DNA of 37,503 bases, taken from positions 1 to 37,503 of the IMG/VR virus record IMGVR_UViG_3300035204_000666; one strand, given 5' to 3'. Shown piece after piece: positions 1 to 37,503 of the stretch; positions within the stretch are counted from its first letter, which is position 1; each line of letters opens with the position of its first letter. The DNA is from a virus. The notes under the pieces were generated by a model. It had not been told where the DNA came from and made no database searches. It saw only the letters and a program-made list of their open reading frames with translations. Position numbers and translations under genes: made by a program.

Positions 1-260
1 ACAGCGGCGGCGCTTGCCAGCCTAGAAAGATGCTTCGACTCGATTTCCCCAAGTGTCCCGCTGGTGGTTTCGCTGGTGGCTTGGAGCTTGGCTGTCTCAA
101 CTTGGATAAGCTTCTGTAAATCGGCAAGTATGGATTTATTATTAGGAACCCGCTTCGCGGCGGCGATAGTGGAGGACGCAATGCGGCGTCGAGTTTTGTC
201 AATGTTGGTGGTGTCAATTGGTTGTAACCCTGAATTAGGGCCAAAGTGTTTTCTTGCCAT
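1..260 (-). CDS. Unknown phage protein, N-terminal part only (cut by window edge)
   Basis: The gene reads leftward off the window, so only about 86 N-terminal residues are visible, beginning MARKHFGPNSGLQPID. The ATG at 258-260 follows a modest purine-rich site, and a sigma70-like promoter lies just upstream (282-310). The visible part is basic and then helical (about residues 20-85, Lys/Arg/Glu/Ala rich), which suits a small DNA-binding or packaging-accessory protein. A small terminase-like role is possible but no diagnostic motif is visible. It is separated from the four-gene operon to its right by a strong terminator, so it has its own promoter. Confidence 0.75.
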   Translation of the reverse strand, partial: MARKHFGPNSGLQPIDTTNIDKTRRRIASSTIAAAKRVPNNKSILADLQKLIQVETAKLQATSETTSGTLGEIESKHLSRLASAAA

Positions 261-281
261 GTGCTGCCTTGCCTCAAAACC

Positions 282-310
282 ACTCTACAGAAACAAGCGC
301 CCCCAGTCAA
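282..310 (-). promoter_or_regulatory. Sigma70-like promoter for the left-edge gene
   Basis: On the minus strand a TTGACT -35 box (305-310) and a TAGAGT -10 box (282-287) are separated by 17 bp. The start codon of the left-edge gene lies about 20 bp downstream. The promoter follows a terminator, as expected for a new transcription unit. Confidence 0.55.
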
Positions 311-320
311 GAAAAGTCCA

Positions 321-353
321 AAAGAAGGCCCAGTGATTAACCGGGCCTTCTTT
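321..353. terminator. Bidirectional intrinsic terminator
   Basis: A perfect 11-bp inverted repeat (AAAGAAGGCCC at 321-331, GGGCCTTCTTT at 343-353) encloses an 11-nt loop. Arms rich in A on one side and T on the other give a short U-tract in either direction. It lies just after the stop codon of the leftward 86-aa gene and so ends that operon. Confidence 0.8.
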
Positions 354-366
354 CGTTGTTGTTGTC

Positions 367-627
367 CTAAGCTAGTCCAGCCCTCATTTCCTGCCTAGCT
401 TGGCGCATCTCTTTTGCCATTTTAACCAACTCCTGCAACTGCAACAGGATTGCAGCGCGATTGCCTTTGCAGCCATAATTGAGCTTGGCAAGTTTGGCGG
501 CGCTTGGGCCTCGTCCTATCATCCCCATAGACTCAAGAAACACCGCACGCTCTAATGAAATTAACTTATATAAGTCAATATCCGCCTTGTCGGTTATCGC
601 ATAATCTTGCGTTGTTGCGTCACTCAT
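367..627 (-). CDS. Unknown 86-aa phage protein
   Basis: Last gene of the leftward four-gene operon; its ATG overlaps the stop codon of the upstream gene (ATGA). The product is helical throughout. The N-terminal half is acidic and the C-terminal quarter is basic and amphipathic (ending KEMRQARQEMRAGLA). No known family is recognised. The overlap indicates translation coupled to the 96-aa gene, and the operon is read from the control region at 1363-1390, so early expression is likely. Confidence 0.7.
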   Translation of the reverse strand: MSDATTQDYAITDKADIDLYKLISLERAVFLESMGMIGRGPSAAKLAKLNYGCKGNRAAILLQLQELVKMAKEMRQARQEMRAGLA

Positions 628-914
628 TTGTACCGTACCCTTTCCCCAGCTTTCCGGTTGTCCCTGTGCAGAATTGCAGCGGGTTCCGGAATATCCACCG
701 CCTCAGATAAGGCCTTATCACAATCTGAAAGAATCCACATCATGGCGAACCAGATATCGTGACAAAGCCTGTGCGCCTTAATACCCGCCTTCCCCCTTAT
801 TGCTTTGGCATCATCCAGAGATTGATACACTATATCCCAATTTCTCTCAATCTCTTCCTGTGTCATATTGTGGAACTGCCCCGATAACGTTTGGTAGTTT
901 TTCTTGATTTTCAT
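624..914 (-). CDS. Unknown 96-aa phage protein
   Basis: I placed the start at the ATG at 912-914 (MKIKKNYQTL), because AGGTGG lies six bases before it and the preceding gene ends there by ATGA overlap; a longer in-frame extension upstream lacks such support. The product is mostly helical, with the stretch HRLCHDIWFAMMWILSDC in the middle that is hydrophobic but interrupted by charges, so probably not a membrane span. It ends in a basic tail. No family recognised. Confidence 0.7.
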   Translation of the reverse strand: MKIKKNYQTLSGQFHNMTQEEIERNWDIVYQSLDDAKAIRGKAGIKAHRLCHDIWFAMMWILSDCDKALSEAVDIPEPAAILHRDNRKAGERVRYK

Positions 915-1090
915 GATGCACCACCTTTGCCTAAGTCTACACGCCAACCAGCTTTTTCGAGATAGACTCCGATGTCGGAGCCTCCACCGTAGACATAGTT
1001 TGCAGCGTCTAGCGCCTTGTCTGTCCTAGCTTTTTCGGCTTGCGCCTTCCTGATTTTTACTAGTGTGTCAGCTTCGTATTTAGTTAACAT
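911..1090 (-). CDS. Unknown 59-aa phage protein
   Basis: Short gene starting MLTKYEADTLVKIRKAQAEK and ending LGKGGAS. It overlaps the upstream zinc-site gene by 11 bp and the downstream 96-aa gene by an ATGA junction, so it fills the operon without a gap. The N-terminal half is a charged helix; the C-terminal half is Gly-rich with a YVYGGGSDIGVY segment. Function unknown; the unbroken overlaps are the main support that it is real. Confidence 0.65.
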   Translation of the reverse strand: MLTKYEADTLVKIRKAQAEKARTDKALDAANYVYGGGSDIGVYLEKAGWRVDLGKGGAS

Positions 1091-1322
1091 TACTGGCCCC
1101 CTCTTCTGCGTGCATTTCGATTAACTGGGCTCTACTGGCCAGAATTTCAGGGCCACACTCGCCACAATACAAACCGTTAGTGGGAGATACTCCCAACGTT
1201 GGCACGCCGTCTATTTCGCACACTCTCTCTACTCTCATAGGGGCAATGCTCATCATGTCCCTGTCGTCGCAGAGCGTACCACAAAGGTCGCACTCTTCAT
1301 TTAATGTTGATACTGTATTCAT
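1080..1322 (-). CDS. Small protein with paired-cysteine (zinc ribbon-like) sites
   Basis: First gene of the leftward early operon, 80 aa, preceded by AAGGA before its ATG. It contains CDLC (Cys11, Cys14, with Cys18 close by) and CGEC (Cys53, Cys56), the spacing of a small zinc ribbon, and an acidic C-terminus. Such phage proteins are often DNA-binding or host-protein-binding factors, but nothing here gives a specific target. Being first after the divergent control region, it is a candidate early regulator. Zinc binding is inferred from the Cys pairs only. Confidence 0.7.
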   Translation of the reverse strand: MNTVSTLNEECDLCGTLCDDRDMMSIAPMRVERVCEIDGVPTLGVSPTNGLYCGECGPEILASRAQLIEMHAEEGASNVN

Positions 1323-1362
1323 TTTTTTTCCTTTTTTGTTTAGCCGTTATTGGCTTGACTTA

Positions 1363-1390
1363 TTCATACCACCACCAGCAGCACAGTCAA
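1363..1390 (-). promoter_or_regulatory. Leftward early promoter
   Basis: On the minus strand TTGACT (1385-1390) and TATGAA (1363-1368) are separated by 16 bp, upstream of the 80-aa gene. It diverges from the rightward promoter at 1803-1832, with the repeat region between them. Confidence 0.5.
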
Positions 1391-1450
1391 TACCATACGC
1401 CGACAAAGTGCGTTTTTTTTTCACCAAAAGTACTTTTACCCATTTAGCCA

Positions 1451-1474
1451 TATGTTGCCATATGTTGCCATATG
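1451..1474. repeat. Short TATGTTGCCA direct repeats
   Basis: Two adjacent copies of TATGTTGCCA (1451-1470) followed by a partial copy, at the left border of the palindromic repeat array. They may be a binding site for a second factor in the same control region. Confidence 0.6.
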
Positions 1475-1485
1475 CGTCAATACTC

Positions 1486-1661
1486 TGGCGTCAAAATCCT
1501 GGCGCGTCAATTCTATGACTGTCAAAATCCTGGCATGCCAAAGTTTTGACGTGTCAATATCTTGACGTGTCAATTATTTGACTGTCAACATTCTGACGTG
1601 TCAGTTTTTTGACTGACGTAATTCTGACGCGTCAATATTCTGACATGTCAATATTCTGACG
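1486..1661. repeat. Array of 12 palindromic iterons (consensus TGACRYGTCA), candidate origin or operator
   Basis: Elements begin at 1486, 1500, 1516, 1531, 1547, 1563, 1579, 1594, 1610, 1625, 1641 and 1657, a mean spacing of about 15.6 bp. The full element is TGACRYGTCA with an AT-rich spacer such as AATATTC. Variants are TGACTGTCA (1516, 1579), half sites (1610, 1657), and TGGCATGCCA (1531-1540), where both arms changed together so the palindrome is kept. This implies a symmetric protein dimer binding a row of sites. The divergent early promoters flank it, which fits a replication origin or a multi-site repressor region. Confidence 0.85.
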
Positions 1662-1695
1662 CTGCTACTCCAAAGCCAGCCAAGCACCTGTAATG

Positions 1696-1775
1696 TAAAG
1701 TAAAGTAAAGTAAAGTACATTAAAGTAAAGTACATTAAAGTAAAGTAAAGTACATTAAAGTAAAGTAAAGTACAT
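1696..1775. repeat. Pentamer array (TAAAG/TACAT), AT-rich, possible unwinding element
   Basis: Sixteen pentamers in perfect 5-bp register: TAAAG blocks of 4, 2, 3 and 3 copies, each closed by TACAT. The stretch is AT-rich and lies between the palindromic iterons and the rightward early promoter. An AT-rich repeat beside iterons is the usual layout of a replication origin (binding sites plus DNA unwinding element). It could instead be only an upstream element of the promoter. Confidence 0.8.
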
Positions 1776-1802
1776 TTATTTTTGCCAAACGGTAAATAAG
1801 AC

Positions 1803-1832
1803 TTGACAGGTTTCTGCTCACTGTAGTATATA
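1803..1832 (+). promoter_or_regulatory. Main rightward early promoter
   Basis: Consensus TTGACA (1803-1808), an 18-bp spacer, and TATATA (1827-1832), followed closely by the first early gene with a GGAGG site at 1842-1846. The -10 context TGTAGTATATAACT is repeated exactly at the promoter at 36635-36664, which also has TTGACA at the same distance. Confidence 0.75.
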
Positions 1833-1851
1833 ACTGTATATGGAGGTAGGA

Positions 1852-2022
1852 ATGGAAAATAAAAGTAAAGCAGTTAAGGAAGCACTGGACATTTTGGACG
1901 GTGAAATCGAAAGCAGCGTGGCCGATAGAATTGCAGCGTGTGAACTACTCTATAAAATGGGGGCACACTTCTGGCTGGAGGGCCGATATGGCCGCACTAT
2001 GCAAATGTATGGTGTACTATAA
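1852..2022 (+). CDS. Unknown 56-aa early protein
   Basis: First rightward early gene. I start it at the ATG at 1852 (MENKSKAVKEALDILDG), five bases after GGAGG; an in-frame ATG at 1840 lies before that site. The product is acidic and then amphipathic-helical. Its position directly after the strongest early promoter suggests a high-level immediate-early protein, a slot where phages often carry small host-takeover proteins, but no motif shows what it does. Confidence 0.65.
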   Translation: MENKSKAVKEALDILDGEIESSVADRIAACELLYKMGAHFWLEGRYGRTMQMYGVL

Positions 2023-2075
2023 TGAGTGAAGAAACCGAAAGCCGAAAATGGCCACATTTAACGGGGGAAAAATGA
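2022..2075 (+). CDS. Possible 17-aa coupling ORF
   Basis: A 17-codon ORF (MSEETESRKWPHLTGEK) is joined by TAATG to the gene before it and by ATGA to the gene after it. It has no clear ribosome-binding site of its own, so if translated it would be by re-initiation and may only serve to keep ribosomes moving between its neighbours. It could equally be chance. Confidence 0.25.
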   Translation: MSEETESRKWPHLTGEK

Positions 2076-2332
2076 AACTTATAAAGCACAATGCAAATGC
2101 CTCAACCCTAGTAACGGGGGGCCGGGAATATCACTTTTCTTATGAAACGGTTGTGGGTATAACCATAAGAAATGGCGATGGGCCGCACGTAAAGTACAAG
2201 CTACAGCCACCTGCGGGTAAAGAAAAGTGGAGCCGTACCACTATGAAACATATGCGTACATATTTTGAGCTTGATAAAGCTGAAGAGATAAGTTTTGACG
2301 CCGGAGGGTTGACACATGGTGCATTTGTATAG
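2072..2332 (+). CDS. Unknown 86-aa early protein
   Basis: Starts MKLIKHNANASTLVTGG at 2072; GGGGGAAAA just upstream supports this start over an in-frame ATG at 2048. The sequence alternates short beta-like segments (YHFSYETVVGITIRNG, HVKYKLQPPAG) and has basic residues in the middle and an acidic end, so a small beta-rich domain that could bind nucleic acid. No family recognised. Second or third cistron of the early operon. Confidence 0.65.
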   Translation: MKLIKHNANASTLVTGGREYHFSYETVVGITIRNGDGPHVKYKLQPPAGKEKWSRTTMKHMRTYFELDKAEEISFDAGGLTHGAFV

Positions 2333-2396
2333 ATTAAATGGGCGCATAGCCCAAGGCTGGCGTGGGGTTATCCTTTTCCCCCTCGCTGGCCACTAA
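2316..2396 (+). CDS. Possible 26-aa leader peptide or microprotein
   Basis: MVHLYRLNGRIAQGWRGVIL plus six more residues. It begins inside the end of the 86-aa gene in another frame. Its ATG is seven bases after GGAGGG (2303-2308), one of the best ribosome-binding sites in the early arm, which is the main reason to list it. It precedes a hairpin-rich stretch and could be a leader ORF for it. Confidence 0.4.
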   Translation: MVHLYRLNGRIAQGWRGVILFPLAGH

Positions 2397-2690
2397 TTCG
2401 ATTTAAAGGGGTTGGCGGTTAGCTACTGCCAACGGGGTGGCTGAATGACGGGGTGATAGCCGTTAAAGCAATCTTACTCGGAGGGGAACGCCAATTGGTG
2501 CAGCCAACGAGGAAATGGCCGGAGGTTATAGGCGAAAGCTGTTGAATCCACTGGCTGATGTATTAAGACAAGCGCTTGCCGACTTACTATCAACGGGCGT
2601 GCAGCGTGACTATACGTTGCTGTTTTAATTGCGGGTAATAAAGTAAATCCCGCCCCCTTTACCCTTATTTTTAACTATTGGAGGTATAAA
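2397..2690 (+). other. Gene-poor stretch with hairpins, possible structured leader RNA
   Basis: No ORF over 40 codons. At 2411-2433 a 9-bp stem (GTTGGCGGT with ACTGCCAAC, one G-U pair) closes a 5-nt loop. At 2631-2653 GCGGG and CCCGC enclose 12 nt and are followed by a pyrimidine tract, a weak terminator or attenuator. Other short complementary pairs (GGCT/AGCC at 2450-2460, TTGG/CCAA near 2494-2506) lie between. The stretch sits in the early transcript just before the 88-aa gene. It holds either a structured RNA or the small ORF at 2515-2628. Confidence 0.4.
2515..2628 (+). CDS. Possible 37-aa small protein
   Basis: ORF starting MAGGYRRKLLNPLADVLRQA and continuing to TLLF. It could form one amphipathic helix. 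GAGG lies only two to three bases before the ATG, shorter than usual. It fills part of the otherwise empty 2397-2690 stretch, but the hairpins there are an alternative explanation for the conserved look. Confidence 0.3.
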   Translation: MAGGYRRKLLNPLADVLRQALADLLSTGVQRDYTLLF

Positions 2691-2957
2691 ATGGCTAGTA
2701 TTATAAGAGATGGGAAAGTAAGCATAAGCAACACCCCCATAGACGATTATATTCGTTTGGCGGTATCTTCTGCTGAGTATAGGGCAGACTCAAGCTATTC
2801 TGAAGCGGATATTGAGTATGCCTACTGCAACGTAATGAGGGAACTCAATAAAGTGTGCGGCTGTAAAATGAGTAGACTTGAGAGAATGATTCTTGAGCAG
2901 TACAAAAATTTCATGGATGAATTGATACCTGATTATGAAGAAATTGCTGATAGCTAA
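2691..2957 (+). CDS. Unknown 88-aa acidic early protein
   Basis: Starts at ATG 2691 with GGAGGT seven bases upstream. The product (MASIIRDGKVSISNTPIDDY...) is helical and acidic, with YSEADIEYAYCNVMRELNKV forming a clear helix and an acidic end (DYEEIADS). The next gene begins inside its 3' end in another frame. No family recognised. Confidence 0.65.
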   Translation: MASIIRDGKVSISNTPIDDYIRLAVSSAEYRADSSYSEADIEYAYCNVMRELNKVCGCKMSRLERMILEQYKNFMDELIPDYEEIADS

Positions 2958-3324
2958 AATATTATTTACTCTGGGTTGCGGCACACCATTCTTTAGTGTC
3001 GCCCCCGAAGTAATGTGCGACGAGCATTGCTGGCATATCCGCGATTGCGCCGACGAAAATTCTGATGTCGTAAAAATTGATAGCCAACTTCCTGTTGGAG
3101 AATGTGTGCCTGATTGCATGGCCCGCTGGGATAACAGTGAAGTTGCATCGGCTTATAACAGGCATCGACGTACTTCTAAGTACGATTCTGAACTGCAGCG
3201 CGGTGTAAATGGCTGCGAATATGTAGAGTATTTCAGTGCCAGATTCGGTGAAACTGTTGAATGTAAAGGGGAAATTACGGCAGTCGTCAGGGACGGGGAG
3301 TTCTTTGACTGCTATGCACGCTGA
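2935..3324 (+). CDS. Exported cysteine-rich protein
   Basis: 129 aa. The N-terminus (MKKLLIAKILFTLGCGTPFF, then SVA) is a typical Sec signal: two lysines, a hydrophobic core and an Ala-Xaa-Ala-like cleavage site near residue 23. The mature part has eight cysteines (28, 32, 38, 57, 61, 94, 110, 126), an even number compatible with four disulfides, so a periplasmic or surface location is likely. Cys15 is not in a canonical lipobox. It begins 23 bp inside the preceding gene with no strong ribosome site, suggesting coupled translation. An early exported phage protein might act in superinfection exclusion or envelope changes; that is inference. Confidence 0.6.
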   Translation: MKKLLIAKILFTLGCGTPFFSVAPEVMCDEHCWHIRDCADENSDVVKIDSQLPVGECVPDCMARWDNSEVASAYNRHRRTSKYDSELQRGVNGCEYVEYFSARFGETVECKGEITAVVRDGEFFDCYAR

Positions 3325-3335
3325 GTGCTTTTTTT
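3316..3335 (+). terminator. Weak intrinsic terminator
   Basis: GCAC (3316-3319) and GTGC (3325-3328) form a 4-bp stem followed by seven T (3329-3335). The stop codon of the Cys-rich gene is in the loop. The stem is short, so termination is probably partial; a promoter follows directly. Confidence 0.45.
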
Positions 3336-3336
3336 A

Positions 3337-3363
3337 TTGACTTAAGACTTAATAACATATAAA
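3337..3363 (+). promoter_or_regulatory. Candidate second early promoter
   Basis: TTGACT (3337-3342) and TATAAA (3358-3363) with a 15-bp spacer in an AT-rich gap, right after a weak terminator and 18 bp before the gene that opens the recombination block. It may give this block its own expression level. Confidence 0.4.
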
Positions 3364-3380
3364 ACTACAGTGGGGGTAAA

Positions 3381-3566
3381 ATGAGTAAATTATACAGGGC
3401 TATGGATTCAGAAAAACGTGCTTATGAATTAGGCATGGCTATCTCGGATGTAAGCGTTAGTCTTGAGCGGCTGGACGGGCTGCTGAAGAGTTGGGACTCA
3501 GAGAAAATAGATGAGGCTAGGGCCGCACTAGATAAGCTTAGGGCAAGGGTGGAGGAAGCAATATGA
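3381..3566 (+). CDS. Small coiled-coil protein
   Basis: 61 aa, starting MSKLYRAMDSEKRAYELG; GGGGG lies just before the ATG. Nearly all of it is predicted by eye to be a coiled coil (heptad-like LERLDGLLKSW, ALDKLRARVEEAI). Its stop overlaps the start of the nuclease ORF (ATGA), so the two are probably made together. A role as an accessory to the recombination proteins is suggested only by position. Confidence 0.65.
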   Translation: MSKLYRAMDSEKRAYELGMAISDVSVSLERLDGLLKSWDSEKIDEARAALDKLRARVEEAI

Positions 3567-3784
3567 GCCGCGACGACTTTATTCATACTAATTCCTCGTT
3601 GAATACATATCACTCATGCCCCCGTAAATGGAAGCATAAGTACTTGGATTTATACAGAGAATCGGCAAAGTCTTCGCCGCTAATGACGGGTAGCGCCGTA
3701 CATTTGGGGCTGGAAAAATTCTGGACGGGTAACACTCTTGAAGATACCCTAATCATTATGGAAGGGTTTTTTACTGATGAGTAA
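3563..3784 (+). CDS. RecB/Cas4-like Fe-S nuclease, N-terminal fragment (split gene)
   Basis: 73 aa carrying the N-terminal signature of the PD-(D/E)XK RecB/AddB/Cas4 group: SSLNTYHSCPRKWKHKYL, with Cys19 matching the first Fe-S ligand, then GSAVHLGLE, whose His is the usual catalytic or metal residue. The rest of the nuclease (Asp, ExK, three Cys) is in the next ORF, one frame over, overlapping at ATGAGTAA (3777-3784). Neither part alone could hold a complete active site and cluster. See the finding on splitting versus frameshift. Confidence 0.75.
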   Translation: MSRDDFIHTNSSLNTYHSCPRKWKHKYLDLYRESAKSSPLMTGSAVHLGLEKFWTGNTLEDTLIIMEGFFTDE

Positions 3785-4595
3785 CCTCGACTTTTACAGT
3801 ACTGATTCCGGCCTATATGACAGGGCTAGGGCTAGGGCCATGACTGCCGGATACTTTGACAGGTATTCCAAGGACAAGGAAAATTATTTTACCGTATCAG
3901 TAGAGGAAGTCTTCGATATTACCGAAGGTGGCGTCCGATTCGGTGGTAAAATCGATACCCTGCTGCGCCGTAAGAGTGACAACCGCCTCATCCATATGGA
4001 ACACAAGACTAGTGGCTGGGCTAAAGTACTTGACGAGACATCGGACTACTGGACAAACCTATTTATTAACAGGCAGATAGCACTATATAGTTTTGCTATT
4101 GCTAAAAAATATGGAGAAATGCCACTGACAATTTGGGATGTAGTGTACAAGCCACGACTAGATATTTTAGGAAGCAAGGTACGTCAGCGCAAGACTGAAA
4201 CTGAGCTAGAATTTAAGACACGCAGGAGTCTTGGACTAGAATCGCCTGAGGCTTACGAGAATCGCCTGAGAGAAGAGTACAGGGCTAACCCTAAGTACTT
4301 TATTCGCCGCGAGATAAACCTCTTAGATGACGACATACAGGCGCTGGTGGATGAATCACATTTCACTAGCCTAAGAATAAATGCAGTCATGAACTGGAAG
4401 GATGGCTACACCAGAGAAGACATTCAGTGGGCGCGTAATCCGGTGGCCTGTATGAGTAATTGGGGAACCTGTCCGTTCTTGCAGACCTGTAGCGGCTTTG
4501 CATCGCTGGAAAATAATAGTAAATTAGAAAAACTTGAAACACCACACCCTGAATTGGAAGTGGAGAAAGATGAAAAAGATGAGTGGAAACTTTGA
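3777..4595 (+). CDS. RecB/Cas4-like Fe-S nuclease, catalytic and C-terminal part
   Basis: 272 aa. FGGKID (Asp60) and HMEHKTSG (Glu75, Lys77) give the D...ExK core of the PD-(D/E)XK fold, NRQIALYSFA (Gln100) matches the following Q motif, and Cys225, Cys232 and Cys238 (CX6CX5C) match the C-terminal Fe-S cysteines, whose fourth ligand is in the preceding ORF. Family members are exonucleases that process DNA ends for recombination. Adjacent genes encode a Sak4-like ATPase and an SSB, so a phage single-strand-annealing pathway is likely. After about residue 240 comes an acidic Lys/Glu-rich tail. The frame is +1 relative to the N-terminal ORF. Confidence 0.8.
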   Translation: MSNLDFYSTDSGLYDRARARAMTAGYFDRYSKDKENYFTVSVEEVFDITEGGVRFGGKIDTLLRRKSDNRLIHMEHKTSGWAKVLDETSDYWTNLFINRQIALYSFAIAKKYGEMPLTIWDVVYKPRLDILGSKVRQRKTETELEFKTRRSLGLESPEAYENRLREEYRANPKYFIRREINLLDDDIQALVDESHFTSLRINAVMNWKDGYTREDIQWARNPVACMSNWGTCPFLQTCSGFASLENNSKLEKLETPHPELEVEKDEKDEWKL

Positions 4596-5361
4596 GTTAA
4601 GCCCTGCCGTACAGGAAAGGCCACGGCCACGCATAGCCATTTATGGGCCACCGGGTGAAGGTAAAACCTCCTTCGCCGCTGGCGCTGGTGAGAAGGTGGT
4701 ATTTCTGGCCACTGAGGACGGACAGTCAGGCATGCCAGACATCGTAAGGTTGCCCAACAAGGGTGTACTTGGAAGCACCGATGAGTTGGGTAGCGCCCTT
4801 AATACTCTGGAAACCAATGAACACAACTTCAAGTGGTTGGCTATCGATACCATCGGTGGCATTGAAGCCCTCTTAGCTGAACACGTATGCCGCACACAAT
4901 TCGATGGCAAGTGGAATGCAACCAAAGGTGGTGGTGATTGTTACAACTCTTATGGCAAGGGTGTACGTGCTACTGCCATGCTTATGAAGAAGTTTCTTGG
5001 GCGGCTGGATACGCTGAGAAATAAGAAAGATATGGGTATTATCCTGCTGGCACATCAGGGCATTCATAAATCAGCCAGTATGCTGGGGGAAGACTACTTT
5101 AAATTTGCCCCCGAAATGGACAAGAACTCATGGCACGTAGTTTGCGCGTGGACTGATATTGTTGGGCACGCCATGCGTCCGGTTACAACTATGCAAAGAC
5201 TTGGCGAGAAGTCGAAGGTACTTAGCACTGAGGCTGAACGCCGTATTTATTTCAGCGGTGGGGCTGGCAGAGATGCTAAGTGTCGCGCTGGTTATAGTAT
5301 GCCTGAAAGCATACCACTAAATTGGGATTCCTTTACGGGGGCCCTCAACATTAAGGAGTAA
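4570..5361 (+). CDS. Sak4-like P-loop ATPase (phage recombinase, AAA_24-like)
   Basis: 263 aa from ATG 4570, which has GGAG five bases upstream; a longer in-frame start at 4534 lies deep in the previous gene. Walker A is GPPGEGKT (residues 26-33); Walker B is in FKWLAIDTIGGIE (about 87-99, Asp93); GIILLAHQ later fits the sensor strand of RecA-like proteins. This is the pattern of phage nucleotide-binding proteins of the Sak4 type, ATP-dependent annealing or strand-exchange proteins that act with SSB. It sits between the RecB-like nuclease and the SSB gene, which supports the call. Confidence 0.8.
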   Translation: MKKMSGNFELSPAVQERPRPRIAIYGPPGEGKTSFAAGAGEKVVFLATEDGQSGMPDIVRLPNKGVLGSTDELGSALNTLETNEHNFKWLAIDTIGGIEALLAEHVCRTQFDGKWNATKGGGDCYNSYGKGVRATAMLMKKFLGRLDTLRNKKDMGIILLAHQGIHKSASMLGEDYFKFAPEMDKNSWHVVCAWTDIVGHAMRPVTTMQRLGEKSKVLSTEAERRIYFSGGAGRDAKCRAGYSMPESIPLNWDSFTGALNIKE

Positions 5362-5363
5362 AA

Positions 5364-5771
5364 ATGTTGGATTATGGACAGGCTGGTGACTTCAAAAAAA
5401 GTGAAGTTGGCGGCATCAAAATTGAACCCGGCAACTACAAGTTTAATATTGTAGACGCCAGCGAAACAACCAGCAAGCGAGGGCATACGGCACTGGCTAT
5501 TAAGATGGAGGTTTATGTAGAGGGTGAGGGCGGTACAACTCCAGTCAATGTAAATGATTGGGTGTACTTCACAGAAGCATCGGGCTGGAGACTCAAGCAA
5601 TTTCTCCTTGGTTTAGATAGGTTAGAAGCGCCACCTACCGAAGCCACGGAGTACATTGGACTTGGCGGCACTGGCAAATTTGTCATTGGCGACTCAGGTT
5701 TCCTTGAAATTGGCTCATACCTTACCGCTGGTAATGGTGTGGCTATATCTGATAATAGCGTACCGTTCTAG
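5364..5771 (+). CDS. Single-stranded DNA-binding protein, DUF669-like
   Basis: 135 aa starting MLDYGQAGDFKKSEVGG, two bases after the ATPase gene, with AAGGAG before it. The body is beta-rich (GNYKFNIVDASETTSKRG, ALAIKMEVYVEGE), as in DUF669 phage proteins, and it ends SDNSVPF. A short C-terminal tail ending Pro-Phe is typical of SSB proteins, where it recruits partners, though here it is only weakly acidic. Sak4-type proteins usually travel with such an SSB. No cysteines and no zinc site. Confidence 0.75.
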   Translation: MLDYGQAGDFKKSEVGGIKIEPGNYKFNIVDASETTSKRGHTALAIKMEVYVEGEGGTTPVNVNDWVYFTEASGWRLKQFLLGLDRLEAPPTEATEYIGLGGTGKFVIGDSGFLEIGSYLTAGNGVAISDNSVPF

Positions 5772-5786
5772 TACGCAATACTTTCT

Positions 5787-5830
5787 CTTAGGGTATGCTG
5801 TAAGGTATGGGGCCTACGGTATGCCCTAAG
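5787..5830 (+). promoter_or_regulatory. Inverted repeat with three GGTATG direct repeats
   Basis: CTTAGGG (5787-5793) and CCCTAAG (5824-5830) form a 7-bp inverted repeat. Inside are GGTATG at 5792-5797, 5804-5809 and 5818-5823. The element lies in the gap between the SSB gene and the next gene. It could be an RNA hairpin or a protein-binding site. Confidence 0.45.
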
Positions 5831-5848
5831 GAAGAGAGAGGATATACC

Positions 5849-6244
5849 ATGAGTGATAATGAAAGCCATGTTGTTAAGTTTAGACGCATTAAGGCACGGG
5901 CACTTGAAAGCGGGTGTGCTGGGCTGGATGTGAGAATGGTTCAGAAGGAAGGTTCTTGGTATGCCAAATTTATAAACAATGGCAGCGACATCGAATATTC
6001 CCCCAGCGATTCATCTAGTAAGGATATAATTTCCTTCATTAAAAACAGCCACAAAGATGTAATGTGGCTTATCGAGTGTCTGGAAAATAACAGCCGGGTA
6101 CTCTTGAGGGATAAGGTTAATAAGCTTGAGGGGCAGATAGAAGAATTTAAGGAAGCGAACCGAAGAATCTATTCCAAATACCGCAGCTTAAAAGAGTCAC
6201 AAGAAGATTCCGATAGTGGCGGGGGTTTGCTTCTGACTTTATAA
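5849..6244 (+). CDS. Unknown 131-aa protein with C-terminal coiled coil
   Basis: Start placed at ATG 5849 (MSDNESHVVKFRRIKARALE) because GAGAGAGGA precedes it; an upstream ATG at 5807 lies inside the inverted repeat. The N-terminal half is mixed alpha/beta; residues about 85-120 (LRDKVNKLEGQIEEFKEANR) form a coiled coil; the end is Ser/Gly-rich then hydrophobic (GGGLLLTL). No family recognised. It lies between the recombination block and the winged-helix gene. Confidence 0.65.
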   Translation: MSDNESHVVKFRRIKARALESGCAGLDVRMVQKEGSWYAKFINNGSDIEYSPSDSSSKDIISFIKNSHKDVMWLIECLENNSRVLLRDKVNKLEGQIEEFKEANRRIYSKYRSLKESQEDSDSGGGLLLTL

Positions 6245-6263
6245 TCTGCCATAATACATCGGT

Positions 6264-6327
6264 GGTGTCGGCGGGTATCCCCTACCTATTACCCTCCAGC
6301 CCGCTGATGCCACACCTTGGAGGGTAA
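6264..6327 (+). promoter_or_regulatory. RNA structure sequestering the ribosome-binding site of the winged-helix gene
   Basis: TTACCCTCCA (6289-6298) is perfectly complementary over 10 bp to TGGAGGGTAA (6318-6327), which holds the Shine-Dalgarno and ends at the start codon. The same anti-SD lies in the loop of a second stem: 6269-6275 with 6300-6306 (7 bp, one G-U), extendable by GGTGT/ACACC (6264-6268 with 6312-6316). The inner stem and the anti-SD/SD pairing can form together as an H-type pseudoknot; the fully extended stem cannot coexist with it, so a switch is possible. Confidence 0.7.
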
Positions 6328-6567
6328 ATGGATAAATATCAAATAGAAAGATACCACAAGGCAATGTGGCACGGGCAGGACTGCGCTGGTATAATGGCAA
6401 CCATGAGGCCCGGGCAATCGTATTCAGATGAGGACTTACTTAAGAAGGTAAACATATCCAAGAGCAGACTTTTGAAGGCCCTAAAAAAACTGGAGGGCTT
6501 CGGAGATGTAACTTGCTTCCAGTACAATGACGACATCATGTGGAAGGTGGTTGCCAATGATGAATAG
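6328..6567 (+). CDS. Small winged-helix DNA-binding protein
   Basis: 79 aa. Residues about 33-75 (DEDLLKKVNISKSRLLKALK, then KLEGFGDVTCFQYNDDIMWK) have the helix-turn-helix plus beta-wing pattern of winged-helix regulators. Its GGAGGG site is strong but held in an RNA structure (6264-6327), so translation is probably regulated, perhaps by the protein itself. Its gene ends within the start of the next gene. It is the best candidate in the window for a regulator of the palindromic array, but that is only inference. Confidence 0.6.
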   Translation: MDKYQIERYHKAMWHGQDCAGIMATMRPGQSYSDEDLLKKVNISKSRLLKALKKLEGFGDVTCFQYNDDIMWKVVANDE

Positions 6568-7093
6568 ATACTTGTTTGCAGACAAGCTAAAACAGGGCGG
6601 TGACGTACAGGCAAATATGGAGCTATGGAATAGCGTCTATGAGGCATTTTTTGGAAAGCCCGTTGTTATAGTGAACGTTAGCGAGGACGGGCCTGAACAG
6701 CGTGGTGGGGTTGACCACTGGGTTGTGGTTGATGGAAACGATAAAAAGCTAATAGCAGTAGACACCAAAGCCGATTTCTACGTGTCGAAAAATATATGCG
6801 TCGAAATATGGAGTGACGTCCACCGGAAGAAACCGGGGTGGGCTTGCAAGCCAATGCAGTGCAAGTATATTGCGTACTATTTCGTCAAGTGTGGCGAAGT
6901 GTACATGATACCACACAGCAGGCTACTTAAGGCAACCAAGAAACATATCGAGTCATGGAAGAAACACGGCAGAGTCATAAGAGTCGCCAGCAACAGTTGG
7001 GTGGGTGAGAGTGTACTTGTCCCTAAGGAATTATTTATCAAGGACATGAAGCTGGAGGATAACATAATACAGGTGACTGATGAAAAAACTTGA
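6557..7093 (+). CDS. Putative PD-(D/E)XK-like endonuclease
   Basis: 178 aa from ATG 6557 (a second ATG follows directly); AAGGTGG lies six bases upstream and the start overlaps the winged-helix gene. GVDHW (Asp53) followed by IAVDTKAD (Asp69, Lys71) and CVEIWSD (Glu83) fits the D...(D/E)xK core of restriction-fold nucleases, and the downstream GWACKPMQCKYIAYYF and MIPHSRLLKA segments resemble phage proteins of that type. Target unknown; possibilities are host DNA degradation or recombination intermediates. Less certain than the other two nucleases in the early arm. Confidence 0.5.
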   Translation: MMNRYLFADKLKQGGDVQANMELWNSVYEAFFGKPVVIVNVSEDGPEQRGGVDHWVVVDGNDKKLIAVDTKADFYVSKNICVEIWSDVHRKKPGWACKPMQCKYIAYYFVKCGEVYMIPHSRLLKATKKHIESWKKHGRVIRVASNSWVGESVLVPKELFIKDMKLEDNIIQVTDEKT

Positions 7094-7184
7094 GAAACTT
7101 AATGACTTTCTATTCGCGGTTGTGATAGGAATGTTTCTTGGGTTGTTGATAATGCTGGGAATATTTGGAGGATATTATGGTTGA
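7080..7184 (+). CDS. 34-aa single-span membrane protein
   Basis: MKKLEKLNDFLFAVVIGMFL and 14 further residues: a positively charged N-terminus, one transmembrane helix (about residues 10-29) and a short Gly-rich end. The start overlaps the end of the nuclease gene and the stop overlaps the start of the DUF6475-like gene (7177), so it is embedded in the operon. By the positive-inside rule the N-terminus stays in the cytoplasm. Possible roles include early membrane-targeted host interference; nothing more specific can be said. Confidence 0.5.
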   Translation: MKKLEKLNDFLFAVVIGMFLGLLIMLGIFGGYYG

Positions 7185-7827
7185 ATCAGATAAGCATGAA
7201 TTTCTATCCCTGATGACAGGGGTTGCTCAGACATATAATAAGCAGGTAGGTGACATGGCAATCGTCGCCTTCTGGAATATACTAAAGGACTATTCTCTTG
7301 ATGAGGTACGCAAGGGCATAACCTTCCATGTCAAGACAAGCAAGTGGATGCCGCGCCCAGTGGAGTTGCTTGAGTGCATCAAGACTGCTGGCGCTGAAAT
7401 GCCAGTGGCCGATAGGGCCGCCATTACTTGGCAGTATGTATCTAAAGCTTGCAGGAGTGTCGGCAAGTATCGCAGCGTAGACTTCGATGACATCGTTGTT
7501 AATGCAGTCATTAGAAACATGGGTGGCTGGAGTGAGTTGTGCAGCCGACAAAAGGACACCTTTGAGTCCTTCACCAGAAAAGAATATGAGGAACAGTACG
7601 AAAGAATATGTAGGATAGGCGCTCAACGGGGAGAATACGCACATCTTCCCGGCGCGGGCACGGAGGCTGAGAAGCTACTGGCATCCTCTCCAGTAGTTAT
7701 CAGGACTGGACTGCCCCCACATGAGCGCCTAGCATCACGAGGTATGCTTGAGGAAGCTACCGAAGCGCCTGAGGAGGCCAGAGAAAGATTAGACAGTATG
7801 GTGACAGCACTAGCGGGGAGAATGTAA
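7177..7827 (+). CDS. DUF6475-like phage replication-associated protein
   Basis: 216 aa from ATG 7177, with GGAGG just upstream. The N-terminal domain (EFLSLMTGVAQTYNKQV, WNILKDYSLDEVRKGITFH, WMPRPVELLECIK) and the following helical part (VDFDDIVVNAVIRNMGGWSE) match the pattern I associate with DUF6475, found in phage replication modules and resembling helicase-loader or replisome-organiser proteins. No ATPase motif. The C-terminal third is Ala/Glu-rich and probably flexible. If it is a loader, it would bring host helicase to the phage origin, which fits the lack of a phage helicase here. Confidence 0.65.
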   Translation: MVESDKHEFLSLMTGVAQTYNKQVGDMAIVAFWNILKDYSLDEVRKGITFHVKTSKWMPRPVELLECIKTAGAEMPVADRAAITWQYVSKACRSVGKYRSVDFDDIVVNAVIRNMGGWSELCSRQKDTFESFTRKEYEEQYERICRIGAQRGEYAHLPGAGTEAEKLLASSPVVIRTGLPPHERLASRGMLEEATEAPEEARERLDSMVTALAGRM

Positions 7828-7991
7828 TGGACGAATATATTGAAAAGCTAATAGAGATGGTTCAGCAGGCAGCCGATGATGAAACCACAACAGCTTGCGT
7901 TAGCGTGGTATTTCTCAGGGAGTTGCTTAATAAAATGATAGAGGAAAGCAAGGGGGCAGTCAGTCCACTTGACGATATGTTTGATATTTAA
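7827..7991 (+). CDS. Unknown 54-aa acidic protein
   Basis: Begins MDEYIEKLIEMVQQAADDET by TAATG overlap with the preceding gene, with GGGGAG just upstream. Entirely helical and acidic, ending in PLDDMFDI. The tight coupling suggests it may work with the DUF6475-like protein. No family recognised. Confidence 0.6.
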   Translation: MDEYIEKLIEMVQQAADDETTTACVSVVFLRELLNKMIEESKGAVSPLDDMFDI

Positions 7992-8008
7992 AAACTATGG
8001 GGGATGTT

Positions 8009-8263
8009 ATGTTTAGAACTAAAGGGCTGCAGGGTGCATGCAGCGAACAATATAGGGTTAATAAGTCTGCGGCAATACATAGGGATGCTATAAAAAAATT
8101 AGAGAAGAAGAAGACTGTGTTGAGGCGCGAACTGAAGTCCGTGGATTCAAGTCTGAAGTATAGAAATAGCATCTTAGCTGAGAGAGAAGAAGAATTAATG
8201 TATATCGAGGCAGACATAAACAGGATGTACAAGATTGAAGAATCGCTTATAGGTGGCGGATGA
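8009..8263 (+). CDS. Small basic coiled-coil protein
   Basis: 84 aa from ATG 8009, four to five bases after GGGGGA. After a short N-terminus (MFRTKGLQGACSEQYRVN) nearly the whole protein is a charged coiled coil (AIKKLEKKKTVLRREL, ILAEREEELMYIEADINRMY). It may be a DNA-binding or accessory factor; function unknown. Confidence 0.6.
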   Translation: MFRTKGLQGACSEQYRVNKSAAIHRDAIKKLEKKKTVLRRELKSVDSSLKYRNSILAEREEELMYIEADINRMYKIEESLIGGG

Positions 8264-8272
8264 TGTGGTGTT

Positions 8273-8647
8273 ATGAGCGGGACTAAGAGTCGCAACAAGG
8301 GGCACGGGTTTGAACGTGACATGGTTAAGCTATGGAGAAAGTATTTTCCGCAGCACCCAATCCGCCGGGGGCTGGGCCAGACACGCATAGGCAATGAAGT
8401 TTGTGACGTAGAAGGCCACCCCCAATTCTGGATAGAGTGCAAGAGGCACAAGCAGGTAGGCATAAGGGCCGCACTCAGGCAGGCTGTACGGGATACAGAT
8501 TCAAGAATGCCTCTGGCCATATGTAAGGACGATAGGCAGGAGGCCATTATTGTTATGAGACTTAATGATTTTATGGAGGTAATTTATGAGAAGCAAGCGC
8601 AAGGAATACCCAAGAGTGAGAAGATTGACGAGGGCGGAGAAGGATGA
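8273..8647 (+). CDS. Holliday-junction-resolvase-like PD-(D/E)XK nuclease
   Basis: 124 aa. RNKGHGFERDMVKLWR (Glu14) is the conserved N-terminal helix of Hjc-like and related phage nucleases; CDVEGHPQFWIECKRHK supplies Asp45, Glu55 and Lys57, the D...ExK core. In phages such enzymes resolve branched DNA before packaging, which would suit the terminase-based packaging here. The last 20 codons are overlapped in another frame by the next gene, so the tail beyond about residue 104 is probably dispensable for the fold. Confidence 0.75.
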   Translation: MSGTKSRNKGHGFERDMVKLWRKYFPQHPIRRGLGQTRIGNEVCDVEGHPQFWIECKRHKQVGIRAALRQAVRDTDSRMPLAICKDDRQEAIIVMRLNDFMEVIYEKQAQGIPKSEKIDEGGEG

Positions 8648-8828
8648 TGTCGAGTTGCTTAAAAGAAACATTGTGGAAGAGATGGGTGAACGCCCGTGTG
8701 TTAATGATAATTGGTGGGATAGGGTTAGGGGTAGTCTTATTGACATTTCACTCCACCATGAACCAGTGGTATTCAACCAGATATGGCAGACAGTAGACTT
8801 ATGGTTTTTATCTGATGGTAGATTATAA
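8586..8828 (+). CDS. Unknown 80-aa basic protein
   Basis: Begins MRSKRKEYPRVRRLTRAEKD, seven bases after GGAGGT, so it is likely translated even though it overlaps the nuclease gene by 62 bp in another frame. The N-terminus is strongly basic; the rest contains NDNWWDRVRGSLIDIS and QIWQTVDLWFLS, tryptophan-rich helices. Possibly nucleic-acid-binding. No family recognised. Confidence 0.55.
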   Translation: MRSKRKEYPRVRRLTRAEKDDVELLKRNIVEEMGERPCVNDNWWDRVRGSLIDISLHHEPVVFNQIWQTVDLWFLSDGRL

Positions 8829-9201
8829 GGAAGATAAGCCCAGAGATTTCTACAGGCAGCTTCTGGATACGAATATGATTATTGATATGGGATGGGCCTC
8901 CTTTCAGATAACCCTAAAGGACAACCTCGTCGATGATGATGGGGACAAGTGTTATGGTTGGGTTGATTTCAGTGCTAGGGTTATGGGGCTGGAAAGGAAT
9001 ATGCCCGATGCCTTGGCTAGGGAGACATTTTCACACGAGATGTGGCATATCCTTCTGGAGACAGTCGGCTATGGTGATGACTTATTTGATGGTAAAATCA
9101 TAACAAATAATGAGCATCTCACAGAAGCAATAAATAAAGTTGTAGCTATATTCAAACGATTAAATCCAAGATTATACAGGCTATTATTTTGGTGTCACTA
9201 G
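8815..9201 (+). CDS. Small zinc metallopeptidase-like protein (HExxH)
   Basis: 128 aa, last gene of the early arm. LARETFSHEMWHILLETVGY contains HEMWH (residues 74-78), the zinc-binding helix of gluzincin-like peptidases, and the downstream EHLTEAINKVVAIFKRLN fits the helix that supplies the third ligand or closes the fold in small phage proteins of this sort. The substrate is unknown; ImmA/IrrE-like repressor cleavage is one possibility. It overlaps the previous gene by 14 bp. Its stop codon shares the CTAG at 9198-9201 with the stop of the convergent amidase gene. Confidence 0.6.
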   Translation: MVDYKEDKPRDFYRQLLDTNMIIDMGWASFQITLKDNLVDDDGDKCYGWVDFSARVMGLERNMPDALARETFSHEMWHILLETVGYGDDLFDGKIITNNEHLTEAINKVVAIFKRLNPRLYRLLFWCH

Positions 9202-10037
9202 GGAAGGACGATGCCGTGCCACTCCATTATGCCCACCGCAGCATCACCTCCAAGTTCTTCCCTAAGTGGCTTAAACTCATCCCTAACGTACTGCCTCACT
9301 TGTTCCATTCTCATAAAGGTTCCGGGGCAGGACTTGCCCACATCTTTCGTAGAGTTGTGTAATTCAGTGTGGCCCCACAAGTCTACCCTATTCATGTGAA
9401 GGCATAAAAGAAGACTCAGTTCCTTAACTGCTTTCTTCTGGTATTCGTTTGGGTAGTTATATCTAAAGTCACCACGTACAGCTATGGCCAAACTCTTTAC
9501 GTTCCACCTTCTGGCGTGGGCTCCGCATTCATCTAGGTGAAGTATCTGCTTGGTGTTGTCATAGTCCACCAGAAAGTGGTAAGGATTTTCTCCACCAGTT
9601 CTGGACAACCGGGGGTGGGTTTGGAACCAGCGACACATGTGCAGTGCCCAACTGTGTTCCTTGTTTTCTTTACTCTCATCGCCACTGCAGTAGGTACAGT
9701 CACCTTCCCTGCAATCCAACTCTGGCCCTATGCGATGAATGACTACCTTCTCAGGCTTGATGAGTACCTTGTATTTCCCGTCACAGGCTGCTTGGGTGAT
9801 GTCTTCAACATGCAAGTCAAGCATGCTTATGGTTTTACCAGTTGAATCTGAGTCCACTACTGGCCCCCCATCCCCAGCCGCCTCCATCAAAACTATGCTC
9901 TCCAAAGGCGTCAGCGAAGAGGGATATGTTCTTCCGCAATTTAAAGCTGTGCTGTACACCCGCCCTTGCGGCGTCCTTGTCTGTTGTAATAAATATTGAA
10001 GTGCAGCCCGTACCCACTGATAAAGTTCCCGCAGCAT
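9198..10037 (-). CDS. N-acetylmuramoyl-L-alanine amidase (endolysin, Amidase_2)
   Basis: Cleaves the lactyl-peptide bond of cell-wall peptidoglycan at lysis. In the 279-aa reading, His101 (VVIHRIG), His223 (WGHTELH) and Cys237 (VGKSCPG) match the zinc ligands of the T7-lysozyme fold, with Lys235 near the catalytic site; GGENPYHFLVDY and KSLAIAVRGDF are other family strands. An insertion after His101 carries Cys109, Cys114 and Cys117 (CX4CX2C), unusual for the family. The start at 10037 has GGGGGA five bases upstream. However residues 1-60 look less protein-like than the alternative frame there, and translation may begin further in (GTG or ATG around 9827-9887). Confidence 0.85.
   Translation of the reverse strand: MLRELYQWVRAALQYLLQQTRTPQGRVYSTALNCGRTYPSSLTPLESIVLMEAAGDGGPVVDSDSTGKTISMLDLHVEDITQAACDGKYKVLIKPEKVVIHRIGPELDCREGDCTYCSGDESKENKEHSWALHMCRWFQTHPRLSRTGGENPYHFLVDYDNTKQILHLDECGAHARRWNVKSLAIAVRGDFRYNYPNEYQKKAVKELSLLLCLHMNRVDLWGHTELHNSTKDVGKSCPGTFMRMEQVRQYVRDEFKPLREELGGDAAVGIMEWHGIVLP
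9835..10017 (-). CDS. Possible small beta-rich protein overlapping the amidase N-terminus
   Basis: In a different frame from the amidase, an ORF from GTG 10017 encodes about 60 aa: SIFITTDKDAARAGVQHSFK, then NISLFADAFGEHSFDGG and GASSGLRFNW. Alternating strands ending in an aromatic residue resemble the last strands of outer-membrane beta-barrel or envelope proteins, and the composition is more protein-like than the amidase frame over the same bases. The ribosome site is weak. Given its place between holin and amidase, a lysis role is conceivable. Confidence 0.4.
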   Translation of the reverse strand: MGTGCTSIFITTDKDAARAGVQHSFKLRKNISLFADAFGEHSFDGGGWGWGASSGLRFNW

Positions 10038-10046
10038 CTAGTCCCC

Positions 10047-10304
10047 CTAAGACTTTTTTTCAACGGCTGTTCCAAGTGCTTTTAATTTAATCATGTCCTT
10101 CTTCACGACAGCCCTTGAGGCCGTATACCCAAGGCTTGCTAGTAAACTACCTACCACGCCAACTATACTTAAGGCAAGGGGGTTTTCTACAAAGCCTGCA
10201 TTTTGTATGGCCTCAATTAGTGCGGCTAGTACGGGGAGTACGATGCTTGCAATCACAGATATTTTAGCCAGCTTAAATTCACTGGTGTTTTTTCCTTCAG
10301 ACAT
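10047..10304 (-). CDS. Holin
   Basis: 85 aa. Two hydrophobic segments (about residues 14-31, AKISVIASIVLPVLAALI, and 42-61, PLALSIVGVVGSLLASLGY) are joined by a short loop, with a polar N-terminus and a basic C-terminus: the layout of a class II holin. Holins form holes in the inner membrane and release the endolysin. It lies directly upstream of the amidase gene, with AGGAG before its ATG. Confidence 0.8.
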   Translation of the reverse strand: MSEGKNTSEFKLAKISVIASIVLPVLAALIEAIQNAGFVENPLALSIVGVVGSLLASLGYTASRAVVKKDMIKLKALGTAVEKKS

Positions 10305-10312
10305 TTAAACTC

Positions 10313-10651
10313 CTATCTTCTTTCCACTGGGGGTAATGGTTCATCGGCACTGCGTCCATCGCCATCGTCTACCGGGGAATCTATCCGTGGTTCAGGGCCG
10401 CGGCTCATATCAGACGCTGGTGCCACTGGCGCACTTGGTGCAATCATTCTGGCATCGTTGGCATCTTCTAAGGGGGATACCACAGCCGCTAGAATCTCCC
10501 CTATGGTTGCGCTGGCCGACTGCCCGGTTAGTTCCTTACTGATACTCTTGCTCAAGTCCCCATCCCTGAGGGAACCCTCCGCCAGTACGTCCACCTTATC
10601 ATCCGGTTTCATCGTTAGCGTTAGTTGTCGGATTCTTAATTCTCTTGCCAT
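10313..10651 (-). CDS. Unknown 112-aa protein with disordered C-terminus
   Basis: Starts MARELRIRQLTLTMKPDD after AAGGAG. The first 40 residues may form a small beta sheet; from about residue 70 on it is Pro/Ala/Asp/Arg-rich and probably disordered. It lies between the distal fibre gene and the holin. It may be a fibre accessory or chaperone, but no family is recognised. Confidence 0.6.
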   Translation of the reverse strand: MARELRIRQLTLTMKPDDKVDVLAEGSLRDGDLSKSISKELTGQSASATIGEILAAVVSPLEDANDARMIAPSAPVAPASDMSRGPEPRIDSPVDDGDGRSADEPLPPVERR

Positions 10652-10672
10652 ATTATTCTCCTTGATTAAAAT

Positions 10673-13600
10673 TTAAGATAATGTTTTGATAATAGTCCAT
10701 GAGGTTCCATTGTATTTGTAGAGTATGATGCTTCCAACCTCGCAGTTAAAGTCCACGGCATACATATCCCCACCGGCAGGCTGGTTGCCCTTAAAATAGA
10801 GTTTAAACACCCCATTGGTGTTGGCATGTGGCGAGGCAGTCCAAGATGGGCATGGTGCATCGCCTATCCCTGTTTCAGCAGTGGAGTCACTTGCGTATGT
10901 GTTATAAAACTTGACTCTGTTGGAATATGACGAAGTGCCGTGAGGCCCTCCAAGGTTAATCAAATCCTGCTGTGTGCCATCGGGGCTGAGTCCAAAATAA
11001 AATGGCCTGCTCCCATATGTGGTATAAAAATATGTTCCGCCGGGGGTTGTCCCGGCTGAGTTGGGACCAGACCCGCTTATGTATGTGGTGTAGTTGGGGT
11101 GTGTGTTGGGCTCCGCCTTAAATACAAGACTCCACTCCCCTGATGCACTACCCCAGTCTGGATAGTTTCTGTTTGTGAATTTAGCCATCTCCTTTATTGC
11201 AGGATAATTAGTGGCGGCCTCTTGTTGGCTAGTATAGACGCCTAGTGACATGTTAGCCATGCCGCGCCCACCTCCGTTTCGGCCCAGTTCGCCAATGCTG
11301 AAGAATGCGTCTAGATTAAGTTCGTTTACATTTCCGCTTATTCTCAGAGGGTAGCAATAATCCGACTGTGTCGGGGAGTTGTGTAGTAGGCACCACTTGT
11401 GTATTTCGTCAGAACTATCAAGCCCATAGCCGCCGGCATACCAGTACTCATAATCGTTGTTGGAGTTTCGCAGGCTATGCCCACCCCAGCCATCACCCCT
11501 ATGTATTCTGGAACCCATAGTATGGGTTATCGCATCCCTGTTTATAATGGCGCTGGTTACACTGTTGTAGGCAAATTCAGTTTGCCCACTAATATGTGTT
11601 GGGTAGCCACCTGTTGGCGAAGAGCCCGCCAACGCCTCAAGGGCCTCTATCACGACTGAGCCCGTCCCACGATGCTGTAGGCGGGATGTTGCATTTGCAC
11701 CCGCATTGGTGCGAAGAAGCCTAGTTCCGTAGGAGGAGTATGTTTCGTCACCCACCAAGTCCAGATATGCATGCCCAGCAGTCCCGGCCTGTCTGTTGCC
11801 CCCTATCCTTATCATTGCCGTGCCGTTGCCTATACCGTAGCCAGTAAGAAAGTAATTATTGGCTGTTGTATTTGTCGGGTGTGAGTGGAGTGTGGTGTAT
11901 CTGTCTTCCCCAGTCATCGTCAAGGCTAGGTTATTGTCATCACCCCCAGCCTCGTTAACCCTTAAGCCGAGATATATGCCTCCCTTGGAGTTTCCGGAGC
12001 CATACTTGGTGCGAATAAATATGTCCCCAGAGTCCGTACCGGCAACATTCCCGTCACCTATGTGCTGGAAATACATGTGCCCGGTGCCCTGCTGTTCAGC
12101 GACGAGCGCTCCATCCGGGCCACCGGCCCTATGTATTTGGGAATTATAGCTGTAGCTTGCGGCACCACTGTCTTCTGTCCTAAACAAAATGGTTGTAGCA
12201 CCAGTGCCGGCCCTTTCCGCACCAAGTCTCAGGGTGTGATTGCTGGTGGTAATATTATGCCCAGTATATAAGTCGCCACCTATTTTTGTGAGTCCGCTGG
12301 AGTTGGTTTGGAAACAAAGGGTGTCGTATACTCCATCGTCATAGTAGAATGGTGCGGTGGCCCCACCACTCACCACAGCGAATGAATCGTTAATCTCATT
12401 ATTTCTTATGCCTACAACCATGTGCCCCGCAGCGGGGCTCTCTAGTAACCCTCCAAACTGTGAGCCAATCACGAGGGGATATATCTCGCTGCCCGGTTCG
12501 CCGGGTTGGTTGTTGTAACCACCAAGATTAACCTCGCATAAAAAGTGTCCACCGGATGCGTCTGCATCATCATAATTCTTTACGGTTAGCATCCCGTGAT
12601 AGTCTGAATTGACGTAGGTTGTGGTTATCCCGGTGTATGTCCCAGTGGCATTAGGGAACCCGCCAATGTGTGCGCTGCCCTCAACAACCAGAGAGTTTGT
12701 GGGGGCCAGTAGCTGGTTAATCCCTTCCCCGATGATTGCGTTGCCATCGACAGCGAATGTAGATGCCGCCACCTGTGTCAGGTGCTTACCAACACGCATG
12801 CCCTCGCTATGAATAACGGCCTTGTGTAGGAATCCATTAACTTCGTCATACTGGCCGAGGAAAAGCCTGCATGGCTTCTCTCCCTCCATGCCAACGGATG
12901 CCACTCTTGCCCATGCACGGGTATTTTCGGTGGCCGCCGTAGCGGGTTCACTTGGCGTGTTCGCTGCATGAAGCATAAGCCCGGACTCACCGGAGCCAGA
13001 GAAATTTGTACGCAGATATATGTCTGGCGCATTATTATAGGTGTTATCGTCGTCGGCAAGTATATCGAGTGCCGTTCCCGGACGCCACATTGTGTCTGTA
13101 TTTATTCCTACTTGGGGGCCACTTGTGGATGATGTAACTGTTGACTCCACCGTAACCAAGTCGGCACCGGGGTGGAGATTAAGGTTATACCTTGAGTTGG
13201 CACCTATCTGTACTCTTCGGCTTGCACTGTTTGTGGTTATTTTATAGCCTATATCATCGAGTATATGCTGCGCCGTGTAGCCACTGGTGAAATTCCCATC
13301 TATCGGGTCAACCCCAAAATGCCATCCTCCGCCGTGTGTTCCTGCGGTGTGTGTGTGCTGCTGGCTAATTGCAAACCCGTAGGGTAGCTGGTCAACGATG
13401 TTATTCTTTGAATAAAACAATGCCTGATTAGAGTTCGTCCCGCGATATATGTCCATATAGGTGTTGACTGCACCACCTATGGTATCACCTATTCTAAATA
13501 TTCTTTGTGTTCCGGGGGCATAGTACCAGCTACTCAATTCAGTATAGGTATCTACATCATCGGCAAATAGAATGGATGATGTCTTGAGGTTCTCGCTGTT

Positions 13601-14134
13601 TATGGTTATGCCTCTGTCTCCAGCATCCCCGAAGTCACCAACCTGTAGCTGTACGTCCGTCCTTGGAACACCAGAGTTATTTGTCATGGTGGCGTTGTTG
13701 ACGCTATTAACCAGAAGCTTGGATTCCATGAATGAATTTTCATCAGCACCACTGCCAGATAATTGCAGTGTGGTGCTTGCTGAATTGTCGAGTAGTTTAA
13801 CTATACCGTATTGCCCTGCGGTATCTTCCATAGTCATAAATGGTACGGAGCTATCACTTCTCTCGATGGCTGCGACTACGCCGGGGGCGTCACCCTTCAC
13901 ATTCAGTGGACTAGGCCGCAATTCTGAACCAATGCTTACATTGGATATATTCTCTATAGCGTTGTCGCCAACATCCCAGTCGCCTGATAAGGGTATGGTG
14001 CCATCGTGACGAACGTAGTCGGGGTTATTCACAATTACGGAACCACCCATATTTGTGGTGGCTATCTTCAGGGTTTCCTGTTTAATGGAAAGCTTAAGGG
14101 TATTGCTCCCACTACGCAGCTTGAATGTTGGCAT
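10673..14134 (-). CDS. Large tail fibre or tail spike protein (1153 aa)
   Basis: A very long repetitive beta-rich protein, Asn/Gly/Ser/Thr-rich. It shows many short beta-strand segments with Gly turns and GDWDVGDNAIENISNVSIG near residue 50, typical of the linker that begins fibre repeats. Hydrophobic N-terminal residues (MPTFKLRSGSNTLKLSIK) could attach it to the baseplate or adaptor. Receptor binding at the cell surface is the likely job. It starts by TAATG overlap with the 102-aa gene. The second fibre-like gene (25395-27983) shares the GDWDV motif, so the two may be distantly related. Confidence 0.7.
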   Translation of the reverse strand: MPTFKLRSGSNTLKLSIKQETLKIATTNMGGSVIVNNPDYVRHDGTIPLSGDWDVGDNAIENISNVSIGSELRPSPLNVKGDAPGVVAAIERSDSSVPFMTMEDTAGQYGIVKLLDNSASTTLQLSGSGADENSFMESKLLVNSVNNATMTNNSGVPRTDVQLQVGDFGDAGDRGITINSENLKTSSILFADDVDTYTELSSWYYAPGTQRIFRIGDTIGGAVNTYMDIYRGTNSNQALFYSKNNIVDQLPYGFAISQQHTHTAGTHGGGWHFGVDPIDGNFTSGYTAQHILDDIGYKITTNSASRRVQIGANSRYNLNLHPGADLVTVESTVTSSTSGPQVGINTDTMWRPGTALDILADDDNTYNNAPDIYLRTNFSGSGESGLMLHAANTPSEPATAATENTRAWARVASVGMEGEKPCRLFLGQYDEVNGFLHKAVIHSEGMRVGKHLTQVAASTFAVDGNAIIGEGINQLLAPTNSLVVEGSAHIGGFPNATGTYTGITTTYVNSDYHGMLTVKNYDDADASGGHFLCEVNLGGYNNQPGEPGSEIYPLVIGSQFGGLLESPAAGHMVVGIRNNEINDSFAVVSGGATAPFYYDDGVYDTLCFQTNSSGLTKIGGDLYTGHNITTSNHTLRLGAERAGTGATTILFRTEDSGAASYSYNSQIHRAGGPDGALVAEQQGTGHMYFQHIGDGNVAGTDSGDIFIRTKYGSGNSKGGIYLGLRVNEAGGDDNNLALTMTGEDRYTTLHSHPTNTTANNYFLTGYGIGNGTAMIRIGGNRQAGTAGHAYLDLVGDETYSSYGTRLLRTNAGANATSRLQHRGTGSVVIEALEALAGSSPTGGYPTHISGQTEFAYNSVTSAIINRDAITHTMGSRIHRGDGWGGHSLRNSNNDYEYWYAGGYGLDSSDEIHKWCLLHNSPTQSDYCYPLRISGNVNELNLDAFFSIGELGRNGGGRGMANMSLGVYTSQQEAATNYPAIKEMAKFTNRNYPDWGSASGEWSLVFKAEPNTHPNYTTYISGSGPNSAGTTPGGTYFYTTYGSRPFYFGLSPDGTQQDLINLGGPHGTSSYSNRVKFYNTYASDSTAETGIGDAPCPSWTASPHANTNGVFKLYFKGNQPAGGDMYAVDFNCEVGSIILYKYNGTSWTIIKTLS

Positions 14135-14442
14135 TATGCTACCTCGTCATGCACTTTAAGCTTAATCCCGGTGAATGTAAACACATGCCCAACATCATCT
14201 GTTACCTCTACCTCTGCCGGAAACTTGCCGGCTTCCGTAAATATGGCCACGTTGCTACCGGGGGTTGTTTCAGGAAATGCTGATGCCTTCCCTGCCGCTG
14301 CATCAGTTATCTGGAGTGTCAGGCTTACCGGGCCAGCCGTAAGTTGTGTCTTGAATTTTATGGTATATCCATCTATATTTGTGTTCTCTAGTTCAACCGA
14401 TATGGCTGGTGCCGTATCATTTTTAACGTATTCAATCTGCAT
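14134..14442 (-). CDS. Unknown 102-aa beta-rich structural protein
   Basis: Starts MQIEYVKNDTAPAISVELEN at ATG 14442; GAGG lies five bases upstream. It alternates strands (YTIKFKTQLTAGPVSLTLQI, PAEVEVTDDVGHVFTFTGIK) like an immunoglobulin-like or baseplate-upper-protein N-terminal domain. Its TAA overlaps the start of the giant fibre gene, so it may be a fibre-attachment or collar protein. Inferred from fold pattern and position only. Confidence 0.6.
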   Translation of the reverse strand: MQIEYVKNDTAPAISVELENTNIDGYTIKFKTQLTAGPVSLTLQITDAAAGKASAFPETTPGSNVAIFTEAGKFPAEVEVTDDVGHVFTFTGIKLKVHDEVA

Positions 14443-14689
14443 GGCCACCTCTTAGTAAGTGTTCAAGAATGCTTTTAACATCCTCTCTTATTTCCTGCTG
14501 CCTTGTGTCTATCTTTGTCAGCTTTGATTCTGCCTCTCTGTGTTTCTCTTTTATTTTCTCGTGTATCGCGCTGGCCTCTGTCTTCGTTATAAAATTATAG
14601 GAAGCACTGCACGGTGCCATCAACCCGGACAGGGTTACTGACGCCAAGACTACCGCCATTAACTTCCCCGTATTTCCTATCCATTCCAT
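14432..14689 (-). CDS. Small membrane-anchored coiled-coil protein, spanin-like
   Basis: 85 aa. An N-terminal hydrophobic segment (about residues 9-27, KLMAVVLASVTLSGLMAPC) is followed by a charged coiled coil (HEKIKEKHREAESKLTKIDT, QQEIREDVKSILEHLL). This topology, one membrane anchor and a periplasmic helix, is that of an inner-membrane spanin (Rz-like). However it lies among structural genes, about 4.1 kb upstream of the holin, so a virion role is also possible. It joins its neighbours by overlapping stop/start codons. Confidence 0.5.
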   Translation of the reverse strand: MEWIGNTGKLMAVVLASVTLSGLMAPCSASYNFITKTEASAIHEKIKEKHREAESKLTKIDTRQQEIREDVKSILEHLLRGGHAD

Positions 14690-15102
14690 TATTCACTCAT
14701 TAACATATATCTTACGGTTAGTGACTGGTGGGGGTTCCAAGCCGAATCCCAGACAAGCCTGCCGTATTTGGAGTTTATTGGTATTTGTATATTAACATAT
14801 CTTTGAGTCCAAGGTGCCCTTATGCGCCATCTCTTATAGTCTATCTGTGATGTGGCGCTTGGGCCATCTGAAACCCAGTACCTCCGCCACCATGTTTTTC
14901 CGGGGTTCCACTGTTCTTCATAATAAAATTCAACGTATGCGCCCATGGGCGGCATCTGTGTCAATACCGGGAGGGTTATCCATACCCCAAGAGTAGAAAA
15001 GCCAAGCGTCTTTATGGCCGCGCCATAGGTAGTAGAGGTGGTGATTGGTATGGCTAATTCACCTGTGTCGAGAAATTCATGTCTGGCTATATGTTGTCCC
15101 AT
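14689..15102 (-). CDS. Unknown 137-aa beta-rich structural protein
   Basis: Start placed at ATG 15102 (MGQHIARHEFLDTGELAIP), five bases after GGGGAG; a longer upstream reading lies inside the previous gene. The sequence is rich in Trp and Tyr (QWNPGKTWWRRYW, APWTQRYVNI) and alternates strands, like a capsid- or tail-decoration domain. Carbohydrate binding is possible. No family recognised. Confidence 0.6.
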   Translation of the reverse strand: MGQHIARHEFLDTGELAIPITTSTTYGAAIKTLGFSTLGVWITLPVLTQMPPMGAYVEFYYEEQWNPGKTWWRRYWVSDGPSATSQIDYKRWRIRAPWTQRYVNIQIPINSKYGRLVWDSAWNPHQSLTVRYMLMSE

Positions 15103-15103
15103 G

Positions 15104-18100
15104 CTATCTCCCCAGCACTCTCTGGGCTTCGCTTCTGGCCCTCGTGTCCGTGGACATCTTGGCCACGCCTGAAATCTTTGTTTCCGGTTCCTCTTCTCCA
15201 CCAGCCTGTGCTGCGAGTATGCCCTGCAATGAGTTTATGTAATTGGGTGACATTGTTATATCGAATGGTGCGCCGAATAGCACAGACAGCTTAACCCTGC
15301 TTTTGTAGTCAAGTTCGTCTTCCATGCCTATGATGGAGGACAGCAACCTAGAAACATATTCCCCATACAGGTTTGGATATACTTCCTTCACGGCATTAAC
15401 CGCATCCCTCGTGATATCACCGCTTTCCAAGTCTTCCAGTATGGAGAAGGGATTATTTATAGCGTGGTATGCCCTAGCGAATTTTTCCATGTCACGCCTA
15501 CTCACATTCATTCTTCCTGTATTATAGGCACCCTGAACCATATCTGGCTGCTTGGGGATGCGTCTTGATATGGAATTTATTGCGCGTGTTATGGAATTAA
15601 TGGTTGATGTATGTAGCCCGGGATGACTATCACTTATATCCTCCGTAATCCCTCCAGCAACGGTGTTCGCCAATATGCTGGAGTGTGCGTCCTGTATTTC
15701 AGATACTCTGTTGTGATAGTTTTCTTCAAGGCTTCCACCATCGTCCCACTTGCCCGTAGTCATGGATGGAGAGAGTTTCTCTCTGTGGGACAGGGCGACG
15801 ATGGGGGCCGGAGTCTTTCTTGCCCAGTTTTCGGCAAAGCGTTCAATAGCATCATCCTTCTCCAAGAGGGCCTTCCGCCACCTCTCAGTATTAAAGATGC
15901 CATAAGCGCCCTTCCCTTTGAGTACGCTATAAAAGTGCTGTCCCTTGTATGTGCCGACTGACTTCTTTAGCAGCGCCGAGCCCACACCACCAACAACTAT
16001 AGCAGGCATGGCCCCAACGCCAAGTAAAGAAGCACCCACCATACCGAGGCTACCAGACACGGCATCGAAAATACTCACTCCGAGCCCACCCTTTCCCTCT
16101 GCGGCCTCTACGGCCTCTACCACTGTGGCCCATATCGAGTAGTTTTTATTTTCTGCCCTTAGTTCCCCCACCATCTCAGTTAATTCTGTGTCGCCATAGC
16201 CCTCAATCTTTTTCATTATCTCGAAGAGTACACCAGAGCCCTCTTCTCCAGCCATGCTGCTGCTGCCACCGGCGCTGCCATATACACTTCTTATGTTGTA
16301 GCCCGCTGCCTTCTGTCCACTGTCTCTGAACTCCTTTAGGACATTATCCCAACTCTTCCTAAATTCCCATATTTCATCCAATTCCAATACCAGATTGTGG
16401 CCCATCGACTCTTGCTGATGTTCGGCGGCAACAAGACGGGCCTCTATTTTGTTCGTCATTCGTGGTGTGAACCCTTCAGGGCCTGCTTCTCCATATGGGA
16501 TAATTTTGACATCGCGTGTCCCGGCCTTTTCCCATATCATGTTCTTCCCATCGGGGGTTATATCTGGCGCTTGATTGGGTACATCAAGGACATCCCTCGC
16601 GTGTTCCTCAAATCTCCTGCCGACACCCTCGTACCCTCTCTTCGCGGTATTAGCCCCATCTCCACCCACTAGTTTAGGATTGGCATATATGGGGTTCCCC
16701 CCCTCAGTCCTTCCTCTGGCGGCGTTCATAAGTCGATGCCATAGCGTCCTTCTCCTTATACCCGATGAGAGATTGTTTACCGTTGGGCTATCGTAGTCAC
16801 CGAAATCCAACTGCTCTGATTTGTTCCTACCGGGCCTCTGCGACTCTTTTAATTCGTCTATGTTCCGGGTTAGAACTCTCGCCTTTGCCGATAGGTTCTT
16901 CCATAGTCTCTTTAGGGCATCATCTGTCTTTCTGTGGAAATTCTCTAGGCGGACGGCAACCTCAGCCACTGTTTGGGCTCCAAACCATGAGAACTCATCG
17001 CTGTGTACGCCAATACCGGGTTCAACCGTACCTATGCCCTCCTTCTGAAGCGCCTCTATAACTTCATGTACTGTTAGGCCCTTTTTTCTTAGCTCCCTAA
17101 CCGTTGCTGCTCTTTGTCCGGTTATGTTTTTGAATAGCTGATTCTCTGCCCAAGGCCCTATGGCTGCCACTCCCCTCCCCGCTATCCCGGCTGCTTTAGA
17201 TGCCGCCCGAATAGGAATAGGCATAAGAGCGCCCACCATAGTGGATATACCAACAGTGGATAAAAACTTCTCTGCGGCTAAGTCGGGGTTTTCAGTCATC
17301 TCCTTGTCTGCTAATCCGTGGCCTATTCCATAGACAACCGCCTCCTGTGCTGCCTGCCCACCCCAAGATAATGATTTAAGCATGAGGCTTTTTGCGGCGG
17401 CCTTTTCTAGTGGGGATGTGAACTTTGAGGAAAACCTGTTCATTACGCTGAGGGCAAATTTATCTGCTGTCTTCGTGGTTGCATGGGACACAAGTTTGGG
17501 TGCCTGCAAGGGGGCCAGCATCACATTCTTGACAGTCCTAGCTGCCTTCTTTGTGCCTAGTAATATTCTCCCTATCCTTGTTAGGGAAGCGCCAGCTTGG
17601 ACTACATTGGCGGCACCAGCCACGGGTGCGGCACCCCAGTTGAATAGCATCTTTGGTGATGGGGAAAAATATGATGCAACAATACCGGTAATCTCGCCGA
17701 GGTTAGCAGCTACGCCCTGCTGCTCATCGAGTCTATCCAGCCACTCACCTTTGCCGGCTGCTCTCGTCGCTATGTCTGAGCCCCTGAATGTACCACCCCT
17801 AGCGATACCATACGCGAATGCTTCCGAGGAGGATATGTCATCCTCAGCCTCTCCGCTAACAGCAATGTTTTCTTCCTGTGCTTTAGCTAATTTCTCGTCG
17901 TCCTCTTGAATACCACCAAGGGCGTCATCAGAAATGAAACGCATTCCAGAATCAACTGCCCTCCTAGCATCGGCACCAGCAACATCTTGTATGCTTCCAT
18001 CTGGTGATTGAAATTTATAGACATCTTCCTCAAAGAATGTATATATGCCACCGCCGATGAGTTCATCGACTTGACTCTCATCAACCACCTCAGAGGACAT

Positions 18101-18133
18101 GGTGTCATGGTTATATAATTCTATGTTAGCCAT
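15104..18133 (-). CDS. Large internal virion / DNA-ejection protein (1009 aa)
   Basis: Order and size suggest one of the internal or ejection proteins of podovirus-like virions. The N-terminal 130 residues are acidic. Hydrophobic Gly/Ala-rich segments at about residues 160-180, 285-325 and 675-715 (GSLGMVGASLLGVGAMPAIV) could insert into a host membrane to form an ejection channel, as proposed for T7 gp15 and gp16. The rest is largely helical and charged. No lysozyme or transglycosylase motif is visible. It follows the 734-aa gene with AGGAAG before its ATG. Confidence 0.55.
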   Translation of the reverse strand: MANIELYNHDTMSSEVVDESQVDELIGGGIYTFFEEDVYKFQSPDGSIQDVAGADARRAVDSGMRFISDDALGGIQEDDEKLAKAQEENIAVSGEAEDDISSSEAFAYGIARGGTFRGSDIATRAAGKGEWLDRLDEQQGVAANLGEITGIVASYFSPSPKMLFNWGAAPVAGAANVVQAGASLTRIGRILLGTKKAARTVKNVMLAPLQAPKLVSHATTKTADKFALSVMNRFSSKFTSPLEKAAAKSLMLKSLSWGGQAAQEAVVYGIGHGLADKEMTENPDLAAEKFLSTVGISTMVGALMPIPIRAASKAAGIAGRGVAAIGPWAENQLFKNITGQRAATVRELRKKGLTVHEVIEALQKEGIGTVEPGIGVHSDEFSWFGAQTVAEVAVRLENFHRKTDDALKRLWKNLSAKARVLTRNIDELKESQRPGRNKSEQLDFGDYDSPTVNNLSSGIRRRTLWHRLMNAARGRTEGGNPIYANPKLVGGDGANTAKRGYEGVGRRFEEHARDVLDVPNQAPDITPDGKNMIWEKAGTRDVKIIPYGEAGPEGFTPRMTNKIEARLVAAEHQQESMGHNLVLELDEIWEFRKSWDNVLKEFRDSGQKAAGYNIRSVYGSAGGSSSMAGEEGSGVLFEIMKKIEGYGDTELTEMVGELRAENKNYSIWATVVEAVEAAEGKGGLGVSIFDAVSGSLGMVGASLLGVGAMPAIVVGGVGSALLKKSVGTYKGQHFYSVLKGKGAYGIFNTERWRKALLEKDDAIERFAENWARKTPAPIVALSHREKLSPSMTTGKWDDGGSLEENYHNRVSEIQDAHSSILANTVAGGITEDISDSHPGLHTSTINSITRAINSISRRIPKQPDMVQGAYNTGRMNVSRRDMEKFARAYHAINNPFSILEDLESGDITRDAVNAVKEVYPNLYGEYVSRLLSSIIGMEDELDYKSRVKLSVLFGAPFDITMSPNYINSLQGILAAQAGGEEEPETKISGVAKMSTDTRARSEAQRVLGR

Positions 18134-18144
18134 CTAATCGCTTC

Positions 18145-20349
18145 CTAAAACCATGTGGACGGACTAAAGACGGAAAACTCCTCTTCATGGCCGGGGACTT
18201 TATATTTTCGATAGAGTTCATCCCTGAGTTCCTTCATTTCATCGTCCATTGGTATAATTCCACCAGTCTCTCTGTCGCGCCTACCGGTATCATCGGGGGA
18301 CTTAGTACCATTTGCTATAGCGTTGTCTGCGGCGAACTCATTTGCACCAAGGCTAAGGAGGCCAGCCGTGGCTGATTCGCGCATGTCTAATAGGGCATCG
18401 TATGTTGCCTGCCCCTCTGGAGACAGTCGCCCTATAGATGCTCCGAAGTCCATAGCTGTCTTTATTGTTGATGTGGCACCAGCAGTGGTTGCCAGAATAA
18501 CACTGTAGTATTTACTTAGTTGTGAACCGATTGGTTCATCCGGGTTAGGCATCATTTCAACCCAGAACCTAAAGTCCTCATTAGTGAGTCGTCCTTTCTC
18601 AACTGCGGCACCGAGTAGCTTGGCTGCCAGAGCAGACTGATTCATAAGCCTAGTCTGTACATTGGTAATCCATCCCTTGGGCATCTTGGATGATATTTTG
18701 TCGCCAATTTTGGCAAGGCTCCAGTTTCTCCAATCCGGTGGAGCATTGGCCTCAAGCTCAGAGACTAATCCTTTTATGTATTCCCCAATAGGCTTGATGG
18801 TTCTGATTGTAGCTGTCGTCCCACTGATTACTTGTTTCTCTGCCTGAGAAAACTTAGTCAATTCCGGCGGGGCTTGCTTCATCGAGTCCATCTGCACCTT
18901 AAGTCTTTTGGTTATTGAATCCATCTCTGCTGCACGGCCCTGCTTTGCCCTCAGGTTTATCTTGGACTGGAAATCCTTGAGTTTCATTTGAGTCTCTTCG
19001 TTGGTTATAGTCTGTTGTAGTGCAGCTATCTTGCCCTTTATCACACCGATGGCCCCAAAGTGCAATAGAGTCTCCTTCTCTATGTCGGTGTCTGCCTTTA
19101 GATATTCTATATCAAGAATAGATTTTGCCTTGAATTTACCTGCGGCTATCTCTCTGTCTAAGTTGTGTTTCTGTAGGGAGACAGCCTTATCTACATTTTT
19201 CATAACCATGTCGAATGATGACACCGTTGAGCCTGTCTCATGGCCGAACAAGTCACTCACGGCAGAAAGTACAAGCGCACCAGCAAAGTTACCCCTGCCT
19301 ATCCCGCCAAGAGAATCAACTCTCTTAGACATGGCCTCCTCGATTATAGCTGTAGCCCGATTCTGTGCCTTTACTTTGTCGTCGGTAGCCTTTTGCAGGG
19401 TTGCGGCCTTCTGCGCGGCTTGTTCATTGGCGCGGTTACCCAAGTCCTCTATGGACTGAGTCAACGCAGAGTAGGCGTCCGTGGCCCCTTTCTTAGAACC
19501 GGAAGAACGTGCGCTTCGCCTCCTCACTTTCCCATCGGCCCTTAATTCCTGCTTCACTGGAGTCTTACCTGTAACACTGCCAAGCTGTACATCATCCATT
19601 TCGCTGTACATGTTGTCAAAGTTTTCCTGCGAAGATAAGTTCTCAAAGTCTTCGGCTGTTTCGTAATTTTCAGGATTAGCCTCATAGGCCAGCTTGGCCG
19701 CCTGTGCGTCAGACATGGGGCTCATCACTTCTTCGGACATTCCGGGTTCCGCTGGTGGGTGTGCCTTGTCGTGTAGCCCCTTCAAATATTGTCCAGTTGC
19801 CGATACCTCCCTAGCCAATGGCCCTTCGGAGAAGTTCTTGGGGCCTCTTAGTGAATCTTCGTAGTCTTCCACATAGCCTGTGCCTAGTCTGTCTTCTGCC
19901 TCCTGTGCTGCTACGATGTCACCAAGTTGTTCCTGAGACATCTCAGAACCACCGGCCCCCGGCATGCCTCTGGCGACAGCGTTGTCCATGTTTTCACTGC
20001 CAAGCTGTTGCAGATATTCCTCGTCATTGTACTGTATGCTCATCGGCCCAACATCCACGGATGAATTAATTGGTGCGGAACCGGTAACATTGACTGGCGG
20101 TATTGTCTCGTATCGGTGGGGTTCCGTAACCAGTTCAGGTTCGGTTGTATGATACAGGGGGCTTGTTGGCTTTCTTGGTGCAACAGGCGGCTCCTCTACT
20201 ATTTGTGGGATGGCTTCCTGACTTTGAATATATGCGACAGCTTGTGCAGCTTGTGCAGACGCTAATTCGTCGCCTCCAAAATATTGATACAGCCTATCAT
20301 ATATATCACCGTCTTGTTCACCGGGTAGTCTTACGATTGGATTTTCCAT
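18145..20349 (-). CDS. Large internal virion protein (734 aa)
   Basis: Start set at ATG 20349 (MENPIVRLPGEQDGDIYDRL), seven bases after AAGGAA and overlapping the previous stop (TAATG). The first 270 residues are low-complexity, Pro/Glu/Ala-rich and probably disordered; residues about 280-480 are long helices rich in Lys, Ala and Gln, consistent with a helical rod; the rest is helical. Similar layouts occur in ejection proteins of short-tailed phages. No enzymatic motif. Confidence 0.55.
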   Translation of the reverse strand: MENPIVRLPGEQDGDIYDRLYQYFGGDELASAQAAQAVAYIQSQEAIPQIVEEPPVAPRKPTSPLYHTTEPELVTEPHRYETIPPVNVTGSAPINSSVDVGPMSIQYNDEEYLQQLGSENMDNAVARGMPGAGGSEMSQEQLGDIVAAQEAEDRLGTGYVEDYEDSLRGPKNFSEGPLAREVSATGQYLKGLHDKAHPPAEPGMSEEVMSPMSDAQAAKLAYEANPENYETAEDFENLSSQENFDNMYSEMDDVQLGSVTGKTPVKQELRADGKVRRRSARSSGSKKGATDAYSALTQSIEDLGNRANEQAAQKAATLQKATDDKVKAQNRATAIIEEAMSKRVDSLGGIGRGNFAGALVLSAVSDLFGHETGSTVSSFDMVMKNVDKAVSLQKHNLDREIAAGKFKAKSILDIEYLKADTDIEKETLLHFGAIGVIKGKIAALQQTITNEETQMKLKDFQSKINLRAKQGRAAEMDSITKRLKVQMDSMKQAPPELTKFSQAEKQVISGTTATIRTIKPIGEYIKGLVSELEANAPPDWRNWSLAKIGDKISSKMPKGWITNVQTRLMNQSALAAKLLGAAVEKGRLTNEDFRFWVEMMPNPDEPIGSQLSKYYSVILATTAGATSTIKTAMDFGASIGRLSPEGQATYDALLDMRESATAGLLSLGANEFAADNAIANGTKSPDDTGRRDRETGGIIPMDDEMKELRDELYRKYKVPGHEEEFSVFSPSTWF

Positions 20350-21263
20350 TATCGTTTCCTTCGCCACTGCTGAGAGGACAGGGTGAAATCACCAAGTGGA
20401 TAGGCTGAATTATTCGTACTATTGTACCAAGCATCGGAGAGTCCGTTATTCGCATATTGGCTGCGCCCGCCATATACACCCCCGTTGGGGCTTCCCCCTC
20501 CTCCGCCACCAGTGTTGTAATTAAATCCTCCTCCTCCTCCTCCCCCCAGTTGGAGTTGCATGCCTTGGTCAAGCGCACCGCCGGATTGGAGGGCTGAACT
20601 GAGTCCACTGGTGCCTCCTCCTCCTCCTCCACCACCCTGCCCTGTATAGTTACCGGCCAGCATTGCCTCGCTAGCGCCACCTGTCATATAAGCGGCCCCG
20701 GCCCTAGCGGCGAGTTCAGCCGCCTTGTGGAGTCTACCACTCTTCTTGTCGATAATGGCCTGAGATGCATCCACCTTTCCAGTGGCTATGTTATATTTCA
20801 TCTTGTTTATGGCCTCTTCCCTTGCCATCATGGCGGCCTCCCCCATTCGCCCCTCCCTCTTCAGTGCGTCCACTCTAGCCTGTTCGGTGACATCCTCACG
20901 GGCGCGGAGTGCGCCAAGTCTCCCATACATCTCCCCACCTCTCTGTGCGCCTGCCCTATTGGAGAGTGCGCGGGCCAGTCCCGGCGATAAGCCGCTTCCC
21001 TTTACCTGCGCCTGCTCCATAGCCATGTCGCGGCTGGCCTGTCCCCTGACAGCCCTCTCTGCTTCGCTTGGCCCGGTTCTCTTCTTCGTGTCGGCTAATT
21101 CTGCATATCGGGCACCAAGCCCCCGGTACTTGTCCCCCATTTCACCGAGAGTGGCCTCTGCACCGCGCTGTTCAGCTTCGGCTGCCAAGCGGGTGTCTTT
21201 TTCTGAGTCGGACTCTCCAAAGTAGTCATGGACTGCCGTTTTTGTGTCGCTCCACCAACCCAT
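20349..21263 (-). CDS. Internal virion protein with poly-glycine C-terminus
   Basis: 304 aa. Residues 1-200 are helical, Ala/Glu/Arg-rich (ERAVRGQASRDMAMEQAQ, AAELAARAGAAYMTGG), similar in layout to T7 gp14-type core proteins. Residues about 210-260 hold three glycine runs (9, 8 and 6 Gly) separated by short spacers, then an Asn/Tyr-rich end. AGGAG precedes the ATG. The glycine tracts may be flexible linkers. First of three consecutive probable internal proteins. Confidence 0.55.
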   Translation of the reverse strand: MGWWSDTKTAVHDYFGESDSEKDTRLAAEAEQRGAEATLGEMGDKYRGLGARYAELADTKKRTGPSEAERAVRGQASRDMAMEQAQVKGSGLSPGLARALSNRAGAQRGGEMYGRLGALRAREDVTEQARVDALKREGRMGEAAMMAREEAINKMKYNIATGKVDASQAIIDKKSGRLHKAAELAARAGAAYMTGGASEAMLAGNYTGQGGGGGGGGTSGLSSALQSGGALDQGMQLQLGGGGGGGFNYNTGGGGGGSPNGGVYGGRSQYANNGLSDAWYNSTNNSAYPLGDFTLSSQQWRRKR

Positions 21264-21272
21264 AATTTTCTC

Positions 21273-24200
21273 CTATACCGTGCGCTTTTCAGCTAGTTTA
21301 AATTGGCCTCTCTTGGCACCAACCTCAAGTGTTATATTGTGTAACTCATACCCTTCACCGAGGGCATCACCATCCTGAGTATATTGATTGTCCTTAAATC
21401 TCAGTTTTAGTGACTCACATTTCTGAATCTTGGGCTTATGTCTAAATTGATATACTGCATCGCTTGAGAATGAGACTCCGCCATATCCACCACACGACAA
21501 GGAACCGAATGGGCCGCAGTCACCATAATTGTTTGATGTCGCTATGTCTTCCCCCGAAAGGGTTATAGTCTCCAAAGGAAAGTTCTGATAATTATAACTG
21601 AGTTCCATAGTTATCTGGTGGGGGCTTTTGAATGTTCCTAGCGCACTCAACCATGAAACTCTCTGAAATCCCTTTAGTCCAGACATCTTAATCCAAGCTG
21701 TTTCTAAATCCATAAGAATCGGCTTGTCTACATCTAGGTAGGATTCGGAGTCCTCCTCAACGATAAGTATGGGATACGGATTTTCTACCGTGTCCTCTGG
21801 CATAGCATAAACATGCTTTCCGTTGTGTTCTATAGAGTCTCTAGAAAACTGATTTGTGAAAGTACTCCACTGCCCAAAATGAGTATTGAGGACAAGCGTT
21901 GTGCCCTCGTCGGACATGAATCTCACCTCGTCACTTTCCGTAAGGGTGACAGCACTACAGAAGTTATAGTCGTTGTATCTTTCAACTTCTGCACCAATAT
22001 ACTGTAGTTGCATTCCACGAGAGAGAATATATATCCCTCTTTTGGACATGAAAACTAACCCCTTTGATGTTTTTGCAATAAGCTTGTGTGACGTTGCCCC
22101 AATGTCTGGTGATATAAGCATTGGTTCACTGTAGCCCCACCCCTGCCCAAGAGCATTTGGCCCTTCGCCAGTCATGTAATAAATACTATCCCCTTTGAAT
22201 ATTACAAGCTTTCCATCCATTGACGACAATCCAGTTATAGCGCCACCAGAAGGCCCTACATCTATAGAAAACAAGTCGCTGAACATAACGGGCTGGGTAG
22301 ATGTTTTCTTTTTGGAGAACATTATTGTGTTCTCTTTTTCCAGAGGAACGGCAAACAGCCTGAAGTCGTGTTCCTCTATTATTTTGCATGATGGTGGTGC
22401 GTTATTTTCGAGTTCCCCACCAGAGGTATATAAGAGTTCGTTATCTATAGTAACAGAATCCGTGTAACTCTCCGTTTGTCCATATGGGACTATTGGGCTT
22501 GTGGACAGGTAGAGTGGTGCCTCTTCAAGCTTTATGGGCCCCTCTCCGTGCATAACCCCAGTCTGCCTGAAGAAGTTTAATGAACTGTCTCCCTCTATGA
22601 GGTTTTCAGTTCTGTACCCTACTAGGCACACCGGATTCCCTATGGACTCGTTGCTATACGATGGATTTTCTCCACCAAAATTTTTGTGGGTTACTGGTGA
22701 TAAAAAGTACGCATTTGATATTCCCAGTGAGTCGGCATAAGCCGCAAGGGTTGGCGTACCAGTAGACGCATTCAAAACGTTTCTTTTCCACTCACCCCTC
22801 CCATGAGTTTCCGTGGATGATGGGGCGCTGCGGTGCTTCTTCCCCGACGAGTCGGAAAACTCCCAGATAAACTGCCACTGGTAAATATGATTGACTGTCG
22901 CCGCAGGCCCCCATGCATTAGAGGCATCACTGTCATTTACATATACCTTCTCCGAGGCTGTCCCTAGAAGCATTGGGGCACTGTGAAACCCATTCTCGTA
23001 GAATGTTTCCCCGTCATATTCACCAAGAAACCCTCCGGGATAGAAGGAAGATGAACCGAAGTCACAAGTCTTCATATCTTTTCCACCAGCGTAGTTGAGG
23101 GAAAATATAGAAGGTGATGATTGTGCGGTATCGCGCTGATTACCAACGGCGGCATTCATGGCAATCGCGTTTAGCATGTTGTTAACAAGAAGTTCTGTCA
23201 GTCCAGCATAGCCGCCAACCCCACTAGATTGCAGCGGCTTGTATGCCGCCCCAGTCGCGTTTACAAGCTGCGATTCGGTAAGCAGCGGGATAACCACTCT
23301 TTCATCTGAATCAACCGAGCCCTCATCGACAACGGCGGGAAGTCCTCTCCATCCCGGAACTATTGTTTTGGAAATTTGTCTCTGTGGCGGGTCAAAATCC
23401 CTCGTCCCAAATCCTGTCAGGTTCTGAGTATCATCAACTGGGGTGAAGCTAGAATGTCCACACAGGGTAATTCGTATGTCCCCGAAGACTCCATTTTGAG
23501 GCATCCCCATTTTTGTTGCTGTTGCCTGCCTGTGGGCAAGTCTAGCATCTATTGAATAATCAAAATCGCCCCACTCTACATTGTTTAGGTACTTTCCATA
23601 GAATGATTCTATGAAATACGTTGGCTCCGTATCTAATTTAGATACAGGACTCTTCCTTGCAAGGGGAACATGCCAAACGCCGAAAGTCGTACTGCCCCAA
23701 GGAGGGGCTTCTTGTTTGGCCGAAAAGAAATCCTTGTTCTCAAATTGAGGAACAAGCGTCTGGAGTTCTTCCGGGATAGGTGTTACCTCAGCCAATTCAA
23801 ATGGCTGCCCCGCCAAGCACATGCCAACCTTCCACTCCATACTAGAGGAAACCAGCAGTTCGCCCTCACCGTCCCCATCCCCACTCTCCCCGTCAACTCT
23901 AAAATCGTATTTTGCTATGCACGGCAACGGCCCAAACTCAACGCCAGCACATGTGCCGCCAGTTTCTAAGCGCATGGGCTGCCTAACAGAGAAGTCCCTA
24001 GAATAGCCAAGCATGAACATGGCCCATCCGTCACCATCCCCAGTGAAGGCCAAGTTTGACTCCGCACTCTTATGTGCTGTCTTAACAACCCCCGTTAGAG
24101 TGTCTGCATATACGCACCTGTTTTTTGAATTAATTATTTTCCTGTTTTCGTTATCGGCTACGGATAGTCCATTCCAGACGGGGACATCGAGGAAGAGGAC

Positions 24201-25394
24201 TTGCCCCATCAATGCCGGAGTGGCCGGACTAAGGCGGTTTTCAGTCGTGGTAGGCACATTGACAAACGGGTTTGTTCCGGGCACTAAGTCAAGGTATGTA
24301 ATTGCCGCCCCTATACCTGCTTCGTCCAGATAGTAATCTATGTCATCTTCATCCGCAGCATCCGCAGAACCGTACAGGTGGTTCCTAACCTCCCCTGTGT
24401 CCCGGTGCGTGGCCATGACATACACCCTGCTTCGCCTCGGCTCATAAACACAATGAACTAGGCCAGAACCACCATTGGGAACAGTGGATGGGGCAGGCCA
24501 AAATTGAACCCACCCATCGCCGGATGGGTCCCACCAGTTAACATACCCATAAGGGTGCCCATTTGGTGAGTCGGTGCCATCCGCTATGGATATAACATAC
24601 ACCTCAGGATTAAGGTTGCTGCTATCGAATACAGTAAATGCTAATATGGCGTAGCCCGCCTCCTTGGCATAGACAAGACTGTGTTGCCCGCTTGGCGATA
24701 CAGTCACCGATGGCATTGATTCCATCTGTGTTATGTCCACATGCCAGTCTACATCCTCACGCCAAACACTCCCTATCTGGACGGGTACTCCATCATCAAT
24801 AAAAACTGTGACAATGAAGCTATCATCATTGCTACCATTCGGGACATGAACTATGCGAGTCTGTAGCGCGTTAAACGCGGTACTTGCATACATTGTTTCC
24901 GTATATATTATCGTGCCAGATATTTTTTCATATACCGTTACGACTGCATCACTCTTGTCAGGCCCGCCTTCGATGGATACTATTACTCTATATTTCTCAG
25001 ATTCATCAGCGTCCATGCCAGTTGTATTATTCTGATTTGATGCAATGTCTAGTCTGTCTATTCCTACCGGCCTAGCCCTTCCGGCACCCCTCTTCTCTCC
25101 GATGACTTTAAACTTATCTTCCGATTCTATTCTGTGGTGTAGCTTTGTGTCTGACATGGCCGTAAGTGAGCCATTGTGTTCCCCAAGAAGCCTGCATGAT
25201 GGCATTCGTCCATCGTCATGTATCAAGTCCGTGTTTATCGTTTTATAGCCATTTCTTTTTGATACAGTACCGCCCTTCTTAAACACAACATTCTCAGCAC
25301 GAAGAAGCTTGCCCGGTTCGACTAGCTTCTCGTCCGTCTTTGTGTCTAAGCCCTGTCCGAAATCGACAGGTACGTTTACTTTATCAAGTGGCAT
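21273..25394 (-). CDS. Large tail nozzle-like / tail tube protein (1373 aa)
   Basis: The N-terminus (VPVDFGQGLDTKTDEKLV, ENVVFKKGGTVSKRNGY) has the style of podovirus nozzle and stabilisation proteins, which set the reference frame of the tail. From about residue 1030 to 1190 beta-propeller-like repeats (GAITGLSSMDGKLVIFKGD, GLVFMSKRGIYILSRG) resemble the propeller of tail nozzles. It is much longer than T7 gp12 (about 790 aa). Its place between fibre-like gene and internal proteins matches that role. Function is inferred from pattern and order. Confidence 0.65.
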   Translation of the reverse strand: MPLDKVNVPVDFGQGLDTKTDEKLVEPGKLLRAENVVFKKGGTVSKRNGYKTINTDLIHDDGRMPSCRLLGEHNGSLTAMSDTKLHHRIESEDKFKVIGEKRGAGRARPVGIDRLDIASNQNNTTGMDADESEKYRVIVSIEGGPDKSDAVVTVYEKISGTIIYTETMYASTAFNALQTRIVHVPNGSNDDSFIVTVFIDDGVPVQIGSVWREDVDWHVDITQMESMPSVTVSPSGQHSLVYAKEAGYAILAFTVFDSSNLNPEVYVISIADGTDSPNGHPYGYVNWWDPSGDGWVQFWPAPSTVPNGGSGLVHCVYEPRRSRVYVMATHRDTGEVRNHLYGSADAADEDDIDYYLDEAGIGAAITYLDLVPGTNPFVNVPTTTENRLSPATPALMGQVLFLDVPVWNGLSVADNENRKIINSKNRCVYADTLTGVVKTAHKSAESNLAFTGDGDGWAMFMLGYSRDFSVRQPMRLETGGTCAGVEFGPLPCIAKYDFRVDGESGDGDGEGELLVSSSMEWKVGMCLAGQPFELAEVTPIPEELQTLVPQFENKDFFSAKQEAPPWGSTTFGVWHVPLARKSPVSKLDTEPTYFIESFYGKYLNNVEWGDFDYSIDARLAHRQATATKMGMPQNGVFGDIRITLCGHSSFTPVDDTQNLTGFGTRDFDPPQRQISKTIVPGWRGLPAVVDEGSVDSDERVVIPLLTESQLVNATGAAYKPLQSSGVGGYAGLTELLVNNMLNAIAMNAAVGNQRDTAQSSPSIFSLNYAGGKDMKTCDFGSSSFYPGGFLGEYDGETFYENGFHSAPMLLGTASEKVYVNDSDASNAWGPAATVNHIYQWQFIWEFSDSSGKKHRSAPSSTETHGRGEWKRNVLNASTGTPTLAAYADSLGISNAYFLSPVTHKNFGGENPSYSNESIGNPVCLVGYRTENLIEGDSSLNFFRQTGVMHGEGPIKLEEAPLYLSTSPIVPYGQTESYTDSVTIDNELLYTSGGELENNAPPSCKIIEEHDFRLFAVPLEKENTIMFSKKKTSTQPVMFSDLFSIDVGPSGGAITGLSSMDGKLVIFKGDSIYYMTGEGPNALGQGWGYSEPMLISPDIGATSHKLIAKTSKGLVFMSKRGIYILSRGMQLQYIGAEVERYNDYNFCSAVTLTESDEVRFMSDEGTTLVLNTHFGQWSTFTNQFSRDSIEHNGKHVYAMPEDTVENPYPILIVEEDSESYLDVDKPILMDLETAWIKMSGLKGFQRVSWLSALGTFKSPHQITMELSYNYQNFPLETITLSGEDIATSNNYGDCGPFGSLSCGGYGGVSFSSDAVYQFRHKPKIQKCESLKLRFKDNQYTQDGDALGEGYELHNITLEVGAKRGQFKLAEKRTV

Positions 25395-27983
25395 CTATCC
25401 CTTTTTTCCTATTACTATAAATGAGAAATTATATCCCCTGTTATGAAAGGTGTAGTCGGTGTCCTTCATCTGCCTCATATGCACAAGAAACGATTTGGTA
25501 GTCTCCCACTGGGCACGGACACAGTGCAACCAGTCCTTGTCCAGTGACTGTCCGGGGGCACCGGTTGGGTCAACCTGCACACTTATGGATGAGTCCATGT
25601 CGCAATCATCGTCCAACCACACCTTCACTCTTGATGGATAATCAACGAGAGTTTCTATATAGTCTACATTCCAGTGGTTAGCACGAACTGTCGCGGTGCC
25701 ATTGGCCCCATCCGTGTAGTCCCAATCCACATAGCCCCGTGCGAGTACAGCATTCATAGCATTCGATGAATCAACGGGCTGGGTTGCGGTTGGGGTATCG
25801 GATGTGTCAGACGGTGTGATGTTGTCACACTCGACTCCGCCAGTGCCCCTAACCTTAAGCCTCTCTGTGTTGAGAGTCTTTAGTACGATGGCCGAGCTTT
25901 GTACCGTATTTAATATTATTCCACCTCCAGCGCCATTATCAACCTCAAGGGTCACTCCGCTGTCAGCAGTGGACTCCAGCTTTATGGCGGAGGGCCCAAG
26001 GTTTATCTCTCCATCACCAGTGTTTATTATTTTGAAATCACCGTCAGCGTTAGCCTTTCTGATTATGCTTGCGTTGTAGCCCGCCATAAGGGCCTCGGAT
26101 GTGAAATTAACGTATGTGTCGCCGTGGCTGCCAGTCCTTGAGGGGGCTATCTTTATACCGCAGTCCGAGGCACTTGTTGTGCCCGTGGCTATGTTCAGGG
26201 CGTTGCCATAGGTACTTACATTTTTACTCGCGTCAATCTGGAGGGCCGAGCCACCACTCACCCTAAGGAGATAGCTGCTGAAATCCATATCCATATCATC
26301 GCCGGCGACATCCCAGTCTCCACCTGAACTTATCTTTAGCCTCTGAACAGCCCCTGTTTCTATTGTGAGAAATCCAGCACCAGTGGGCCTTAGGTTTAAT
26401 TCGCTATTAACAGAAATGAAATTCATGCCGACTACATTTAGCCCGCCCACATTGGCCCGAAGGGTATAATTGCCCTCGCAGCTTTCATCTATTACCCCAC
26501 CGGAATCTATAAATGTATCCGTGGTGGACTCAATATGCAATTGGCCCTCTGCCTTTAACGTGCTTGCATAGAAATCATTTTGAGAATGAACCGAAACCCT
26601 GCCGCTCGATGGGGACAAGGGTTTGCCCACTAGGTGCAACTCCCCACGTTCAGCCCTAATAACACCCGGATTCCCTTGGAGGGTGCCTGCGTGTGCGTAG
26701 GACGTCCACGATGTCATGGCCATAAGCTGTAAGCTACCTCTTGTTGGGCCTAAATCGCTTGGCCAATCGCCCGCCGTGGATGCCGCCCCAGAGGATAGTA
26801 TCTTTAGCTGCCCCCATGTGTCATCTGTATTTTGAGAGTTTTCGCCCCTCCCCTGAATGATAACCATACCGTCCGGGGTATCACCGCTTGTCGTGTTGCC
26901 TCCCCTATTCCAGTTGTATTCAAGCTGAATAGCTGGCTTGTATGTGTCCTCATCGCCGGGGTTGGGTTCACCAGCTATGAATGCAGCGTTGCATCGGCCA
27001 CCCACTATGATGGGGTGGCTTCTCGTGTGTTGGGTGCGCGGGTTGCCCCCAAGGCGCAGACTTGACAAGGCATTCCCCGGAGCAGGTGAGCCGGTTACCT
27101 TGAGGCTGTTGGCAGCCCATATCTGGGACTCGCTTTCTCCCATACCCGTGTTAAACACTATGCCGGCGCGTCTGGTAGCACCTGTGTCATAGGCAAATAA
27201 GGTGATTCGGCTTGCGTCTTCATCCAGCGGGGTTCCGTCAAAATATGGGGTTTGGTTCATCCCCGGCCCATCAATAAAGAATGAGGTTACCGTGGCGGGC
27301 GGTAAGTTGGAAACAATCGTTCCGGCGCTGTGGTTTCCAACGCTGAGTTGTATATTTTTGTCTGCGTCAGTTCCGCTGTTAATAGTTATTCCACCGTCCG
27401 TAGCCGATGCCATCTCAATATCAGCGACACTAGTTATTGTCAGGGCCTCTTGGCCTGCTGTTACGTTTGCATCGTTTTTAAGGCCGGATGCTGTTAGCGT
27501 TGATAAGGGGTAGGAATTACCAGCATCCTGATTTCCAAATCTGTAGTCGTTGCCGCCCGGGATTGTGCTTATGTTTGTGTAGTATAGTCTGCCACCGTCC
27601 ACACCGGCATCATTGTAGTCGCCATATATATCCCCGGCTCCACCACCAGCAAGCCCGGTTAACTTTGTGTCGGCCCCTGCGGAGTCCTTAAAATATAGCT
27701 CGCTGTCTGCGGATGATACAAACAGGCTGCTGTTTTCCACCCCGGAAGGAAGGGTGGACGAGTATGTCGTACTCTTAAGGGATTTCGCAGCAAAGGAGCC
27801 AAAGTCCAAGTCGGAGTCTATGTTTATACCGGCAGTAGGGACAGCCTTGCCATATCCAGACGTGTGGTCATGCAAATCTATCGAGGTAATCGCAGTATTT
27901 AACATGTTTGCCCAGTCTGGGGCGGGGGTAACACCAACCGTTGGGAGAAGTAAACTCATATTTGGTGTCGGTGGTAGTGGCAT
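25395..27983 (-). CDS. Tail fibre-like protein (862 aa)
   Basis: Repetitive, beta-rich, Gly/Ser/Thr-rich. The N-terminus (LPTVGVTPAPDWANMLNTAI, then HDHTSGYGKAVPTAG) is typical of fibre attachment regions, with an HDH-type motif also seen in T7-like and other fibres. GDWDVAGDDMDMDFSS mid-protein resembles the giant fibre at 10673-14134. The C-terminal 60 residues (KDTDYTFHNRGYNFSFIV) could be the receptor-facing or trimerising end. AGGAGA precedes its ATG. Confidence 0.65.
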   Translation of the reverse strand: MPLPPTPNMSLLLPTVGVTPAPDWANMLNTAITSIDLHDHTSGYGKAVPTAGINIDSDLDFGSFAAKSLKSTTYSSTLPSGVENSSLFVSSADSELYFKDSAGADTKLTGLAGGGAGDIYGDYNDAGVDGGRLYYTNISTIPGGNDYRFGNQDAGNSYPLSTLTASGLKNDANVTAGQEALTITSVADIEMASATDGGITINSGTDADKNIQLSVGNHSAGTIVSNLPPATVTSFFIDGPGMNQTPYFDGTPLDEDASRITLFAYDTGATRRAGIVFNTGMGESESQIWAANSLKVTGSPAPGNALSSLRLGGNPRTQHTRSHPIIVGGRCNAAFIAGEPNPGDEDTYKPAIQLEYNWNRGGNTTSGDTPDGMVIIQGRGENSQNTDDTWGQLKILSSGAASTAGDWPSDLGPTRGSLQLMAMTSWTSYAHAGTLQGNPGVIRAERGELHLVGKPLSPSSGRVSVHSQNDFYASTLKAEGQLHIESTTDTFIDSGGVIDESCEGNYTLRANVGGLNVVGMNFISVNSELNLRPTGAGFLTIETGAVQRLKISSGGDWDVAGDDMDMDFSSYLLRVSGGSALQIDASKNVSTYGNALNIATGTTSASDCGIKIAPSRTGSHGDTYVNFTSEALMAGYNASIIRKANADGDFKIINTGDGEINLGPSAIKLESTADSGVTLEVDNGAGGGIILNTVQSSAIVLKTLNTERLKVRGTGGVECDNITPSDTSDTPTATQPVDSSNAMNAVLARGYVDWDYTDGANGTATVRANHWNVDYIETLVDYPSRVKVWLDDDCDMDSSISVQVDPTGAPGQSLDKDWLHCVRAQWETTKSFLVHMRQMKDTDYTFHNRGYNFSFIVIGKKG

Positions 27984-27992
27984 GTTTGTCTC

Positions 27993-28406
27993 CTAGAAAA
28001 TTATAAATGTAACCTTTACATTGCTGCCATAAGAGAATAGTGTTCCAGAGAATAATATATTTGTCTTAACTGCCCCCCTCTTGTGTAGCTGTACCGCCAC
28101 GGGCTGCCCAGTTGATGTGGGAGAGGAACTCCCATTTATATTTATCACCATGCATCCGACAGGCTGCCTGCCTAAGTTGTGCGTGATTTCAATATCCTTC
28201 CCGGTATTTCCAACAGTGCCAAGATTGGCTGTAAGTACTTTTCCACCGGATAAGGGATTTTCTCTTATTGCGTTGGCATTATTGTTGGCCATAAGCATAG
28301 ATGGCCTTGCAAATTTTTCCACAGAATCCTCTGTAGAAGAGCTTGCGTCTTCCCCAAAACTCCGCTCATATGCCAACGCCCGTGTTGCATTCTTGAGCAG
28401 GGACAT
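27993..28406 (-). CDS. Unknown 137-aa virion protein
   Basis: Start at ATG 28406 (MSLLKNATRALAYERSFG), overlapping the adaptor stop by TGATG. The N-terminal 60 residues are polar; the C-terminal part is beta-rich (DIEITHNLGRQPVGCMVI, AVQLHKRGAVKTNILFSG). The strand pattern resembles receptor-binding or head-to-tail fibre domains. Exact role unknown. Confidence 0.6.
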   Translation of the reverse strand: MSLLKNATRALAYERSFGEDASSSTEDSVEKFARPSMLMANNNANAIRENPLSGGKVLTANLGTVGNTGKDIEITHNLGRQPVGCMVININGSSSPTSTGQPVAVQLHKRGAVKTNILFSGTLFSYGSNVKVTFIIF

Positions 28407-29107
28407 CAGAAGTACCACCCAGAGTTATTGCTGGCACTCACATCGGTTATTCTCATTGGCTCACCAGAGTCCCTATTGGCGGCGATACTATCGATGCGGC
28501 TTATCAGTTGCATCTTCTTGAGTTCAAGCTGCTGAGTGTCACTCTCTTCTTTTTGCAGGCATTTTATTGCACTGTCCACTATGGCATACTCTTCCCAACC
28601 CGGTGACATATATGGCATCGTATCGCCAACCTCATCTAAGTCCACTTCCATCTTTGTGAATTGGGGGATGTACCACATCCTAAGCGTGTTCTCGTTTGTT
28701 GGGGTAGGAATGAGTTTTATCTCCTCCCCCTGAATTGAGTATTTGAAATTATCTATACCACTGGCCAGCGGTGGCGACTGATTGTAGGCATTTCTTTCCC
28801 TGAACATGAATGGATGAAGTGTCTCTACATTGCTGCCTGAGATGATGTCCAAACCAGCAATCTTCATAAAATCAGAGATTCCAAAGTCATTCCCGAATGA
28901 ATAGACTTCCTGTCCACTAACGAGGGCTATCTCAACAGATTTTAATATGTGGTGTTCATACTTTGTTATAAATAAGTCATGTAGTTCCGATAGAGATTCG
29001 TTAATAAAATCATTTAACTCCGCATCTGCTACGAAGTCTGTATTTTCCATGTCGGCGCGTCTTCTAACCCGTGTTCTTAGCTGGGCAAGAGTAACTTCGT
29101 TGGCCAT
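28406..29107 (-). CDS. Head-tail adaptor protein (gp11-like)
   Basis: 233 aa. The first 50 residues (LRTRVRRRADMENTDFVADA, LNDFINESLSELHDLF) are the helical signature of phage adaptor / tail tubular A proteins, which dock on the portal and connect it to the tail. A beta domain follows (VEIALVSGQEVYSF, YSIQGEEIKLIPTPTNEN) and a C-terminal helix (EEYAIVDSAIKCLQKEES). Length fits the family (about 200-230 aa). Gene order after capsid genes supports it. Confidence 0.75.
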   Translation of the reverse strand: MANEVTLAQLRTRVRRRADMENTDFVADAELNDFINESLSELHDLFITKYEHHILKSVEIALVSGQEVYSFGNDFGISDFMKIAGLDIISGSNVETLHPFMFRERNAYNQSPPLASGIDNFKYSIQGEEIKLIPTPTNENTLRMWYIPQFTKMEVDLDEVGDTMPYMSPGWEEYAIVDSAIKCLQKEESDTQQLELKKMQLISRIDSIAANRDSGEPMRITDVSASNNSGWYF

Positions 29108-29110
29108 AGG

Positions 29111-29371
29111 CTACTCCTCGTCTTCATCACTTTGTTTCAAATCCATATTTGTCACACATACGCTGATGAAATCCTTGAGTGAGGAGGCAAGCCCGTCAAC
29201 GTCTTTAGCCTCTAATGCGCCCATTATTTCGTTAGCCGCTGAACGCTTTGCCTCCTCATAGCCTTCCATATCTTCACCCGGCTCATAGCCGTGTCGTGTC
29301 TTTTCCGGGGGCTCCTTGCCCTTCATAAGTATAGCTAGGGCTAAACCCTTCTTCTCTTCTTGTTCTGGCAT
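29111..29371 (-). CDS. Unknown 86-aa acidic protein
   Basis: Starts MPEQEEKKGLALAILMKGKE and ends in an acidic tail (QSDEDEE). Mostly helical, with a Ser/Lys-rich middle. It lies between the putative decoration protein and the adaptor. Only a weak GGGAACAG precedes its ATG. Role unknown; possibly a head-completion or small structural protein. Confidence 0.6.
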   Translation of the reverse strand: MPEQEEKKGLALAILMKGKEPPEKTRHGYEPGEDMEGYEEAKRSAANEIMGALEAKDVDGLASSLKDFISVCVTNMDLKQSDEDEE

Positions 29372-29384
29372 GTCTGTTCCCGTG

Positions 29385-29411
29385 CTAGGGCCGGCTTTTA
29401 CACCGGCCTAG
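29385..29411 (-). other. Intercistronic hairpin between two head genes
   Basis: On the minus strand CTAGGCCGG and CCGGCCCTAG pair almost perfectly (one bulge) around an 8-nt loop. No T-run follows, so it is more likely an mRNA stability or processing element after the putative decoration gene than a terminator. Confidence 0.5.
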
Positions 29412-29416
29412 TTATG

Positions 29417-29788
29417 TTATTTTGCCGAGGAATTTCTCAGTGCAAGAGTAAATTGAATCTCATCATTCTCCGCAAGCGTATGGGCCAAAAGACCGCTGCC
29501 TGCATCAGAGTTAATTCTGATTAAAATATCTGGCAAAGCAGACGAAATAATCTGTGTGCTTGCCGGGTCATCAGTTGCGACATTCGCATTAACGTTAGCA
29601 CTAAGAAGCGCAACATAGGCATCATCAAGAGTAATCTTGACTTCTCCTGCGCTTGCTGTTTTGGCTACGGCGAATCCACGCCCAGCACTAATTTGTGGGT
29701 CACCACTGGCATCAACCTTGGCCGTGCCTGAAATAACTTTTACTTGTTTATTTAGTGCCTGAACGTCACTAAAGACTCTGTTTGCCAT
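29417..29788 (-). CDS. Putative capsid decoration or head protein
   Basis: 123 aa starting MANRVFSDVQALNKQVKVIS after AAGGAG. Beta-rich and Ala/Ser/Asp-rich, without long helices (KITLDDAYVALLSANVN, DEIQFTLALRNSSAK). It follows the major capsid gene with a hairpin on either side, the usual place and control for an abundant decoration or head-fibre protein. No family recognised with certainty. Confidence 0.55.
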   Translation of the reverse strand: MANRVFSDVQALNKQVKVISGTAKVDASGDPQISAGRGFAVAKTASAGEVKITLDDAYVALLSANVNANVATDDPASTQIISSALPDILIRINSDAGSGLLAHTLAENDEIQFTLALRNSSAK

Positions 29789-29811
29789 TTTGTTCTCCTT
29801 ACGCAGAGCAT

Positions 29812-29839
29812 TTTGGGGGCAGGCAATTCCACCCCCAAA
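29812..29839 (-). other. Hairpin after the major capsid gene
   Basis: TTTGGGGG (29812-29819) and CCCCCAAA (29832-29839) form an 8-bp stem with a 12-nt loop between the capsid and decoration genes. No T-run follows on the minus strand. It probably sets relative expression by protecting the capsid mRNA end. Confidence 0.55.
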
Positions 29840-29851
29840 GTTATATTTCTA

Positions 29852-31066
29852 TTATGCAAGCTTGATTTGGCCATTCCAACCCGGAGCCTTGCAGGCCATC
29901 TGGGCGTAATAACCAACACGCACTTCAATGGCATCCGCTGCTGCTTCACGCAGTACACGGTTGCCGTCAGCACCCAATAGTTTGGGAGCGGCACCGAGAG
30001 AGTTTAAGCTCCAAGTGTCCATCTGTAACAACCAAGCTGTATTGTCCTGACAGTTTAAGTCAGGAATAACTTTGATTGTCCCAGTTGGGGCATGTACTTC
30101 AAGTGCTTTAAATCCAACACCCTGCTTCGCAGATACATCAGTGTAATTCACCTTTGCACCCAATGCCTTCTCTAAGCTTGCATAGCTTGAAAAAGACATG
30201 AAACAGTGGTCAGGACGCCCGCCTTCGCGGCCAACTAAAGAAGAGCCATCAATAAGCGCCTCCTCAATTGGAAGGGCGCTACCATCAAAAAAGACTCCAG
30301 CCAAACGGGAGGGGTCTTTAGCTCTATCAAGTCCAAAGTGATTGTCACTTCCACCGACAGACTCTGGCAGCCATGCGGCAAGCCCACTGACTTTGCTTCT
30401 TGAACTATCGGTATAGTCACCTTCAGCAAAAATTAAATCACCGTCAGAAGATGTTCCACCAAGGGCCAAATCAATAGTGAATGAGCCTGCGGCCCTGTCA
30501 ACAGTTTCAACCGTTCTAGCGGCTGTACTTGTAATGGCACTGTCTGCATCGGCAGCAGAAACAATCTTCATGTTTACTTCAATATTTGTGATGTCTCCGG
30601 GGTTAGACATGGTTAATGTTGTACCGGATACACCGGTAACGGCACCAAGGCTTCCTGAGCCATCTCCATACATTGCCTTTGCCAAACTTCGGCTAACGGC
30701 ATGAAGCGCACCATCAATTTCTGTGGTGGACGCATTCATAAAAGCGTTAGCATCGCCTTGACTCGACTCCATTGTTTCGGAATCGATACTAGCAATAGCA
30801 TAGTCTTTAACACGGGTAAGAACAAACCTATCAATCTCACTACTCATCTTATTAGCCTGAGCAGTTGCAAAAGTTGCACTTCGCCCCGCAGGGTTAGCGC
30901 TGATGATTGGAATTGGCATGTTCAATCCGCCAAATTTAGTGTATTTCTTAATCAGGGCAAGCAATGGGTTACTCTTGTAAACCATATTCTCTACGGAACT
31001 CTGTTTATAGTGTTCCTTTAAGGCTGCCGCGAAAGACGCTCTGTCTAATGTCGCAGTTGCGGGCAT
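29852..31066 (-). CDS. Major capsid protein
   Basis: 404 aa. Starts MPATATLDRASFAAALKEHY; the N-terminal region contains a scaffold/extension-like helix, then alpha/beta segments consistent with an HK97-fold shell subunit (RSATFATAQANKMSSEIDRF, ALHAVSRSLAKAMYGDGSG, GGRPDHCFMSFSSYASLEKA). It is preceded by an acidic scaffold gene and followed by a putative decoration gene, the standard head order. AGGAG lies before the ATG. The family call rests on length, composition and position. Confidence 0.8.
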   Translation of the reverse strand: MPATATLDRASFAAALKEHYKQSSVENMVYKSNPLLALIKKYTKFGGLNMPIPIISANPAGRSATFATAQANKMSSEIDRFVLTRVKDYAIASIDSETMESSQGDANAFMNASTTEIDGALHAVSRSLAKAMYGDGSGSLGAVTGVSGTTLTMSNPGDITNIEVNMKIVSAADADSAITSTAARTVETVDRAAGSFTIDLALGGTSSDGDLIFAEGDYTDSSRSKVSGLAAWLPESVGGSDNHFGLDRAKDPSRLAGVFFDGSALPIEEALIDGSSLVGREGGRPDHCFMSFSSYASLEKALGAKVNYTDVSAKQGVGFKALEVHAPTGTIKVIPDLNCQDNTAWLLQMDTWSLNSLGAAPKLLGADGNRVLREAAADAIEVRVGYYAQMACKAPGWNGQIKLA

Positions 31067-31082
31067 TTAAAATTCTCCTCAA

Positions 31083-31988
31083 TTACTCAAAGACAAGCAT
31101 ACTGGCACTTTTCTCCAGACGCTCCTCTTCTGTTAAGCTTTCTTCATCTGACACCGTGTCAGACGCAGGCGTTAAACTATTAGTTAATGTTTTTGGTGTC
31201 TTAGCTTGGCCACCTTTGCCCTGAGTCGCTGAGGAATTAGCCCTGACGAGGCCCATCTTCTTAAGAAAACTGTCCGAGGCATATAAGCTGGCTGCCTCTT
31301 TTTTTAGCTCCGACTCAACAAAGTCACAAACTTCAGGGATGTCAGGTATCTCGCCGGTTTCGGTGGCATACCTATCCGCTGTCTGCATAACTCTGTCTCG
31401 CGCTTCCTTTGAAGATAATAAGTCATATTTCTCATTGTTATTATCTATGAAATCGTTTACATTTGCAATATATTTATTAACTTCGTTAGCTACGCGCATT
31501 TCTTCAACCCGTGCGCGGTAGCTTGATTGTTCTTCACGAAGCTTATTTAGTTCATTGCGTAACTCAGATTCAACCTGTCTGGTACTTCTTTCACCCTTGT
31601 TTAATATCCTGTGTGTAACATCTTGGTAATCTATACCAGCAAGCTTCATGGCCTCCAGTGGGTTGGATTTAGCAAGATTCTTGAAGTTGTCATATTCGTC
31701 AAGCTGGGACTTCTGCCCATTAAGCTTCGCTTCAAACTCTTTTATTTGTCTGCCCTTATCAAGAAGCTTCTTCTCCTTCCTTGAAAGCGCAGCAAACTTG
31801 GATGCAAATGAATCTTTCTTGGGCTCCTCCGCAGCCTCAACTGCCACCTCTGGTTCTGGCTCCTCCACTGCCTCCGGGGCCTCCTCTTTGGGCTCCTCGA
31901 GGGCTTCGGCTTCCGCCTCCTCCACAACTACCTCCGGGGCCTCTTGGGCCTCAACTGTCTCAAATAAGTTTAACTCTGTCTCTTCCAA
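31083..31988 (-). CDS. Scaffolding protein
   Basis: 301 aa. The first 60 residues are an extreme Glu/Ala/Pro/Val tract; then long charged coiled-coil helices (FAALSRKEKKLLDKGRQIKE, ESELRNELNKLREEQSSYRA); the C-terminal part is helical. This is the hallmark of scaffolding proteins that direct procapsid assembly and leave before maturation. It lies between portal and capsid genes. The start codon is TTG (31986-31988), with AGGAG six bases upstream, so initiation may be tuned. Confidence 0.75.
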   Translation of the reverse strand: MEETELNLFETVEAQEAPEVVVEEAEAEALEEPKEEAPEAVEEPEPEVAVEAAEEPKKDSFASKFAALSRKEKKLLDKGRQIKEFEAKLNGQKSQLDEYDNFKNLAKSNPLEAMKLAGIDYQDVTHRILNKGERSTRQVESELRNELNKLREEQSSYRARVEEMRVANEVNKYIANVNDFIDNNNEKYDLLSSKEARDRVMQTADRYATETGEIPDIPEVCDFVESELKKEAASLYASDSFLKKMGLVRANSSATQGKGGQAKTPKTLTNSLTPASDTVSDEESLTEEERLEKSASMLVFE

Positions 31989-31997
31989 TGGTTTCTC

Positions 31998-33890
31998 CTA
32001 TGCTATTGGCGGCCCCTCTGGGGGTGCCATCATCTGTTCTTCTGGTGGTGCTTCTTGCACCGCAGCTTCTTCCTGCACTGCAGCTTCTTCTGCCTGCTGC
32101 TTGGCAATCATCATCTCTTCCTTGGCCATGTCCTCTTCTTGCTGCATATTTAATAAGGACAGGGCATCACTTATATATCGTCTAAGTAATTCCAACTTGT
32201 CTTCCGGGGCACCGTCAACCTTGGCCCTTAGAAGGGCAGAGTTCATTTTTTGGATTGCCAATGGAAGGTTTGTAAACGGTTCAGGGGATACATATTCCCC
32301 CTTATCGAGGATTAGTCCTATAGTCATCTCTATGTCATCCATAGGTGCATTTTGTAGGCTTTGCACTGATTCTAAGTCGGGGAACTCAAGCAGGTTCAGG
32401 GCATCCTCTCTGGCAATAAGTCCAGCGCCCAGCATCTCCTCAACTGTCTGAAGCTTTCCTGCCGGTGTTGATGGCAACAGGGATGTTGGGAATGCCTGCA
32501 TAACATAGTCTGATTCGTCCAAATTGATGTCTTTCCAGTCTATCTTCTCTACAAACTTCTTATTGAAGCTGGTTACTTTTAATCCCTCTCCGTCAGCTTC
32601 TATGTCCCGCGCAGTATCAATCATAATTTTAGCGGCGTCCAGATACATCTTCTCATAAGCCTTAGCGAATGACATGAATCTCTCACTCTCAATATCGTGG
32701 AACTCTCGCAAGGCTCTACCACTATCTAGCCCACTTGGCTTTTTGCTGGTGGCACTAAGCTGGCTGATGCCAACAATTTCATAGGCGCGATTATATAATC
32801 TATCTAGGTGGGCGAACATTTCCGGGTTAACCGCAGGGGCAGTCCGATATTCTGGCATAGTCCCAGAGTAGACTATAACTCCCCCAATTTCGTTATTGAG
32901 GTGACTCTTAGAGACTTTACTGCCAGCTTCCACAAATACTTTAGGAACGCTAACCAAGTGCATGGAAACCTGAATTGTGCGAAGAAGCTTGTTTATTTCA
33001 ACCTGTAGTCCGGTTAGCTGTTCTGCTATTCCCTGCCCCCATAGCCCTAATGGCCTCTTATTCCATTTAACAACAACGAAGGGGAAGTATGATTTTCCAT
33101 ACTCTTCGTCCACAAGTGTTCTGTTATCTATGGCAATTACATGCCTTCCGTCTTTAGCTTCTGGGTTGGACGGTAGGTGCCAAGCCTCTAGGCATGCAAC
33201 TTGGTTAGACGATTTACTCTCAAGCTTAGATGATTCGTTGTGTTCTTCGGAGGCTGCTATGATAGCTTCCTTATCTTCGGGGAACATCTCTATGAGTACC
33301 TCCCTACTCACGAATTTTCTGTGGAACATTTGCCGTGGCTTACCGTAAATGCTTTCCTCGTCGTCAATAATAATCTCGTCAGGCAGAACCCTTTCGGCTT
33401 TAACCTTGTTGTTCTCCTGATAGATTTTCATAAACCCAGTACCAAAAATACAGGCATCACGAGAAACATCCTCACCTACCTCATACAGATTGGATTCATA
33501 GAAGAGGCCCTGAGAAAACTTATTAAGTTGCTTGGCCTTTCTCTTGAGGGAGAAATCGCCCCCGGCAGTCAAGAATGTCGGCCTTGGGTTATTTTTGATA
33601 ATCTTACTGACTACGGTGCTAATCATCGAATGAACTATGTTTAAGGTTACCTTCCGCTGTTGGGAGAAAACACCCGTTGTGGGGGCGCTGGAGTAGGCAT
33701 AGGCCCTCATTTGGCTATCATTGATGTCTCCATATAGACGGAGGTTCTGGAGGTTCTCAGCGCGTCTGTGGGGCTGATTCTCCTCAAGGATGCGTACAGT
33801 CGAGAATACATAGTCGTGTACGTTATTTTTTTGTTGCCACCAGAATACCCGGAGGCCAGCTTTCGATTCACCGTAAGTATAATCAGCCAT
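31998..33890 (-). CDS. Portal protein
   Basis: 630 aa. Hallmarks of the P22-like/T7-like portal group: N-terminal helices, RKVTLNIVHSMISTVVSKII (wing/core), SRDACIFGTGFMKIYQENNK with ADP-like loop, and the long C-terminal helical barrel ending in a Gln/Glu/Pro-rich tail (AEEAAVQEEAAVQEAPPEEQ). Twelve copies form the ring through which DNA is packaged and ejected. It lies downstream of the terminase, as in most tailed phages. AGGAA precedes its ATG. Confidence 0.85.
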   Translation of the reverse strand: MADYTYGESKAGLRVFWWQQKNNVHDYVFSTVRILEENQPHRRAENLQNLRLYGDINDSQMRAYAYSSAPTTGVFSQQRKVTLNIVHSMISTVVSKIIKNNPRPTFLTAGGDFSLKRKAKQLNKFSQGLFYESNLYEVGEDVSRDACIFGTGFMKIYQENNKVKAERVLPDEIIIDDEESIYGKPRQMFHRKFVSREVLIEMFPEDKEAIIAASEEHNESSKLESKSSNQVACLEAWHLPSNPEAKDGRHVIAIDNRTLVDEEYGKSYFPFVVVKWNKRPLGLWGQGIAEQLTGLQVEINKLLRTIQVSMHLVSVPKVFVEAGSKVSKSHLNNEIGGVIVYSGTMPEYRTAPAVNPEMFAHLDRLYNRAYEIVGISQLSATSKKPSGLDSGRALREFHDIESERFMSFAKAYEKMYLDAAKIMIDTARDIEADGEGLKVTSFNKKFVEKIDWKDINLDESDYVMQAFPTSLLPSTPAGKLQTVEEMLGAGLIAREDALNLLEFPDLESVQSLQNAPMDDIEMTIGLILDKGEYVSPEPFTNLPLAIQKMNSALLRAKVDGAPEDKLELLRRYISDALSLLNMQQEEDMAKEEMMIAKQQAEEAAVQEEAAVQEAPPEEQMMAPPEGPPIA

Positions 33891-33902
33891 TTAATTCATT
33901 CC

Positions 33903-34121
33903 TCAGCTTGCAGAGTAGAAAAGCAAGTCGTCATCTTCATCACTTTGACTCTTGCTGTCTACTATTAGGTCATTCATATCGGCCATATTTTTTGATGGCA
34001 CATGCACAACGGCACCAAATTTAACGGATAATCCATCACAGGAAAACTCTTGGACGCCATTATCTCTAAGCATCTCGAATAGTTCCGTCAAATCATTGTA
34101 ATTTACATTGTCTAATTTCAA
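33903..34121 (-). CDS. Unknown 72-aa acidic protein between terminase and portal
   Basis: The start is best placed at a TTG (34119-34121), seven bases after GGAGG and overlapping the terminase TGA by TTGA; an apparent GTG reading upstream is inside the ribosome site. The product begins KLDNVNYNDLTELFEML after the initiator and ends in Asp/Ser-rich sequence. Possibly a small packaging or portal-assembly factor. Function unknown. Confidence 0.55.
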   Translation of the reverse strand: MKLDNVNYNDLTELFEMLRDNGVQEFSCDGLSVKFGAVVHVPSKNMADMNDLIVDSKSQSDEDDDLLFYSAS

Positions 34122-35569
34122 TTTAATTCCTCCCACCAGTCTTGTGTTTCTGCAATTCTCAGGGCCTCTACATCGGCATCTTCCATCCTCTGGGCCTCAG
34201 CGTCGAACCATGCAGTTGTACCATAAACTGGCGGTATCACCAATTCTTCGCTACAATAGTGTTTAGACTCGCGCCACGCATATAGGAAAGCATCACTCAG
34301 ATGGTTCTCAAATCTGTCATCTTCGCGCTTATTACGTTCGTCCCACTGCAAAAGCCTCCATTCGTCGATAATGGCGCTATCGGGAAGTACCTTGATGAAT
34401 CCGCTGGCCATGTCAGAGTTAAGCAGACTAACGTAGCTAAACTTATCCTGTTTAGTTGCGGGGTGAACGGGAAGCCTGTAACGGACACGGAACTCCTCAG
34501 CGATGCTCTTGCCGAGTCCTCCCGTATCTACGACGATTTTGGTGAACTCGTAACGGTCAAAAAGCTGTTGTATTTGCTGCGCGATTTCTGCCGGAATCAT
34601 ACCGGCCCTCTTAATTTCTTCGACAAGATAGAAGACGGGCAGGTTGCGGCTAAATGCGCCGACCACAAATGCAGTTGCGTCATCAAAGCCCAAATCAACT
34701 CCAAGAAGATACTCAAAATCGTACTCGTCGGTAGGGAGGGTAGTATAGAGATTCTTACTCTCGTCGAAGCGGTAAACCAGACTGTCTGCGGAGCGCACCC
34801 ACCTCCCGCACCACTCACGTAGGTAGACAGGATGAAATTCATCCCACCCCCTTCTCTGCATTCTCTGAGAAAGCCATTCCTCAGCATGTGGTATGTAAGG
34901 ATTGTCACGAATCGTCCACTTATGGCTGCTATAATCGCTGTCTTCCTCCGTTGTTGCGCGGAAGAAGATGCCCGTACACGCAGCACTTGGAGTGCCCATC
35001 ATAAGGAGTGTCCCGTTATGGTCAATAAGCGTGGGTTCAAGAACCTCTTCAACTAACTCATCAATATGGCTGCCAAAAGAAGCGCACTCATCGAGTATGG
35101 CAAGGTGGAATGCTGGCCCGCGTAGCTTATCTACGTCTGCCGCATCATTTGCACCGAATAGGGAAATCATACTGCCATTTTGGAAGGTTGCAACAAGTTC
35201 CGTGTTGTTGAAGTGCATATTTAAGTCATAATCTGCATTGAGATACTTCAGCTTTGGCCATAAAACCTGCTTGGCGTTCTTCCTAGTAAGAGAAACATAG
35301 GCACATTCAGCCCTATCCATCTCCAGTGCCAGTTTACAGAGGTAAACAGCCGCTGTGTGGCTTTTCCCGGCTCTTCTGGAGCATAATGCGGCCTTAAGCT
35401 TGCTTTTGTCATCTATAAGGGCCTTTTGTTGAGGGAAGCAGTCATTATAGAACTGCATGCTGCGTTCTTGGGCAGTTCGACTTACTTTCGACTTAGGAAG
35501 CTTACCAAACCGCTTAACATACTCTCTAAGTACGTTTCTGGACTCTATGTGGTTCTTTATTTTGCCCAA
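34118..35569 (-). CDS. terL: Terminase large subunit (packaging ATPase and nuclease)
   Basis: 483 aa. Walker A SRRAGKSH (residues 64-71), Walker B LAILDE (156-161) and coupling motif GTPS (192-195) form the packaging motor. In the nuclease domain Asp292 (GVDLGFDD), Asp348 (VVDTGG) and Asp426 (NHLSDAF) form the RNase H-like metal site that cuts the DNA at each headful or end. The start codon is probably TTG 35569, about ten bases after AAGGA; no ATG lies near the N-terminus. It overlaps the gene before and after it, so the packaging genes are coupled. Confidence 0.92.
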   Translation of the reverse strand: MGKIKNHIESRNVLREYVKRFGKLPKSKVSRTAQERSMQFYNDCFPQQKALIDDKSKLKAALCSRRAGKSHTAAVYLCKLALEMDRAECAYVSLTRKNAKQVLWPKLKYLNADYDLNMHFNNTELVATFQNGSMISLFGANDAADVDKLRGPAFHLAILDECASFGSHIDELVEEVLEPTLIDHNGTLLMMGTPSAACTGIFFRATTEEDSDYSSHKWTIRDNPYIPHAEEWLSQRMQRRGWDEFHPVYLREWCGRWVRSADSLVYRFDESKNLYTTLPTDEYDFEYLLGVDLGFDDATAFVVGAFSRNLPVFYLVEEIKRAGMIPAEIAQQIQQLFDRYEFTKIVVDTGGLGKSIAEEFRVRYRLPVHPATKQDKFSYVSLLNSDMASGFIKVLPDSAIIDEWRLLQWDERNKREDDRFENHLSDAFLYAWRESKHYCSEELVIPPVYGTTAWFDAEAQRMEDADVEALRIAETQDWWEELN

Positions 35570-35895
35570 GCGCCAACAATCCTTGCAGAGAGGACATTTT
35601 TAACCAGAAATACGGCCTCTCGCATTTCCTTAGGCATCCTTTTGCCAGTAGACTTCAAAATATGATATTCCATAGCGGAGATGGACGGGATGCCGTCCTC
35701 GTTGTATCTTATGCTTCTGCCCTCATCCTCACAGATGATAACACCATTAACGTTCTTGTCCTTGTTCTCAGATGTATATTCCGAACCCCAACCCATGTAT
35801 TTCTCCCAAGGGAGTTCTCCATCTTTGCGTTTACTTATGTCCATGTCTTTCCTTGGCTTTTTTACTGGCCTTCTGGGGGGTTCCTTCTTTTCCAT
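35557..35895 (-). CDS. Unknown 112-aa protein, possible small terminase
   Basis: A basic N-terminus (KKEPPRRPVKKPRKDMDISK) is followed by mixed charged sequence and a C-terminal helix (MREAVFLVKNVLSARIVGAW). It lies directly before the large terminase, overlapping it by 13 bp, and basic proteins of about this size there are often small terminase subunits that recognise the packaging site. No helix-turn-helix is clearly visible, so this is a positional guess. AGGAAATT precedes its ATG. Confidence 0.55.
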   Translation of the reverse strand: MEKKEPPRRPVKKPRKDMDISKRKDGELPWEKYMGWGSEYTSENKDKNVNGVIICEDEGRSIRYNEDGIPSISAMEYHILKSTGKRMPKEMREAVFLVKNVLSARIVGAWAK

Positions 35896-36115
35896 AATTT
35901 CCTAGTCCCGGCAATTCTGACTCATCCTCCGCCTTGAAATAAGACACATTAGACATAGGTACAACCACCGTCTGATGCTTTGAGTGGATAAGAACAAAGC
36001 TATTAACTAACTTTATATAGCTTACATCTCTTGTGCGTTCTTTGCAAAAGAAACTCTTAACTTCACCATTGGGAAGTCTACAGGCATCAATGGTTTTCAC
36101 ACATGATAGTATCAT
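35831..36115 (-). CDS. Unknown 94-aa protein overlapping its downstream neighbour
   Basis: Starts MILSCVKTIDACRLPNGEVK with GGAGGAG before the ATG, and overlaps the GNAT-like gene at ATGA. Its last 22 codons (basic: KKAKERHGHK) overlap the next gene by 65 bp in another frame. The middle (VSYIKLVNSFVLIHSKHQTV) looks like a small beta sheet. No family recognised. A dual-coding 3' end is likely. Confidence 0.6.
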   Translation of the reverse strand: MILSCVKTIDACRLPNGEVKSFFCKERTRDVSYIKLVNSFVLIHSKHQTVVVPMSNVSYFKAEDESELPGLGNYGKEGTPQKASKKAKERHGHK

Positions 36116-36591
36116 ATTTTCTCCTCCTTGTTTATCCTCTCTTCCAAATTACCCGGCATAGGTATTTTGTGCAATATGTAGGGGTTATAAACAACCTGTC
36201 TGCCATACACCTTAAAAGCCTTGCCCCTGAAATAGTGTGACGCAATTATATCCCCCCCTTTGCTCCATCCATACTCCTCAAGCAGAAGCGTGGCTATACC
36301 CATACGCCTATAAGGCTGCTTCACATATACGAAGTGAACCAGCGGCACCTCATGCGTTTCAGCGCACATCCAGCCATAGATATGGGAGGCATCCTCCACA
36401 CTACACGCTACCTTGATAAGGGCGGCCTTAGTCAGGTAATTTAGAATCACTCTGTGGCCGGTGAAATATACGTGTGGAGGAATGCCCTGAGAAAAGGCGC
36501 TACCATAGTGCTGTTTGAGCCAGCTATTATAAACCAAGTTTATATCGCTAGGGACAGAATCCCTAACTATGATAGGTAATTCTTCTTTCAC
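36112..36591 (-). CDS. GNAT-like acyltransferase
   Basis: 159 aa. Residues about 86-105 (VHFVYVKQPYRRMGIATLLL) match GNAT motif A, the acetyl-CoA pyrophosphate loop (R-x-x-G-x-A). The N-terminal (IIVRDSVPSDINLVYNSWL) also fits the family start. Start is a GTG (36591) overlapping the stop of the possible ORF before it (GTGA); no good ribosome site. A GNAT in the packaging block may modify a virion or host protein; the substrate is unknown. Confidence 0.75.
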   Translation of the reverse strand: MKEELPIIVRDSVPSDINLVYNSWLKQHYGSAFSQGIPPHVYFTGHRVILNYLTKAALIKVACSVEDASHIYGWMCAETHEVPLVHFVYVKQPYRRMGIATLLLEEYGWSKGGDIIASHYFRGKAFKVYGRQVVYNPYILHKIPMPGNLEERINKEEKI

Positions 36592-36938
36592 TTGTCTGGC
36601 TTATTTTTTTCTTTAAAAAAAGTCCTAAAAGGTATTGACACGATATTTAGCAATGTAGTATATAACTTATATAGGCCGTTGAGGCTTGAGTCCAAGAGGG
36701 GGCGGAGGTGGACGAGAAGTGGCAGCTTCGATGTGAGGCTGTACTTGCTGTGTCGTCGCCCTTCGGGCTCCGAGACTCGTCCCTTCGGGACTCGTCCCAC
36801 CGAGGAGGTAGCAGCACCGGGGGGTGGTAGATACTCCGAGGCCGTGGAGGAACACGAGGCCCAGTAGTCCTCTGCATTCCTGTGCCGGTTATTCCATACG
36901 CCGCTATATACGTTGTTACCCTTAGATGGTTTCTTCAT
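36588..36938 (-). CDS. Doubtful 116-aa ORF over the structured region
   Basis: An open frame from ATG 36938 (MKKPSKGNNVYSGVWNNRHR) to TGA 36588, overlapping the stop of the Gln-rich gene and touching the GNAT gene by GTGA. The junctions resemble real couplings and would explain how the GNAT gene is translated. Against it: no ribosome-binding site, a middle part encoded by GC-rich hairpins with repeated GRVPKGR/SEPEGRR-like content, and a strong opposite-strand promoter. It may be a real gene, or the frame may be open by chance over a structured RNA. Confidence 0.3.
   Translation of the reverse strand: MKKPSKGNNVYSGVWNNRHRNAEDYWASCSSTASEYLPPPGAATSSVGRVPKGRVSEPEGRRHSKYSLTSKLPLLVHLRPLLDSSLNGLYKLYTTLLNIVSIPFRTFFKEKNKPDK
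36635..36664 (+). promoter_or_regulatory. Strong rightward promoter antisense to the late operon
   Basis: Consensus TTGACA (36635-36640), 18-bp spacer, TATATA (36659-36664). It is the same design as the main early promoter at 1803-1832, sharing TGTAGTATATAACT. No late gene is transcribed in this direction. Transcripts would start near 36670, right before the structured region. Confidence 0.7.
36670..36890 (+). ncRNA. Candidate structured noncoding RNA (four-helix junction)
   Basis: Folding by eye gives P1: 36707-36716 with 36791-36801 (GGTGGACGAG with CTCGTCCCACC, 10 bp, one bulge). Inside are P2: 36717-36726 with 36738-36746 (AAGT/ACTT plus CAGC/GCTG); P3: GCCC-TTC-GGGC (36758-36768); P4: TCCC-TTC-GGGA (36780-36790). 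P2 and P4 abut P1 without linkers, and the two linkers around P3 are 11 nt each, a compact junction. A 5' hairpin (CTTG-AGTC-CAAG, 36685-36696) and a 3' hairpin (GAGG/CCTC and GGAA/TTCC, about 36849-36880) flank it. It is preceded by a strong promoter on the same strand. No terminator is obvious, so the 3' end is unknown. Confidence 0.45.
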
Positions 36939-37206
36939 TGGCAACTATCGATGGCACTGGTAATTCTCCTGCTGATTCACCCGGTTGAGGTGCCTGCAAC
37001 TGTGTAACTACGTTAAGCGCGACATCTAGGCCCTTAATCTGCATGTCAACGTTATCAAGCTGCTCCTTGAGTACATCCATCTGAAACGTCAGGTGGCCTC
37101 TTCGGGCGCATAACTCGCCATACTTGTTATTGATTGTCTCCGCTTCGGGGGACTGCTGCTGTTGTGGTTGTTGCTGTTGTGGTTGTTGCTGTTGTGCATC
37201 TGCCAT
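36922..37206 (-). CDS. Gln-rich coiled-coil protein, first late gene
   Basis: 94 aa from ATG 37206, seven bases after AAGGAG. MADA is followed by three QQQQP units, encoded by a 15-bp tandem repeat (about 37150-37199), then a coiled coil (LTFQMDVLKEQLDNVDMQIK) and a Pro/Ser-rich tail. A longer upstream reading crosses a terminator and is not credible. Leading the late operon, it may be a small packaging or head-assembly factor. The repeat makes copy number likely to vary between relatives. Confidence 0.65.
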   Translation of the reverse strand: MADAQQQQPQQQQPQQQQSPEAETINNKYGELCARRGHLTFQMDVLKEQLDNVDMQIKGLDVALNVVTQLQAPQPGESAGELPVPSIVANEETI

Positions 37207-37218
37207 TTTAAAACTCCT

Positions 37219-37245
37219 TAAAAAATTGAGGCACTTTTTAGTGCC
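37219..37245 (-). terminator. Terminator-like hairpin just before the first late gene
   Basis: On the minus strand GGCACT and AGTGCC pair perfectly around AAAA (37230-37245), followed by TCAATTTTTT: a textbook intrinsic terminator. It lies directly upstream of the AAGGAG (37214-37219) of the Gln-rich gene, so leftward transcripts from the right would stop here unless antiterminated. It may act as an attenuator. Confidence 0.7.
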
Positions 37246-37378
37246 GTGAAAAATATTTGGGGACGAATGAATATGACTGTTAGTATAGATAGGGGTATTG
37301 GGGTTTTTGTAAAATCTAAAGGGAGGTATGAAGAGAGAATAGAGCAACTAGAGATGTACCTACTCCCCTCGTTATAAT

Positions 37379-37503
37379 AAGGACTGAAGACTCTCTCTTT
37401 TATATAACAAAAAGAAGACAAAAGGACTGAAGACACTGATACTACTACTAATAAAGACAAAGGACTAAAGCCTATTGCCATTAATAAAGATAAAGGACTA
37501 AAG
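37379..37503. repeat. Four GGACTRAAG direct repeats at the right edge
   Basis: GGACTGAAG at 37381 and 37424, GGACTAAAG at 37462 and 37495; spacings 43, 38 and 33 bp, shrinking by five each time. The last two sit in a longer shared unit (TAATAAAGAYAAAGGACTAAAG on the plus strand, split here as TAATAAAGA and AAAGGACTAAAG). They resemble in style the short CCTAAAG repeats beside the T7 terminal repeat, so they may mark a genome end, or be binding sites for a late activator. The array may continue past the window. Confidence 0.6.

Follow-up and report, generated by a model that had tools for sequence, protein, structure and literature searches.

A conserved, predicted sigma-70-type promoter facing the late genes, followed by a G-rich leader, in an uncultured phage group

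The DNA analyzed here, a single 37.5-kb IMG/VR virus record (IMGVR_UViG_3300035204_000666; "the window"), carries between two late genes what its sequence marks as a strong promoter of the sigma-70 type, on the plus strand and opposite to those genes. It is conserved in position and orientation, resembles the promoter of the early genes, and is followed by non-coding G-rich sequence. We give slightly better than even odds (about 0.55) to the interpretation that the element is an early promoter fired by the host polymerase, with a G-rich leader, and that it combines the role of an early leader with interference against late genes. A backward-pointing promoter within the packaging and structural block would thus probably make an early transcript against late genes; we infer transcription at this promoter, as well as its timing, its extent, and the effect of the transcript. 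The result is a concrete proposal for an early-late switch in an uncultured phage group that has no close relative among the isolates searched, and an example of a single strong promoter that kept its position and orientation as the genes around it were exchanged.

The window is an incomplete contig, and both of its ends are near the studied region. Late genes (portal, head, and TerL with terminase domains) occupy the minus strand from position 37206 down to 9198, and early genes, including those for a PD-(D/E)XK nuclease and an AAA protein related to Sak4-like recombinases, occupy the plus strand from about 1840. The studied gap of ~330 nt is flanked by the minus-strand genes for a 94-aa protein and a GNAT-like acetyltransferase (Table 1), and its G+C content reaches 65%, compared with 47.6% for the window. 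Several other features of this neighborhood were observed. A terminator-like hairpin with a T-run (37230-37245, minus strand) immediately precedes the 94-aa gene on the late strand and is a possible attenuator. Repeats of the types AAGGACTGAAGAC and AAAGGACTAAAG at 37379-37503, the right contig end, likely mark an assembly break. An HExxH metallopeptidase-like gene (8815-9201, plus strand) belongs to the early region here, and its counterparts in the relatives termed group B below (L009:998-1393 and L014:1942-2343; 39% identity) are in the late operon, adjoining GNAT.

Table 1. Features in and around the studied gap and related features elsewhere in the window
Feature	Position	Strand	Basis or remark
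-35 hexamer TTGACA of the antisense promoter	36635-36640	+	Exact consensus; invariant in 10 relatives
-10 hexamer TATATA, 18-nt spacer	36659-36664	+	Alternative TAGTAT at 36656-36661, 15-nt spacer
14-mer TGTAGTATATAACT	36654-36667	+	Also exact in the early promoter at 1803, with equal spacing from TTGACA
Similar promoter immediately ahead of the first early gene (ATG 1852, GGAGGTAGG)	1803-1832	+	Sequence
5' leader predicted for the transcript, beginning at about 36670-36674	36672-36706	+	Promoter spacing and folding
GAGGGGGC-G-GAGGTGG, probable counterpart of the relatives' invariant GAGGCGGCnnnGAGGTGG	36696-36711	+	1 mismatch of 15
Originally predicted P1-P4 core	36707-36801	+	Forms only if folded without the leader; no homologue in relatives
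118-aa open frame, judged non-coding	36588-36944	-	-0.105 bits per codon; no Pfam or PHROG match
GNAT-like acetyltransferase gene	36112-36591	-	PHROG acetyltransferase match and alignment; conserved neighbor; promoter 44 nt upstream on the opposite strand
94-aa late gene, upstream of the gap	36922-37206	-	tblastn against group A relatives, 53-60% identity
Beginning of a homologue of the relatives' 133-139-aa late gene, running off the contig end	3-260	-	tblastn against L079, 39%, E 2e-7

The original prediction had described a consensus promoter upstream of a proposed RNA on the strand antisense to the late operon, and both of these points hold. The pattern TTGACA-N14-20-TATATA occurs at only two sites in the 37.5-kb window (36635 and 1803), both with an 18-nt spacer, where no such site is expected by chance. 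The likeness of the two promoters in the shared 14-mer is partly generic, because unrelated viral contigs often contain TTGACA-N15-TGTAGTATATAA: a search for kin with the exact form of the promoter returned at least 118 viral stretches, and the 80 that were read had no similarity to nine window proteins. Exactly 15 nt separate TTGACA from TGTAGTATATAA in 65 of these 80 stretches, and the 13-nt distance common to the window's two promoters was seen in none of them. When the region was compared with isolate phages by blastn, it was mainly the promoter stretch that matched, in Staphylococcus phages. Many of the TTGACA-N15-TGTAGTATATAA copies (in contigs such as L183, L184, L191, and L201) are then followed by CTACAC, and the GTGTAG...CTACAC inverted repeat in such viral contigs resembles an operator over a promoter.

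Relatives with the same neighborhood were obtained from TerL- and GNAT-based alignments. With TerL alone as the query no relative was found, and hence no close one that covers TerL, and no TerL relatives were found in bacterial and archaeal genomes. The major head protein as the query returned one contig at 97% (L008), which ends before the studied region, plus phages at 39-55%. The ten loci of group A (L023, L027, L029, L030, L031, L034, L037, L064, L066, and L079, the last found by GNAT) have TerL proteins 64-67% identical to that of the window, where read; their sequences are mutually related, so these loci do not amount to ten independent observations. In group A the gap consists of a late gene of 133-139 aa and then ~100 nt before GNAT, and in the window a homologue of this late gene is found at the left end of the contig instead. 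Beside the GNAT start and antisense to the late genes, TTGACA is invariant in group A and the TATATATATAAATA box is nearly so; flanks and promoter spacers vary between subgroups.

TTGACA-N15-20-TATAWA is present in 6 of 15 whole related records, each time only at this site, always on this strand, just upstream of the GNAT gene and ahead of an invariant leader motif (described below), and the reversed-pattern control gave 0 in the 15 records. Sites of the looser form TTGACA-N15-19-TAnnnT are scattered in the relatives at about the control frequency. In group B, two contigs (L026 and L033) carry TTGACA-N17-TATATA in the corresponding position, and L012 has TTGACG. These group B sites fall, when read by eye, inside a small open frame on the late strand, and their sequence could be explained by a gene for a small basic protein around them. 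Such a protein (...RYRIYNIY...) is, also as read by eye, apparently encoded just before GNAT in L012, L026, L033, and L014, and the end of its gene overlaps the GNAT start. Candidate hairpins adjoining GNAT in group B were rejected, as they appear on reading by eye to be this late-strand gene.

How such a promoter might act can be outlined from its position. The host RNA polymerase would start transcription here early, as it would at the similar promoter before the first early gene, and the transcript would head away from GNAT and TerL, toward the first genes of the late operon. In two relatives, G004 and G006, it would continue toward the early operon further along the same strand. The transcript would act as an early leader, and collision or antisense pairing would hold down the first late genes; what was originally proposed as an RNA would be the leader of this early antisense transcript. 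Along the 5.5 kb after the promoter in G006, no other site has at least 10 of 12 matches, and no other near-consensus site was found in two stretches scanned between the promoter and the early genes of G004; at least ~1.4 kb lies between the leader motif and the early genes of G006. Against this mechanism, G005 has other promoter-like sites closer to its early genes, and in G004, where promoter and early genes are at opposite contig ends, continuity is assumed. In the window itself the role of early leader is less needed, because the early operon is preceded by a promoter of its own at 1803, with late-orientation genes (1-1322) in between. The stretch between that block and the early genes is repeat-rich at 1440-1776, with GTAAA repeats and others of the GTCAATATTCTGACGT type; the relatives carry unrelated repeats upstream of their homologue of the 94-aa gene, and several contigs stop near there.

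Downstream of the group A promoter, the motif CGCTnnGGCGGCnnnGAGGkGG is invariant in all ten loci. A scan of 2.9 million viral contigs for it returned 16 stretches, 11 of them being the group A clade and the other five coming from unrelated GC-rich contigs without a match to window proteins. The GAGGGGGC-G-GAGGTGG stretch of the window is likely, as judged from its sequence, to be a degenerate homologue of this leader motif: in a targeted test, its motif score was equaled by 0 of 2,000 shuffles of the region and by no other of ~2,270 genome windows. Searching with a sequence profile built from the group A element gave no match in the window. The relatives' leaders gave no sign of a conserved fold (z -1.5 to +1.1, no covariation), and their sole invariant hairpin has 3 bp that never vary.

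These properties of the leader bear on three other explanations. The leader could work in cis on the nascent early transcript as an antitermination or attenuation element, in the way of lambda nut or HK022 put sites, and would allow polymerase to pass through the repeats and the late genes that oppose it; the invariant motif directly after the promoter and the distance to the early genes in G006 fit this, but the tiny hairpin without covariation and the degenerate window copy missed by the profile make it unlikely. We regard as rather unlikely the related idea that the G-rich leader is an unrecognized phage RNA control element of the nascent early transcript, for antitermination or for silencing of late genes, which is conserved in primary sequence among divergent uncultured phages and of which the window's hairpins are an elaborated form. 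Alternatively, the G-rich repeats (GAGGyGG, at 9-11-bp spacing) might be a DNA site for a regulator or packaging enzyme, the promoter being incidental or its target. Direct repeats about one helical turn apart, adjoining the 133-139-aa late gene where a small terminase could be, would suit such a site; however, the -35, the -10, and their strand are conserved too and the 139-aa protein has no small-terminase match, and we think this quite unlikely.

The original prediction read the gap as a candidate undescribed structured RNA with a compact fold of four helices. As letters, the helices are present: P1 pairs GGTGGACGAG (36707-36716) with CTCGTCC(C)ACC (36791-36801), leaving one bulged C, and P2 (36717-36746), P3 (36758-36768), and P4 (36779-36791) lie within this span, with CUUCGG loops in P3 and P4. 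The core 36706-36804, which was chosen after the fact and by eye, folds alone at -46.3 kcal/mol with z -3.2 (1 of 300 shuffles). This is not very unusual, because 5% of the 99-nt windows of this genome, counting both strands, have z -2.2 or lower. The complementary strand of the core likewise folds to some degree, as predicted (z -2.4). The full interval 36670-36890 folds no better than its shuffles (z -0.2 on both strands). When folding starts at 36672, P2 keeps a probability of 1.0, and P1 and P4 have a probability of ~0.02 for 3' ends at 36804-36890 and of 0.11-0.13 for 3' ends at 36950 or later. Leader bases 36688-36705 (GAGTCC at 36688-36693, then a G-rich stretch) pair with the strand required by P1 and P4; because the leader takes this strand, the transcript is not predicted to adopt the P1-P4 architecture. 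The results on codon usage, shuffles, and pairing probability reported here come from custom scripts and test only what is stated.

Searches for relatives of the fold agree with this outcome. No Rfam family matched the window at gathering score, in keeping with the original statement that no known family is recognized, and matches with E up to 10 were at chance level. The exact pattern of the P3/P4 stretch was found in no viral contig searched. No homologue of P1-P4 was found in the relatives, and a covariation test of these helices has no material, because the relatives have the 133-139-aa gene at that place. Nor is a discrete RNA of about the length of 36670-36890 indicated, because no intrinsic terminator was found on the plus strand of the region. 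The P1-P4 fold beside the promoter is not conserved in the relatives and probably does not form in the transcript, and its hairpins would be lineage-specific GC-rich filler rather than a conserved RNA. More generally, an attractive multi-helix fold can disappear when the likely 5' end is added.

Two readings of the gap as a functional unit of its own can be set against these results. A discrete trans-acting structured RNA, folded as P1-P4 or alternatively with the leader and made from its own promoter, would account for the promoter sequence upstream, the stable core with its two CUUCGG hairpins, and the raised GC of a non-coding gap; the loss of P1 and P4 with the leader, the shuffle-like interval, and the missing homologue, terminator, and family make it very unlikely. 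A minus-strand gene for a 118-aa protein, overlapping the ends of both neighbors as late genes do, has in its favor that the frame spans the gap and that its stop overlaps the GTG start of GNAT, as is often seen among the translated late genes. We tested this with the codon usage of 28 window genes, scored in 357-nt segments, a test that a foreign gene could escape. Real frames scored 0.044 to 0.326 bits per codon and other frames at most -0.019; since all six frames of 36588-36944 score in the non-coding range (-0.105 to -0.518), no frame in the gap looks coding, and with no family match either, this gene is highly improbable. The option of an antisense RNA, raised originally among others, fared better: a plus-strand transcript driven by this promoter is likely on the evidence of a promoter kept in place and strand and resembling the early promoter.

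Our preferred explanation, an early antisense promoter with a G-rich leader, shares features with three kinds of known phage elements. The lambda nut and HK022 put sites are cis-acting antitermination leaders directly downstream of early promoters in lambdoid phages. The element here is likewise a sequence directly 3' of a predicted early promoter, but it has no conserved two-hairpin structure and no boxA-like match was established. The original prediction invited comparison with the phi29 pRNA, which serves the p16 motor in phi29-like phages and has been described as exclusive to that group (PMC11476376). The studied element would similarly be non-coding, promoter driven, and a few genes from the packaging gene. 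However, the window encodes an ordinary TerL with terminase nuclease-domain matches (Terminase_6C, Terminase_3, and Terminase_6N) and no phi29-like p16 packaging ATPase, and it has no Rfam match at gathering score, so a packaging RNA of this type is not supported. Nearest in arrangement are the phage antisense transcripts: the lambda aQ RNA, made from paQ, lowers Q and late expression, and OOP and P22 sar are further examples (PMC12197685, PMC2327240, PMC2629481). In contrast to these, no target gene is overlapped within the non-coding gap of the window (in the relatives the promoter points at the 3' end of the 133-139-aa gene), CII-like control is not known for this phage, and a role in lysogeny is not evident. 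Whereas their targets are Q, cII, or ant, the promoter described here faces the head of the structural-gene operon. Like them, it appears from sequence and conservation to be a dedicated promoter on the strand opposite phage genes, and it would have the potential to delay late functions.
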